A stretch of DNA of 64,000 bases from contig CACLJX010000003.1 of NCBI GenBank assembly GCA_902607435.1, positions 62,001 to 126,000 on the forward strand, given 5' to 3'. The first letter of the stretch is position 1. Each line of letters opens with the position of its first letter. The translations under genes were made by a program, and so were the position numbers. The DNA is from an uncultured Alphaproteobacteria bacterium (GTDB lineage: Bacteria > Pseudomonadota > Alphaproteobacteria > HIMB59 > GCA-002718135). This document shows, in pieces, positions 1 to 64,000 of the stretch. The notes under the pieces were generated by a model. That model did no database searches and was not told where the DNA came from. It saw nothing but the letters and a program-made list of their open reading frames with translations.

Positions 1-769
1 AAACTAAGGCTGAAGCAGATAAGCTCCACCAAGGAGTAACTGATGAATTTAAAGCTACAATGGCCACTGGTAATAATTGAACTTTAGTAAATGTTAAAAT
101 AAAGGCGAAGAAAAAATCAATCCAACCAAAAATAATGCAAAATAACCCTGCAACAATTAAACCTGGAATTGAATTGGGTAATACAACTTTAAAAAAAGCT
201 TCAAAAGGATTGCACCCATCAATTAAAGCTGTCTCATCAATTTCTTTTGGAACTCTATTAAAAAAATCTACCATAATCCAAACAGCAATAGGCATTAACA
301 AAACCATATAAACAAGAATCAAACCTAACAAACTGTCCAGCAATCCCAAAAAACCTAACATTAAAAAGAAAGGTATTGATAAAACAATAGGTGGCATAAT
401 TCGTTGAGAAATAAAAAAGAAAGTGATATCGTTATTTTTTATAAATCCTGCTTTAAAGGTAAATCTTGATAAAGCATAAGCTGCTAGCGTACCAAAAATG
501 ATACTAAGCAAACTTGCGGAACATGTTACAAATACACTATTAAAATAAGGCTCTATAATATTAACACCCCCTTTTCCTTGTGAACGAATTAGTACGCTCC
601 ATCCTTCAAGGGAAGGCTCAAATTGTAACCAAGGAATGTATTTAGCTCCACCTGTAACAGAATTAAAATCTTTAAAAGAAGTTGAAAGAGCCCATAAAAA
701 TGGAGCTATGACAAACATAGACCATATGGTTATAAAAAAATATTTTATAAATATATAAAAGGTTCTCAT
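1..769 (-). CDS. ABC transporter permease, MalG/carbohydrate type (truncated by window edge)
   Basis: Reading the reverse complement from ATG at 767-769 gives an open frame to base 1: MRTFYIFIKYFFITIWSMFVIAPFLWALSTSFK...ETALIDGCNPFEAFFKVVLPNSIPG, which has the EAA-type permease loop. Missing from the ORF track because it is open at the edge. Confidence 0.88.
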   Translation of the reverse strand, partial: MRTFYIFIKYFFITIWSMFVIAPFLWALSTSFKDFNSVTGGAKYIPWLQFEPSLEGWSVLIRSQGKGGVNIIEPYFNSVFVTCSASLLSIIFGTLAAYALSRFTFKAGFIKNNDITFFFISQRIMPPIVLSIPFFLMLGFLGLLDSLLGLILVYMVLLMPIAVWIMVDFFNRVPKEIDETALIDGCNPFEAFFKVVLPNSIPGLIVAGLFCIIFGWIDFFFAFILTFTKVQLLPVAIVALNSSVTPWWSLSASALV

Positions 770-774
770 ATTAA

Positions 775-1638
775 TTATTTTTTAATTAGTAATTTTACAA
801 GAAGTTTTGAAATGATAGTCAAACTTATGATCATAATAATCAAATATGTAAATGATAATGCCGCTGAGTAACCAAATTGAAACTCTCTTAGTCCTTTAAC
901 AAAAATATAATAACTTGAGGTTTCTGTGGAAGTGCCTGGTCCTCCTGAAGTTAATACATAAACAGTATCCATTATTTTTGATGCTTCAATTAGTCGAATA
1001 ATAATTGCTCCAATTGATATGGGTGCCATAAGAGGAAATGTAACGTAAATAAATTTTCTTATCGGGCCAGCACCATCAACTGAAGCTGCTAAAAAAGGTT
1101 CCTTAGGTAATGACAGAAGGCCAGCTAATAAAAGTAAAAACATAAAAGGTGTCCATTGCCAGACTTCAACTATAATAATTGTAACTTTTGCCAAGTGTTC
1201 ATTTGTTAACCAGGGAGGAGCAATTCCAAATATACTCAGAATATCATTAACAGGACCCAATGACTCATGAAAAAAAGTTCTCCAAATAACTGTCATGATA
1301 ACTGGAGTAGTCATCATGGGGATTAAAAATAAAACTCTAAAAAATCTTTTAAAAATTATATCTCTCCAAACCATTAAAGCTAATGAAAAACCAATGATGT
1401 ATTGAAGGGATACTGTAGTAACTGACAGGAAACTTAATCTAAAAAAAGACTCCCAAAATCTACTATCATCAGTAAACAATCTTACATAATTTTCTATACC
1501 TATAAAATCTAATCCAGGATAAAAAGTATCCCAACTTGAGAGACTTAAACGAATCATAAAACCTATAGGAAAAATTAAAATTCCAATCAGGACAAACAAA
1601 CCTGGAAATAGAAATGCAAATTTATGTTTAAAATTCAT
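775..1638 (-). CDS. ABC transporter permease, MalF/UgpA type
   Basis: ORF 287 aa; multiple TM segments and an EAA loop (EPFLAASVDGAGPIRKFIYVTFPLM). Confidence 0.9.
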   Translation of the reverse strand: MNFKHKFAFLFPGLFVLIGILIFPIGFMIRLSLSSWDTFYPGLDFIGIENYVRLFTDDSRFWESFFRLSFLSVTTVSLQYIIGFSLALMVWRDIIFKRFFRVLFLIPMMTTPVIMTVIWRTFFHESLGPVNDILSIFGIAPPWLTNEHLAKVTIIIVEVWQWTPFMFLLLLAGLLSLPKEPFLAASVDGAGPIRKFIYVTFPLMAPISIGAIIIRLIEASKIMDTVYVLTSGGPGTSTETSSYYIFVKGLREFQFGYSAALSFTYLIIMIISLTIISKLLVKLLIKK

Positions 1639-1656
1639 AGTTTGGGATAAATGTGT

Positions 1657-1681
1657 GTGATCGCCTAAAATAGGCGATCAC
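1657..1681 (-). promoter_or_regulatory. Perfect intercistronic hairpin between solute-binding protein and permease genes
   Basis: gtgatcgccta-aaa-taggcgatcac: 11-bp perfect stem, 3-nt loop. Confidence 0.75.
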
Positions 1682-1695
1682 TAGTTTATATAAAT

Positions 1696-3234
1696 CTAAT
1701 TTATATTGTCTTCAAGTTTAACCCCAACTGCGTATGCTTCTCTAACAACATCTTTGCCTACTCTATCGAGGATTTTATTCCACTCTGCGGCAACTTCATC
1801 TAATGCCTCTTGTGGACTAAGTTGTCCAGCTAATGCTTTAGATGTGCCAACTGCAACAGCACTTGTGAATTGAAAAACACCAGGTACTCTTAGTGGGAAT
1901 ACACGATTAGTATTAAATTCTTCCATACCAACAATTGTAGCTGCATAACTTTTCGCTATCAAAGGGTCCCAGCCTTGATGATCAATATATATTTGAGGAT
2001 CAAAGTCAGATTTTTTGAAAGGATTTACTCCAAATCGACCAATGGCAATATCTGCTCGGTGATTTGCACCGTTTGCAAAGAAACATAAATAGTCAAATGC
2101 CATGTCTTGGTTTGTGCTTTTTCCTGCTACACCAACAGCCCAGCCCCAAACAATATAAGGAGCTTGGTTGTGTCCAATATCCCAGGAACCATCTTCTCTG
2201 TTCCATACTCTCTCAGCACCTGGAAGAGGGGCAGCACCTACTTTGTTTTTAATAGGACTTCCATCCTCCATTGCTGCAACAAAAGCATCATCCCATGAAA
2301 AGCTAAACAAGGTTTGTCCACCACCAAAGGAATTAATTTCATCTCCTAATCCAAAATTGATTCCTCCTGGAGGCACATATTTTGTAGCCTCAACCCAGTC
2401 TCCAAGAGCTTCTACAAATCCTGGATTATTAATTAGAGGTTCCATTGTTTCTAAATCAAAATAGAAACCACCTGGAGTTCTTGGATTTTTAGAGTATGAA
2501 GCAGATCTACTAAAGAAAGCAGCATACATTAAATCATCTTTTTTCATAACTTCTGCTGAGCCATATTCTAACTCACCATCATTATCCCAGTCCCAACCAT
2601 TGAAATATGCAGCAATTTCTCCATACTCTTTCCATGTTGTTGGAACTTTAAGAGTTCTTCCTGTATCAGCTTTATACTTTTTTTGGTACTCAGGATTATC
2701 GATAACATCTTTTCGATATTTCAAATAATGTCTGTCACCATCAACTGGGAATTGATACATTTGACCATCCCAAGATGCAACGCCCTGATGGGCCTTGGTA
2801 ACATCCTGCATTTGAGGCATGTTGACATATTTATCTGGAACTGGTGCAAGATATTGCATCCAATCACGAATAAAATTCGAGAAACCAAAAACTATATCAT
2901 ATGGTGCCTGACCTGCCTGAAAAGGAACCATCGCTTTTGAGTATAAATCTCCAGCAGGACTATGTACAACATCAACTGTTGCACCAGTTAACTTACTGAA
3001 CTGCTCAGCATGCAATGCTGTTGGTTCTCCCATGACTGGAACCGCATGCGTACTAATAGTTAGTGTTTTTCCGCTATAATCTTTTTTAGAAGTAGCTTCA
3101 TATGAACATGCTCCCGGTATATCACCAGTATTTTTTATATGTGGAAACTGATCGCTCCACTTATCGGCATATGCTCCTTGTGCAAATATCAACATCGCAA
3201 CAAGCAACCCGCCTGTGTAAGATTTAAGTGTCAT
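1696..3234 (-). CDS. Extracellular solute-binding protein, family 1
   Basis: 512 aa, N-terminal signal peptide, SBP-like body, operonic with two permeases; strong SD (AAGGAGGAAGGGG) upstream. Confidence 0.9.
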   Translation of the reverse strand: MTLKSYTGGLLVAMLIFAQGAYADKWSDQFPHIKNTGDIPGACSYEATSKKDYSGKTLTISTHAVPVMGEPTALHAEQFSKLTGATVDVVHSPAGDLYSKAMVPFQAGQAPYDIVFGFSNFIRDWMQYLAPVPDKYVNMPQMQDVTKAHQGVASWDGQMYQFPVDGDRHYLKYRKDVIDNPEYQKKYKADTGRTLKVPTTWKEYGEIAAYFNGWDWDNDGELEYGSAEVMKKDDLMYAAFFSRSASYSKNPRTPGGFYFDLETMEPLINNPGFVEALGDWVEATKYVPPGGINFGLGDEINSFGGGQTLFSFSWDDAFVAAMEDGSPIKNKVGAAPLPGAERVWNREDGSWDIGHNQAPYIVWGWAVGVAGKSTNQDMAFDYLCFFANGANHRADIAIGRFGVNPFKKSDFDPQIYIDHQGWDPLIAKSYAATIVGMEEFNTNRVFPLRVPGVFQFTSAVAVGTSKALAGQLSPQEALDEVAAEWNKILDRVGKDVVREAYAVGVKLEDNIN

Positions 3235-3258
3235 TTTTCCCCCTTCCTCCTACAATTC

Positions 3259-4320
3259 TTATGGAACTAAAACTGCTCTGCCTTTGACCTGACCATTATT
3301 TAAATCATGCAGAGCTTTATTAGCCTGATCTAATTTGTATTCTTGCATTGATAGCTTAACGAGTCCTTTGTTCGCTAACTCCATTAACTCATACAATTCA
3401 GACCATGTTCCTACTAAAGTTCCTATAATATTTTTTTCAGCTATGATGACATCAACAGCTAAAATTTTTATTTCTTCACCGTATCCGACTATGTAATAAT
3501 AACCTCCGCCAGAAGTCATGTTTAGACCCATAGAAGTTGATCCTTTTTCACCAACAAAATCTATAACTGCTTCTGCACCTTTACCTTTTGTTAATTCTAA
3601 AATGCGCTCTACTTCATTTCCATCAATCAACACCCCATGATCACCACCAAGTGGCATTGCATGCTTTAATGCAGTATCGGATTTTTCAACAATGATAATA
3701 TTGGCGGCGCACATTGCACGCAAACACTGAATAGCAATATGACCAAGGCCACCTGCTCCTATAATCACACAGTTTTGACCTGGTAATAAATGTCGTGTAG
3801 CCTTTTTCACCACTCTATAAGCAGTTAAGCCAGCATCAGAAAAAGGTGCGACATCTTTAGGAGTTAGTGTTGTTGGCAGTTTTATTAAATTTCGAACACT
3901 AGTCTTTAATAATTCTGAATATCCGCCCTCTTTAATACTAAGCCCGGGAAAAGAGCCCGCTTCAGCGTGCATGTCATTGCCCCTTCTGCAATCGAGACAA
4001 GTCCCATCTGTTCCAGAAATTAGAGGATGAAGAATAACAGGATCTCCTTTTTTAAAATTAGTGACATCTTTTCCAACTTCTTCTATCCATCCTGCATTTT
4101 CATGACCCATTACACAAGGTAACAACTCTCCATCAGGATCTTGTATATGTTTCCAAACACCTTCAATAATGTGCAAGTCTGTTCGACAAACACCTGCTGC
4201 ACCTATTTTAACAATGATATCTGAAGATTTTTCTAATTCAGGATCAGGCATTTCCATTTCCTTAACCCAAACGTCCTCTCCCATAGCAGGATCGTATTTA
4301 CTTAATACTTGAGCTTTCAT
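3259..4320 (-). CDS. Zinc-dependent NAD(P) alcohol dehydrogenase (MDR family)
   Basis: CRTDLHIIEG and GHENAGWIEEVG catalytic motifs; Rossmann GAGGLGHIA; SD GGGAGGA upstream. Confidence 0.9.
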   Translation of the reverse strand: MKAQVLSKYDPAMGEDVWVKEMEMPDPELEKSSDIIVKIGAAGVCRTDLHIIEGVWKHIQDPDGELLPCVMGHENAGWIEEVGKDVTNFKKGDPVILHPLISGTDGTCLDCRRGNDMHAEAGSFPGLSIKEGGYSELLKTSVRNLIKLPTTLTPKDVAPFSDAGLTAYRVVKKATRHLLPGQNCVIIGAGGLGHIAIQCLRAMCAANIIIVEKSDTALKHAMPLGGDHGVLIDGNEVERILELTKGKGAEAVIDFVGEKGSTSMGLNMTSGGGYYYIVGYGEEIKILAVDVIIAEKNIIGTLVGTWSELYELMELANKGLVKLSMQEYKLDQANKALHDLNNGQVKGRAVLVP

Positions 4321-4338
4321 CGATATTCCTCCCTGAAT

Positions 4339-4367
4339 ATGTTTTGCACAATTAATCTACAAAACAT
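4339..4367. promoter_or_regulatory. Inverted repeat, candidate operator upstream of the ADH/ABC operon
   Basis: atgttttg-N13-caaaacat, perfect 8-bp arms, 19-47 bp upstream of the ADH start. Confidence 0.45.
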
Positions 4368-4504
4368 AAGGCTGATTGCCATTTCAATCAATGAAAATAT
4401 ATTACTAAAATAAGTAAATTACAGGGAAAAATTTTGTTAGTTTTTCTTTCTTTAAAGAGAAATTATTTATTAGATAAGTATTCTTTATTAAAGTAGCCTG
4501 TATA

Positions 4505-5986
4505 TTACGTTCCACAAAATGTTTGATATACTTGTTCACTGGGTGTTGGAGGGTATTGATAAGCAATAATTTCTGATCGTTCTTCATAAGGTTTTTGTAA
4601 AACTTCTAATAGATTATACATTGGCATCAAATCACCCTTATTACTAGCTGCATGTAAAACTTCTTCTACTTTGTGATTGCGAGGAATAATTAGAGGATTT
4701 GTATTACGCATTAAATTTAAAGATGATTCTAAAGGTTTTTTGTTTTTAGTTATACGTGTTTGCCATTGTTTGTACCAGTTAAGAAACGTAGTTCCTTCAA
4801 ATAATTTATCTTTTAAAAGATCTTTTTTAATTAAGGAACAAAAAGTATTTGTATAATCAGTCTTGTTTTTCTGCATCCATGATAACAGAGTAGTGATTAA
4901 AGTTTCATCTTCATTTTCTTCTCTAAATAAACCTATTTTTTTTCGCATCATTTCAAGCCAACGTTTTTTATATATTTCACTAAAACTATTAATAATCTCT
5001 TCTGCAAGTTTAATTGCTATATTTTTTTTATCATGAATTAACGGTAACAACGTTTCTGCAAAACGAAATAAATTCCACTGTGCAATAATAGACTGATTAA
5101 TATAGGCGTAACGACCTTGATAATCTATCGAGCTAAATACTGTTTCAGGATTATACGTATCCATAAAAGCACAGGGACCATAATCAATTGTTTCTCCAGA
5201 AATTGTCATATTATCTGTATTCATTACTCCATGAATAAAACCAACCCTCATCCAGTTTACAATTAGCTCAGCCTGTTTTTCCATAACAACTTTTAAAAGA
5301 GCAAGTGCTGGATTTTTTGTATCTTGCAGATTTGGATAATGGCGATTGATTGAATAATTAACTAACTCCCTAAGAATTTTTACATCTCCGCTCATAGCTA
5401 CATATTGAAATGTACCCACACGAATATGGCTTGCTGCTACACGAGTTAGTACTGCGCCTGGTAAAGATTTTTCACGCATCACATATTCTCCAGTTTTAAC
5501 AACAGCTAGGCTGCGTGTTGTTGAAATGCCCAGCTTATGCATGGCCTCGCTAATAATATACTCACGTAACATTGGACCCAGTGCCGCCCTACCATCACCT
5601 TCTCTAGAATATGGTGTGCGTCCAGAACCTTTAAATTGAATATCAACACGCTTGTTATCTGGAGTGAGATGTTCTCCAATTACAATTGCTCTTCCATCAC
5701 CAAGCATGGTGAAATGCCCAAACTGATGCCCAGCGTAAGCTTGTGCAATAGATTCTGATCCTTGGGGTAATAAGTTTCCTGCGAACATTAAAGCAACATG
5801 TTCATCATTAAGAGCAGAAAAATCAAGTCCCAATTCTTTAGATAATTCATGATTCAAGATGACTAATTTTGGTATTTGCACTGGAACAGGTTCAAGTCGT
5901 GTCATCATCATCTTTGGCAAGCGAGCATAACTGTTATCAAAACGCCAACCTATTTTAGAAATTTCTGGGACAATTTCACTTATCAT
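4505..5986 (-). CDS. selO: Protein adenylyltransferase SelO (YdiU family)
   Basis: 493 aa with YdiU hallmarks (AQAYAGHQFGHFTMLGDGRAI, GSGRTPYSREGDGRAALGPMLREYIISEAMH) and C-terminal FCGT. Confidence 0.95.
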   Translation of the reverse strand: MISEIVPEISKIGWRFDNSYARLPKMMMTRLEPVPVQIPKLVILNHELSKELGLDFSALNDEHVALMFAGNLLPQGSESIAQAYAGHQFGHFTMLGDGRAIVIGEHLTPDNKRVDIQFKGSGRTPYSREGDGRAALGPMLREYIISEAMHKLGISTTRSLAVVKTGEYVMREKSLPGAVLTRVAASHIRVGTFQYVAMSGDVKILRELVNYSINRHYPNLQDTKNPALALLKVVMEKQAELIVNWMRVGFIHGVMNTDNMTISGETIDYGPCAFMDTYNPETVFSSIDYQGRYAYINQSIIAQWNLFRFAETLLPLIHDKKNIAIKLAEEIINSFSEIYKKRWLEMMRKKIGLFREENEDETLITTLLSWMQKNKTDYTNTFCSLIKKDLLKDKLFEGTTFLNWYKQWQTRITKNKKPLESSLNLMRNTNPLIIPRNHKVEEVLHAASNKGDLMPMYNLLEVLQKPYEERSEIIAYQYPPTPSEQVYQTFCGT

Positions 5987-6024
5987 AATAAATAGCCCAT
6001 TTGTTCATAGTTTTCCTTCTCCAT

Positions 6025-6076
6025 TTTGAACACAAATTTGAACACAAAATTATTTCTAAATTCATTTTAACACAAA
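6025..6076. repeat. Short direct repeats TTTGAACACAAA (2 perfect tandem copies plus 1 degenerate)
   Basis: tttgaacacaaa at 6025-6036 and 6037-6048; ttttaacacaaa at 6065-6076. Confidence 0.7.
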
Positions 6077-6209
6077 AATACTATTCTGGGTCAATAAAAA
6101 GTTACTTCCAATAATTTAAGAACAAAAATAATTATTATAGAATTTTGTTAATTCAAAAAGATTTTTCTGCACATAATCTTTAAATTTCTATTTTTACAAA
6201 AAGTTCATG

Positions 6210-7634
6210 TTATGAAAAATTTTTCATTTTATTTATTTTAACTGCTACTTGTTTTGAAAAAAACGAAACAGCAAGTACATCATAACTAAAATTAAAATTA
6301 TTACAAAATTCATTTAATGCTTTAAATTCATCCTCTTCCCATTTTGTATTAATTAAAAATTCATCAAAAACTAAAATTGTTTTTTTATCCATAATATCTT
6401 TTGTATTATTTAGGGCACATAAAGTTGATGAATATAGATCTGCATCAAAATTTATTAGTGATGCTATTGGTCTTTTCTTTGAAAAAAAATCCGGTAGTTT
6501 GTCTTCAAATTTTCCAACTATAAAATCTCCACCTTTAATTCGAGGTACAGATCCAAAACTTGAGTAAGTTCCCGCAGCTATTTCACGCCAACTATCAGGT
6601 AATCCAGTAAAAGTATCAAACCCGAAACCTTTTTTATATATATTTATTAAGTATTGAAATGAAACTCCATTCCAAACACCAAATTCATAAAAAGGTCTAG
6701 ATTGATCTGTCAATTTGATTATTTCATCAAAAAAATCCCAACGATTAAAAAATAACTTTGGAAGTTGAGGTAGTGAAAAAACCCATTTAATGGATCTAAC
6801 ATAAGGATGCTTTAATTCATTAGAGTCTAAAGAATCTAACAAAACTTCAAAATCTTTAAAGTTTCCTTTGTACCCTTCAATAGCACTTATGATTGCTTTT
6901 GCTCTAATATAATTTTTATCAATATTTATTATTTTTTTTAATATTATTAAAGCTTCATCGATGTTTGATGCAAATTGATGTAAATTCCAAATTGCAGTTA
7001 TAGAATTGGGATTCAGCATAATTGCTTTTTCAAAACAATTTCTCCCTTTTAATCTGTCACCTGAATCAACAAACACAACACCCAAACTATTATATGCTGT
7101 CCCATAGTTAGGATTAAGTTCAATTGCTTTTTCAAGATATTTTATTGCATTCTCACAATCACCTAAGGCATTAAATGAATTGCCAAGATTATTGTGTCCT
7201 TCTACATGATTAGGATTAATTTCAATTACTTTTTTATAGCAACTCATTGCTTTTTGAGGTTCATTTAATTTTTTAAAAACATTACCCAAATTATTATGTG
7301 CATCTGCATAGTTAGGATCAAGTTCAATGGCTTTTTCCAAACAGTGTTTTGCTTTTTGACAATCATTTAATTCACTCAAAGAAATTCCAAGATTATTATG
7401 TGCCACTACATGACTAGGATTAATTTCAATTACTTGTTTAAGCAACTGCTTAGCTTTATTAAAATTTTTAATCTGACAATATAATGATCCTAAAAGAAAA
7501 ATTGAATTAAGATGATGAGGATTGATTTTTAATATTTTCTTATATTTTTTTTCTGCAACCTGAGGATTATTTGCTTTATGATGCTGTAGGGCAGAATTAA
7601 ATAATTTTTTTAAATAAAAATTTTCTTTAGACAT
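6210..7634 (-). CDS. TPR-repeat protein fused to a TylF/macrocin-O-methyltransferase-like domain
   Basis: N-terminal 34-aa repeats (AHNNLGNxxxxLxxxxKAxxCYEKAIELNPN); C-terminal YEFGVWNGVSFQYLI...GFDTFTGLPDSW...INFDADLYSST, a SAM-methyltransferase-like core. Confidence 0.8.
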   Translation of the reverse strand: MSKENFYLKKLFNSALQHHKANNPQVAEKKYKKILKINPHHLNSIFLLGSLYCQIKNFNKAKQLLKQVIEINPSHVVAHNNLGISLSELNDCQKAKHCLEKAIELDPNYADAHNNLGNVFKKLNEPQKAMSCYKKVIEINPNHVEGHNNLGNSFNALGDCENAIKYLEKAIELNPNYGTAYNSLGVVFVDSGDRLKGRNCFEKAIMLNPNSITAIWNLHQFASNIDEALIILKKIINIDKNYIRAKAIISAIEGYKGNFKDFEVLLDSLDSNELKHPYVRSIKWVFSLPQLPKLFFNRWDFFDEIIKLTDQSRPFYEFGVWNGVSFQYLINIYKKGFGFDTFTGLPDSWREIAAGTYSSFGSVPRIKGGDFIVGKFEDKLPDFFSKKRPIASLINFDADLYSSTLCALNNTKDIMDKKTILVFDEFLINTKWEEDEFKALNEFCNNFNFSYDVLAVSFFSKQVAVKINKMKNFS

Positions 7635-7864
7635 TTGTTAATTACTTTTACCACTAACAATAAGAAATGTTGAGAATAAAGTCTTCTCTAGAAGAACTTC
7701 TTAATTTTCTTGCAAAATTCTATGGCAAAATAATTTCTAAATAAATAATCTTTTTGTTTTCAAATTATTAAATTTTCCTTACTATTTCAATAATCTAAAT
7801 TTTAAAATGCTAAATCAAATATTCAAATATTGTATTTTTAGATACATACATTATGTAAAAGAAA

Positions 7865-9082
7865 ATGTTTAATAAAAACAATAAAAAAATCTTAATAATT
7901 ACCCCTTATTTTTTCCCAGAAAATTTTCCAATCAACTCATTTGTTAAAGAATTAAATAAACTTGAATATAATGTTGAGATTTTAACGTCATTGCCCAATT
8001 ACAGAAATTATGGTTTTTATAATAATTACTCTATTATAAAAGGCCCTTTTAAGGAAAATATTTACGGTAGCAAAGTCTTAAGACTCCCTATTATCCCAAG
8101 ATTCTCAAATTCATTTTTTTCTATTTTTTTATTTTACTCTTCTTTTTTTTTCAATGCTTTTTTCTTTTTATTTTTTTATGGTATTTTTAAGAGAAATTCT
8201 TTTGTACATGTGCTTACATTTTGTGGATCTCCAGTTTTAGTTGGTTATTTAGGCACATTTTTCTCAATAATTGCAAATTGCAAATCTTCCCAATGGGTTC
8301 AAGATATATGGCCAGAGGGAATAATGACTTCATTCAATATAAAAAAAACGAATATATTTTTTAAAACTATTGATAAAATGCAGGGATTAATGTGGCAATC
8401 TGCGGATTTATTAATTGCTCAATCAAAACTCTTAGAAGTTCACTTGAAAAAAAATTTTAAAAATAAAAAAATTATTACTTTAAATAATCCTTCGCGTGAT
8501 GAAAATATTAAAAAAATTAATGAAGACATTAATGTGCAATCAAAAATAATAAATATTTCATACTATGGTAATATTGGAAAAGCTCAAAATATTGAAAACT
8601 TTATAAGAAATTTTATCAAACTTGATAAAAATAAATATCATTTTAATATATGTGGTGATGGATCAGAGTTACATTACCTGCAAAACAAATATCAAGCTAA
8701 TAATATTCATTTTTATGGATGGGTAGACAAAAAAAAGATGGACTCAATTTCAGCTAAAACTAATTATTTTTTTTTATCATTGAATAATTTTGGTAGACAA
8801 AAATACATTATTCCAAGTAAATTTCAAACTTACTTAAGTTATGGGAAACCTTTACTATTTATGGGCGATAAGGATGTTTGTAATTTTATAGAAAATAACA
8901 ATATTGGTTTTGGAATTTCTGATTTGAGTAACAATAATATTTACCAATTTTTAAATAATTTATATAATTATGACTCAAAATCTTATTTAGAAAAACAAAA
9001 ATCAATAATTAATTTTTACAAAAATAATTATATAGCTAAAAATATTGCTGAATATTTTTTAACTTCTATTAAAACGATATGA
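7865..9082 (+). CDS. Glycosyltransferase family 4 (WcaI/WbuB-like)
   Basis: 405 aa; N-terminal ILIITPYFFPENFPINSFVKEL and GT-B C-terminal half. Confidence 0.8.
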   Translation: MFNKNNKKILIITPYFFPENFPINSFVKELNKLEYNVEILTSLPNYRNYGFYNNYSIIKGPFKENIYGSKVLRLPIIPRFSNSFFSIFLFYSSFFFNAFFFLFFYGIFKRNSFVHVLTFCGSPVLVGYLGTFFSIIANCKSSQWVQDIWPEGIMTSFNIKKTNIFFKTIDKMQGLMWQSADLLIAQSKLLEVHLKKNFKNKKIITLNNPSRDENIKKINEDINVQSKIINISYYGNIGKAQNIENFIRNFIKLDKNKYHFNICGDGSELHYLQNKYQANNIHFYGWVDKKKMDSISAKTNYFFLSLNNFGRQKYIIPSKFQTYLSYGKPLLFMGDKDVCNFIENNNIGFGISDLSNNNIYQFLNNLYNYDSKSYLEKQKSIINFYKNNYIAKNIAEYFLTSIKTI

Positions 9083-9882
9083 CGGTTTATTTTATTTTTT
9101 TTATTTCAATTATTTTTTATTTTCTTCTATATTATATTATTTTTAATAAATTTAATAAATATTCTAATAACGTTTCAGGTCCTGGGGCAATTTTTCCATT
9201 TTTAATATTATTTTTTATTACTTTTCAGAACACATTAATTTTATATTTTATTACTCTTGGCCTTTTTGCAATTATATATTGGTATGATGATTACAAAGGA
9301 CTTGGAATTCGTTTAAGATTATCCTTACAGTTTCTTTCTGGTTTTGCTTGTTTTTTATTAATAATGGATCCTATTTATTTTGATAATTATTTTTATTTTT
9401 TTATTTTTTGTGTATTTTTTGGAATCTGGAATATTTTCTTAATAAATACTATCAATTTTTATGATGGCAATGATCTTAATGTATCAATTTTGATAATCAC
9501 CATATTTTCTTTCCTTTATTTTTCAGCTTCATTTCCAAATAATATAGAGAAAATTATAGTATTTGTTTTATTATTTGTTGTAATTTTTAGTTTGTTTAAT
9601 TTGTTCTTCAATAAATACTATTTTGGAGATTCAAGTTGTTTTGTAATCGCTAATATTATAAATTTTATTCTTATATTTGGTATTTTATCTAACGAATTTA
9701 ACTATAATATTGGACTCATTCCATTTATTTTACCAATAATTGATGTGATCTATGTGTTATTTTTAAGAATCATTTTAGGAGAATCTTTTTTGTATGTAAG
9801 AAATTATTATCACTTATATCAAAGAGTTGCATCGAAAACAAAAGGGTATTGGTACATTACGCCAACAATTTATTTCCTTTAA
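9079..9882 (+). CDS. WecA/MraY-family glycosyl-1-phosphate transferase; C-terminus apparently frameshifted (continues to 10016 in another frame)
   Basis: DDYKGLGIRLRL, NTINFYDGNDLNVS, FGDSSCFVIANI and multiple TM helices; ATGA overlap with the upstream gene. Confidence 0.78.
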   Translation: MTVYFIFFISIIFYFLLYYIIFNKFNKYSNNVSGPGAIFPFLILFFITFQNTLILYFITLGLFAIIYWYDDYKGLGIRLRLSLQFLSGFACFLLIMDPIYFDNYFYFFIFCVFFGIWNIFLINTINFYDGNDLNVSILIITIFSFLYFSASFPNNIEKIIVFVLLFVVIFSLFNLFFNKYYFGDSSCFVIANIINFILIFGILSNEFNYNIGLIPFILPIIDVIYVLFLRIILGESFLYVRNYYHLYQRVASKTKGYWYITPTIYFL

Positions 9883-10012
9883 TTATTTTGTTTTGTAATT
9901 ATTTAATTTTAAATAATATTTTTGAAAACAAATTAATGATTTTAATATATAATTTGTTAACTGTTTTATTATTATATATAATTGTTCTTAAATTAATTAA
10001 GAAATTTCTAAA

Positions 10013-10969
10013 TTGATAGCTTATAAAAAAATTTTTTGTATAGTTGGTCTTGGGAAACATGCAAAATTAAAACTTATACCAACTATACTAAATATTAAAA
10101 AAACCTTAATTGTATCTGTAACAAGAAATTCAAAAAAATCAATAAATGGAATAAAAAATTACAAAAATACTAAAACTGCAATAAAGACGTTAAGCAATGA
10201 TACAAATTTTATTATTTCAACTCCGCCTAATACTCATTATCCGATAGCAAAAGAAATTTTAAAGCAAAATGCTAAAGTATTTATAGAAAAGCCTGCTTTT
10301 GTATCATTTGTACAATATAGAGAGATCACAGATCTAGTTAAACTTCATAATTCTGTTTTAGTTGAATTATATGCATATAAATTTTCAAAAATTTACAAAA
10401 TTTTTTTAAAAAATTTTCATTATAAAAAAAAATTTATTAGCGAATTAAATATAAATTTTTTAATTCCTGCAATTCCAAAAAATACATTTAGAAATTCAAA
10501 AAAAATAACTAATTCTTCTCTTTTTGATATAGGTTGCTATCCAATTTCATTACTAATAGATATTGGGTTTAAATTAAAAAATTTCAATATTATAATCAAC
10601 AATCCTCTTAAAGTTACAAAAGAATCTATGAAAATATATTTTGTAGAAAACAATATAAAGATAAATATTCACATTGGCATAAGTAAATTTTATAAAAATA
10701 ACATTATGTTTAAAACTTCAAAAAAAGAATCTTTCTTTTATGATTATTTTTTTTATGGCGTGGCAAAAGAAAAAAAAATTATATATAAAAAAGGAAACAA
10801 AATTATAAAAAAAACATATATTCATGATCATAATTCATTTGAAAAAATTTTCATAAAAAAGATTAATTTTTTTCAAAAAAATCAAAAAAATAGATTAAAT
10901 GCTATGGGATCAACTATAAAAGTTTTAGAAAATCTTGCTTTTAAGGCTAATATTAAAAGATTTTTATAG
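10013..10969 (+). CDS. Gfo/Idh/MocA-like NAD(P)-dependent oxidoreductase (TTG start)
   Basis: N-terminal Rossmann-like fold (IFCIVGLGKHAKLKLIPTI), NTHYPIAKEILKQNAKVFIEKPAF (EKP motif). Confidence 0.75.
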   Translation: MIAYKKIFCIVGLGKHAKLKLIPTILNIKKTLIVSVTRNSKKSINGIKNYKNTKTAIKTLSNDTNFIISTPPNTHYPIAKEILKQNAKVFIEKPAFVSFVQYREITDLVKLHNSVLVELYAYKFSKIYKIFLKNFHYKKKFISELNINFLIPAIPKNTFRNSKKITNSSLFDIGCYPISLLIDIGFKLKNFNIIINNPLKVTKESMKIYFVENNIKINIHIGISKFYKNNIMFKTSKKESFFYDYFFYGVAKEKKIIYKKGNKIIKKTYIHDHNSFEKIFIKKINFFQKNQKNRLNAMGSTIKVLENLAFKANIKRFL

Positions 10970-11005
10970 ACAATTTAAATTTATTCATAAAAGTAAAGTT
11001 TAATT

Positions 11006-11428
11006 ATGTCAGATTTATTTAAAAATTCTATTTTAATAAAAAATGTTCAGAGAAACAAAGATAAAAGAGGTGAAATCTTATCATTAGTAAATACAGGTGT
11101 GCAAAATGTTTCAATTATAAAATGCAATAAAAATTCAATTAGGTCCAACCATTATCATTTAAAAGATTGGCATTATATGTATGTACTAAATGGTAAAATA
11201 AATTATTTTTATAAAAAAATAAATTCATCAATAGTAAATTATAAAATAATTAAACAGGGAGATAATATATTTACTCCTCCTAAAGAAATTCATGCAACTC
11301 ATTTTCCTATTAAAACAACTTTGATTGTTTGCAGTAAAAACAAAAGAAATAAATCTAATTATGAGAAAGATACAGTTAGAGTAGACTTCATAAATAAAAA
11401 CAATCTAAAAAAATTTCTATCAATGTAA
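11006..11428 (+). CDS. Cupin, sugar 3,4-ketoisomerase/RmlC-like
   Basis: 140 aa; RGEILSLVNTG...RSNHYHLKDWHYMYVLNGKINYFY...GDNIFTPPKEIHATHF. Confidence 0.65.
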   Translation: MSDLFKNSILIKNVQRNKDKRGEILSLVNTGVQNVSIIKCNKNSIRSNHYHLKDWHYMYVLNGKINYFYKKINSSIVNYKIIKQGDNIFTPPKEIHATHFPIKTTLIVCSKNKRNKSNYEKDTVRVDFINKNNLKKFLSM

Positions 11429-11431
11429 ATA

Positions 11432-12679
11432 GTGCCAAATTTTATTAAAATTAACTATTGCAGATTGTGTTATTCTAAAGATTTAATTAAAATTATTGAT
11501 TTTAAAAAAATAGCTATTGGAAATAATTTAGAAAATCGAAAATCTTTAGCTATAAAAGCAAAAAAATTCAAACTATTATTAAATAAATGTAATCAGTGTC
11601 ATCATTTTCAATTAGGCCATGTAGTTGATCATCATATTTTATATAAAAAAAATTACACATATTTAAGCGGTGTGGGCCAATCTTTTATAAAACATTTTAA
11701 TGATTATGTTAAATGGTCTAATAAAAAAATTCCATACTTAAAAAAATGTAAAGTTCTAGATATTGGATCAAATGATGGCACTTGTTTAAAGGCTTTTAAA
11801 AAAATTGGCTGCTTTGTTCTGGGTGTAGATCCAGCAAAAAAGCCTGCGAAAATTGCAAATCAAAATAAAATTGTGACAATAAATAGTTTTTTTGACAATA
11901 AAACCGCAAATTATATTTTAAAAAAATATGGTTCTTTTGATTTTATTACAAGTCATAATGTATTAGCTCATGTGAATGATCTTAGAAAAATTTTTAAAAA
12001 TATTTATGATGTTTTAATCATAGATGGTTTTTTTTGTTTTGAGGTGGGTTACTTACATGAAGTTCTTACCAAAAATTATTTTGATACAATATATCATGAA
12101 CATCTCGACTATCATCATGCCTCATCATTATCAGTTTTTTTAAATAAAATTGGTTTTTCACTAATAAATATATCAACTAACTTTATACAAGGTGGGTCAA
12201 TAAGAATCTTATGTCAAAAATCAAAAAAAATTACAAACACAAAGCAGGTAATAAATTTTATAAAAAAAGAAAAAAAAAGTATTATTTATAATAATAATTA
12301 CTTAAAAAATTGGGAAACTGCTATATTTAAAAAAATGAAAAAATTTCATAGTTTAGTTGAAAAAGAGTATAAAAATAATAAAATAATTATTGGTTATGGC
12401 TCTCCAACAAAAATAGTCTTATTACTAAATATTGCAAATTTGAATTCTAATAAAATTAGTGCTATCTTGGAAGATAATAAATTAAAACAAAATAAATTTC
12501 TTCCAACTACAGGCATACCAATCTTTAATACAAACATAATTTCTACCATCAAGCCTGACGTAATCATAATATTTGCATGGAATTTTAAAGATGATATTAT
12601 TAAGATCTTGAGAAAAAAATATAAAAAAAGTATTGATATAATAATGCCTTTGCCTAATCCTAAAAAAATTAAAATATGA
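11432..12679 (+). CDS. Class I SAM methyltransferase, NDP-sugar C-methyltransferase type (GTG start)
   Basis: N-terminal zinc-ribbon CRLC...CNQC; SAM motif VLDIGSNDGTCLKAF; C-terminal GYGSPTKIVLLLN domain. Confidence 0.82.
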   Translation: MPNFIKINYCRLCYSKDLIKIIDFKKIAIGNNLENRKSLAIKAKKFKLLLNKCNQCHHFQLGHVVDHHILYKKNYTYLSGVGQSFIKHFNDYVKWSNKKIPYLKKCKVLDIGSNDGTCLKAFKKIGCFVLGVDPAKKPAKIANQNKIVTINSFFDNKTANYILKKYGSFDFITSHNVLAHVNDLRKIFKNIYDVLIIDGFFCFEVGYLHEVLTKNYFDTIYHEHLDYHHASSLSVFLNKIGFSLINISTNFIQGGSIRILCQKSKKITNTKQVINFIKKEKKSIIYNNNYLKNWETAIFKKMKKFHSLVEKEYKNNKIIIGYGSPTKIVLLLNIANLNSNKISAILEDNKLKQNKFLPTTGIPIFNTNIISTIKPDVIIIFAWNFKDDIIKILRKKYKKSIDIIMPLPNPKKIKI

Positions 12680-13347
12680 TTAATAATTTTAAAAAAATAT
12701 CTATCATTTCACCTCATCCTGATGATGAAACAATTGCTGCGGGCGGAGCCCTTTTGAGATTTAGAGATCAGGGATCAAAAATATCTTGTTTAGTTGTTAG
12801 CGGTCATCTTCCTCCTTTATATCCTAAATCATCTTATGAAATTACAAAAAAAGAATCTTTAAAAGTTTTTAAACAATATGGAATTGAATATAATGAATTT
12901 CTGGAAATACCTGCGACTAAAGTTAATGAAAAACCAAAGTCGGAATTAAATAATTTAATTTTCAAACACATTGATTTTTTTAAACCTGATTTATTATTAA
13001 TACCTTTCCCAGACAGACACATTGATCATAGAATAATATTTGATTCTTCTTTAGTTGCTTCAAGACCTAATTTATCTTATTTTCCAAAAACAATTTTAGC
13101 TTATGAAACTTTATCTGAAACCCATTGGAATGCTCCTAATATTGAGCCAAACTTTATACCAAATTTTTTTATTGATATAACAAATCAAATAGAAGAAAAA
13201 ATTCAAGTTTTATCTTATTACGAATCACAAATAAAAAATAATGAATCTAGATCAATAGATGCTATTAAAGCTTTAGCAAGATTCCGTGGTAGTCAAAATG
13301 GATTTAAATACGCTGAAGCTTTTCAAACGATCAGAATAACTTTGTAA
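12676..13347 (+). CDS. PIG-L/LmbE family deacetylase
   Basis: ISPHPDDETIAAGGALLRF and PDRHIDHRIIFDSSL motifs; ATGA overlap with upstream gene. Confidence 0.92.
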   Translation: MINNFKKISIISPHPDDETIAAGGALLRFRDQGSKISCLVVSGHLPPLYPKSSYEITKKESLKVFKQYGIEYNEFLEIPATKVNEKPKSELNNLIFKHIDFFKPDLLLIPFPDRHIDHRIIFDSSLVASRPNLSYFPKTILAYETLSETHWNAPNIEPNFIPNFFIDITNQIEEKIQVLSYYESQIKNNESRSIDAIKALARFRGSQNGFKYAEAFQTIRITL

Positions 13348-13398
13348 GTATTTATTTATAAGAAAAAATAATTTACAAAGAATTAAAATGCTGAATAT

Positions 13399-14505
13399 AT
13401 GCAAATAGATATTTTATTACCTTTTAAAGAAAAATTTTCAATGAATGCGGCCGGCGCAGTATCATTGACCGTAAAAAATACAATGAAGTATAGCAAATAC
13501 TTTAATAATATTCGCATATTTGGGCAGCACGTGACTAATCCTTTTTTTGAAAAGAATTTTCATGGTTTAAATAATAATTGGATCTTACATGGAGGACACA
13601 ATAAATCACTTGCGTATCATTATTATAAAAAAAATTTAAATGAATCATTTAAAAAAAAAATAATTGAAATTCATAATCGTCCATATATTTTTAATTATTT
13701 AATAAAAAAAATTCCTAATTTCCCAATGACTCTTCATTTTCATAATAATCCACAGCAAATGAAAGGTTCAAAATCGATTAAAGAGAGGGAATTTATAACT
13801 AAATCTGCCTCAGCAGTTTATTTTGTAAGTAAATTTATAAAAAATAAGTTTATTGAAGGATTAAGTAAAAATTATAATAATTTGCATGTCTTGTACAATA
13901 GTGTTGAAAGAAATATTCAAAGCATACCAAACAAAAAAAAAGAAATCCTTTTCGTTGGCAGATTAGTTCCTGAAAAAGGTGCTCATATTTTCTGTGAATC
14001 GATAAAAACTATAGCAAAAAAATTTAAAGATTGGAATTTTACAATGATTGGATCGTCACAACTAAGTAAACTGCAGTTTAAAAGCAAATACGAAAAAAAA
14101 CTCATTAGCGAATTTAATAATATTAATTTTAACACAAATTACTTAGGTTATATTGAGAACGACAAGGTACTAAAAAAAATTATGGAGGCATCAATTTTAG
14201 TAATTCCATCTTTATGGGATGAGCCATTTTCTTTAGCTGCTATTGAAGGTCTGAGCCAAACTACTGTTATTATAAGTTCTAATAGAGGGGGATTGCCTGA
14301 AGTTATAGGGCAAAATGGTATATTATTAGAAAATTTAAACGAAAAAAATTTAAAAGAAAAAATTCTTGAACTAATATTAAATAAAAATTTGATTCATGAA
14401 TATCAACAAAAAGCTTGGAATAATTATAAATTTAATTCAAGTGAACTTGTTAAAAAACAAGACTTTATTAGATCAGAAATACTAAAAAATTATTACTCTA
14501 ATTAA
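13399..14505 (+). CDS. Glycosyltransferase family 4
   Basis: ILFVGRLVPEKGAHIFCES and ILVIPSLWDEPFSLAAIEGLSQ motifs. Confidence 0.85.
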   Translation: MQIDILLPFKEKFSMNAAGAVSLTVKNTMKYSKYFNNIRIFGQHVTNPFFEKNFHGLNNNWILHGGHNKSLAYHYYKKNLNESFKKKIIEIHNRPYIFNYLIKKIPNFPMTLHFHNNPQQMKGSKSIKEREFITKSASAVYFVSKFIKNKFIEGLSKNYNNLHVLYNSVERNIQSIPNKKKEILFVGRLVPEKGAHIFCESIKTIAKKFKDWNFTMIGSSQLSKLQFKSKYEKKLISEFNNINFNTNYLGYIENDKVLKKIMEASILVIPSLWDEPFSLAAIEGLSQTTVIISSNRGGLPEVIGQNGILLENLNEKNLKEKILELILNKNLIHEYQQKAWNNYKFNSSELVKKQDFIRSEILKNYYSN

Positions 14506-14643
14506 AAAAAATCAAATTCTTTAAAAATAATATTAATATATCAATTTCAATCAAAAAATACTTAGATCTGTATTTTAATCATGGTGTACAAACAAAAATA
14601 AAATAGATTAAAATTGATAAAGTGTATGGTATAAATAGAATAA

Positions 14644-15249
14644 ATGAATAATAGAATATCTGATATAAGTTTAATTTTCCCAACTCCTGTTTGGACATCC
14701 ATAGTTCCAAATTTCAAACAGATAAATGAAACAATGTATAAATATATTAAATCACTTCAGTCCTTTAATCCTATCGGAAAAATTAAATCTAATATAAAAG
14801 GATGGCATTCTGAGGATTTTAATCTTCAAGATGAAAATCCTCAATTTTTTACTAATGCCATATCTCCTATCTTGAATGAATCTTTAAATGATATGGGTTG
14901 GGACTTAAAAAAAAATAAAATAAAAATTACTGATATGTGGTCAATAATAAATTCAAAAAATTCTTCCAATGCAAGACACATTCATCCAAATAATTTTATT
15001 AGCTCGGCGTATTATGTCAAAGCTCCAGAAAATTCAGGAGATATTGTTTTTTTTGATCCTCGTTCAGCAAAAACAATAAGAGCCCCTATTGCTTCAAATG
15101 CAAATAAATTAAATTCAAATATTTTTACAGTTCAACCGAAAGAAGGTCTTTTAGTTTTGTTTCCAAGTTACTTACATCATTCTGTAAATAATAATAATTC
15201 TGAAGAGGAAAGAATTGTCATAAGTTTTAATGTAGACTTATCTTTTTAA
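14644..15249 (+). CDS. Putative 2-oxoglutarate/Fe(II)-dependent oxygenase (TIGR02466-like)
   Basis: LIFPTPVW N-terminus; RHIHPNNFISSAYYVKAPENSGDIVFFDPR...FPSYLHHSV...RIVISFN. Confidence 0.8.
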   Translation: MNNRISDISLIFPTPVWTSIVPNFKQINETMYKYIKSLQSFNPIGKIKSNIKGWHSEDFNLQDENPQFFTNAISPILNESLNDMGWDLKKNKIKITDMWSIINSKNSSNARHIHPNNFISSAYYVKAPENSGDIVFFDPRSAKTIRAPIASNANKLNSNIFTVQPKEGLLVLFPSYLHHSVNNNNSEEERIVISFNVDLSF

Positions 15250-15250
15250 A

Positions 15251-17053
15251 TCAATTTTCTTCCATTTTAAGAGCATTCAAAAAGGTATTTTGTGGTATAT
15301 TAATTTTTCCAAATTGTTTCATTCTTTTTTTACCTTTTTTTTGCTTATCTAAAAGTTTATTTTTTCTTGTAACATCTCCCCCATATAACTTTTGGGTCAC
15401 ATCTTTTCTAAAGGAAGTGACTGTCTCACGTGCAATTATTTTTCCTCCAATCGTAGCTTGAATAGCTACCTTAAATTGCTGTCGCGGGATTAAATCCTTT
15501 AATCTTGCACATAAAGCTCTGCCACGTTGTTGTGATCTATCACGATGAACAATTAATGAAAGTGCATCAACAGGATCTCCATTAATCAGAATATTGACCC
15601 TTACTAAATCATTAATTTCATAACCTGTTATTTCATAATCAAAACTTGCATATCCCTTTGTAATAGATTTTAAGCGATCATAAAAATCAAAAACCACTTC
15701 ATTGAGTGGCAACTTGTAAACTATCATGGCTCTAGAATCTACGTAAGATAATTGTTGTTGAACTCCTCTTTTAGAAATACATAATTCTAAAACTGCTCCT
15801 AAATATTCATCTGGAACGATAATTGTGGCCTTAATCCAAGGTTCTTCAATTGAATCAATTTTTACTGAATCAGGCATATCGGTTGGGTTATGAAGTTTAA
15901 TTATGCTTTGATCTTTCATTTTAATTCGATACACGACAGATGGAGCTGTTGTTACCAGCTCTAAACCAAACTCTCTTTCAAATCTATCTCGGATAATTTC
16001 TAAATGAAGCAAACCTAGAAATCCACATCGAAAACCATATCCTAATGCAGGACTAACTTCTGATTCATAAGAAAAACTGGAGTCATTTAATGCAAGTTTT
16101 ACCATACTATCTCTTAAATGCTCATATTCATCTGAAACAATAGGAAACATTCCACAAAAAACAACTGGTTGAGAAGGCTTAAAACCAGGTAGAGGATTTA
16201 AAGTTGGATATTTTTCTTCAGTAATTGTATCTCCAACTTTGCAATCAGAAACATTTTTTATACCAGCATTAATAAATCCTACCTCTCCTGGTGTTAAAGA
16301 ATCAACCTCATTAGGTTTAGGAGAAAATACTCCAACTCTATCAATTAAATGTGTTACACCTGTTGCCATAAATTTAATTTTTTTATTCTTTTTTAACTCA
16401 CCATTTATTACTCGTACTAGTACTACAACCCCCAAATAACTATCATACCAACTATCTACCAACATACATTTTAATGGTTCATCTTTTTTTCCTGATGGAC
16501 ATGGAAGAATCTTAATTATTTTATCAAACAAATCTTTTATACCTTCCCCTGTTTTTGCAGATACCAAAACTGCATCTTTTGAATCAATACCTAATATATC
16601 TTCAATCTGATCTTTAACTATTTGTGGGTCAGATGATGGTAAATCTATTTTATTTAGTACAGGTAAAATTTCATGACCATTATCTATAGCTTGATAAGCA
16701 TTAGCTAATGTTTGAGCTTCAACCCCCTGAGTAGAATCTACAATTAATAATGATCCTTCACAAGCCGCCAGAGATCTAGATACTTCGTAAGAAAAATCAA
16801 CATGACCAGGTGTATCAATTAAATTAAGAATATAATTTGTGCCATCATTTGCTATATATTGTAGTCTGACTGTTTGTGCTTTTATAGTTATTCCTCTTTC
16901 TCTTTCTAATTCCATTGAATCTAAAACTTGATCTTTCATTTCACGTCCAGGAAGGCCACCACAAAATTGAATAAGTCTGTCAGCTAATGTTGATTTACCG
17001 TGATCAATATGAGCTACTATTGAAAAATTTCTTATATTTTTTAATTCTGTCAT
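15251..17053 (-). CDS. lepA: Elongation factor 4 (LepA)
   Basis: 600 aa; [43 protein letters not shown]. Confidence 0.98.
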
Positions 17054-17055
17054 TA

Positions 17056-19458
17056 TTATTGTCTTAATTTACCCTCAAAGGTTTTTGAGATAAGATCAAT
17101 AATAGTATTTGATATTTTTTCTATTTCATCGTCAGTAAAAGTTTTTTCTATTGGTTGTAATACTACTTTAAATGCAATACTTTTCATATTTTCAGGAAGA
17201 TTGCTTCCTTCAAAAACATCAAAAATTGAAACTTTTTTTATTAGTTGCTTATCAATTTTTTTAATTTTATTGATAATTTCACCTGCTTTAATATTTTTTG
17301 GAAACAAAAAAGCAAAATCTCTTTCAACTGCCTGCAATGTATTATTATCATATACATTTTTTGTTGATGTTTTTTTTGATTGAAATTGACCTAATTGATC
17401 TAAAAATATCTCAAAACCACTAACATTAGTTTTTATTTCAAGTTTTTTAAGAATATAAGGATGTATTTCTCCAAAATTTGCAATAATATTATTACTAATT
17501 TTTAGTTGCGCAGATTTGCCGGGATGAAAAAAATTATTAGTAACTTCTTCGTGCAATAAATTAGCAACAGGAATATTAAGTTGATTAAGAATGAAATATA
17601 CATCACTTTTTACATCAAAAATATCTGAAATTCTTTTCTCATCATTCCAAGTATTAGCTTGAATTGTTCCATATAAAATACCTGTCGCCATCATTTGTTG
17701 ATCCTGTTCTCTATAACCAGAAAATTGTGGCCCAACCTCAAATAATCTACCATTGTTATAAAAATGACTAATATTTTTATTAATAGAACTTAATAAATTT
17801 GGAAAAATAGAAGTACGCATTGTATCCAAGTCAGTGCTGATTGGATTTTTAATTTTCACACAATCTTTATTGTTTTGAATATTTGCAAACTCTGAAGAAA
17901 CAAATGACCATGTAATAGTTTCTAAATATCCTCTACTTGCAATGACTCTTTTTGATTTGTAAAATGCTTTTAAGTTATCATTTAAAACTTCTTCTTTGAC
18001 TTTAGTGTTTTTTATAACTGACTTTGGTTCAATTTTATCATATCCATAAATTCTAAGAATTTCTTCAACTAAATCTGCTTCACCCTCAATATCAGGTCTA
18101 TAGAGAGGAATTTTAACATTACATTTTTCACCCGAATTATTTGAAACTTTAAATCCTAATTTGTTAAGTATTTCTTCTTGATTTTTTTTATCTATATCTA
18201 ATCCTCCAAGAGAATTGATTCTGTTAAAATTATATTCGATATTTTGTCCAGATATCTCATAATCACCAGATATTGTAATCTTACTTACTTCACCGCCACA
18301 TAAATCTAAAATCATCTCTGTTGCTTTATCAACACCCCAATCAATAGAAGTAGTATCAACCCCTCTCTCAAAACGAAACCTAGCATCACTTTGCAAATTC
18401 AATTCTCTTCCTGTTTTAGTAACACTTATTGGATCAAATAAAGCTACTTCTAAAAAAACATTAGTTGTATCCATTGAGCAACCACTATAAAAACCGCCCA
18501 TAACACCACCAATACCGTGAAGTTTTTCATTATCAGCAATTACAACCATATTAGAAGATAATTTGTATTCTTCTTCATCAAGTGTTTTGCAAAGTTCTCC
18601 TTCCCTGGCTAAACGCATCGATAAATTACCAGACAATTTATCAGCATCATAAACATGAAGAGGTCTTCCTAGATCAAAAGTAATAAAGTTAGTTATATCA
18701 ACTAAAGCAGAAATAGGTCTCAATCCAATAGATAATAATTTCTTTTTAAGCCAATCAGGACTTTCAATATTTTTTATATTTCTAAATAATCTACCTGATA
18801 CACAAGGACATAATTTTTCATCATTTTTATTAAATTTTCTTTGCCATTTAATTTTACTATCAAAACTTCCTTCAATTTTTTTTATTGTTAAATTTTTAAG
18901 CTTACCTATACCTGCTGCAAAAAGATCTCTCGCGATGCCTCTAACAGATAAACAATCAGATCTGTTTGGTGTGATATTTATTTCAATTATAGGATCATTC
19001 AATCCATAAATTTCACAAAATGAATCTCCAACTTTATATTTTTGGTCAATTTCAATAATTCCATCATGTTCATCAGATATTCCCATTTCCCTTTCAGAAA
19101 CAAGCATTCCACATGATTCAACACCTCTAATTTTTGATTTTTTTAATTTTAATTGCGTTCCAGGAATAAAACTATTTTCTGGAGCAAAAACTCCAAGCAT
19201 TCCTTCTCTAACATTGTTTGCTCCACAAACTACTTGAAGATCGCCACTAGTAGTTTTAACGCTACATACTTTTAACCTATCAGCATCAGGATGTTTGCTT
19301 GTTTTTATAACTTTAGCTACTGTAAATGGTTTGAGTTCCTGAGACCTATCTTCAATAGATTCAACCTCTAAACCAATATTTGTTAAAGTATTCTCAATAA
19401 GTTTTATATCAGAATCAGTATCTAAATGTTCTTTTAGCCAACTCAAAGTAAATTTCAT
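17056..19458 (-). CDS. pheT: Phenylalanyl-tRNA synthetase beta subunit
   Basis: 800 aa; tRNA-binding N-terminal domain, B3/B4 and B5 domains, C-terminal FDX-ACB. Confidence 0.97.
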
Positions 19459-19460
19459 AA

Positions 19461-20525
19461 TTAGATTCCAGATGATGAAGATATATCTAGCGGATTGGAG
19501 CCATAATGATTAAGCCATTTGAAATCACTATCAAAAAATCCTCGCATATCAGTAATACCATATTTAAGCATAGATAAACGCTCTATTCCCATACCAAATG
19601 CAAATCCTTGATATTTGTTTGAATCTATTTTGCAATTTTGCAAAACACGTGGATTTACCATCCCACAGCCAAGAATCTCTAACCATTGGTCACCTTCTCC
19701 AATTTTAATTAGATTATTATCCTTAGTAAAAGCAACATCCATTTCTGCACTTGGTTCTGTAAAAGGAAAATAACTTGGTCTAAATCTATATTGTAAATCA
19801 TTAATCTCAAAAAATTCTTTTAAAAAATCAACTAAACAACCTTTTAAATGTGCCATTGTTGAACTCTCATCTATTAAAAGACCTTCTACTTGATGAAACA
19901 TAGGAGTGTGTGTAGCATCTGAATCGCTTCGATAGGTTCTTCCTGGCACAATAATTCTTATAGGAGGTTTTGTATCAAGCATAGTTCTAACTTGAACAGG
20001 ACTTGTATGAGTTCGTAATACTTTTTCTTCTTCTTCTATTGAACTCTCAATGTAAAAAGTATCTTGCATTTCTCTTGCTGGATGATGTGATGGTATATTA
20101 AGCGCCGTAAAATTATTAAAATCAGATTCAATGTCAGGGCCACTTTCAACAGCAAACCCCATCGAAGAAAAAATATCAATAATTTTATATAAAGATTGAC
20201 TAATTGGGTGAATTTTCCCAGACTGATAATCTCTTGCAGGTAAGGTTACATCAACTTTCTCTTTTTTTACTAATTCATTGATTATTGAATTTGCTATTGA
20301 ATCTTTTTTCTTTAACAATTCATTTTCAAAAAAGGTTTTAATTAAATTTAGTTTTTTTCCTTTTTCTTTTTTTTCTTGAATTGGCATAGAGGACAAAGAT
20401 TTCATCTCTAAGGTTAACAAACCTTTTTTTCCAAGGTAGTAAACACGTAATTTTTCAAGTTCTGCCAAACTTGATACAGTGTCAATCTTGTTTGCTATGT
20501 CATTCTTATCAAATATTGAAGACAT
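19461..20525 (-). CDS. pheS: Phenylalanyl-tRNA synthetase alpha subunit
   Basis: HPARDMQDTF-like motif (HPAREMQDTFYI), GRTYRSDSDATHTPMFHQVEGL, GFAFGMGIERLSML. Confidence 0.98.
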   Translation of the reverse strand: MSSIFDKNDIANKIDTVSSLAELEKLRVYYLGKKGLLTLEMKSLSSMPIQEKKEKGKKLNLIKTFFENELLKKKDSIANSIINELVKKEKVDVTLPARDYQSGKIHPISQSLYKIIDIFSSMGFAVESGPDIESDFNNFTALNIPSHHPAREMQDTFYIESSIEEEEKVLRTHTSPVQVRTMLDTKPPIRIIVPGRTYRSDSDATHTPMFHQVEGLLIDESSTMAHLKGCLVDFLKEFFEINDLQYRFRPSYFPFTEPSAEMDVAFTKDNNLIKIGEGDQWLEILGCGMVNPRVLQNCKIDSNKYQGFAFGMGIERLSMLKYGITDMRGFFDSDFKWLNHYGSNPLDISSSSGI

Positions 20526-20558
20526 AGATATATATATAAATTATGTGACGGAAAAAAA

Positions 20559-20912
20559 CTACCTAGCAGATTGGACTTTTTCAACTAAAGCTTTAAAGAC
20601 CTCAGGTTGATTGACAACTAATTCTGCTAATATTTTTCTATCTATTTCAATTGTAGCTTTTTTTAATCCATTAATAAATTGAGAATACGTTATTCCATGT
20701 AATCGTACACCGGCATTAATACGCTGAATCCACAAACCTCGAAAATTACTTTTTCTTTTTCTTCGATCACGATAAGCATACTGCATACCTCGTTCAACAG
20801 CCTGAACTGCTACTCTAAATACATTTTTCCTTCTACCATAATAACCTTTTGCTCTTTTAATGACTTTTTTATGCCTTGCTCTCGCTGTCACACCTCTTGA
20901 TACCCTTGCCAT
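20559..20912 (-). CDS. rplT: 50S ribosomal protein L20
   Basis: [35 protein letters not shown]. Confidence 0.99.
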
Positions 20913-20921
20913 AGTTTATTC

Positions 20922-21122
20922 CTATTTATTGTAAGGCAACATATGATCAATCAAAGATGCGTCGCTAGGGGCCATTATGCTTGATTTTTTCGTATTGCGG
21001 ATAAATTTATTACTTCGCTTAGTCATACCATGTCTTTTTCCAGATGGTTTGAACTTAATTTTACCAGAAGCAGTTCTAGAAAAGCGTTTTTTAATACTAC
21101 TTTTTGTCTTAAGCTTGGGCAT
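20922..21122 (-). CDS. rpmI: 50S ribosomal protein L35
   Basis: [24 protein letters not shown]; 66 aa. Confidence 0.98.
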
Positions 21123-21231
21123 TTCTTCTCCTTAAATGATATTAACCGCCAGGCTGCCCTGCATGCCATAACTGATTTCAGGGGACTTATATCGAATTAC
21201 TTTAAAAGTATCAATGATCTTATTTTTAAAC
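21123..21231 (-). promoter_or_regulatory. Candidate autoregulatory leader upstream of rpmI-rplT
   Basis: GC-rich island GTCCCCTGAAATCAGTTATGGCATGCAGGGCAGCCTGGCGG in the infC-rpmI spacer with competing short pairings, followed by a strong SD (AAGGAG). Confidence 0.45.
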
Positions 21232-21768
21232 TTATTTATTAATTTGAGGAGCCAAAACCATCATAATTTGTTTTCCCTCTGATTTGGGGGGAACTTCTAA
21301 TCTTGCATATTCAGCTACCTGTTCTATCAATCTTTTAAGCAAATCTATACCAAGATTTTGATGTTCCATTTCTCTACCACGAAAACGCATAGAAACTTTA
21401 ACTTTATTTCCTCCAGCAATAAATTTAGATAAAGCTTTTATTTTAACATCATAATCATGTTTATCAATTCCTGGTCTCATTTTAATTTCTTTTACTTCAA
21501 ATGTTTTTTGTTTCTTTTTTGCTTCTTTTTTACTTTTTTGTTCTTTGTATTTCAATTTACCATAATCAATGATTTTACAAACTGGAGGATTTGCTTCAGG
21601 AGAAACTTCAACAAGATCAAAACCTTCATCTTCAGCTCGATTTAAAGCCTCTCGAATACTAATAATACCTAACTGCTCACCTGTAGAAGATATAACTCTT
21701 ACCTCTCCTGCAGTTATGTGTTCATTAGTGCGTGGTCCAGTATCTTTTTTTCTATAATTAAGACTCAA
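21232..21768 (-). CDS. infC: Translation initiation factor IF-3 (TTG start as listed; an ATT start at 21784-21786 is possible)
   Basis: RTNEHITAGEVRVISSTGEQLGIISIREALNRAEDEGFDLVEVSPEANPPVCKIIDYGKLKY. Confidence 0.97.
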   Translation of the reverse strand: MSLNYRKKDTGPRTNEHITAGEVRVISSTGEQLGIISIREALNRAEDEGFDLVEVSPEANPPVCKIIDYGKLKYKEQKSKKEAKKKQKTFEVKEIKMRPGIDKHDYDVKIKALSKFIAGGNKVKVSMRFRGREMEHQNLGIDLLKRLIEQVAEYARLEVPPKSEGKQIMMVLAPQINK

Positions 21769-21991
21769 AACTAAAGATGCTCTAATGTTATGGAAATGCT
21801 AAAAATTAGCATAAAGAAAAAATTAAACTTAATTTCATATTTTTATAAATTGGATATAGAATGATTTAATTAAATGTTCAAGACCTGATTTAATAATATT
21901 TTAATGATATCTTGAAAAAACAAATATATCACAATTTTTCAATATTATAGCTAATTCTAAAGTTAAACTTAATGAAAAAATATTGAATAAT

Positions 21992-22912
21992 TTAGTATAG
22001 ATTATTTTTTTCAATAAGGTCAATGACCTCTTTAACTGTAATATCTTTTACAGAAGAAGAAAATATTTTATAAATATGATCTCCACTAGACAAATTAGCT
22101 TTAGAAACTTTATTATCATTTGCAATCCAAATAAGCTTTTTATTTGCAAGCGAAGCTATATGACCCGGTCCTGTATCATTTGAAATTATAATTGAAGATT
22201 TTAAAGCAAATGAATAAATAATTTCTGGTGGCGATTGATCAACTTTGTTAATAACATTCTTACAAATATTAAGAATGGGCAAAATATCATTGAAATCGTT
22301 ATATGTTCCTATGACACATATAATAAATCCGCAGTCTTCAAAATATTTTGCAATTTTAGCAAACTTTTCTGGTTGCCATTGTTTATAATTTGCGCCTTTT
22401 GATACACCTGGAATAATAAGTGCCAATGGTTTGTTCGGGTTTTCTTTCAGTTTAACTTTTAACCAATTATAATTTTGATTATCTATTTTTTTTATTCCAA
22501 TTAAGCTTAATTGATTAAATAAACCAGAAGTGGCTGTTTCACTTCCTTGGGGCTTTGTAAGATACCGATAATGTGCAAATGGTCTACAGCTGCAAATTTT
22601 AGCTGAGTAAAAAATACGAAAAAATATATTATATATTAAAGTTCTCTGTGAATTTTGAAGATCAATGATTAAATCAAATTGCTCATTACGTAATTTAAAA
22701 AGTGTTTTCAAACTTTTTAAAAAATTTTCTTTTCTATTATCTGCTAACAAAAATTCAAAAATATTCCATCTATTGAAAATATTAATATATTTATTTTCTG
22801 TTAGTAAATAAATTTTTGCATCAATATATTTGTTTCTTATTGAAGCTAAAACTGGAAGAGCAAATACAATATCACCCAAAGATCCATGTTTAATGATTAA
22901 TATTTTTTTCAC
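21992..22912 (-). CDS. Glycosyltransferase family 9 (heptosyltransferase-like)
   Basis: ILIIKHGSLGDIVFALPVLASIR; SNDTGPGHIASLANKKLIWI. Confidence 0.9.
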   Translation of the reverse strand: MKKILIIKHGSLGDIVFALPVLASIRNKYIDAKIYLLTENKYINIFNRWNIFEFLLADNRKENFLKSLKTLFKLRNEQFDLIIDLQNSQRTLIYNIFFRIFYSAKICSCRPFAHYRYLTKPQGSETATSGLFNQLSLIGIKKIDNQNYNWLKVKLKENPNKPLALIIPGVSKGANYKQWQPEKFAKIAKYFEDCGFIICVIGTYNDFNDILPILNICKNVINKVDQSPPEIIYSFALKSSIIISNDTGPGHIASLANKKLIWIANDNKVSKANLSSGDHIYKIFSSSVKDITVKEVIDLIEKNNLY

Positions 22913-24039
22913 TAAATATTTTCTTGATAAAATTTGTAATATTTCTTCAACATCATATTTTTTGAAAAATTTTGTATTATATGATTTCTTGAAACTTCAC
23001 CAAAATTGTTGATTGTATTTTGTGAAAATTTAAAAACTTGATTAATTTTTTCAATCATTTCATTTGTATTAAATGGACTAATAGTGAATAATTTATCTAA
23101 TCCCAATAATTGATTTTTTGCTCCTCCATAATTATAGCTTAATACAATCTTCTTCATCGCTAAACCCTCGGCTACTATCCTCCCGAATCCTTCAGGCTTT
23201 ACAGGTGCTGAAATAACAATATCAGCGCTTTTATACATAAATCGTGTGTCCTCTCTAGATAAATGTCCTAATATTTTGCAATTAGATAAAAGATCTCGTT
23301 TTTTTATTTCGTTAGTCAATTTATTTGTATAACTATGATTTTTATCATCCCCAATAAAATAACAAATTAAATTTTTAATATCTAATAGTTCAAGTATATT
23401 TAAAAATTCAATTTGTCCTTTCCAGGCAGTTAATCTTCCTGGGTATAAAATTATTTTTTTATCATTAGGTACATGATAATTAGATAAAAATTCTAAATAT
23501 TTATTTTCATCTTGAATTTCAGGATTAAAAAAATCTATATCTATACCTCTATTAATAACAGTAATTTTTTTTTCATTAATTTTATAAATATCTATAATTG
23601 AAGTTTTAACATATTCAGAGATAGCTATAATTTTATCAACCTTACATAATCCTTGGTTATAATATCTTTTTATAAAATTTTGATGACCATAAACATTGTG
23701 GAATGTGGATACTGTTTTAAATTTGTTATTTGCTATAAATTTTAAAATCCATGCAGGGACTCTGGACCGAACATGAACAATATTAATATTGTTTTTTTCA
23801 ATGAATATTTTTAATTTTTTTGCATTTTTAAACATAATAAAAATATTTTTTGAATAAAGAGGTAAGTTAAAATGGTGAATATGTTTCCTATTAAGTTGAT
23901 ACAACATTTTTCCTCCACTTGAAGCAATAAAAGATTTTAATCCTTTTGAAGCAATATAGTTAGCAACATCTATTGTTCCTTGTTCTACACCTCCAGATTC
24001 TAACGAAGGAACTAATTGTAATAATTTTAAATCTTTCAT
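22912..24039 (-). CDS. Glycosyltransferase family 4
   Basis: LVPSLESGGVEQGTIDVANYI; ILYPGRLTAWKGQIEFL; APVKPEGFGRIVAEGLAM. Confidence 0.9.
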   Translation of the reverse strand: MKDLKLLQLVPSLESGGVEQGTIDVANYIASKGLKSFIASSGGKMLYQLNRKHIHHFNLPLYSKNIFIMFKNAKKLKIFIEKNNINIVHVRSRVPAWILKFIANNKFKTVSTFHNVYGHQNFIKRYYNQGLCKVDKIIAISEYVKTSIIDIYKINEKKITVINRGIDIDFFNPEIQDENKYLEFLSNYHVPNDKKIILYPGRLTAWKGQIEFLNILELLDIKNLICYFIGDDKNHSYTNKLTNEIKKRDLLSNCKILGHLSREDTRFMYKSADIVISAPVKPEGFGRIVAEGLAMKKIVLSYNYGGAKNQLLGLDKLFTISPFNTNEMIEKINQVFKFSQNTINNFGEVSRNHIIQNFSKNMMLKKYYKFYQENI

Positions 24040-24079
24040 GAAAATATTTTATAATATAAACTAAAATTTTTTATATAAG

Positions 24080-24814
24080 ATGTCTTATTTCATAAATAAT
24101 TTAAATCAAAAAATTGCATATAAATTTTTTAAAGGAAAGTCGCCTGGTATAGTGTTTATCCATGGATTAAATTCAGACATGGAGGGCACAAAAGCTATAA
24201 GTATTGAAAAATTTGCAAAAAAAAGAGGTTTATCATACTTACGTTTTGACTGTAGAGGACATGGTAAATCACATGGTAAATTTGAAGAATTGACTATTTC
24301 TGACTGGAAAAAGGATTTAATTGATATTTTAGATAACATCACAAAAGGACCACAAATATTAATTGGTAGTAGCATGGGAGGATGGCTAATGTTACTTGCG
24401 GCCAGAGCAAGAAAATCTCGAATTGCAGCTCTAATGGGATTAGCTGCTGCTCCAGATTTTACAAAATACCTTTTTGCTGAACTGCCACAAAGAGTTCAAA
24501 ATGAAATTAATAAAAATGGAATTTCGAAAGTAAAAAAATGGAAATATAACTATACTTTTACAAAAAAATTTTTTCAAGAAGGTAAAAAAAATTTTATTTT
24601 AAATAATAATTTTTTATTTAATAAACCAATAATCCTTATACATGGTCTCAAAGATAAAGATGTTTCGTCACAAATAACCCAAAAAATCTTAAACAAAACT
24701 ACGAGTAAAAATGTTCAAATTAGATATTTAAAAAATAGTGATCATAGATTATCAAGTAAGAACGATCTCAAGATAATTTATAATGCAATTGAAAATATAT
24801 TAAATTTAATTTAA
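24080..24814 (+). CDS. Alpha/beta hydrolase
   Basis: GIVFIHGLNSDMEGTKA; RFDCRGHGKSHG; LIGSSMGGWLML nucleophile elbow (GSSMGG). Confidence 0.9.
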   Translation: MSYFINNLNQKIAYKFFKGKSPGIVFIHGLNSDMEGTKAISIEKFAKKRGLSYLRFDCRGHGKSHGKFEELTISDWKKDLIDILDNITKGPQILIGSSMGGWLMLLAARARKSRIAALMGLAAAPDFTKYLFAELPQRVQNEINKNGISKVKKWKYNYTFTKKFFQEGKKNFILNNNFLFNKPIILIHGLKDKDVSSQITQKILNKTTSKNVQIRYLKNSDHRLSSKNDLKIIYNAIENILNLI

Positions 24815-27800
24815 GCTGATTTAGCTTCATTAATTAATACAGGTTTTTCAAATTTATTTATCATTTCTTTAGGTATAACTTGCCAAAAGCATAGTTTTTC
24901 TTTTTCCCATGTGTTCAATAATTCTTTAGCATGAAATGATTTTGTTTTATCACAATGATCTTCGATCATTGTTTTTAAAATATTCTCCCAATAACTTGTC
25001 ATTTGTTGTTGATAAATCACATCCTCTAAGTTAATTCTTAAAGGCAATAATCCTGCTTTATCATAAACAAAAGCCATACCACCCGTCATACCTGCTGCAA
25101 AATTGTTTCCAACTTGTCCAAGTATCACAGCTTTACCTCCTGTCATGTATTCACAACCATTATCTCCACAACCTTCAACTACTGTTTCTGCGCCTGAATT
25201 TCTAACACAAAAACGTTCACCAGTTATTCCTGCTGCATATAATTTGCCTTTTGTTGCCCCATATAAACATACATTACCAATAATCACGCTATCTTTTGCA
25301 ACAATATTAGAAGAAGTATTTGGACGAACAATTATTGTACCACCTGATAATCCTTTACCAACATAATCATTAGCATCACCAAAAACTTCCAAAGTAATCC
25401 CTTTTACAGTGAAAGCTCCAAGAGATTGGCCCGCTGATCCTCTTAAACGAATAGATAAATGATTATCATCAAGAGCGTGCATGCCAAATTTTTTTGTTAC
25501 TACTGAAGATAAGTATGCACCTATTGCCCTTTGAGTATTATTAATGTTGTAAGTTAATTGAATTTTTTCTTTATTATTAAATAGATTAGAAGCATCTTTT
25601 AATATTTCGACATCCAAGCTTTGCGGTACTTCGTTTCTATTTTGATTTTTCGCCGCATAGTCACCAATATCAGAATCAATTTTTGTTAAAATTGGATTCA
25701 GATCTAAATCATCAAGGTCAGTACTGCCTCTATTAAGTTGATATAATAGATCAGTTCTGCCGACTATATCATTTAAGCTAGTAAATCCTAAAGAGGCTAG
25801 GATTTCTCTTACTTCTTCTGCAATAAAAGAAAATAAATTAATAACTTTTTCTGGTGTTCCTGTAAACTTAGCTCTTAGCTTCGCATCTTGTGTACAAACA
25901 CCAACAGGGCATGTATTAGAATGACATTGTCTAACCATTATACATCCCATAGCTACTAAACTAGCTGTGCCAATTCCATATTCTTCTGCGCCTAGCATTG
26001 CAGCTATAACAACATCTTTTCCAGTTTTTAATCCTCCATCAGTTCTTAAAATTACTTTATCACGAAGATTATTAAGAGAAAGAACTTGATGTACCTCACT
26101 AAGTCCAATTTCCCAAGGTAATCCTGCGTACTTAATACTTGTTTGTGGACTTGCGCCTGTTCCTCCTACATGACCTGAAATAAGAATTACATCAGCTTTT
26201 GCTTTAGCTACGCCTGCTGCAATCGTACCAATACCAGATTGTGCAACTAACTTTACACAAACTTTTGCCTCTGGGTTGATTTGTTTTAAGTCATAAATAA
26301 GCTGAGCTAGATCTTCTATTGAATATATATCATGGTGAGGAGGAGGACTAATAAGCGTCACACCTTCGATTGAGTAACGGAGCTTAGCTATGATTGATGA
26401 AACTTTACCTCCTGGTAATTGACCTCCTTCACCTGGTTTTGCACCTTGAGCAATTTTAATTTCTATTTCTTTACAGTTATTTAGATATTCCGCAGTTACT
26501 CCAAAGCGCGCACTAGCAATTTGTTTGATTGCAGATGATGGATTATCACCATTAACTTTAGGAACAAACCTTTCTGGATCCTCCCCACCTTCTCCAGAAC
26601 CAGATTTTGCACCTATTCTATTCATCGCAATAGAAAGAGTTTCATGAGCTTCAATGCTTAAAGCACCAAATGAAATACTAGGTGAAGTAAGTTTTTTTCT
26701 TATTTGATTTGTGCTTTCAACTTTATCTGTTGTTAAACTTTTTCTATTGGATTTATAATTCAATAAATCGCGTAAATTAATTGGATCATAGTTATTAACG
26801 ATTTCAGAATATTTTTTATAAGTTGAGTAACTTTCGGTACCTACTGCACTTTGAAGCATATGAATAGAAGTAGCTTCAAAAGCATGCCGATCTCCTCCTT
26901 TTCTATATCGATAAAAACCACCTATAGGTAAAGTTATTATTTCTTCATCAAATGCTTTATTGTGAATCTCGAGTGTTCTTTTTTCTAAACCAGGAAGTCC
27001 AATTCCCGAAATACGTGAAGTCATCGTAGGGAAATATTCTGCCATCAAACTTCTGCTGAGTCCAACAGCTTCAAAATTACACCCTCCTCTATATGAACTT
27101 ACAACTGAAATGCCCATTTTGCTCATAATTTTTAATATGCCGTTTTTGACTGTATTAATATATTGCTCAACACATTGTTCGTAGGATAAATTATTAAATA
27201 AACCTTTTTGATGCCTGTCCGCAATTGCTTGCTGAGCCATATACGCATTAATACTTGTTGCACCAACACCAAGTAATACTGCAAAGTAATGAATATCTAG
27301 ACACTCTGCGGACTGAATATTTAGTGAAATAAAGGTTCTAAGATTTTTCTTTATGAGATGGTGATGTACTGAACTTGTTGCAAGTATCATTGGTAAGGCG
27401 ATACGATTTGCAGAAAACTCTTTGTCAGTTAAAATAATATGAACATACCCGCTACGTACAGCATGTTCAGCCTCTTTATTAATTTTGTCTAATTCTTTTT
27501 TAAAAGAAATGTTTTTGTTATTTTTTTCAAATGTAGTATCAATGATTTTAACACTTTCGCCCATGTACTGGCGCAAAGTTTTAAATTGGTTTATTGATAG
27601 TACTGGAGAACTTAATTGAAGATGATCACATTGGTCTTCACTTTCATTAAGAATATTACTTAAATGGCCAATACGAGTTCTTAAACTCATCACTACTTTT
27701 TCACGCAAACTATCTATGGGTGGGTTTGTTACCTGACTAAAGTTTTGACGAAAAAAGTTATGCAATCCACGGTATTTATTGGATAAGACTGCAAGAGGGG

Positions 27801-29331
27801 TATCATCGCCCATTGAACCAACTGCTTCTTTTTGTTCAACTATCATTGGTTGAAGAATCAGTTCTAAATCTTCTATAGTCCATCCAAAAGCTGTCATTCT
27901 TTTACGAAGTTCTGCTTTATCTATATTCCTAAAATGTTCTTCCGCTGACTGAACTAATTTATCAATATGGACAATTTTTTTGGTCCAATTACTAAAAGGT
28001 TTTGAATTTGATAAATATGATTTGAGATCATTATCCTTATAAAGTTTTTTTTGATTAAAATTCACAGCAATCATTTGACCTGGACCAACTCGACCTTTTG
28101 CATTGATTTTAGATTCTTCAATTTCAACCATTCCTGTTTCTGAACCTACAACAAGATATTCATCTGTCTCTGTATATCTTAAAGGTCGAAGACCATTACG
28201 ATCCATCCCCGCAATTGCCCATTCGCCTTGAACAGCACAAATTGCTGCCGGACCGTCCCATGGTTCCATAACAGCATTTGCATATGCGTATAGATTTTTT
28301 AATTTTACAGTAAAATCTTTCCGATGAGCCCATGCCTCTGGTATCATCATTAATTTAACCATAGGTAATGATCGATCAGCATGAACAAGTAATTCCATTG
28401 CTGCATCAAGTGCAGCAGAATCTGAGTCGTTTGAATTAATAATAGGTTTGATATCATCAATAAAGTTTTCAAAATTTATATGCTGAAGACGTGGTTCATG
28501 AGCTGACATCCAATTCTTGTTGCCTTTGAGTGTATTAATTTCACCATTATGAGCTAACACTCTAAATGGTTGTGCTAACGACCATGTTGGAAAAGTATTT
28601 GTAGAGTACCGCTGATGATAAACAGCAAACTTTGAAATAAATCGCTTATCTAATATATCTGGATAAAAATTTGCTAGTTGTTCTGCCAAAAACAAACCTT
28701 TGTAAATTATTGAGCGGCACGAAAAAGAACAAATATAAAAATCATTTATATTTTCTTTTCTAATTTGATTCTCGATACGTTTTCTAATGATAAACAATTT
28801 TGTTTCAAAATTTTTTTCATCTTCAAAAATATCATTAGAAATTAATATTTGCTCTATCTCGGGACGTGTAATTTTTGCTTTTTCTCCTATAACTTTTGTA
28901 TTAATTGGAACGTGTCTCCAACCATAAATTTTTAACCCTTCTCTGAGTATTGCTGACTCAACAATACTTCTGGATCTTTCTTGAGCAGTAAAATCAACTC
29001 TGGGAAGAAAAATCATTCCAACACCAAAAGTAAGGTTATTGTATTTTTGGCCAGTTCTTTCAATTTGTTCAATAAAAAATTGTTTTGGTATATCTAAGTG
29101 TATCCCTGCTCCATCACCTGTTTTACCATCCGCATCAACAGCACCTCGATGATATAAACATTTAAGTGCTTCAATACCCATTTCAACTACTTCTCTTTTA
29201 GGTATACCTTGCAAAGATGCGATTAAACCAACACCGCAAGATGAATGTTCATTTAATTCATCATAAACGTGGTTTTTAATTAACTTATGTTTATTTTTTT
29301 TAAAATTTTTTATGAATGAATTATATGGCAT
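24811..29331 (-). CDS. gltB: Glutamate synthase large subunit (start trimmed from the ORF-track start at 29412)
   Basis: SSCGVGLIAS amidotransferase N-terminus, FMN/3Fe-4S region, C-terminal GXGXG domain. Met at 29329-29331 gives MPYNSFIKNF and only 11 nt of overlap with gltD. Confidence 0.97.
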   Translation of the reverse strand: MPYNSFIKNFKKNKHKLIKNHVYDELNEHSSCGVGLIASLQGIPKREVVEMGIEALKCLYHRGAVDADGKTGDGAGIHLDIPKQFFIEQIERTGQKYNNLTFGVGMIFLPRVDFTAQERSRSIVESAILREGLKIYGWRHVPINTKVIGEKAKITRPEIEQILISNDIFEDEKNFETKLFIIRKRIENQIRKENINDFYICSFSCRSIIYKGLFLAEQLANFYPDILDKRFISKFAVYHQRYSTNTFPTWSLAQPFRVLAHNGEINTLKGNKNWMSAHEPRLQHINFENFIDDIKPIINSNDSDSAALDAAMELLVHADRSLPMVKLMMIPEAWAHRKDFTVKLKNLYAYANAVMEPWDGPAAICAVQGEWAIAGMDRNGLRPLRYTETDEYLVVGSETGMVEIEESKINAKGRVGPGQMIAVNFNQKKLYKDNDLKSYLSNSKPFSNWTKKIVHIDKLVQSAEEHFRNIDKAELRKRMTAFGWTIEDLELILQPMIVEQKEAVGSMGDDTPLAVLSNKYRGLHNFFRQNFSQVTNPPIDSLREKVVMSLRTRIGHLSNILNESEDQCDHLQLSSPVLSINQFKTLRQYMGESVKIIDTTFEKNNKNISFKKELDKINKEAEHAVRSGYVHIILTDKEFSANRIALPMILATSSVHHHLIKKNLRTFISLNIQSAECLDIHYFAVLLGVGATSINAYMAQQAIADRHQKGLFNNLSYEQCVEQYINTVKNGILKIMSKMGISVVSSYRGGCNFEAVGLSRSLMAEYFPTMTSRISGIGLPGLEKRTLEIHNKAFDEEIITLPIGGFYRYRKGGDRHAFEATSIHMLQSAVGTESYSTYKKYSEIVNNYDPINLRDLLNYKSNRKSLTTDKVESTNQIRKKLTSPSISFGALSIEAHETLSIAMNRIGAKSGSGEGGEDPERFVPKVNGDNPSSAIKQIASARFGVTAEYLNNCKEIEIKIAQGAKPGEGGQLPGGKVSSIIAKLRYSIEGVTLISPPPHHDIYSIEDLAQLIYDLKQINPEAKVCVKLVAQSGIGTIAAGVAKAKADVILISGHVGGTGASPQTSIKYAGLPWEIGLSEVHQVLSLNNLRDKVILRTDGGLKTGKDVVIAAMLGAEEYGIGTASLVAMGCIMVRQCHSNTCPVGVCTQDAKLRAKFTGTPEKVINLFSFIAEEVREILASLGFTSLNDIVGRTDLLYQLNRGSTDLDDLDLNPILTKIDSDIGDYAAKNQNRNEVPQSLDVEILKDASNLFNNKEKIQLTYNINNTQRAIGAYLSSVVTKKFGMHALDDNHLSIRLRGSAGQSLGAFTVKGITLEVFGDANDYVGKGLSGGTIIVRPNTSSNIVAKDSVIIGNVCLYGATKGKLYAAGITGERFCVRNSGAETVVEGCGDNGCEYMTGGKAVILGQVGNNFAAGMTGGMAFVYDKAGLLPLRINLEDVIYQQQMTSYWENILKTMIEDHCDKTKSFHAKELLNTWEKEKLCFWQVIPKEMINKFEKPVLINEAKSA

Positions 29332-30772
29332 GCGCTGCTTTTTTGCTGGATAGATTAGCAACTGTTGAATTCTTTTCTTCGAAATAATTATGTATATTAC
29401 TAGCCGCATCACGACCGTCTTTTATCCCCCATACAACTAGACCTGCTCCTCTAACAATGTCTCCTGCTGCAAAAACTCCATCAATTTTTGACATCATATT
29501 TTGAAAATCTATCAATATTGTCCCCCATTGGGTTACTTGTAAGTTTGGTTCATTAAACATCATTGGAATGTTCTCAGCATCAAAACCAAGAGCTTCAATA
29601 ATCAAATCACTTTTAATTTCATACTCACTTCCAGGTAATTGTTCTGATTGTCTTCTCCCAGTTTCATCTTGAGAACCAAGCTGCATTTTTATAATATTGA
29701 CATTTTCTACATTTTTTTTGCCAAAATATTTTATTGGTAATGTTAACCAATGAAATTCTATTCCTTCTTCGATGGCATTTAAAACTTCTGTTTGTGACCC
29801 AGGCATATTTTTTTGATCACGTCTATATAAACATTTTACAGATTTAGCACCTTGTCTTACAGCTGTCCTAACACAGTCCATAGCTGTATCTCCTCCACCT
29901 ATGACTACTACATTTTTTTTATTACTATTTAGTTTTCCATTATCAAATTCTTCAACTTTGTCTTTTAAGCCTTTTCTATTGCTAGCAGTTAAAAAATCTA
30001 AAGCTGCAACAACATTTGAAAATTTGTTGTAATTGAGATTAATTTCACGTGGCTTATACACTCCTGTTGCTATCAAAATTGCATTATGTTTTTTCTTAAT
30101 ATCACTAAAACTAACTGTTGATCCTACTTCACAATTTAATTTAATTTCTATACCACTCTGAAGAAGTCTGTTTGTTCTTCTTATAATTATTTCTTTTTCT
30201 AATTTAAAATTTGGTATACCGTATATTAATAAACCTCCAGCCCGATCATTTCGATCATATATTGTAACTTGATAACCTTTTTTACGAAGTTCTTCAGCAG
30301 CTGAAAGTCCAGCAGGGCCTGAACCAATTATTCCAACTGAATGTTTTTTTTCTTTTTGAATCTCAATTGGCTTGATCCATCCTTGATCCCAAGCATTTTC
30401 CGTTATATATTTTTCTATTGAGCCAATTGTAACAGTACCATGGCCTGATTGTTCAATAACACAATTACCTTCACATAGTCTGTCCTGAGGACAAATTCGG
30501 CCACAAACTTCAGGCATGTTATTAGTCGCACTGGAAAGCTCATAGGCTTCTTCAAGTCTGTTCTCCGCAGTTAATTTTAGCCAATCTGGTATATTATTGT
30601 TTAAAGGACAATGAACTTGACAAAATGGCACTCCACATTGTGAACATCTAGAAGCTTGTTCAGCTGCTTTAACTTTAGCATACCTGGAATAAATCTCCTG
30701 AAAATGCTTTTTTCTTTTACTTGATGATTGCTTGGTAGGACTTTCCAGAGAAATATTAACAAATTTATGCAT
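29321..30772 (-). CDS. gltD: Glutamate synthase small subunit
   Basis: CSQCGVPFCQVHCPLNNNIPDWL, IGSGPAGLSAAEELRKKGYQVTIYDR, GGGDTAMDCVRTAVRQGA. Confidence 0.97.
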   Translation of the reverse strand: MHKFVNISLESPTKQSSSKRKKHFQEIYSRYAKVKAAEQASRCSQCGVPFCQVHCPLNNNIPDWLKLTAENRLEEAYELSSATNNMPEVCGRICPQDRLCEGNCVIEQSGHGTVTIGSIEKYITENAWDQGWIKPIEIQKEKKHSVGIIGSGPAGLSAAEELRKKGYQVTIYDRNDRAGGLLIYGIPNFKLEKEIIIRRTNRLLQSGIEIKLNCEVGSTVSFSDIKKKHNAILIATGVYKPREINLNYNKFSNVVAALDFLTASNRKGLKDKVEEFDNGKLNSNKKNVVVIGGGDTAMDCVRTAVRQGAKSVKCLYRRDQKNMPGSQTEVLNAIEEGIEFHWLTLPIKYFGKKNVENVNIIKMQLGSQDETGRRQSEQLPGSEYEIKSDLIIEALGFDAENIPMMFNEPNLQVTQWGTILIDFQNMMSKIDGVFAAGDIVRGAGLVVWGIKDGRDAASNIHNYFEEKNSTVANLSSKKAAHAI

Positions 30773-30879
30773 AATAGTAAAATAATGGTACTAAAATTAA
30801 TTATATATTTAGGCAATACATACACTAAATATGAAAAGATACAAAAAATAGCAAAAATTAGTACCACAAATTTACTATT
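30773..30879 (-). promoter_or_regulatory. Structured leader/long inverted repeat upstream of gltDB
   Basis: Arms 30773-30798 and 30855-30879 share AATAGTAAA-N5-GGTACTAA in inverted orientation with equal spacing. A nested perfect hairpin atatttag-N12-ctaaatat lies at 30805-30832. Confidence 0.55.
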
Positions 30880-30913
30880 GATTAAAAAATAACAGTATTT
30901 CAAAAAAAATACC

Positions 30914-31822
30914 TTATTTTTTAATAGTTTTTTTTATAACTTCTTTGGTATCTCTTGGTTGTATGCCTAAATCTTTAAAGTTTTTATCTATATTTTCTAT
31001 CAGATTATCTTCTTTAAATAACATTAACTGATCAAGGGTAATGAAATTAAGAGGAGTTTTCTCTATAAAAAAAACAGCTATTTTAGCTAGATTAAAAGGA
31101 ATTGTAACAAAAACGCGTCTAACATTGAGGCAGTTAGCAATATATTGATAAAGACTTTTATAAGTAAAAGTTTCTGGCCCCACTAATTCATATTTATGAT
31201 TACCTTTAATTTGATTAACTACTATATTTTCAATTGCTTTAGCAATATCTCCTACATAAACTGGCTGCAATTTTGTATTACCACCTTCAAATAAAGGAAT
31301 AACAAAAGAAAATTTGAATATTAATAAAAGCTTTCCTAAAAATTTATCTCCACCTCCAATAATAACACTTGGTCTTATAATTGAAGAATTAATTAGGTTT
31401 TGCGAAATATATTTTTCTACTTTTTCTATATATTGAGATCTAATTGATGAAGAATCCTTTTTTACACCTAACCCAGAGAAGAAGATAAAATTTTTATTTT
31501 TATCAATTGAATTAATTAAGTCAACAAGCTGAAAATTAAAGTTCAGAATACTATTTTTATAAGTAAATAATTTTTTTTCATACCAAATTGTCTTTAAATT
31601 TATTAATGCATCAGAATTACGAATAACATTTTGTATTAAATTTTCCTCTAAATTTCTAAACTTTATTGGAATAATTTGCCCAAGATTTCCAAATAATCTC
31701 AATTTTGCTTCATTGATTGGCCTTTGAAAAGGGACTATTATTTTATAGCCTTTTTTTGCAACGCGATAAATGATATTTTGACCAACAAAACCAGATCCTC
31801 CAAAAATAACAACTGTTTTCAT
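30914..31822 (-). CDS. NAD(P)-binding epimerase/NDUFA9-like protein
   Basis: MKTVVIFGGSGFVGQNIIYRVAKKGYKIIVPFQRP; SSIIRPSVIIGGGDKFL; LQPVYVGDIAKAI. Confidence 0.85.
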   Translation of the reverse strand: MKTVVIFGGSGFVGQNIIYRVAKKGYKIIVPFQRPINEAKLRLFGNLGQIIPIKFRNLEENLIQNVIRNSDALINLKTIWYEKKLFTYKNSILNFNFQLVDLINSIDKNKNFIFFSGLGVKKDSSSIRSQYIEKVEKYISQNLINSSIIRPSVIIGGGDKFLGKLLLIFKFSFVIPLFEGGNTKLQPVYVGDIAKAIENIVVNQIKGNHKYELVGPETFTYKSLYQYIANCLNVRRVFVTIPFNLAKIAVFFIEKTPLNFITLDQLMLFKEDNLIENIDKNFKDLGIQPRDTKEVIKKTIKK

Positions 31823-31890
31823 GACGATTTAATTATAAAGTGATATAGCAATTTAATTTTGTATTTGAAAGGACTAGAACAAAAAGAAAA

Positions 31891-32502
31891 ATGAAAATTA
31901 AGCTTTATAAAAATGATTTACCAGCAAATCTAAAATTTTCTGAATCTATTGCTATTGATACTGAAACGATGGGCCTTAATCCGCTGAGAGATAGATTATG
32001 TTTAATACAATTATCGACTGGCAATAATATTTGTCATTTAATCAAGCTTGAAAATATTGGCTTTAAACCAAAAAATTTAATAAAAATATTAAATAATAAA
32101 AAAATATTGAAAATATTTCATTTTGCTAGATTTGATATTGCAATTCTAAAATTTACATTCAATATTAATATTGAAAATGTTTATTGTACTAAAATTGCAT
32201 CAAAATTAGCTCGTACGTTTACTGACAAGCATGGTTATAATGATTTATGTAAAGAATTGCTCAACAAAAAAATATCAAAAAATGAACAAACGTCTGATTG
32301 GGGTAGATCACAATTAACTAAGGCACAACAAAAATATGCTGCAACAGATGTACTTTACTTACACAAAATTAAAAAAAAGTTAGACAGAATGCTTATCAGA
32401 GAAAATAGAATGGATTTAGCACATTCATGTTTTAATTTTATAAAACACAGAACTAATCTTGATCTTGAAGGATGGGCTGAACAAGATATATTTAGACATT
32501 AA
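31891..32502 (+). CDS. rnd: Ribonuclease D-like 3'-5' exonuclease (short form without HRDC)
   Basis: AIDTETMGLNPLRDRLCLIQLS; KIFHFARFDIAIL; YAATDVLYLHKI. Confidence 0.9.
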   Translation: MKIKLYKNDLPANLKFSESIAIDTETMGLNPLRDRLCLIQLSTGNNICHLIKLENIGFKPKNLIKILNNKKILKIFHFARFDIAILKFTFNINIENVYCTKIASKLARTFTDKHGYNDLCKELLNKKISKNEQTSDWGRSQLTKAQQKYAATDVLYLHKIKKKLDRMLIRENRMDLAHSCFNFIKHRTNLDLEGWAEQDIFRH

Positions 32503-32509
32503 TTCTATT

Positions 32510-33466
32510 ATGAAAAAAGATCAAATAATAAAAGAAGCAAAAAAAGTTTTAAAAATTGAAATTGATGGAGCAAAAACTCTTACATCAAGTTTTAATAATT
32601 CTTTTTTTAATATTGTGAATACTATTTTTAATACAAAAGGATTAATTGTTGTAACTGGCATTGGTAAAAGTGGACATATTGCTAATAAAATTGCAGCAAC
32701 TTTATCTTCTACAGGTACGCCCTCTCATTTTGTTCATCCATCAGAAGCTAGTCACGGGGATCTAGGGAGTATAACAAAAAATGATTGCATACTTGCTTTT
32801 TCAAATTCAGGTCAATCTAATGAATTAAATGATATAATAAATTATGCAAAAAGATTTGGCATTCCACTGCTCAGTGTTTCATCTAATAAAAAAGGTTTAT
32901 TATCAAAAAATTCAGACTTTTCTATTGTTTTTAAAAAGCCAATTGAAGCTTGTCCTCTAAATTTAGCTCCTACAAGTTCAACAACAATGAGTTTAATTAT
33001 TGGTGATGCAATAGCAATTACATTATTAAAAATGAGAGGATTTAAAAAATCTAATTTTGTAAAATTTCATCCAGGCGGTAATCTAGGAAAAGATCTAGTT
33101 AAATTATCGGAGATTATGCATGATAAATCTGAACTACCTCTTGTAGATGAGAATGAATTGATGGCAAAAGTATTAATATTAATTTCAGAAAAAAGTTTTG
33201 GTTGTGTTGGTGTGATTAATAATAAAAAAAATTTAGTTGGAGTAATTACTGATGGTGATCTTCGTAGAAATATGGATAGTAACATTATTAATAAAAAAGC
33301 AAAACTAGTAATGACACACAAACCCTATTTAGCCTCAAAAGATACTTTAGTAGCAGAGGCACTCAACATCATGAATACAAAAAAAATAACTAGCTTATTC
33401 ATTTGCAAAAATGAAAAACCAATAGGTATTGTACATATTCACGATCTTTTGAGATTAAGTTCATAA
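32510..33466 (+). CDS. kdsD: Arabinose-5-phosphate isomerase (KpsF/GutQ family) with CBS pair
   Basis: VVTGIGKSGHIANKIAATLSSTGTPSHFVHPSEASHGDLG; the likely start is the internal Met at 32510 because the longer ORF overlaps rnd. Confidence 0.93.
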   Translation: MKKDQIIKEAKKVLKIEIDGAKTLTSSFNNSFFNIVNTIFNTKGLIVVTGIGKSGHIANKIAATLSSTGTPSHFVHPSEASHGDLGSITKNDCILAFSNSGQSNELNDIINYAKRFGIPLLSVSSNKKGLLSKNSDFSIVFKKPIEACPLNLAPTSSTTMSLIIGDAIAITLLKMRGFKKSNFVKFHPGGNLGKDLVKLSEIMHDKSELPLVDENELMAKVLILISEKSFGCVGVINNKKNLVGVITDGDLRRNMDSNIINKKAKLVMTHKPYLASKDTLVAEALNIMNTKKITSLFICKNEKPIGIVHIHDLLRLSS

Positions 33467-33467
33467 A

Positions 33468-33917
33468 TTGAATATATTACTTCAAATTAACAAAAAAATT
33501 TTACTACTGATTCTAATATTTATAACTGTATTATTTATTATTATTGTGTTGAATAATAATATGAAAATAGCTTTAGAAGAAGTAATCTCAAATGAAGAAA
33601 ACACATCATTTGATATTGCAAATCCTAGTTTTACTATAAATAATGAAGGAAAAAAAATCTCAGTAAAAGCTAAAAAGGGAAAATTTTTAAATAAAAATTT
33701 AATTCTTTTAGAAAATGAAGTTATCTTTAAATCTAAACAATTTAGACTTCTAACTAATAAAGTTACATTTAATCAAAAAAATCAAACAGCTGAAAGTAAA
33801 CAATCATCTAAATTCCATTCTGATGGTACAACAATTGTATCAGAAGGATTTAAAATAACAGAGCATGGAGATATAATTTTATTTAATGGTAAAACAATAT
33901 TAATATTAAATAAATAA
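33468..33917 (+). CDS. lptC: LPS export system protein LptC-like
   Basis: 149 aa, N-terminal TM, position before lptA-lptB; TTG start. Confidence 0.75.
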   Translation: MNILLQINKKILLLILIFITVLFIIIVLNNNMKIALEEVISNEENTSFDIANPSFTINNEGKKISVKAKKGKFLNKNLILLENEVIFKSKQFRLLTNKVTFNQKNQTAESKQSSKFHSDGTTIVSEGFKITEHGDIILFNGKTILILNK

Positions 33918-33925
33918 TTTATTAA

Positions 33926-34681
33926 ATGATAAGGTTTATTATAATTTTTATTTTTTTGACAACTATAATTAATGCAAGAGAGGTTGGTCAAACAGAAATT
34001 ACAACTGATGAAGGTATAGAAGTATATCAAAAAGAAAAATATTATTTACTTAAAAAAAATGTTGACATTCAATCTGATAATTTTAATTTAAAAGCGAATC
34101 AAGTAAAGGCTTTCTTTGACAAAGATTTATATGACATTATAAATATTTATTCTAAAGGAAATGTTATTTTAGAATCAAAACAAGGCATTAATGCAACAGG
34201 TAATGAAATAAATTTTAATACAAAAAATGAGAATATATACATTAGCGGAGAAAAATCATATTTAAGTAATAAAAATATTATAATGAAATCAGATGGATCA
34301 ATAGAGGTAAAAAATAACTCGGGAAAATTTAATTTATTTGGAATTAATTCAAAAATTATAACAACTGATCTTGAAATAACAGGTTTAAAAATAGAAGGTA
34401 ATTATATTTTTATCAATGGTGAAAATGTAGTAGAAAATTTAAATGTAGAAGATAAAACACAAATTTATATTAAAACCAAAACACTGGAAATGTATGCATT
34501 AAAAGCAGATTATGATAAAAAAAATAATATTATAGAGCTATTTAATAATGTTAAAATATTTAGGAACGAAGAAATTATTACGGGAGATTATGCAAAAATA
34601 AATACTCTTGATGAAACATATAAAATTACTTCAAATAAAAGTAAAAAAGTAAAAGTTTTACTTAATAAAATAAATGACTAA
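33926..34681 (+). CDS. lptA: LPS transport protein LptA/OstA-like
   Basis: Signal peptide, OstA-like beta repeats (QSDNFNLKANQVKAFF...GNVIL), directly upstream of lptB. Confidence 0.82.
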   Translation: MIRFIIIFIFLTTIINAREVGQTEITTDEGIEVYQKEKYYLLKKNVDIQSDNFNLKANQVKAFFDKDLYDIINIYSKGNVILESKQGINATGNEINFNTKNENIYISGEKSYLSNKNIIMKSDGSIEVKNNSGKFNLFGINSKIITTDLEITGLKIEGNYIFINGENVVENLNVEDKTQIYIKTKTLEMYALKADYDKKNNIIELFNNVKIFRNEEIITGDYAKINTLDETYKITSNKSKKVKVLLNKIND

Positions 34682-35417
34682 ATTTAGTATGTTAGATGAT
34701 GGATTAATAGTTAACAAAATTTCAAAATCATTTGGCAAAAAACAAATTGTTAGAGATGTAAACTTAAATATTCAAAAAGGAGCAATAGTTGGATTGTTAG
34801 GCCCTAATGGTGCTGGCAAAACAACAATATTCCATATGATAGTAGGCCTTATGAAGCCTGAAACTGGTTCAATCTATGTTGATAAAATTAATGTATCAAA
34901 CCTGCCCATTTATTTAAGAGGACAAAAAGGAATAAGTTATTTACCTCAAGAAGCATCTATTTTTAGAGGAATGAATGTTGAGGATAATTTGATGTCAATA
35001 ATTGAAATTGTAGAAACGAATAAAAATAAACATCAAATACTATTAGAAAATCTGTTAAATGAATTTGATATTGCACATGTTAAAAAATCTAAATCTATTG
35101 TGCTATCAGGTGGAGAGAGAAGACGTTTAGAAATTGCAAGAACTCTTGCATCCAACCCGAGCTATTTGCTTTTAGATGAACCTCTTACAGGTATTGATCC
35201 TGTATCAATCGAAGAAATAAAAATAATGATTAAAAAATTAAAAAATAAAAATATTGGAATTTTGATAACAGATCATAATGTGCGTGAAACATTAAAGATA
35301 GTTGATAAAGTATATATATTGAATGAAGGAGCTATTTTTTTTGAAGGTAATCCTGAAGAAGCTGTCAAAAATGAAAAAATTAAAAAATTTTATTTAGGAC
35401 CTAATTTTTCAATTTAA
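34674..35417 (+). CDS. lptB: LPS export ABC transporter ATP-binding protein
   Basis: GLLGPNGAGKTTIFHMIVGL; LSGGERRRLEIARTLASNPSYLLLDEPLTGIDP; GILITDHNVRETL. Confidence 0.96.
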   Translation: MTKFSMLDDGLIVNKISKSFGKKQIVRDVNLNIQKGAIVGLLGPNGAGKTTIFHMIVGLMKPETGSIYVDKINVSNLPIYLRGQKGISYLPQEASIFRGMNVEDNLMSIIEIVETNKNKHQILLENLLNEFDIAHVKKSKSIVLSGGERRRLEIARTLASNPSYLLLDEPLTGIDPVSIEEIKIMIKKLKNKNIGILITDHNVRETLKIVDKVYILNEGAIFFEGNPEEAVKNEKIKKFYLGPNFSI

Positions 35418-35423
35418 CAATAT

Positions 35424-36731
35424 ATGCTGATTAGTTCAAAAGTATTAAATGGTATCAATGGAATTGCAAAAATTCCAGGCGATAAATCTATATCTCATCG
35501 TTCAATAATTATATCTTCTATAACTAAAGGAACATGTAAAATTACTAATATTCTTAGATCTTCAGATGTAATGAATACAATAAATGCATTTAAATTAATG
35601 GGTGTTCAAATAGAAAAAACTAAGGAAACGATTACAATTTATGGAAAAGGACTAAATTCCTTAACTAAACCAAAAAAAAAAATTAATTTAGGAAATTCTG
35701 GGACAAGTGCTCGTCTTCTTATCGGCTTACTCGCTGCACAAAATTTTGAGGTTGATTTAATAGGAGATAATTCTTTATCTAAAAGGCCAATGGGAAGAAT
35801 TATTAACCCTCTTGTAAAAATGGGTGCTGATATTTTATCAAATAATGAAAAACTTCCACTAAATATAAAAGGAAAACAATTAACTAATATAAAATATTTT
35901 TTAGAAATACCTTCGGCTCAAGTTAAATCTGGTATAGCTCTCGCTGCTTTATTTGTTAAAAATAAAACTGAAATAATAGAAAAACATATAACAAGAAATC
36001 ACACTGAGATTATGCTTAAATCATTCGGAGCAAATATTGAAGTAAAGAAAAAAGATAAATACAATCATATTTACGTCAGAGGTCAAAAAGAATTGTCTCC
36101 AAAAAATATAAAAATTCCTTCAGATCTGTCAAGCGCAGCTTTTTTAATTGTTGCTGCTCTCATAAATAATAATTCACATATTATAATGACTAATATAAAT
36201 CTGAACCCTACAAGAGATGGCTTTGTAAAAGCTGTAAATCTCATGGGAGGAAATATAATTATTAAAAATAAAAAAAATATTAATGGTGAAATTATTGGAG
36301 ATATAGAAGTAAAGAGCTCTGAATTAAATGGTTGTAAATTAAGCAAAGATATAGCCAAGCTAATGATAGATGAGTATCCTATACTTGCAGTTGCAGCTTC
36401 ATTTGCAAATTCACCTTCTATTTTTGAAGGTCTTGGTGAGCTTAGGATAAAAGAAAGTGATAGACTGGAATTAATAAGATATAATTTAGAAAATTGTGGT
36501 ATTTTTTGCAAAATAATAGGTGATGATTTATTAATCGATCCTACTAATAATTTTTCTCCAATAAAAAATAATATTAAAACTGATTGTGATCACCGAATTG
36601 CTATGGCATTCGCTATTATGGGAACAAAATTAGGATTGAATTTAAACATTAATGACTCTGAATATATTAAAACAAGTTTTCCTGATTTTGTATCTGTACT
36701 TAATTCACTTGGAGGCAATTTAACTGAATAA
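35424..36731 (+). CDS. aroA: 3-phosphoshikimate 1-carboxyvinyltransferase
   Basis: IPGDKSISHRSIIISS; LGNSGTSARLLIGLLA; KESDRLELI; DCDHRIAMAFA. Confidence 0.97.
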   Translation: MLISSKVLNGINGIAKIPGDKSISHRSIIISSITKGTCKITNILRSSDVMNTINAFKLMGVQIEKTKETITIYGKGLNSLTKPKKKINLGNSGTSARLLIGLLAAQNFEVDLIGDNSLSKRPMGRIINPLVKMGADILSNNEKLPLNIKGKQLTNIKYFLEIPSAQVKSGIALAALFVKNKTEIIEKHITRNHTEIMLKSFGANIEVKKKDKYNHIYVRGQKELSPKNIKIPSDLSSAAFLIVAALINNNSHIIMTNINLNPTRDGFVKAVNLMGGNIIIKNKKNINGEIIGDIEVKSSELNGCKLSKDIAKLMIDEYPILAVAASFANSPSIFEGLGELRIKESDRLELIRYNLENCGIFCKIIGDDLLIDPTNNFSPIKNNIKTDCDHRIAMAFAIMGTKLGLNLNINDSEYIKTSFPDFVSVLNSLGGNLTE

Positions 36732-37380
36732 AATAATTATATCTATTGATGGATCTTCTGGATCTGGAAAAGAAAAAATAGCGAAGTATATTGCAAAAAA
36801 GTACAGTCTATATCATCTTGATTCTGGTATTCTTTATCGAAGATTGGCAGCAAAACTTTTATTAAAAAAAATAGATTGTAATAATTTCATACAAATTAAT
36901 AAATATTTAAGATCTTTAAATACAATATCCTATAGAAAACACAAAAGTTTAAGAAATGAAGAAATAGGAAAAAAAACTTCACTAATAGCCACTAATCCTC
37001 AAGTAAGAAGATTTGTAAATAATCAACAGCGTTTTGCTGTCTCTAAATTATTAAAAAAATATAAAGGTTGTGTGATAGATGGCAGAGATATTGGGTCAAA
37101 AGTTTTTAATAATGCTCAAATTAAGCTTTTTATAGAAGTAAAATTAGAAATAAGAGCAAAAAGACGTCATAAACAGTTGATTGAACAAGGTGAAAAGCCT
37201 ATACACAGCCAAATTTTAAAGGATCTTAAATTGCGAGATATAACTGATAGAACAAGAAAAGCATCTCCACTTATAGTGCCGGCTAATGCTGTAATAATCG
37301 ATAATTCAAATTCTTTTAAACTTACAATCATACAAATTAATAAAGCTTTAAAAAAAATTAAATCAATTTTGAAATTATGA
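36724..37380 (+). CDS. cmk: Cytidylate kinase; N-terminus extended past the ORF-track start, non-ATG initiation required
   Basis: Frame from CTG at 36724: (L)NKIIISIDGSSGSGKEKIAKYIAKKYSLYHLDSGILYRRLAAK joined to ORF 36844-37380 (VIDGRDIGSKVF...KLRDITDRTRKASPL). An in-frame TAA sits at 36721-36723. Confidence 0.88.
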   Translation: MNKIIISIDGSSGSGKEKIAKYIAKKYSLYHLDSGILYRRLAAKLLLKKIDCNNFIQINKYLRSLNTISYRKHKSLRNEEIGKKTSLIATNPQVRRFVNNQQRFAVSKLLKKYKGCVIDGRDIGSKVFNNAQIKLFIEVKLEIRAKRRHKQLIEQGEKPIHSQILKDLKLRDITDRTRKASPLIVPANAVIIDNSNSFKLTIIQINKALKKIKSILKL

Positions 37381-39083
37381 TTGATAGTAAGAATATATCA
37401 AAAATATCAAATACTGATTATGAAGATTTAATTAAAAAATCACTTAGTTTTGAAACGAACAAAGAAAAATCAATTGTAGATGGTAAAGTTGTATCTATTG
37501 ACAAAGAAAATGTTATCATTGATGTAGGTTTAAAAAGCGAAGGAAGGATTCCAATATCTGAATTTACAAGACCAGGACAATCTCCTGAAATTAATATAGG
37601 CGATAATTACAAAGTTTATATAGATAAGGTTGATGGCAAAAATGGTGAAACTAGATTATCAAGAGAAAAAGCAGTAAAACAAGCTGCATGGAATAATCTC
37701 CAAGATTCTTTTACAAATGGAAAATCTGTTGTTGGAATTCCTTTTAATAGAGTGAAAGGTGGTTTAAGTGTTGATCTTGACGGAGTTATCGCTTTTCTTC
37801 CAGGTAGCCAAGTAGATTCACGTCAAACTATGCGTGATACAAAAGAACTTCTTAATAAACCAATTGATTTATTAATTTTAAAAATGGACAAATATAGAGG
37901 AAACATTGTTGTTTCTCACAAAGCTATTTCTGATATAGAACTTCAAGAACAAAGAAATAAATTGCTTTCAACTATTAGAGAAGGATCAATAGTAAAAGGT
38001 AAAGTAAAGAATATTACTGATTATGGTGCTTTTATTGATTTAGGTGGAATAGACGGTTTAGTCCATGTAACTGACATTTCTTGGAAAAAAATTAATCATC
38101 CATCTGAAGAACTCACAATAGGATCTGAGATTAAAGTTAAAGTTTTAAAATATGATGAGGAAATTACTCGCTTAAGTCTTGGTATAAAACAACTTACAGA
38201 AGATCCTTGGGATAGTGTTGATGATAAATTTAAATTAGATGGTACTTATGAAGTTAAAGTTACTGCTATTTCAGATCAAGTAGTTACTATAAACATGCAT
38301 GAAAATTTTGATGGATTTATTCAAATCCAAAATTTAAGTTGGTTAAAAAAACCTCCACATCCGTCTAAAATAGTTCAGATAGATGATCAATTAACGGTTA
38401 AATTAATTGAGATTGATAAAGAAAAAAGGCGCTTAAATTGTAGTCTTAAACAACTAAAAGAAAATCCTTGGGACACCATTACAAAAAATTATAAAGTAGA
38501 AGATATATTAGAAACTCAAATAGTTAACAAAGTAGACTTTGGGATTTTTGTAAAAATCTTTGAGGAAATTGATGGTATGGTTCATATATCAGATTTAGAC
38601 TGGGATGAAAAAAAAGGCAATAATCTCCTACAGTCTATGCAAAAAGGTGATAAAATTAAAGTTAAAATACTGGAAATTGATTCCTCAAAAGAAAGAGTGA
38701 GCTTAAGTGTTAAACATTTGACTGAAGATCCTGTACAAAAATATATCTCAAAAAATCCTATAAAATCAATTGTAAGTGGAAAAATAATCTCAATTGATGA
38801 AAAAGGTATTACTGTGAATCTCGAAGAAAATATAAATGGTTTTATAAAAAAGAGTAATCTATCTAGTAATAAAAATGAGCAAAAAATTGATCATTTTGCT
38901 AAAGGGGAGACTATTGATTCTATGATTGTTTCTTATGATAATAAATTAAGAAAAATAAATTTATCTATAAAAAATAAAGAAATAGATGAAGAGAAAAAAA
39001 CATTATCAGAATATGGTTCAAAAGATTCTGGGGCTTCCCTTGGGGATATTTTAGGTGATGCTTTAAATAAACAATCTAATTAA
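37377..39083 (+). CDS. rpsA: 30S ribosomal protein S1
   Basis: 568 aa, repeated S1 domains (VKGKVKNITDYGAFIDLGGIDGLVHVTDISWKK). Confidence 0.97.
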   Translation: MIDSKNISKISNTDYEDLIKKSLSFETNKEKSIVDGKVVSIDKENVIIDVGLKSEGRIPISEFTRPGQSPEINIGDNYKVYIDKVDGKNGETRLSREKAVKQAAWNNLQDSFTNGKSVVGIPFNRVKGGLSVDLDGVIAFLPGSQVDSRQTMRDTKELLNKPIDLLILKMDKYRGNIVVSHKAISDIELQEQRNKLLSTIREGSIVKGKVKNITDYGAFIDLGGIDGLVHVTDISWKKINHPSEELTIGSEIKVKVLKYDEEITRLSLGIKQLTEDPWDSVDDKFKLDGTYEVKVTAISDQVVTINMHENFDGFIQIQNLSWLKKPPHPSKIVQIDDQLTVKLIEIDKEKRRLNCSLKQLKENPWDTITKNYKVEDILETQIVNKVDFGIFVKIFEEIDGMVHISDLDWDEKKGNNLLQSMQKGDKIKVKILEIDSSKERVSLSVKHLTEDPVQKYISKNPIKSIVSGKIISIDEKGITVNLEENINGFIKKSNLSSNKNEQKIDHFAKGETIDSMIVSYDNKLRKINLSIKNKEIDEEKKTLSEYGSKDSGASLGDILGDALNKQSN

Positions 39084-39379
39084 TGATTAAATCTGAGCTA
39101 ATCCTCAAACTACGTAATAAATATCCATCTTTAAGCTTAAATGACACTGAAAAAATTTTAGATTTATTTCTGAATAATATTCTAAAAAGTCTCCAAAATA
39201 GTAAAAAAATTGAGATCAGAGGTTTTGGAACATTTAGCAAAAGAATTAACAAAGAAAAATTTGTTAGAAATCCAAAAACCAATGAAAAAATCTTTAAAAA
39301 AGAAAATCATAAAATACATTTTAAAATAGGAAAAATTCTTCATAAAAGAATTAATTCTATTGATCAAATAAAAGGATGA
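39083..39379 (+). CDS. ihfB: Integration host factor beta subunit/HU-family protein
   Basis: 98 aa; KIEIRGFGTFSKRINKEKFVRNPKTNEKI. Confidence 0.9.
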   Translation: MIKSELILKLRNKYPSLSLNDTEKILDLFLNNILKSLQNSKKIEIRGFGTFSKRINKEKFVRNPKTNEKIFKKENHKIHFKIGKILHKRINSIDQIKG

Positions 39380-40068
39380 CTTTCAAAAAAAAAGTTATAG
39401 TAGCCTTAGATTCAAATAATTTTAAACAAACAGAAAGCCTGATTGAGAAAATTAAAGAATATATTTTTGGTGTAAAGATAGGTTATGAATTTTTTTTTAA
39501 TTTTGGTCTAGATGGTTATAAAAAAATTCAGAATAAAAAGATTAATATTTTCTTGGATTTAAAACTTCACGATATTCCTAATACTATAAAACACGGAATT
39601 GTTGCAATTGCTGATTTAAATCCATATTTTACAACTGTTCATATTTCTGGCGGAGATGAAATGCTCAAAATGGCTTTTTTAAATAAAAAAAAAACTAAAA
39701 TTCTTGGTGTTACAGCTTTAACGAGTTTAAATAACTATCAAGTTAATAAATATTATCTAAGAAAAAATGTTGAAAAACTAGTCAATGACTATGTGATCTA
39801 TGCACTAGAAAATAAATTAGATGGAATTGTATGCAGTCCACATGAAATAAAAAAAGTTAAGAAATTATCTGGAAATAATCTTCTAATCGTAACACCAGGA
39901 ATAAGACCATCTTCTTATAAAAAAACTGATGATCAAAAAAGAATTATGAGTCCAGCAGAAGCTATTTCTTATGGAGCAGATTATCTTGTGATAGGTCGGC
40001 CAATTACTATGAGTCTTGATCCGATTAAAGAAATAATTAATATTAATTCTGAAATTGAAAAAAATTAA
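39376..40068 (+). CDS. pyrF: Orotidine 5'-phosphate decarboxylase
   Basis: VIVALDSNN; KIGYEFFFNFG; FLDLKLHDIPNTI; VTPGIRP; GADYLVIGRPIT. Confidence 0.96.
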   Translation: MTFKKKVIVALDSNNFKQTESLIEKIKEYIFGVKIGYEFFFNFGLDGYKKIQNKKINIFLDLKLHDIPNTIKHGIVAIADLNPYFTTVHISGGDEMLKMAFLNKKKTKILGVTALTSLNNYQVNKYYLRKNVEKLVNDYVIYALENKLDGIVCSPHEIKKVKKLSGNNLLIVTPGIRPSSYKKTDDQKRIMSPAEAISYGADYLVIGRPITMSLDPIKEIININSEIEKN

Positions 40069-40696
40069 AATTAAAATCTGCGGAATAAAAGATACAACAA
40101 TATTAGATTGTTGTTACAAAAATATTGTTAATTTTTATGGACTAATTTTTTATAAAAAAAGTCCAAGAAATTTAAGTGTTGAACAAGCTTTGAAATTAAT
40201 TAACTATAAAAAAAATTTAAAAACAATGCCAGTAGGGGTGTTTTATAATCATAATATTAATTATGTATCCGAAATAATTAAAAAATTAAATTTAAAATAT
40301 ATTCAACTTCATGGAAATGAAAATAATATTTATATTTCGAAATTAAAAAATAAATTTGATTTAAAAATCATTAAAGCAATAGGAATTAGAGAAAAAAATG
40401 ATTTAGAAAAAATTAAAATGTACTTCAATGCTGATTTTTACTTATTTGATTATAAACCTGATAATAATGATCTACCTGGAGGCAATGCAAAATCATTTGA
40501 TTGGTCATTATTAAGAAACAAAGATATTGACAAGCCCTGGTTTATTTCTGGAGGAATAAACATAGATAATGTTAGCGAAATTTTAAAAAAATTAATTCCC
40601 TATGGAATTGATATTTCATCAGGTGTAGAAGCAAGTCCTGGAATTAAAAGTACAAAAAAAATTAATGATTTGTTGGAAATATTAAATGCAAAATAA
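40055..40696 (+). CDS. trpF: Phosphoribosylanthranilate isomerase
   Basis: [42 protein letters not shown]. Confidence 0.95.
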
Positions 40697-41900
40697 AAAT
40701 TCATATTCTCAATGGCCTGATGATAAAGGTTATTTTGGTAAATTTGGTGGCAGATATGTTGCCGAAACATTAATGCCTTTAATAATAGAAGTTGAGAAAG
40801 AATATAATGAAATAAAAAAAGATAAAACTTTTAAAAAAGATTTTGAATATTATCTTGAAAAATATGTTGGCAGACCAAGTCCTCTTTTTTTGGCTGAAAG
40901 AATAACAAAAGATTTAAAAGGTCCTAAAATATATTTTAAGAGAGATGAATTGAATCATACAGGTGCTCATAAAATTAATAATTGTATGGGGCAGATCCTT
41001 CTTGCAAAAAAAATGGGTAAAAAAAGAATAATTGCTGAAACTGGTGCTGGCCAACATGGCGTGGCAACAGCCACAGTTTGCGCTCTTTTTAATCTTCCTT
41101 GTGTTATTTATATGGGGGAAAAAGATATAGAAAGACAGTCACCAAATGTATTTAGAATGAAATTACTTGGTGCAGAAATTAAATGTGTAACAAGTGGATC
41201 AAAATCTTTAAAAGATGCGATGAATGAAGCTTTAAGGGATTGGGTAACAAATGTTAAGAATACTTTTTATATCATTGGGACTGTAGCTGGACCACATCCT
41301 TACCCTTCAATGGTTAGAGATTTTCAGTCTATCATTGGAAAAGAAGTTAAAACACAAATTCAAGAAGCTGAGAACAAATTACCTGATCTTTTGATTGCCT
41401 GCATCGGAGGAGGTTCGAATGCTATTGGATTGTTTCATGAGTTTTTAGATGAACCAGATGTAAAAATGATAGCTGTTGAAGCTGCTGGACTAGGTTTAAA
41501 ATCAGGAAAACACGCAGCTAGTTTATCAGGCGGTAAACCAGGTGTTCTTCATGGAAATAAAACATACTTGCTCCAATCAGAAAAAGGTCAAATTGAAGAA
41601 GCACATTCAATATCTGCTGGCTTGGATTATCCAGGAATTGGTCCCGAACACTCTTTTTTATTTGAAGAAAAAAGAGTTCAATATATATCTGCTACAGATG
41701 ATGAGGCTTTGGAAGCTTTTCAATATTGCTGCAGACTTGAAGGAATAATTCCTGCTCTTGAGCCAGCTCATGCTCTTGCAATACTTAAAAAAATTGCTCC
41801 TTCTATGCGCCCAGAACAAGTAGTAGTTATGAATATGTGTGGCAGAGGAGATAAAGATATATTTACTGTAGCAAAAGCTATTAATATTAACATCTCATGA
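40686..41900 (+). CDS. trpB: Tryptophan synthase beta chain
   Basis: [47 protein letters not shown]. Confidence 0.98.
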
Positions 41901-42691
41901 ATAGTCGTATAAATAAAACTTTTTCTAACGATAGCAAAAAACTTGTAACATTTGTTACTGGAGGAGATCCAGATTTAGAAACTTCTAAAAAAATTATTAA
42001 TACTATAGCAGAAAGTGGTGCAGATATTATTGAAATAGGCATGCCTTTTTCAGACCCTATGGCTGATGGGCCAACAATACAAGTATCAAGTACAAGAGCA
42101 ATCAAACAAGGTATAGATCTTGATGACATATTTTCAATTTGCAAAAATTTTAGAAGCTTGAATGATCAAATTCCTATAATTCTTATGGGTTATTATAATG
42201 TTATATTTCATTATGGAATTTCAAGTTTTGTTGATAGTTGTCAAAAAAATGGAGTAGATGGTCTAATTATTGTTGACTTGCAACCCGAAGAGGATCCAGA
42301 ATTATTAAATGCCATAGAGTTAACTAACCTTGATTTGATTCGTTTAATTACGCCCACTACTAATGCTGAAAGATTCTCAACAATTTTAAAACACTCATCT
42401 GGTTTTTTATATTATGTAACTATTACTGGAATAACAGGGCAAAATTCAGCAAATATTGAAGAATTAAATCAATCTATTAATATAATTAAACAACAAACAA
42501 AACTTCCTGTTGTGTCTGGTTTTGGAATTAAGAATGCTGAGCAAGTTAGAGAAGTGTGCAAAGTTAGTGATGGTGCTGTAGTTGGTTCATCAATTGTGAA
42601 AATTATTGAAGAGAATCTTAATGATAAAAACAAAATATTAACACTTGTAGCAAATTTTATTAAACAATTAAAAGCAGGTATAGAAAAATGA
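41897..42691 (+). CDS. trpA: Tryptophan synthase alpha chain
   Basis: [49 protein letters not shown]. Confidence 0.98.
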
Positions 42692-43539
42692 ACTGGCTAA
42701 CAAATTTTGTTAAACCAAAACTAAGTGCACTTGTTGGAAGCAGAAAAGATGTTCCTGATAATTTATGGAAAAATTGTCCAAACTGCGGAAATATGATGCA
42801 TCATAAAGATTTATACGAAAATTTTCATGTTTGTAACTCATGTGATCATCACTTTAGAGTGTCTGTTGATAGAAGAATTGAAATATTGTTCGGAACAAAT
42901 AAATTTAAAGAAATTGAACTTGAAAAATTAAAAGATGATCCTTTGAATTTTACTGATAAAAAAAAATACAAGGACAGATTAAAAGAATATAGAAAAAAAA
43001 CAAATCGACATGATGCGTTTATTTTAGGTAATGGTGAATTTGAAAATTATAGTACAATTACTGGTTTTATGAATTTTGATTTTATGGGCGGTTCAATGGG
43101 AAGAGCTGTAGGTGCTGGAATAGTCAAAGGAGCTCAAACTGCAATAAGCCAAAAAAAGCCTTATATTATATTTACTTGCTCTGGTGGCGCAAGAATGCAA
43201 GAAGGAATAATTAGTCTTATGCAAATGCCACGAACAGTAGCAGCAATTGAACTGTTACATAGGAATATAATTCCTTATTTAGTAGTTTTAACAGATCCAA
43301 CAACGGGTGGGGTAACAGCTTCTTTTGCTATGCTGGGTGATATTACTATAGCAGAGACTGGTTCAACTATTGGTTTTGCAGGAAAACGTGTAATTAAAGA
43401 CACAATTAGAGAAGAATTACCAATAGATTTTCAAAAAGCAGAATACTTAAAAACACATGGTATGGTTGATATGGTGGTTCATCGAAAAGATTTAAAAGGT
43501 ACTATTGTAAAAATTTTAGATCATATAAATAATAATTAG
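42688..43539 (+). CDS. accD: Acetyl-CoA carboxylase carboxyltransferase beta subunit
   Basis: Zinc ribbon CPNCGNMMHHKDLYENFHVCNSC; GGSMGRAVGAGI; CSGGARMQEGIISLMQM. Confidence 0.97.
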   Translation: MNWLTNFVKPKLSALVGSRKDVPDNLWKNCPNCGNMMHHKDLYENFHVCNSCDHHFRVSVDRRIEILFGTNKFKEIELEKLKDDPLNFTDKKKYKDRLKEYRKKTNRHDAFILGNGEFENYSTITGFMNFDFMGGSMGRAVGAGIVKGAQTAISQKKPYIIFTCSGGARMQEGIISLMQMPRTVAAIELLHRNIIPYLVVLTDPTTGGVTASFAMLGDITIAETGSTIGFAGKRVIKDTIREELPIDFQKAEYLKTHGMVDMVVHRKDLKGTIVKILDHINNN

Positions 43540-43542
43540 CAT

Positions 43543-44811
43543 ATGGGTAACCCCCCATTAGAAAAGCTGTTAATACAACTTGAAAAATTATTTCCAAAAT
43601 ACATTGATTTATCTCTTAAGCGACTTTTAAACTTATTAGAAAAACTTAATAATCCACACCTAAAATTACCGCCAACAATTCATATAGCCGGAACAAATGG
43701 AAAAGGATCGACTCTTAGTTTTCTGAATCAAATTTTAAAAGAAAATAATTATAAAGTTCATTGTTATATTTCTCCACATTTAGAATCTATTGAAGAACGA
43801 TTCATTTTATCAAATAAAAAAATCACAAAACAAAAACTATATGACACACTTCTATATATTAAAAAAATTAACGATGAAAAACCTATAACTTTTTTTGAAA
43901 TTACCACAGCTACTGCATTTTATTTATTCAATAAATTAAGTGCAGATTTTGTAATTTTAGAAACAGGATTGGGTGGAAGATTAGATGCCACAAATGTAAT
44001 CCAACAATCAATTATTGATATTATCACACCAATTAGTTTTGATCATAAAGAATTTCTTGGAAACAATTTAAAAAAAATAACTAACGAAAAACTTGGAATT
44101 ATCAAATCATCTAGTTCGGTAATTATTGGTAAACAAAATAAAGAGATACTTTTTTATATTAAAAGTAAAATTAAAAAAAATAAAAATAGAAAACTATTTT
44201 ATAATGAAAATTTTAAAGTTATGAACACTACTGATAAAAAAATTATTTTAACTTTAGAAAACAAAATACTTAAATTTAATATTCCTTCTTTAATTGGCTA
44301 CCACCAAATAGAAAATGCCGCAATCGCTATTGCTGCAGCTTATGAAATCAAAAAATTAGGTTTTCAACTTGCTGCCAATTTAATAAATACAGCTTTAAAA
44401 AAAACTAATTGGCCTGGTAGATTAGAAAAAAAATATTTAAAAAAAATACCTGTTTACATTGATGGAGCTCATAATATTGCAGGGGCTAAACAGATAGGAA
44501 AATTTTTAGAAAAAAACAAAAAATATACTTGGATTATTTTGGGCATGTTAAATAATAAAGATTTACATGAATTTTTAATTCAAATTAAAAACTTTATATC
44601 AGGTGTAATAGCAATAAAAATTCCCGGAGAGAAAAATTCATTTACTACACAAGAAATTTTTAATATTTGTAAAAAATTGAAAATAAAATGTATTAAACAA
44701 AAAAACATTAAATCTGCTAATCAATATTTATCAAGATCAATAAAACCAGAAAGAATTGTAATAACGGGCTCTCTTTATTTAGTTGGAAAAGTCAGGAGAC
44801 TATTTATCTAA
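43543..44811 (+). CDS. folC: Folylpolyglutamate/dihydrofolate synthase
   Basis: IHIAGTNGKGSTLSFLNQIL; ILETGLGGRLDATNV; WPGRLEKK. Confidence 0.95.
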   Translation: MGNPPLEKLLIQLEKLFPKYIDLSLKRLLNLLEKLNNPHLKLPPTIHIAGTNGKGSTLSFLNQILKENNYKVHCYISPHLESIEERFILSNKKITKQKLYDTLLYIKKINDEKPITFFEITTATAFYLFNKLSADFVILETGLGGRLDATNVIQQSIIDIITPISFDHKEFLGNNLKKITNEKLGIIKSSSSVIIGKQNKEILFYIKSKIKKNKNRKLFYNENFKVMNTTDKKIILTLENKILKFNIPSLIGYHQIENAAIAIAAAYEIKKLGFQLAANLINTALKKTNWPGRLEKKYLKKIPVYIDGAHNIAGAKQIGKFLEKNKKYTWIILGMLNNKDLHEFLIQIKNFISGVIAIKIPGEKNSFTTQEIFNICKKLKIKCIKQKNIKSANQYLSRSIKPERIVITGSLYLVGKVRRLFI

Positions 44812-45126
44812 AGAGTTGTTTATCCACTCGACTAACGATGATTTAGGTAAGCTACCAACTTTTATATCTATCAATTTTCCATCTTTAAAAAAAATAAGGG
44901 TTGGTATGCCGCGTACACCATATTTTTGAGGAGTTTCAGGATTTTCATCAATATTTATCTTTATAATATTAATTAATTCTTTTTTTTCTTCTGAAATTTC
45001 TTCAAGGATAGGGCCAATCTGTTTGCAGGGACCGCACCATTCTGCCCAAAAATCAACTATTGTGGGCATAGTAGATTGCAGAACATCTTTTTCAAAATTA
45101 GCATCATTAGTTGGTTTGGTAGTCAT
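44800..45126 (-). CDS. trxA: Thioredoxin
   Basis: VDFWAEWCGPCKQIGPIL; 108 aa; convergent with folC and overlapping it by 12 nt. Confidence 0.97.
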   Translation of the reverse strand: MTTKPTNDANFEKDVLQSTMPTIVDFWAEWCGPCKQIGPILEEISEEKKELINIIKINIDENPETPQKYGVRGIPTLIFFKDGKLIDIKVGSLPKSSLVEWINNSLDK

Positions 45127-45163
45127 ATGTATATTTTATTAATTAAGCATTAAATATATATAT

Positions 45164-45868
45164 TCAAGTGATAGAGTTTTTGGCTTCTTTTAAGCCTTTT
45201 ATATCTCCTACATGATACCACTGAGAATTCATAACGCTTCCATAAAGTGATTGTTTTAAAATTAAATCATCCCATAATAAATTAAATGAAAATTTTTTTT
45301 GAGAATAATCTTTTAAAATATTCAAATATAAAATTTGAAGACCAGAATAATAAAAATAAAATTTATTTGAATAACAACGCTTAACAATATTTTTTTCTAA
45401 AACAAAATCTCCTTTTTTTTTAGAAATACCATGAACTTTGTCTTCTGGAACTAAAAGCAGTCTACATTGCTCATGTGCTTTATAATTATTTATTAATTTA
45501 ATAATATCTTTCAAATTTTCTTCCCTCCAAAAAACATCACTATTAACTACTAAAACTGCATTATTACTAAATAAGGGTAATGCATTTTTTACCCCTCCAG
45601 CAGTATCTAAAATTTCTTTTTCATAGGATAAAATAATATTTTTATGATCATAATTTTTATCAATAAAATTTTTTATATACTCATGTTTGTAATGCGTGTT
45701 AATTACTATTTCCTTACAATTAATGCTCAATAAAATATTAATAGTGTTTTGCAACAAAGTTATATTATTAATTTTTATCATTGGCTTAGGCATCTTAAGG
45801 GTTAAAGGATTTAATCTTTTTCCAAATCCTGCGGCCAAGATCATAGCTGAAAAGGGTTTATTAATCAT
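45164..45868 (-). CDS. murU: Nucleotidyltransferase, MurU-like (N-acetylmuramate-1-phosphate uridylyltransferase)
   Basis: AMILAAGFGKRLNPLTLKMPKPMI; ETAGG-type motif DTAGGVKNALP; adjacent to an AmgK-like kinase. Confidence 0.85.
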   Translation of the reverse strand: MINKPFSAMILAAGFGKRLNPLTLKMPKPMIKINNITLLQNTINILLSINCKEIVINTHYKHEYIKNFIDKNYDHKNIILSYEKEILDTAGGVKNALPLFSNNAVLVVNSDVFWREENLKDIIKLINNYKAHEQCRLLLVPEDKVHGISKKKGDFVLEKNIVKRCYSNKFYFYYSGLQILYLNILKDYSQKKFSFNLLWDDLILKQSLYGSVMNSQWYHVGDIKGLKEAKNSIT

Positions 45869-46832
45869 ATAAATCTGGTAATATTTTTTTGTACAATAAC
45901 TTTAATTTAATCATATGAGGTAATTTTAATGATTTTATAAGTCTTGTATTAGTTATATCTATAAAGTCTAAATAGCATTTTTGATTCAAATCATTTGCTA
46001 ATTTAACCCATCTTCCTAATAATCTGGTTTGACGAGAACAATTTAGAAAAAAATATTTTTTTCTAAATTCTTCAAGTGATATTTTTTGATTCGTTTTTTT
46101 AAAAAAAAATTTGATAAAATGATCATTGTATTGATCATCAAAATTTAATCTTGAATCTTCTAATAAAGAAAACAAATCCCAACAGTCATCACTCCATAAA
46201 GCATTTTGAAAATCAATAACTCCACACTTATTAAAATTTTTTCTTTTAGGTAAAAAAATTAAATTGTTTAAATTATAATCTTTATGAACAAAATTTTGAA
46301 AATCAAAATCCATTGAATCATACTGCTCTTTCCAACAGCCATAAAAATCATCTTTAAGTCCCGCTGATATCGTTTTGTTTTGTGAATATGGATAAAAAAA
46401 ATCTATAAATTCTGAGATTTCTTTTTTAAATAAATCAAAATTGTAAACTGATATTTGATAATTTTTATTAAATTTAATTTTATTCTTTAAAAGCACCAAT
46501 GTTTTTATTGCTGGATATAAAAGATCTTTAAGATGATAAAAATTTAAAATCCTATCAAACCGTAAAGTCCCCAAATCTTCTAAAATCATTGTACAAGAAT
46601 GCGTATTTATATCGAAAATCTGCGGAACTGAAATTTTAGTTTTAGATAGGATTTTATGAACATGTAAAAAATTATTAAAATCATCAGGTTGTTTGGATGA
46701 ATCCATATAAATAACTGAATGCTTGTTTTTGCTAAGCCTATAATAATTTCTATAAGATGCTCCGCTTTTTATGTTTTCCAATTTATAATTTTTAAATTTT
46801 TTTGGAATTAAATCTTTAAGATTAATATTCAT
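45861..46832 (-). CDS. amgK: Aminoglycoside phosphotransferase-family sugar kinase, AmgK-like
   Basis: FVHKDYNLNNLIFLP...GVIDFQNALWSDDCWDL; overlaps murU. Confidence 0.85.
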   Translation of the reverse strand: MNINLKDLIPKKFKNYKLENIKSGASYRNYYRLSKNKHSVIYMDSSKQPDDFNNFLHVHKILSKTKISVPQIFDINTHSCTMILEDLGTLRFDRILNFYHLKDLLYPAIKTLVLLKNKIKFNKNYQISVYNFDLFKKEISEFIDFFYPYSQNKTISAGLKDDFYGCWKEQYDSMDFDFQNFVHKDYNLNNLIFLPKRKNFNKCGVIDFQNALWSDDCWDLFSLLEDSRLNFDDQYNDHFIKFFFKKTNQKISLEEFRKKYFFLNCSRQTRLLGRWVKLANDLNQKCYLDFIDITNTRLIKSLKLPHMIKLKLLYKKILPDLYD

Positions 46833-47298
46833 TTGTATTAAAATATAAATTTTTATTTGTATGAGATATTTCTAATTGTCTAAAATTAATATTTTCAATT
46901 CTAAATTTTATTAAATAATAGTTTTGTAATTTGTTATTTTGTAATAGAATTCTTGGCCACTCAATTAAAGTTATATTATTACTAAAATTCTCAAATATGC
47001 CTAATTCAATAAAATCACTTATATTTTTCAATCGAAAAAAATCATAATGATATATTTCAAAATTTTTTAGTGCATAGTTTATAAGAATCGGAAATGAAGG
47101 GCTCTTTATTGAATTTGGTTTTCTCAATAAATTTTTTTCAAAAACTGATTCAATAAAAAATCTTGAAAAAGTTGTTTTCCCTGAACCTAATTCTCCCTCT
47201 AAAAGAAAAATATCGCCCTGGAGTGCTTGTTTAGCAATTTTTTCTGCTAATTTTTGAAGAATTTCAAGATTAACACTTAACTGAAAAAAATTATTCAA
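46822..47298 (-). CDS. tsaE: tRNA threonylcarbamoyladenosine biosynthesis ATPase TsaE
   Basis: FLLEGELGSGKTTFSRFFI; SPSFPILINY; IEWP. Confidence 0.93.
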   Translation of the reverse strand: MNNFFQLSVNLEILQKLAEKIAKQALQGDIFLLEGELGSGKTTFSRFFIESVFEKNLLRKPNSIKSPSFPILINYALKNFEIYHYDFFRLKNISDFIELGIFENFSNNITLIEWPRILLQNNKLQNYYLIKFRIENINFRQLEISHTNKNLYFNTNEY

Positions 47299-47309
47299 AA
47301 TCTATGTAT

Positions 47310-48476
47310 TTAAAAAGACCTTTTAAACTCTTCTATAAGATCTGTTTTTTCCCAAGTAAAATGACCTTCTCCATTTGCTTGTCTTCCAAAGTGACCATAA
47401 GCAGCAGTCGGCTCATAAATTGGGTTATTTAGTTTAAGATGATCTCTAATATTTCTTGGACTTAAATCTAATATTTCAGGAATAATTTTTTCAATTTTTG
47501 TTTCATCAACATGATTTGTTCCATTAGTATTAATATATATCGACAAAGGCTTTGATATTCCAATTGCATAAGATAATTGAATTGTACATTCATCTGCTAA
47601 ATCAGCTGCAACAATATTTTTTGCTAAATATCTTGCTGCATAAGCTGCAGATCTATCAACTTTAGAAGGATCCTTTCCAGAAAATGCACCTCCACCATGA
47701 GGTGCCGCTCCGCCATATGTATCAACAATTATCTTTCGTCCTGTTAGGCCTGAATCACCATCAGGTCCCCCAATTACGAAGTTACCCGTAGGATTTACAT
47801 AGAACTCTTCATCTTTAAGGTTTTCTAGTAAATTTTCAGGTATGCTCTCCTTCACATATGGCTTTACTATTTCTTTAATATCTTGCGGGGTTAAGCCCCT
47901 TTTATGCTGACTTGAAACAACTATAGAAGTAATTTTTTTTGGTTTACCATTTTCATACATCATAGCAATTTGACTTTTTGAGTCAGGTTCTAATTCTGAA
48001 GATTTACCGCTTTTTCTTGCCTCTGACATTTTTAATAATATTTGATGAGAATAATGAATTGGAGCTGGCATAAATTCTTTTGTATCTTTACAAGCATAAC
48101 CAAACATGATCCCTTGATCACCTGCACCTTCGTCTTTGTTACTACTAGAATCAACACCCATAGCAATATCTGATGATTGTTCATGCAAAAAAGTTTGTAT
48201 GTCACAATGTTTCCAATGAAATCCTTCTTGTTCATAACCAATATCTTTTATACATTCTCTTGCTTTAGAAATTATTTCTTCTTTATCTATAGATGGACCC
48301 CTTATTTCACCTGCAAGCACAACTTTATTTGTTGTGGCAAGAGTTTCACATGCTACTCGAGATAATGGATCTTTTGATAAATAAGTATCTACAACCATAT
48401 CAGAAATTCTATCACAGATTTTATCTGGATGTCCCTCGGAAACAGATTCACTTGCAAACAAAAAAGGTCTTTTCAT
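47310..48476 (-). CDS. metK: S-adenosylmethionine synthetase
   Basis: [51 protein letters not shown]. Confidence 0.98.
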
Positions 48477-48510
48477 AGTTCTATTCTCAAAAATGAATTA
48501 TTAAAAAAAA

Positions 48511-49800
48511 TCAATATCGATAAGTATCATTTTTAAATGGCCCTTCCTTTTTTACACCTATATAATTTGCTTGCTTATCAGTAAGCTTAGTTAATTTTGC
48601 CCCAACTTTGTTTAAATGTAGAAGGGCAACTTTCTCATCTAAATATTTTGGTAAAACATAAACTTTATTTTCATAGTTTTTATAATTTTTCCAAAGCTCT
48701 ATTTGGGCTATAACTTGATTAGTAAAAGAAGCGCTCATTACAAAGCTTGGGTGTCCAGTTGCATTTCCCAAATTTACTAAACGACCTTGCGATAACAATA
48801 TTAGTTTTTTTCCATCAGGAAACTCTATTTCATCTACTTGTGGTTTAATTTCTTCCGATATATAATTGCGAAGAGCCTCAGTTTGAATTTCATTATCAAA
48901 ATGCCCTATGTTGCATACAATTGCTCTATCTCTCATTTTACGCATATGTTCAATCGTGATTACATCTGAATTACCTGTCGCAGTAACAAAAATATCTCCA
49001 TATGAGCAAGCTTCATCCATTGTAACAACTTGATAACCTTCCATTACAGCTTGTAATGCATTGATTGGATCAATTTCAGTTACACATACACGTGCACCTG
49101 CTCCTCTTAAACTAGCAGCTGATCCTTTCCCAACATCACCATATCCAGCTACCACAGCAATTTTCCCAGCCATCATAACGTCTGTACCTCTTCGGATGCC
49201 ATCAACTAAACTTTCCTTACATCCGTACAGATTATCAAATTTTGATTTAGTTACAGAATTATTAACATTAATTGCTGGCACCTTAAGTTCACCTTGCCTT
49301 TCCATTTCTTGTAATCGATGAACTCCAGTAGTTGTCTCTTCAGATAATCCTCTTATCTTAATAAGCATTTCAGGATATTTTTCATGAATGATTTTAGTTG
49401 CATCTCCTCCATCATCTAAAATCATATTAGGTTCCCATCCGTTAGGTCCACTAAGTGTTTGTTCAATGCACCACCAAAATTCTTCTGTATTCATACCTTT
49501 CCATGCAAAGACGGGGATTCCTTTTGACGCAATAGCTGCTGCCGCATGGTCTTGCGTTGAAAAAATATTGCAAGAACTCCATCTAACAGATGCTCCCAAA
49601 TAAACCAATGTCTCAATGAGAACAGCAGTTTGTATCGTCATATGAAGACATCCAACAATTCTTGCTCCTTTTAGAGGTTGAGTATTTTTGTATTCTGCCC
49701 TTAAAGCCATTAAACCTGGCATCTCTGTTTCTGCTATTGCTATTTCTTTAAATCCCCATTCACTTAATGAAATATCTTTAACTTTATAATCACTACTCAT
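48511..49800 (-). CDS. ahcY: Adenosylhomocysteinase
   Basis: [36 protein letters not shown]-terminal [10 protein letters not shown]. Confidence 0.98.
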
Positions 49801-49803
49801 GTT

Positions 49804-51561
49804 TTATTCTTTTAATGGTAATTTTAATTTAAAACAAGCGCCATTATAACCTTTTAGATAGAAATCACTAAGCTCGATAGATCCAAAAAAACTTTCTATA
49901 ATTTTTTTTGAAATAGATAGTCCTAACCCTGAATGAAATTCAGATGTATGAGATCTATCTGTATAAAAACGATCGAAAATTTTTTCTTTAACTTTTTTAT
50001 CAATTCCTTTTCCTTGATCTATTATGTAAATTATCACCGAATTATTTTCAATTAATTGAATAATAGATAATTCTGATTCTATAGGTGAAAAAGAAAAACT
50101 ATTATCAATTAAATTTATAAAAACTTGAGCAAGTTTATCTCTATTTGCTCTCACCAATGTTGGGTTATTTTCATATTTAAAATTTATTTTGATCTTTTTT
50201 ATGTTGTTTGAAAATGATTGAATTAATTCTTTAATTAATTCAATTAAATCAAATTTTATAAACAATTCGCCATCTATTTCTATTTGTGTAAGAGCATAAT
50301 TAGAAATATCCGAAATTAATCTATTCATTCTTTCAATATCTTTTTGTATATTATTTAATAATAAAAATTTTTGCTCAGATTTTATTTTATTTTCTAATAA
50401 TAATTCATTTGAACTTTTTAAACTAGCAAGAGGATTCTTTAATTCATGCGAAACATCCGCAGCAAAATTTTCAAGTTCATTAATACGCAATTTAAGATCT
50501 AGTGACATATTTTTAATTTCTTTACTTAAACTGCCAATCTCATCATTTCTTATTGGATAATTGAGATTATTGGAAATCTGAATTAGTTTATCTTGTTCTA
50601 TTTTTACTATTTTGGAAAGAATTTTGATTGGATTAACTATACTTTTTGAAAAAAAAGTAGATAAAACAAACATAAAAAAAATAATTATAAGAAAAAGATT
50701 CAATAAATTAAATGAAGTTAATGCCGCTTCAGGATTTGCCTGAATTAGATTGCCTGAAACTATTACTATTCCATAAATATTATTATTAATAATTATTGGA
50801 CTTAATTTTGTCAGATAAAAATGATTATTATCTATTTTAAAAATTTTTGATAAAATTTTTTGCTTTTTTAACGTTTCAACTGCTAAATTAATATCTTCTC
50901 TAAAATCAGTTGAATCTTTAAGTAATTTTTTATTATCAAAAAATAATTGCAACTTATGAAACAGAGAAAAGTATTGTTCTTTATATTTCGTAAAAATATT
51001 AATATCTTCAGGGTTTTTTTGATCTTCAATATCATTTGGTAATTCTTGAATAGTAACTTCTACAACTTCAGCAGCTGAAAAAAAACTTTCTGTGTCTGCA
51101 TATTTAATTAAATTAACATCATATATTCTAATATGATTATTTAAATTTAAGAATTTGCTAAATAAATAATCTTGTGTTGCAGAAGGATCTAATAATGGTT
51201 CAGATAATATTTTTGCACCACAATTAAAACTAATATTATTTTGATTTTTTTTATCTAAATTATTTAGTCTTTTACATTCTTCTTCATTAAATTGAGGTAT
51301 TCTTTTCACAGCATTTTTTTGTAAGTAGGTTGTGATTTCATTAGTTTGCATATTAATTTGTTTAGCTTTAATTTCTATTTTGCTATTATTTGTTAATAAA
51401 AAATAATTAAAAAAAACTAAAAAGCTTAACCCTATGATTGCTGTAAAAAGATTAATTATTATTATCTGAGTTGCTAGAGAATAATAAGAAAGAGATAGTC
51501 TACTTAGTTTCTTATTCACGCCATGAATAGCCTGAGCCATATCGCGTTCTAATTTGATCAA
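49804..51561 (-). CDS. chvG: Sensor histidine kinase, ChvG/ExoS-like
   Basis: N-terminal TM, periplasmic loop, HAMP, H-box VSHELKNPLASLKSS, ATPase GLGLSISKKIIESF; adjacent to a chvI-like regulator. Confidence 0.85.
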   Translation of the reverse strand: MIKLERDMAQAIHGVNKKLSRLSLSYYSLATQIIIINLFTAIIGLSFLVFFNYFLLTNNSKIEIKAKQINMQTNEITTYLQKNAVKRIPQFNEEECKRLNNLDKKNQNNISFNCGAKILSEPLLDPSATQDYLFSKFLNLNNHIRIYDVNLIKYADTESFFSAAEVVEVTIQELPNDIEDQKNPEDINIFTKYKEQYFSLFHKLQLFFDNKKLLKDSTDFREDINLAVETLKKQKILSKIFKIDNNHFYLTKLSPIIINNNIYGIVIVSGNLIQANPEAALTSFNLLNLFLIIIFFMFVLSTFFSKSIVNPIKILSKIVKIEQDKLIQISNNLNYPIRNDEIGSLSKEIKNMSLDLKLRINELENFAADVSHELKNPLASLKSSNELLLENKIKSEQKFLLLNNIQKDIERMNRLISDISNYALTQIEIDGELFIKFDLIELIKELIQSFSNNIKKIKINFKYENNPTLVRANRDKLAQVFINLIDNSFSFSPIESELSIIQLIENNSVIIYIIDQGKGIDKKVKEKIFDRFYTDRSHTSEFHSGLGLSISKKIIESFFGSIELSDFYLKGYNGACFKLKLPLKE

Positions 51562-52225
51562 ATGATGAATCGTACAATCTAAATTTTTTTCTTAATCTTT
51601 TAATATGGCTATCAATTGTTCTATCATCAACATAAACATTATCACCATACATTGCATCCATTAATTGATTGCGATCTTTGATTACTCCTGGATGTTTTGC
51701 TAAACAATTAATTAAATTAAATTCAGCAACAGTTAATTCAATAATATCATTTTTCCAAAAACAAAGTTGTTTTAAATGGTCTAGAACAAGATCTCCTTTT
51801 TGTAAATTAGCATTTTTATCTATTATTTTTTCATCTTCAATTAATCTATTAGAATGTATTCGTAATACTGTTCGTATTCTTTCATTAAGCAGTTTTTGTG
51901 AAAATGGTTTTTTAATATAATCAGCCGCTCCCATTTTTAAACCAATAATTTCATCTTGTTCTTGATCTTTAGAAGTTAAAAATATTATTGGCATATTTTT
52001 CAATTCTAAATTTTTGCTTGATCTAACTTTCATTAATAATTCATTACCATTCATTCGCGGCATTTTGATATCAAAAAGACCAAGATCATAATTTTTTTTT
52101 TTGAATCCATTAATTGCTTCTTCACCATTTTGAAAAGTGTCAACTTCAAATCCTTCAGTTTCAAGAGCTAATGAAACAGAAGTTAAAATATTAATTTCAT
52201 CATCTACTAAAGCTATACGAGTCAT
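51512..52225 (-). CDS. chvI: OmpR-family response regulator, ChvI-like
   Basis: IALVDDEINILTSVSLALETEGFEV; LFDIKMPRMNG; KKPFSQKLL; C-terminal winged helix DDRTIDSHIKRLRKKFR...RTRYGSGYSWRE. Confidence 0.9.
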   Translation of the reverse strand: MTRIALVDDEINILTSVSLALETEGFEVDTFQNGEEAINGFKKKNYDLGLFDIKMPRMNGNELLMKVRSSKNLELKNMPIIFLTSKDQEQDEIIGLKMGAADYIKKPFSQKLLNERIRTVLRIHSNRLIEDEKIIDKNANLQKGDLVLDHLKQLCFWKNDIIELTVAEFNLINCLAKHPGVIKDRNQLMDAMYGDNVYVDDRTIDSHIKRLRKKFRLYDSSFDQIRTRYGSGYSWRE

Positions 52226-52427
52226 ATATTTTTTTAAAATACAATAATTAAGAATTTTTATGGCAGATTTAAGTCAATATATCCTTATATTTATAATAAT
52301 ATTAATTTAATATATTCAAAGAATCTAAAAAAACTGTTGATAATAATTTTTTAATGATTTCAGTTACTTGACTAAGTTAAAGTATCTTTTTCAATACTAA
52401 TGTTTGACTTAGAATAAAAATAATTTA

Positions 52428-52448
52428 TGTTCTTATTTTGTTCTTATT
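52428..52448. promoter_or_regulatory. Tandem 10-bp direct repeat (11-bp period) upstream of chvI/nrdA
   Basis: tgttcttatt at 52428-52437 and 52439-52448. Confidence 0.4.
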
Positions 52449-52455
52449 GCGATAT

Positions 52456-52503
52456 TGAGCAAATATTGTATTGTCAGTTTATTAGTGACACTACATATTG
52501 TAG
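52456..52503. promoter_or_regulatory. Paired NrdR-box-like elements upstream of nrdA
   Basis: 52488-52503 acactacatattgtag (close to consensus acaCwAtATaTwGtgt) and 52456-52471 tgagcaaatattgtat (weaker); start-to-start spacing 32 bp. Confidence 0.6.
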
Positions 52504-52550
52504 CTATCAAGAATAATTTTTAGAAAAATATATTTGGAAAAAAACAATAT

Positions 52551-55292
52551 ATGACAGAACACTCATCTCGTTTAAAGGAAGATATCTCAAATAATAACAT
52601 TAATCTTTTAAGTTTAAGTGTTGTTAGACGAGATGGTTCAATTACTCCTTTTAAATCAGATAAAATTTCCAATGCTATTAAAAAAGCTTTTCTAGCTCAA
52701 ACAAAAATCAGAAACAATAAAGATAAAGATACCGAACAAAAAAATAATATTCATAAAACGGTTGATAATTTAACTAGTAAGGTTGTATCTGCTCTTACGC
52801 GACGTATTGCTGATGGCGATATGATTCATATTGAAGATATACAAGATCAAGTTGAATTAGCTTTAATGAGGGATGAACACCATAAAGTTGCTAGGGCTTA
52901 TGTTTTGTATAGGGAACAAAGAGCAGCACAAAGATACCATACAAAAAAACTAAAAGAACAAATTGGAGGAAAAGTTTCCTCAATGATGGTAATTAAACGC
53001 GATGGTGACAAAGAGCCAGTATCCTTAGATAAAATTTCAAATAGAATTTCAGTACTATCAACAGGATTACAAATCGATCCAATAGTTGTCGCACAAAAAG
53101 CAATACCAGGTTTATTTAATGAAATAACTACAACAGAAATTGATAATTATTTAGCTGAAACAGCAGCATCTCTTACTGTTGAACATCCTGATTATTCATA
53201 TTTAGCTGCAAGAATTAAAGCAAATGCTCTACATAAAGAAACGCCGGGATTTATTATAACTACAAAAAATCTTTATGAAGATGGATTGTTGAAAAAAGAT
53301 TATTATGAAAAAGTAATAAATAATTCTGATGATATAGAATCAATAATTGATTATGATCGAGATTATCATTTTGATTATTTTGCCCTTACAACATTAACGC
53401 GAGCTTATTTACTCAAATTAGAAAATAAAACAATCGAACGGCCACAAGATCTTTGGATGCGAGTTGCATTAACTGTTTCCTCTGAGAAATTCGACTATAA
53501 TAGTGTTAAAAATACATATTCAGCTTTATCAAATGGGATGTACACACATGCAACACCTACATTATTTAATAGTGGTTTAAAAATGCAACAATTATCTTCC
53601 TGTTTCTTAATAGGAATGGAAGATGACTCAATAGATGGAATTTTTAATACTATAAAAGATTGTGCTTTAATCTCAAAAACTGCTGGAGGGATTGGATTAC
53701 ATGCCCATAATATTAGAGCTTGTGGCAGCAGAATCAAATCAACTAATGGTAAATCTAATGGTTTAATTCCCTTTTTAAAAATTTTTAATGAAACAGCTAA
53801 ATCAGTTGATCAAGGAGGTGGCAAAAGAAAAGGGTCTTTCGCTATTTATCTTGAACCTTGGCATGCTGATATAGAAAAATTTCTTGAGTTGAGAAAAAAT
53901 ACAGGTGCTGAAGAATTTAGAGCAAGAGATTTGTTTTATGCACTTTGGATACCTGATCTCTTTATGGAAAGAGTTGAAAATGATGAAGATTGGACATTAA
54001 TGAGTGAACATGAATGCCCAGGATTATCTGATAATTATGGAGAAGCGTTTAAAAAATTATATTCAAAGTATGAAAAAAAATTTCATCATTTAGAAAAAAT
54101 TAAAGCAAGAACTTTAATGTCTAAAATAATTGAAGCACAAATCGAAACAGGACAACCTTATATGCTTTATAAAGACTCAATAAATGAGAAATCCAATCAA
54201 AAAAATATAGGTGTAATAAAATCATCTAATCTCTGTGCCGAAATTGTTGAATATTCATTTAAAGACGAAACAGCTGTTTGTAATCTTGCTTCAATTGCTC
54301 TGCCTAAATTTATTATCAATAAAGAAAAAAAATATGATTATAACAAACTTTATGAAACTGCAAAGCTAGCAACAAGAAATCTTGACCAAGTAATTGATGT
54401 TAATTCTTATCCAACAAACAAGACCAAAAAATCAAATAATTTACATCGTCCAATAGGACTTGGAATACAAGGATTAGCTGATGTATTTTTTATTTTAAAA
54501 ATTCCTTATGATAGTGAAAAGGCAGCTGAAGTTAATAAAAAAATATTTGAAACAATTTATTTTGGCGCCCTTGAAGCTTCAATGGAAATAGCAAAAGAAA
54601 AAGAACCTTATTCAACATTTCAAGGATCTCCACTTTCGGAAGGAAAATTTCAATTTGATTTATGGGGAGTAAAACCTTCAGAAATGTGGGATTGGGATAA
54701 TTTAAGAGAACAAATAAAGAAACATGGTGTTCGAAACTCTTTAACTACTGCTTGCATGCCAACGGCATCTACTGGGATAATTTTAGGCAATACAGAAACC
54801 TTCCAAATTCAAACTTCAAATATATACAAAAGACAAACCTTGTCTGGTGAATTCTTGTTAGTTAATCGACATTTAGTTAAAGAATTATCAAAAAGAAATT
54901 TGTGGAATAAGGCAATGAGAGATAACATTATAGTTGAAAATGGATCTGTTCAAAATATACCTGATTTTCCTGATGATTTAAAAGATATTTATAAAACTGT
55001 TTGGGAAACATCTCAAAGAACTGTAATTGATATGGCTGCTGATAGAGCTCCATTCATCGACCAAACACAGTCCATGAATCTATGGCTATCAAATCCTACT
55101 TTTGGAAAAGTTAACTCAATGCATATGTATGCTTGGAAAAGAGGTCTTAAAACAGGAATGTATTATTTAAGAAGTCGCTCCGCTGTTGATGCTGTTAAAG
55201 TTACAGTATCCTCTGAAAAAATAGCTAAAGAAAATTTTCTCAACAATAAAGAAGAAAATGAACTAGAAGAATGCTTAACATGCAGTGCATAA
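52551..55292 (+). CDS. nrdA: Ribonucleoside-diphosphate reductase alpha subunit (class Ia) with two ATP-cone domains
   Basis: ATP-cone-like VVRRDGSITPFKSDKISNAIKKAF and VIKRDGDKEPVSLDKISNRISVL; NLCAEIVEY; C-terminal CLTCSA. Confidence 0.96.
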   Translation: MTEHSSRLKEDISNNNINLLSLSVVRRDGSITPFKSDKISNAIKKAFLAQTKIRNNKDKDTEQKNNIHKTVDNLTSKVVSALTRRIADGDMIHIEDIQDQVELALMRDEHHKVARAYVLYREQRAAQRYHTKKLKEQIGGKVSSMMVIKRDGDKEPVSLDKISNRISVLSTGLQIDPIVVAQKAIPGLFNEITTTEIDNYLAETAASLTVEHPDYSYLAARIKANALHKETPGFIITTKNLYEDGLLKKDYYEKVINNSDDIESIIDYDRDYHFDYFALTTLTRAYLLKLENKTIERPQDLWMRVALTVSSEKFDYNSVKNTYSALSNGMYTHATPTLFNSGLKMQQLSSCFLIGMEDDSIDGIFNTIKDCALISKTAGGIGLHAHNIRACGSRIKSTNGKSNGLIPFLKIFNETAKSVDQGGGKRKGSFAIYLEPWHADIEKFLELRKNTGAEEFRARDLFYALWIPDLFMERVENDEDWTLMSEHECPGLSDNYGEAFKKLYSKYEKKFHHLEKIKARTLMSKIIEAQIETGQPYMLYKDSINEKSNQKNIGVIKSSNLCAEIVEYSFKDETAVCNLASIALPKFIINKEKKYDYNKLYETAKLATRNLDQVIDVNSYPTNKTKKSNNLHRPIGLGIQGLADVFFILKIPYDSEKAAEVNKKIFETIYFGALEASMEIAKEKEPYSTFQGSPLSEGKFQFDLWGVKPSEMWDWDNLREQIKKHGVRNSLTTACMPTASTGIILGNTETFQIQTSNIYKRQTLSGEFLLVNRHLVKELSKRNLWNKAMRDNIIVENGSVQNIPDFPDDLKDIYKTVWETSQRTVIDMAADRAPFIDQTQSMNLWLSNPTFGKVNSMHMYAWKRGLKTGMYYLRSRSAVDAVKVTVSSEKIAKENFLNNKEENELEECLTCSA

Positions 55293-55310
55293 AATATTAA
55301 AAGATGTTAA

Positions 55311-56300
55311 ATGATCTCTAAAGGTTGTAAATCAATATTTCCAATTAAGCATAAAGATATATGGGATAGATATAAGCTGCATGTTCAAGCTTTTTGGACC
55401 CCAGAAGAAGTATCTTTGCATGATGATTTAAGAGATCTTCAAACTTTAAATGATGGTGAAAAGCATTTTATAAAAAATGTGCTAGCATTTTTTGCTAATT
55501 CTGAAGCCATGATAAATGAAAATCTTGCTAGTCGATTCTATAAAGAAATTCTAATTCCTGAAGCACGATGCTTTATTTCTATGCAAATGCTAAATGAATC
55601 CATACATGCTGAAATGTATGCTCTACAAATAGAAGCCTATGTAACGAATCCAGAAGAAAAAGATAAGCTTTTTTCAGCTATTGAGAATGTTCCATGCATA
55701 AATCACAAAGCACAATGGGTTGCTAAATGGCTAAATGGAGAGCAAAATTTACTAACTAGATTAATTGGTTTTGGTTTAGTTGAAGGCTTATTTTTTGCTG
55801 GATCTTTTTGTTCAATTTATTATTTTAGAAAAAGAGGTTTATTGCCTGGTTTAGCTTTATCTAATGATTGGATAGCTCGAGATGAGGGCATGCACTTTAG
55901 TTTTTCTGCTTTGATGTTTAAAACACTAAGAGATAGATATAATAATGGAACGCTCTCTGATTCAGATATTAAAGACATCGCCTTGATTGATGGTGACGTT
56001 GCCCAAACAGAATTTGAAGAAATTGTTAGAGAAGCAGTATCTTTTGAAAAAGAATTTGTCACTGCAGGACTTCCTGTTGACCTAATTGGAATGAATAAAG
56101 AGTTAATGTGCCAATATATTGAAGCAGTTGCTGATCGTATCGCTGATTTATTTGAATTTGAGAGAGTTTTTAATACAGAAAATCCTTTTGATTTTATGAG
56201 AGCTCTTGATGTGCAGAATGTAACCAATTTCTTTGAAAAGCGTGTATCAGAGTATCAAAGACCTACTGATAGAGCTCTTGCTTTTGATGAAGCATTCTAA
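55311..56300 (+). CDS. nrdB: Ribonucleoside-diphosphate reductase beta subunit
   Basis: MLNESIHAEMYALQIEAY metal-ligand/radical Tyr motif; FWTPEEVSLHDDLRDLQTLNDGEKHF. Confidence 0.97.
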   Translation: MISKGCKSIFPIKHKDIWDRYKLHVQAFWTPEEVSLHDDLRDLQTLNDGEKHFIKNVLAFFANSEAMINENLASRFYKEILIPEARCFISMQMLNESIHAEMYALQIEAYVTNPEEKDKLFSAIENVPCINHKAQWVAKWLNGEQNLLTRLIGFGLVEGLFFAGSFCSIYYFRKRGLLPGLALSNDWIARDEGMHFSFSALMFKTLRDRYNNGTLSDSDIKDIALIDGDVAQTEFEEIVREAVSFEKEFVTAGLPVDLIGMNKELMCQYIEAVADRIADLFEFERVFNTENPFDFMRALDVQNVTNFFEKRVSEYQRPTDRALAFDEAF

Positions 56301-56540
56301 ATGAATGTAGTTATTTATTCAAAAAATAATTGCGTTTTTTGCAACAAAGCTAAAATAAGATTAAAAAAATATAATCCAAAAATTCATATGCTTGATAAAG
56401 ATTATACACGTAATGAATTTTTTAAAATGTTTCCCAATGCCAAAACATTTCCTCAAATAATAATTGATAATAAAAATATTGGGGGTTATCATGAATTAGA
56501 AAAATGGCTTGCTTTTAACCTACCGGAGGAAGATTTTTAA
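56301..56540 (+). CDS. Glutaredoxin-like protein
   Basis: 79 aa; VVIYSKNNCVFCNKAKIRLKK; TFPQIIIDNKNIGGYHEL; directly after nrdB. Confidence 0.92.
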   Translation: MNVVIYSKNNCVFCNKAKIRLKKYNPKIHMLDKDYTRNEFFKMFPNAKTFPQIIIDNKNIGGYHELEKWLAFNLPEEDF

Positions 56541-56747
56541 TTAAATATTTTTTTTCTTTCTATTGTAGATTTTTTTACTTTTAACTGACCTTTGTTTATA
56601 TTTTGGTGTTCTCAAATCTTTTGCAATAGGATTTGATTTCTTTTTGTAAGAAGATTTTAAATCACCAAAAAAAATTATCGATATAGTACCTACTCCAACT
56701 TTTAGTATTGGTTCTGCTTTTGTTGCTAAAATAGTATTTATATTCAC
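56541..56747 (-). CDS. Small basic protein, possibly ArfA-like ribosome rescue factor
   Basis: 68 aa; C-terminal SNPIAKDLRTPKYKQRSVKSKKIYNRKKK resembles the ArfA LF-x-QRV-x-KKGKGSY-RK region. N-terminal extent uncertain. Confidence 0.4.
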   Translation of the reverse strand: MNINTILATKAEPILKVGVGTISIIFFGDLKSSYKKKSNPIAKDLRTPKYKQRSVKSKKIYNRKKKNI

Positions 56748-56774
56748 CAGCTTTTCTATCCTTGCTCTATTAGA

Positions 56775-59543
56775 TCAATGGGACTCACTCCAATTTATAC
56801 CAGACCCAAAATCAACCACAAGAGGAACTTTAAAATCTTTATAATTTAAATGCGTAGTTTCCATAATTTTCTTAATTTTCGGAATAGATTCATCTAAGTA
56901 TTTCTCTTCTATTTCAAATACTAATTCATCATGAACCTGTAAAAGCATCTTTGCTTTGAACTTTTTTTCTGAAATATTCTTGTGAATTTCAATCATGGCA
57001 ATTTTAATTATATCCGCGGCTGTTCCTTGAATTGGAGCATTAATTGATTGTCTTTCGGCAAATCCTCTAATAGAAAAATTTTTATCATTTATACCTCTAA
57101 TATTGCATCTCCTACCAAACATAGTTTCTACATAGTTATTTGTTTTTGAAAAGTTAATTTGAGAATCCATATAATCTTTTATTCTTGGAAAACGCGAAAA
57201 ATATTCTTCTATATATTTTTTTCCTTCTGTATTAGAAATAGATAATTGTTTTGCTAATCCGTAAGGGCTAATACCATAAATTATACCAAAATTAATAGCT
57301 TTTGCTTTACGTCTATGATCAGAAGATATCTCTTTTTCTTTTAAATTAAAAATCTCTTTTGCAGTTGAAGTATGAATATCTTCTCCTTGAACAAATGCTT
57401 CAATAAAATTTTTATCTTGTGATATTTCTGCTGCTAATCTTAGCTCAATCTGGGAATAATCAAAACTGAGCAATTTATAATTTTCTTCAGCAATGAACGC
57501 TTGACGAATTTTTTTTCCATTTTCTGTTCGAATAGGAATATTTTGAAGATTAGGATCATTTGAGCTTAAACGGCCTGTAAGTGTAGTAGCTGTTGCATAA
57601 GATGTATGAACTCTATTTGTTTTTTGTGAAATTTGATCAAGAAGTGCTTCAGTATAAGTAGAGCGTAATTTTGTTAATTCTCGCCATTCAAGAACAAGTT
57701 TAGCTATATTATAACCTTGATGTGCTATATCTTCTAATATTCCAGAATCTGTAGAATAATTACCTGTTTTTGTTTTTTTCCCAACCTTAATTCCCATATC
57801 TATAAACAGAATCTCACCTAATTGTTTGGGCGAGCCAATATTAAAATCTTTTTTTGCAATCTGAAATATTTGTTTTTCTAATTTTGTACTTTCATTTTTA
57901 AATTCTAAACTTAATTGTTTTAAATATTTTTGATCAACTTTTATTCCAAAATCCTCCATTGAGCTTAATACATTAATTAATGGTTTATCCACCTTCGTAT
58001 AAATATAAGAACTTTTTTCTTTAGATAGTCGTTGTTGAAAAAAATTAAAAAGTTTTAATGTAATAAAAGCATCCTCAGCTGCATATTTCGTAGCATTTTC
58101 TATATTTACGTAATCAAATGTTATTTTTTGTTTTCCAGATCCAACCATTTCTTTAAATTTTATTGTTGAGTGATTAAAATGCATAAAAGCTAAGTCATCC
58201 ATTCCATGTCTTGTAACACCATTATCAAGAGCATAAGACATCAACATAGTATCTGCTATAGATTCAAATTTAATTCCATACTTATTCAATATTCGAATAT
58301 CATATTTAATATTGTGACCAATTTTTAATATTGCTGGATCACAACAAATAGATTTTATAATTTTCAAAACTTTGGTTTTAGAAATTTGTTCTTTAGTTTT
58401 TTTATCATCTATATTTTTATGACTTATTGGAATATAAAAAGCACAATCTTGATTGCAACATAAAGAAATTCCTACTAAATTAGCTTTTTCAATATCTAAT
58501 GAATCTGTTTCAGTATCAATTGCACAAATACCTTTATTAATAATCTCCGTAATAATTTTATGAAGATCTTTTAGAATTGTAATTGAACTATATTTTGGTT
58601 TTAAATTTGTATAATAATTTTTTGTATTAATATTATCCTTATTGATGAATGAATTATTTTCCAAACGCTGCATAATAACTTTAAAACCTTGATTAAATAA
58701 AAATTGTTTTACATTTTCAATATTATTATTAATTTCACTGTAAGGCACTATGTCATCTATTGACAAAGGAAGTGTTACATTACTTTCTAATTTTACAAGC
58801 TCTAAACTAATTCTAATATTGTTTTTAGAATCTTGAATGATTTTTTTTCTTTTATTTTGTTGAATTTTATCTGCGTTTTTAATTAATTCTTCAATATTAC
58901 CAAATTCTTTAATTAACTCTAAAGCTGTTTTGGGACCAATACCTAGTGCTCCAGGTATATTATCTGTTTTATCTCCTGTTAAAGCTTGAATTTGTATTAC
59001 TTTTTCTGGTTTAACTCCAAATTTTTCAATGACTTCATTAATTCCAATATTTTTATTTTTCATTGGATCTAGCATTTGAACTTGATCAGAAACTAATTGC
59101 ATCAAATCCTTATCTGAAGAAATAATAAGAGATGAAATATTCTTTTTCTTTGCTAAATTTGTATATGTTGCAATAATATCATCTGCTTCATACCCTTCTA
59201 ACTCAATCTGTGGAATATTAAATGCTTTCACACAATTTTTAATTATTTCAAATTGTGGTATCAAATCCTCAGGTGTTTCACCTCTATTAGCTTTGTATTT
59301 AGGATAAATTTTATTTCGAAAATTTTCTCTTGCCGCATCAAAAATAACTACTAGTTTTTCACTACTATAATCTTCAATTAATTTAACAAGCATATTTGTA
59401 AATCCAAATACTGCATTTACAGGAGTTCCATCTTTCCTATTCATAGGTGGAAGGGCATAATAGGCTCTAAAAATGTATGCTGAGCCATCTATAAGTATCA
59501 ATCTCTTTTGTTTATTCATCATATTAAAAAGTATATAAGACAT
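56775..59543 (-). CDS. polA: DNA polymerase I (likely start Met at 59519)
   Basis: 5'-3' exonuclease domain, 3'-5' exonuclease (AIDTETDSLD, GHNIKYDIRIL, YAAEDAF), polymerase (SFDYSQIELRLAAEIS, LLQVHDELVFE). Confidence 0.98.
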   Translation of the reverse strand: MSYILFNMMNKQKRLILIDGSAYIFRAYYALPPMNRKDGTPVNAVFGFTNMLVKLIEDYSSEKLVVIFDAARENFRNKIYPKYKANRGETPEDLIPQFEIIKNCVKAFNIPQIELEGYEADDIIATYTNLAKKKNISSLIISSDKDLMQLVSDQVQMLDPMKNKNIGINEVIEKFGVKPEKVIQIQALTGDKTDNIPGALGIGPKTALELIKEFGNIEELIKNADKIQQNKRKKIIQDSKNNIRISLELVKLESNVTLPLSIDDIVPYSEINNNIENVKQFLFNQGFKVIMQRLENNSFINKDNINTKNYYTNLKPKYSSITILKDLHKIITEIINKGICAIDTETDSLDIEKANLVGISLCCNQDCAFYIPISHKNIDDKKTKEQISKTKVLKIIKSICCDPAILKIGHNIKYDIRILNKYGIKFESIADTMLMSYALDNGVTRHGMDDLAFMHFNHSTIKFKEMVGSGKQKITFDYVNIENATKYAAEDAFITLKLFNFFQQRLSKEKSSYIYTKVDKPLINVLSSMEDFGIKVDQKYLKQLSLEFKNESTKLEKQIFQIAKKDFNIGSPKQLGEILFIDMGIKVGKKTKTGNYSTDSGILEDIAHQGYNIAKLVLEWRELTKLRSTYTEALLDQISQKTNRVHTSYATATTLTGRLSSNDPNLQNIPIRTENGKKIRQAFIAEENYKLLSFDYSQIELRLAAEISQDKNFIEAFVQGEDIHTSTAKEIFNLKEKEISSDHRRKAKAINFGIIYGISPYGLAKQLSISNTEGKKYIEEYFSRFPRIKDYMDSQINFSKTNNYVETMFGRRCNIRGINDKNFSIRGFAERQSINAPIQGTAADIIKIAMIEIHKNISEKKFKAKMLLQVHDELVFEIEEKYLDESIPKIKKIMETTHLNYKDFKVPLVVDFGSGINWSESH

Positions 59544-59553
59544 ATCTAACTAA

Positions 59554-60492
59554 ATGTCTGATTATAATTTTTCTATTGAAGCTAAAAATCTTAATAAAAC
59601 GTTTATAAAAAAAGATAATACAAAAATTGATGCTTTAAAAAATTTTAGTATTAACATTCCTAAAGGATCTATCTATGGATTGTTGGGTCCGAATGGCGCG
59701 GGTAAGTCAACCTTCATAAATATATTAGGTGGTCTTGTAAAAAAGGATAATGGTAAAGTTAAAATATGCGGAATAGATATTGACAAAAATGCTAAGAATA
59801 GTAGAAAAAAAATTGGCATTGTGCCACAAGAACTTAATATTGACCCCTTTTTCACACCTTATGAATTATTGGAGCTGCAAGCAGGCTTGTATGGGGTTAG
59901 AAAAAAAGAAAGACATACTGAAGAAATTCTTAAAAAATTAAATATACATGATCAAAAAAATGCTTATGCAAGATCATTGTCCGGAGGAATGAGACGGAGA
60001 TTACTTGTAGCAAAAGCTCTCGTCCATAATCCTGAAATTATAATTTTAGATGAACCAACGGCCGGTGTTGATGTAGAATTAAGGCAAAACTTATGGAATT
60101 ATATTAAAGAACTTAATCAAAAAGGCACAACTATTTGTCTTACTACACATTACTTAGAAGAAGCTGAAAATTTATGTGATAAAATTACTATAATCAATAA
60201 AGGAAAAATTCTTAAAAGTGATTCGAAAGAAAATTTGTTAAATTTAATTGGTAAAAAGAGAGTAAATTTTAATTTAAATTGTTCTTTAAATTATTTACCA
60301 AAAAAATTAAAAATTTATAATCCAATTTTAAACAAAAATATTTTATCTCTGACATACGATAAAAATAAAACAAAACTTAGATCAATCTTAAATGATCTTA
60401 ACAATCTCAAAATTACTTTCGATGAAATTAACACACAGGAGAGTGATTTGGAAGATGTATTTATACAATTAACTCAAAATCATGATTCATAA
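59554..60492 (+). CDS. ABC transporter ATP-binding protein (ABC-2 type)
   Basis: GLLGPNGAGKSTFINILGGL; LSGGMRRRLLVAKALVHNPEIIILDEPTAGVD. Confidence 0.9.
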   Translation: MSDYNFSIEAKNLNKTFIKKDNTKIDALKNFSINIPKGSIYGLLGPNGAGKSTFINILGGLVKKDNGKVKICGIDIDKNAKNSRKKIGIVPQELNIDPFFTPYELLELQAGLYGVRKKERHTEEILKKLNIHDQKNAYARSLSGGMRRRLLVAKALVHNPEIIILDEPTAGVDVELRQNLWNYIKELNQKGTTICLTTHYLEEAENLCDKITIINKGKILKSDSKENLLNLIGKKRVNFNLNCSLNYLPKKLKIYNPILNKNILSLTYDKNKTKLRSILNDLNNLKITFDEINTQESDLEDVFIQLTQNHDS

Positions 60493-61819
60493 TTTGTATC
60501 AAAATTTAAAACTAGAAAATATAATTATAATTTTGTTTCCTTTTGCTATTATATCAGGACCAGCGATTCCAGATATATTAGCCGTAATTTTAGGATTGTA
60601 TTTTTTGTATTGTATACTTAAAGAAAAAAAATTTAATTTTCATAATGATTATTGGATTTATTTTTTTTTGTTTTTATGGATGTGGTTTATTTTAATAAGT
60701 ATATTTGCTTATAATTCATTGTTATCTTTTATTGATTCTATAATTTTTATAAGATTCTTTTTGTTTGTTATTGCAATTTATTATTTTTTTCAAAAAAATG
60801 ATCAATTGACTAAATTTGTTTTATATTCAATATTACTATCTTCAATTTTTGTAACTATAGATACACTGTTTCAATTCTATAATTTTGAAAATTCTACTGG
60901 TTTCAAAGGAGATTTATTTGGCATATTACCAGATGGTGCGTATGGAAGACTTAATGGCCCATTTAAAGACTTTGTGCCTGGAGCATATTTATCAAGATTT
61001 TATTTTTTTCTAGTCTTGTTTTCCTCTATGACAATTAAAAAAATAAATCATAATTTCTATCTTTATTTTTTTATAGTTATTTTAGGTCTAAATTTTTCTA
61101 CTATGTTTTTTGCAGGGGAAGCAATGGCAGTGGCTCCTACATTAATGGGTATAGCTATCATTGTTCTCTTAAAAAGAGAAATGAGAAAATTAATGTTACT
61201 ATCTATAACATTTGCTTGCTTATTCATTATAGCTAACAAATTATTACATCCTTATTACACAGATTACAAAATAATTGAAAGCTCTGCTAAACACGAAGGA
61301 CTAATCATTGAACGTGAATTTAACTGTCCTAATGATGAAGAAAAAAAATGTAAAAAAACTTTTAAAAGGCAACCACCTATGTTGGTTACCCTCAAAGACT
61401 TTAAACATTCTCCATACGGTGAGATTTATAATACAGCTTTTGAAATTTGGAAAGATAATAAAATTACAGGAATAGGAATAAATAATTTTGAAGAAGTATG
61501 TCTTAATGAATCTGCTTATAAAAAATTTAACAAAATTTCTGGATGTTGGTCACATCCTCACAATTATTATATTCAAGCTCTTGTTGAAACTGGTTTACCG
61601 GGATTAATCTTATTTATTTTATTAGTATTATCTCTATTTAGAAAATTTAAACACTTTAATAAAAATAAATATAATATTATTGGTATTGTAATTCTATTAG
61701 TTATATTTTGGCCTATAATGTCAACAGGTAGTTTTATAAAAAATTGGAACATGATTTTTATTTGTTATGTAATTGGAATAGTTTTAGGAATGAAAATAAA
61801 AAATTTTAAAATTTCATAG
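60482..61819 (+). CDS. O-antigen ligase/polymerase family membrane protein
   Basis: 445 aa, many TM segments, conserved loop GIGINNFEEVC...SGCWSHPHNYYIQALVETGLPGL. Confidence 0.88.
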   Translation: MIHNLYQNLKLENIIIILFPFAIISGPAIPDILAVILGLYFLYCILKEKKFNFHNDYWIYFFLFLWMWFILISIFAYNSLLSFIDSIIFIRFFLFVIAIYYFFQKNDQLTKFVLYSILLSSIFVTIDTLFQFYNFENSTGFKGDLFGILPDGAYGRLNGPFKDFVPGAYLSRFYFFLVLFSSMTIKKINHNFYLYFFIVILGLNFSTMFFAGEAMAVAPTLMGIAIIVLLKREMRKLMLLSITFACLFIIANKLLHPYYTDYKIIESSAKHEGLIIEREFNCPNDEEKKCKKTFKRQPPMLVTLKDFKHSPYGEIYNTAFEIWKDNKITGIGINNFEEVCLNESAYKKFNKISGCWSHPHNYYIQALVETGLPGLILFILLVLSLFRKFKHFNKNKYNIIGIVILLVIFWPIMSTGSFIKNWNMIFICYVIGIVLGMKIKNFKIS

Positions 61820-61892
61820 AAAGTAAAAGAAAATAATCATTTTAATATTATTTCTAGTTATATTTTTTATCCAAATTATAAAATAGCTTATA

Positions 61893-62429
61893 TTATTCTT
61901 TGGGTGCATGTTTATTAAGAATACGTTGCAAGGTACGTCTGTGCATTCTTAGTCTTCTTGCTGTTTCTGACACATTTCTATTACATTGAATAAATACTCT
62001 TTGAATATGTTCCCAGCGAATCCTATTAGCTGTCATAGGATTTTCAGGTGGTGGAGGTAATGTTTGTTTAGATGAGATTAAAGCATCATAAATCTGGTCA
62101 ACTTCTGCAGGTTTGGGTAAATAATCAATTGCTCCTGATTTTATTGCAGCAACAGCCGTTGCAATATTACCATAACCAGTTAAAAAAAGAGACCTTGTTT
62201 CTGGGCTAGTGACTTTTATTGATTGAATAATTTCTAAACCAGATCCATCTTCTAATCTCATATCAACTATTGCATAATTAAAATTTTTTTCTTTAAGACG
62301 AGCAATTGCTTTTTTAGCTTCTCCAAAATATTCTACATTAAATCCTTTTTTCTCCATAGATCGGGCTAATCGCTCTCTAAAAGGCGTATCGTCATCAATA
62401 ATTATCAAACTATTATCCATAATTTTCAA
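61893..62429 (-). CDS. regA: Response regulator RegA/ActR/PrrA family
   Basis: LIIDDDTPFRERLARSMEKKGF; YAIVDMRLEDGSGLEII; C-terminal Fis-type HTH NVSETARRLRMHRRTLQRILNKHAP. Confidence 0.95.
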   Translation of the reverse strand: MKIMDNSLIIIDDDTPFRERLARSMEKKGFNVEYFGEAKKAIARLKEKNFNYAIVDMRLEDGSGLEIIQSIKVTSPETRSLFLTGYGNIATAVAAIKSGAIDYLPKPAEVDQIYDALISSKQTLPPPPENPMTANRIRWEHIQRVFIQCNRNVSETARRLRMHRRTLQRILNKHAPKE

Positions 62430-63679
62430 AGATTTCTTTTTAATTGAATTTGAACAATTGATCCATTCGAATTACGTTGATTTTGAAATTTAATTTTTCC
62501 TCCTGCATTTTCAATTAAATATTTTGCAATAAAAATACCCAATCCCATACTTTTTTCATATTTATTATATGAAATAAATGGGCTTCCTATTTTATCTAAA
62601 ACTTCTTTAGGAAAACCGTTTCCATCATCTTTTATCACTAATAAAACAACTATTTTTTCCCATGAAATTTCTACATGAATTATTTTATTAGCGTGTTCTA
62701 AAGCATTTTGAATAATATTACCTAGGCCATACATTATTTCATCAGAAAATTTAATTTTTGGTTCATTACCTTGATTTTCAATTTGTATATCAATAAGAAT
62801 ATTATTTTTTTTGAATTTTTGGTAATTTATTTTTACTAAATCAGACAAGGTTATTTTATCTAAAAAGGTATCCTTAATTTTTTGTGGATTTTTTGATAAT
62901 TTAAATAATATTTCTTTGCACCTATTTGCTTGAGATTCCAATAGATTGATTTCTGATTTTAAGTCATTACTATTATTAAATATTTTATCTTTTTTTAAAT
63001 CATCTAGAATTAAAAAAATTGTATTCAAGGGTGTGCTGAGTTCATGCACCGCTGCTGCTGTTAATGATCCTACTTCAGACATTTTTTTTTGATTAATAAG
63101 AGCTATTTGTGTTTGATTTAAAGCATTTGATATTTTTTTAGATGAATAAGATAAAATATAAACATACACAGCTATAAATATTAATGAAATAACTAATGAT
63201 ACTATTAATCCATAAGTGAATAAACTAGGTACAAAAAAATCTTGTGACCATTGAATTTCAATATAAAAAAAACTTATAAATATTACTATTAAAATAGATA
63301 ATATTGATAAAACAATTGAGAATCCTACTTTTAAATATGAGGAAGATATAATAATAGGAGCAATTAATAGTAAAGAAAAAGGATTATAAATCCCTCCGGT
63401 TAGATACAATAAAACTGCTAGTTGAATTGTATCAAACAATAAAAAATAAAATGCTTCGTAATCATTTAAATAATTATTTTCTTTTTTTTTAACAAGGCTT
63501 AGAAGATTAATTATAATTGAAATTAAAACTACTAATGAACAAAATATGATTGGTATTGGAATAGATAAGAAATAATAAACAAATAATATTGCAGAAGACT
63601 GACCAATGATTCCAATCCACCTAATATTAATTAGATTGCTTAATAATATATTGTTGTTAAATTTTAAAAAGTTAAACAT
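62426..63679 (-). CDS. regB: Sensor histidine kinase RegB/ActS/PrrB family
   Basis: Six-TM N-terminus with GGIYNPF, H-box AAAVHELSTPLNTI, MGLGIFIAKYLIENAGG; overlaps regA by 4 nt. Confidence 0.93.
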   Translation of the reverse strand: MFNFLKFNNNILLSNLINIRWIGIIGQSSAILFVYYFLSIPIPIIFCSLVVLISIIINLLSLVKKKENNYLNDYEAFYFLLFDTIQLAVLLYLTGGIYNPFSLLLIAPIIISSSYLKVGFSIVLSILSILIVIFISFFYIEIQWSQDFFVPSLFTYGLIVSLVISLIFIAVYVYILSYSSKKISNALNQTQIALINQKKMSEVGSLTAAAVHELSTPLNTIFLILDDLKKDKIFNNSNDLKSEINLLESQANRCKEILFKLSKNPQKIKDTFLDKITLSDLVKINYQKFKKNNILIDIQIENQGNEPKIKFSDEIMYGLGNIIQNALEHANKIIHVEISWEKIVVLLVIKDDGNGFPKEVLDKIGSPFISYNKYEKSMGLGIFIAKYLIENAGGKIKFQNQRNSNGSIVQIQLKRNL

Positions 63680-63705
63680 GTGATAAATTTAAATAAATTA
63701 ATGAA

Positions 63706-64000
63706 TTAAATATCTAGATTAGCTACCTTTAGTGCATTTTCTTTTATAAAAATTCTTCTTCCTTCGACAACATCTCCCATTAATTTTTCAAATAAACTAT
63801 TAGCTTCATTAGCCTCATCAATTTTAACTAAGAGTAATGATCTAAAGTTTTTATCTAAAGTAGTTTCCCATAATTGATTGGGATTCATTTCTCCTAAACC
63901 TTTGTATCTATTTATTTGTAAACCAGATTTACCAATTTCAAGTACTTTTTCTATTAGATCCAAAGGACCATTAATATTATATTCACTTGAGTTGTTTTTA
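63706..64000 (-). CDS. gyrB: DNA gyrase subunit B, C-terminal part (open at window edge)
   Basis: [55 protein letters not shown]; the frame continues open to base 64000. Confidence 0.93.

Follow-up and report, generated by a model that had tools for sequence, protein, structure and literature searches.

A conserved and probably functional operator pair, rather than a riboswitch, predicted upstream of gltD in ocean bacteria of the HIMB59 order

Does the long inverted repeat that runs up to the start codon of gltD act in RNA, as a leader that closes the start of translation, or in DNA, as binding sites for a regulator of glutamate synthase? The repeat lies in a 64-kb stretch of DNA (the whole stretch analysed, here called the window) belonging to an AT-rich genome of 1.5 Mb, which is assembled into 37 contigs and is 84% complete. 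The host clade consists of widespread, hardly cultivated ocean bacteria whose gene regulation is largely unknown. The genome is taken to belong to the HIMB59 / AEGEAN-169 order, for which two families have been described (PMC10734472). The sister family of the window's own is HIMB59-like and includes one genome available as a single 1,410,127-bp contig. The genes and the parts of the repeat are located in the window as follows.

24811..29409 (-): gltB, glutamate synthase large subunit (NF008730, E 0), downstream of gltD in the same operon; its start codon is uncertain, and the listed ORF overlaps the gltD 3' end
29321..30772 (-): gltD, glutamate synthase small subunit (TIGR01318, E 4.5e-148), the presumed regulated gene
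30772-30770 (-): gltD ATG, immediately 3' of the distal arm
30794-30773 (-): distal arm, in gltD orientation TTAGTACC-ATTAT-TTTACTATT
30805..30832 (-): inner inverted repeat of 8 bp with a 12-nt loop, ATATTTAG/CTAAATAT (halves 30805-30812 and 30825-30832)
30879-30858 (-): upstream arm, in gltD orientation AATAGTAAA-TTTGT-GGTACTAA

The preliminary description of this leader had reported a two-part inverted repeat abutting the gltD start codon, with a separate hairpin nested inside, and all of these elements were recovered. The arms are inverted copies of each other with 17 matched positions and a further 2 of the 5 positions in the gap, the ATG follows the distal arm directly, and the repeat ranks as the second-longest among the close inverted repeats of the window. 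The inner 8-bp hairpin with its 12-nt loop is also present; in relatives it is not conserved (40.5% of cells paired across 16 leaders) and is probably incidental. No second copy of the gltD leader was found in the window genome, and a genome-wide repeat element of the REP or MITE type was rejected because the leader is single-copy.

A point missed in the preliminary description is that each arm is an imperfect dyad by itself. In the window's family the dyad reads TAGTAC-N7-GTACTA, with the core GTAM-N7-KTAC, and both arms carry 11 of its 12 positions.

30859..30877 (-): S1, predicted upstream operator, dyad TAGTAAATTTGTGGTACTA, core GTAA-N7-GTAC
30775..30793 (-): S2, predicted downstream operator, dyad TAGTACCATTATTTTACTA, core GTAC-N7-TTAC, ending 2 nt ahead of the gltD ATG

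Resampling the dinucleotides of the leader 5,000 times gave no sequence with two dyads as good as S1 and S2. That the arms are complementary as RNA would be a side effect of the proximity of two dyads.

The conservation of the sites was followed in 32 usable gltD leaders of the window's family, namely the window's own, 28 others, that of G003 and those of two named single-cell contigs. Both S1 and S2 are kept in all 32, with a spacing of 81-84 bp (84 bp in G003) and with S2 ending 0-5 nt ahead of the ATG. An alignment of 16 leaders contains only 14 invariant columns, which are mostly half-sites and the start codon, and the sites outlast the sequence around them. In genus g6, represented by 19 leaders, the most conserved stretches are the S1 half-sites, the block TTGAATGTGTATTTGGTTCGATCTAGATAAAA and S2; the S1 half-sites are invariant there and the S1 centre is variable. 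In most g6 genomes S2 matches the dyad poorly (7/12; TAGTAAACAAATGATAACTA) yet is almost invariant, and S2 is more diverged than S1 in several lineages. The S1 of G003 is altered in both halves together, to TAGTCT-N7-AGACTA, while covariation inside the dyads is marginal only.

The two-site layout is also kept in 18 of the 19 leaders of the sister family with a diverged motif, the sites being GTCATAATTTATTAT-like and GTAATATTTTATTAT-like, 82-84 bp apart, with the second at -16 and with the core GTMA-N7-TTA. If one or two departures are allowed, a common 15-bp core of both families can be written as GTAM-N7-KTAC. The two-site architecture, with a spacing of about 83 bases, is order-wide. Close inspection of one sister-family leader showed its two copies to be direct repeats, and in some lineages of the window's family S1 likewise matches S2 better in direct than in inverted orientation, which implies that the inverted orientation is not the conserved property. 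The upstream gene differs in the sister family, where it is divergent and was recognised by eye as uppP. In the sister-family gltD leaders L136-L154, S1 overlaps the start codon of this uppP-like gene, so the site pair may control both genes.

The specificity of the sites was assessed with a scoring matrix built solely from the sites of other genomes, the window's sites being excluded. In a scan of the 1.5-Mb genome, S2 was the best match (22.0) and S1 the second (17.4); the third (15.3) and those following it lie within ORFs. The only intergenic core pair 80-86 bp apart in the window genome is S1/S2. Each of 22 relatives has a single exact copy of the dyad in its genome, placed some 100 bp ahead of gltD. 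The motif is confined to gltD, and a global regulon of the NtrC type, which would have many strong sites, was rejected. One further two-site layout was noticed at L108, where TAGTAATTAATTATTACTA (L108:1050-1068) stands 18 bp ahead of an ORF to which no function was assigned (MDIYNFNQNPIDIVEDVIY...) and a weaker copy is present 94 bp further upstream (956-974); this layout resembles the gltD pair, perhaps by chance.

The interval between the two sites resembles a promoter.

30794..30858 (-): 65 bp separating the predicted operators, taken from conservation to be the gltDB promoter
30800-30805 (-): TATAAT, likely -10, starting at -33 relative to the ATG

A promoter-like footprint, TTGAAT-N17-TAGATA, is conserved in genus g6 at the same place as the TATAAT of the window, and the g6 block TTGAATGTGTATTTGGTTCGATCTAGATAAAA can be read as -35 and -10 elements separated by 17 bp, its end touching S2. 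From the location of this footprint between S1 and S2, transcription probably begins in S2; an mRNA whose start is set by the promoter-like block would not contain S1. The AT-rich DNA gave no more than chance matches in simple promoter and terminator scans. On the far side of S1, just past the upstream gene, GGTATTTTTTTTGAAATACT (window 30894-30913, minus strand) folds as an 8-bp hairpin, which was missed by the terminator scan and may be a weak terminator parting the upstream gene from gltD.

The reading favoured in the preliminary description was a translational riboswitch or structured leader. In such a device the arms would pair in the mRNA and close off initiation at gltD, and the inner hairpin would belong to a ligand-binding fold. 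The window sequence by itself speaks for it, since its leader folds at -27.2 kcal/mol (z -6.0), as low as none of 200 shuffles, and two single-cell relatives also fall below their shuffles (z -3.9 and -2.6). Most relatives' leaders, however, fold at or near the shuffle level, and RNAalifold finds no consensus structure, predicting 0 pairs on 16 leaders. When the structure of the window is laid over these leaders, 55.0% of cells are paired against 55.8% in shuffled ones, and covariation on it stays below the shuffled mean; the homologous leaders thus lack covariation, which on the preliminary description's own terms tells against the leader it proposed. The S1-S2 pairing of a lineage is no better than pairing swapped between lineages (permutation P 0.79; 0.91 without the window), and a fold in the mRNA is also hard to reconcile with the several lineages in which S1 resembles S2 more closely as a direct than as an inverted repeat. 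No known riboswitch class had been recognised in the preliminary description, and cmscan with Rfam 15 on the whole window likewise gave no match at the gathering score. As a conserved device the RNA leader is refuted, and we regard it as a most improbable account of the locus, although an RNA effect could yet operate in the genome of the window alone. This removes a riboswitch candidate and puts in its place a testable operator pair for ammonia assimilation. It also illustrates a general pitfall: a pair of neighbouring palindromic operators can, in a single genome, pass for a strong RNA hairpin, and comparison with relatives is the only way to distinguish them.

The inverted repeat is probably a conserved, functional operator pair. 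Operators of a DNA-looping regulator had been named as the alternative in the preliminary description; the pair itself is borne out by its conservation and spacing in relatives, while for the loop it is the spacing by itself that speaks. With considerable confidence, we propose that the arms are two operators for one dimeric regulator, which flank the gltDB promoter, are probably looped and control initiation. One homodimeric transcription factor would bind both S1, upstream of the gltDB promoter, and S2, over the transcription start and reaching the start codon, the two lying about 8 helical turns apart. This conserved spacing, which keeps the sites in helical phase in both families, suggests simultaneous occupation, in which the factor would probably bridge the two into a small DNA loop that holds RNA polymerase off or releases it. 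Initiation at gltDB would be controlled by nitrogen or glutamate status, most simply by repression, which the position of S2 over the presumed start favours. The main rival to the loop is that the operators are used separately, for example by an activator at S1 and by the same or another protein that blocks the start at S2. The greater divergence of S2 in several lineages, as if the two roles differed, is in keeping with this, and the GltC boxes I, II and III at gltAB, which are used in alternative pairs, provide a precedent (PMC6794564). Separate use would not need so constant a spacing, which stays at 81-84 bp in the window's family and 82-84 bp in the sister family even as the sequence turns over, and we consider it an appreciable possibility, but the less probable course.

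As to the protein, NtrX, an NtrC-family regulator present in both families, is the best candidate for S1/S2, although this remains a tentative conjecture. Genes with a Fis-type HTH (HTH_8) were found in 25 of 26 genomes from both families, the exception being G008 (80% complete), and in G006, G010 and G012 the sole match is RegA-sized. There are at most two HTH_8 matches per genome, and so no sign of NtrC. In the window genome the Fis-type regulators are a RegA-like protein and an NtrX-like protein, the latter adjoining an NtrY-like kinase in an NtrYX locus. For NtrX of Sinorhizobium meliloti, repression through binding across transcription starts has been proposed (PMC9223101), and the Rhodobacter sphaeroides NtrX motif is quoted as GCA-N9-TGC (PMC9223101, citing PMC7240162). 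Compared with the motif as quoted there, the gltD sites, written GTA-N9-TAC, have the identical 15-bp geometry in the length and spacing of the half-sites, but their half-sites differ by one letter position each. Other published NtrX sites follow CAAN2-5TTG. Against NtrX, inspection of the region upstream of ntrY in the window genome showed no clear site, and confinement to one operon would be unusual for such a regulator. A broader and rather speculative view, which we hold to be somewhat unlikely, is that in this streamlined order, in which no NtrC was detected, a Fis-type NtrX with strong sites at one looped gltDB promoter may be the sole dedicated nitrogen switch. If true, a single protein acting at a single promoter would control ammonia assimilation. 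Elsewhere in the window, a RegA/ActR-like response regulator (61893-62420, minus strand) lies next to a histidine-kinase-like ORF (62426-63679, minus strand).

Other families of regulators were compared with the distribution of the sites. No LysR (GltC-type) regulator was found in the window genome, at its 84% completeness, or in four g5 genomes, all of which bear the sites. Lrp/AsnC, GntR, XRE and TetR proteins are each missing from several site-bearing genomes, which are incomplete. Because most of the genomes are incomplete, the absence of a family counts as evidence, not as proof. A MarR-family protein encoded elsewhere in the genome, beside a branched-chain aminotransferase gene (G000:C14:5317-5802), could instead be the dedicated gltDB regulator; 30 genomes of the window's family have it, and G001, itself without gltD, does not. 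It is also missing from the whole sister family, which nevertheless keeps a version of the operator pair, and was not found in the site-bearing, incomplete genomes G007, G011, G023, G028 and G030. Overall this protein is an improbable, though not far-fetched, regulator of gltDB, and the leader of its own gene has a motif unlike that of gltD. That leader, AATGACAATTGACTATCAGTGATGCATAATTAAGTCAATATG (L108:5803-5845, on G000:C14), is almost invariant across the family and is a probable promoter with an autoregulatory operator.

In gal, lac and similar systems, two operators form a repression loop. The gltD leader is like these in that two dyads flank one promoter at a near-integral helical spacing, and unlike them in its motif and in that its loop is read from the spacing alone. 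At the gltAB promoter of Bacillus subtilis, one pairing among GltC boxes I-III excludes RNA polymerase (PMC6794564). The likeness is that several similar sites of one regulator surround the promoter of glutamate synthase. The difference lies in there being two sites at gltD, not three, and in GltC being a LysR protein, a family whose genes were not found in the site-bearing genomes of the window and of g5. Structured leaders of SAR11 and other marine bacteria (SAM-V, glnA RNA, Downstream-peptide) likewise sit immediately ahead of a metabolic gene's start codon, as does the Pelagibacter metY motif (PMC2704228). Unlike SAM-V, glnA RNA and Downstream-peptide, the gltD leader has no covariation, conserved structure or Rfam match. 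The gltD operator pair is a new instance of an already known type of control.
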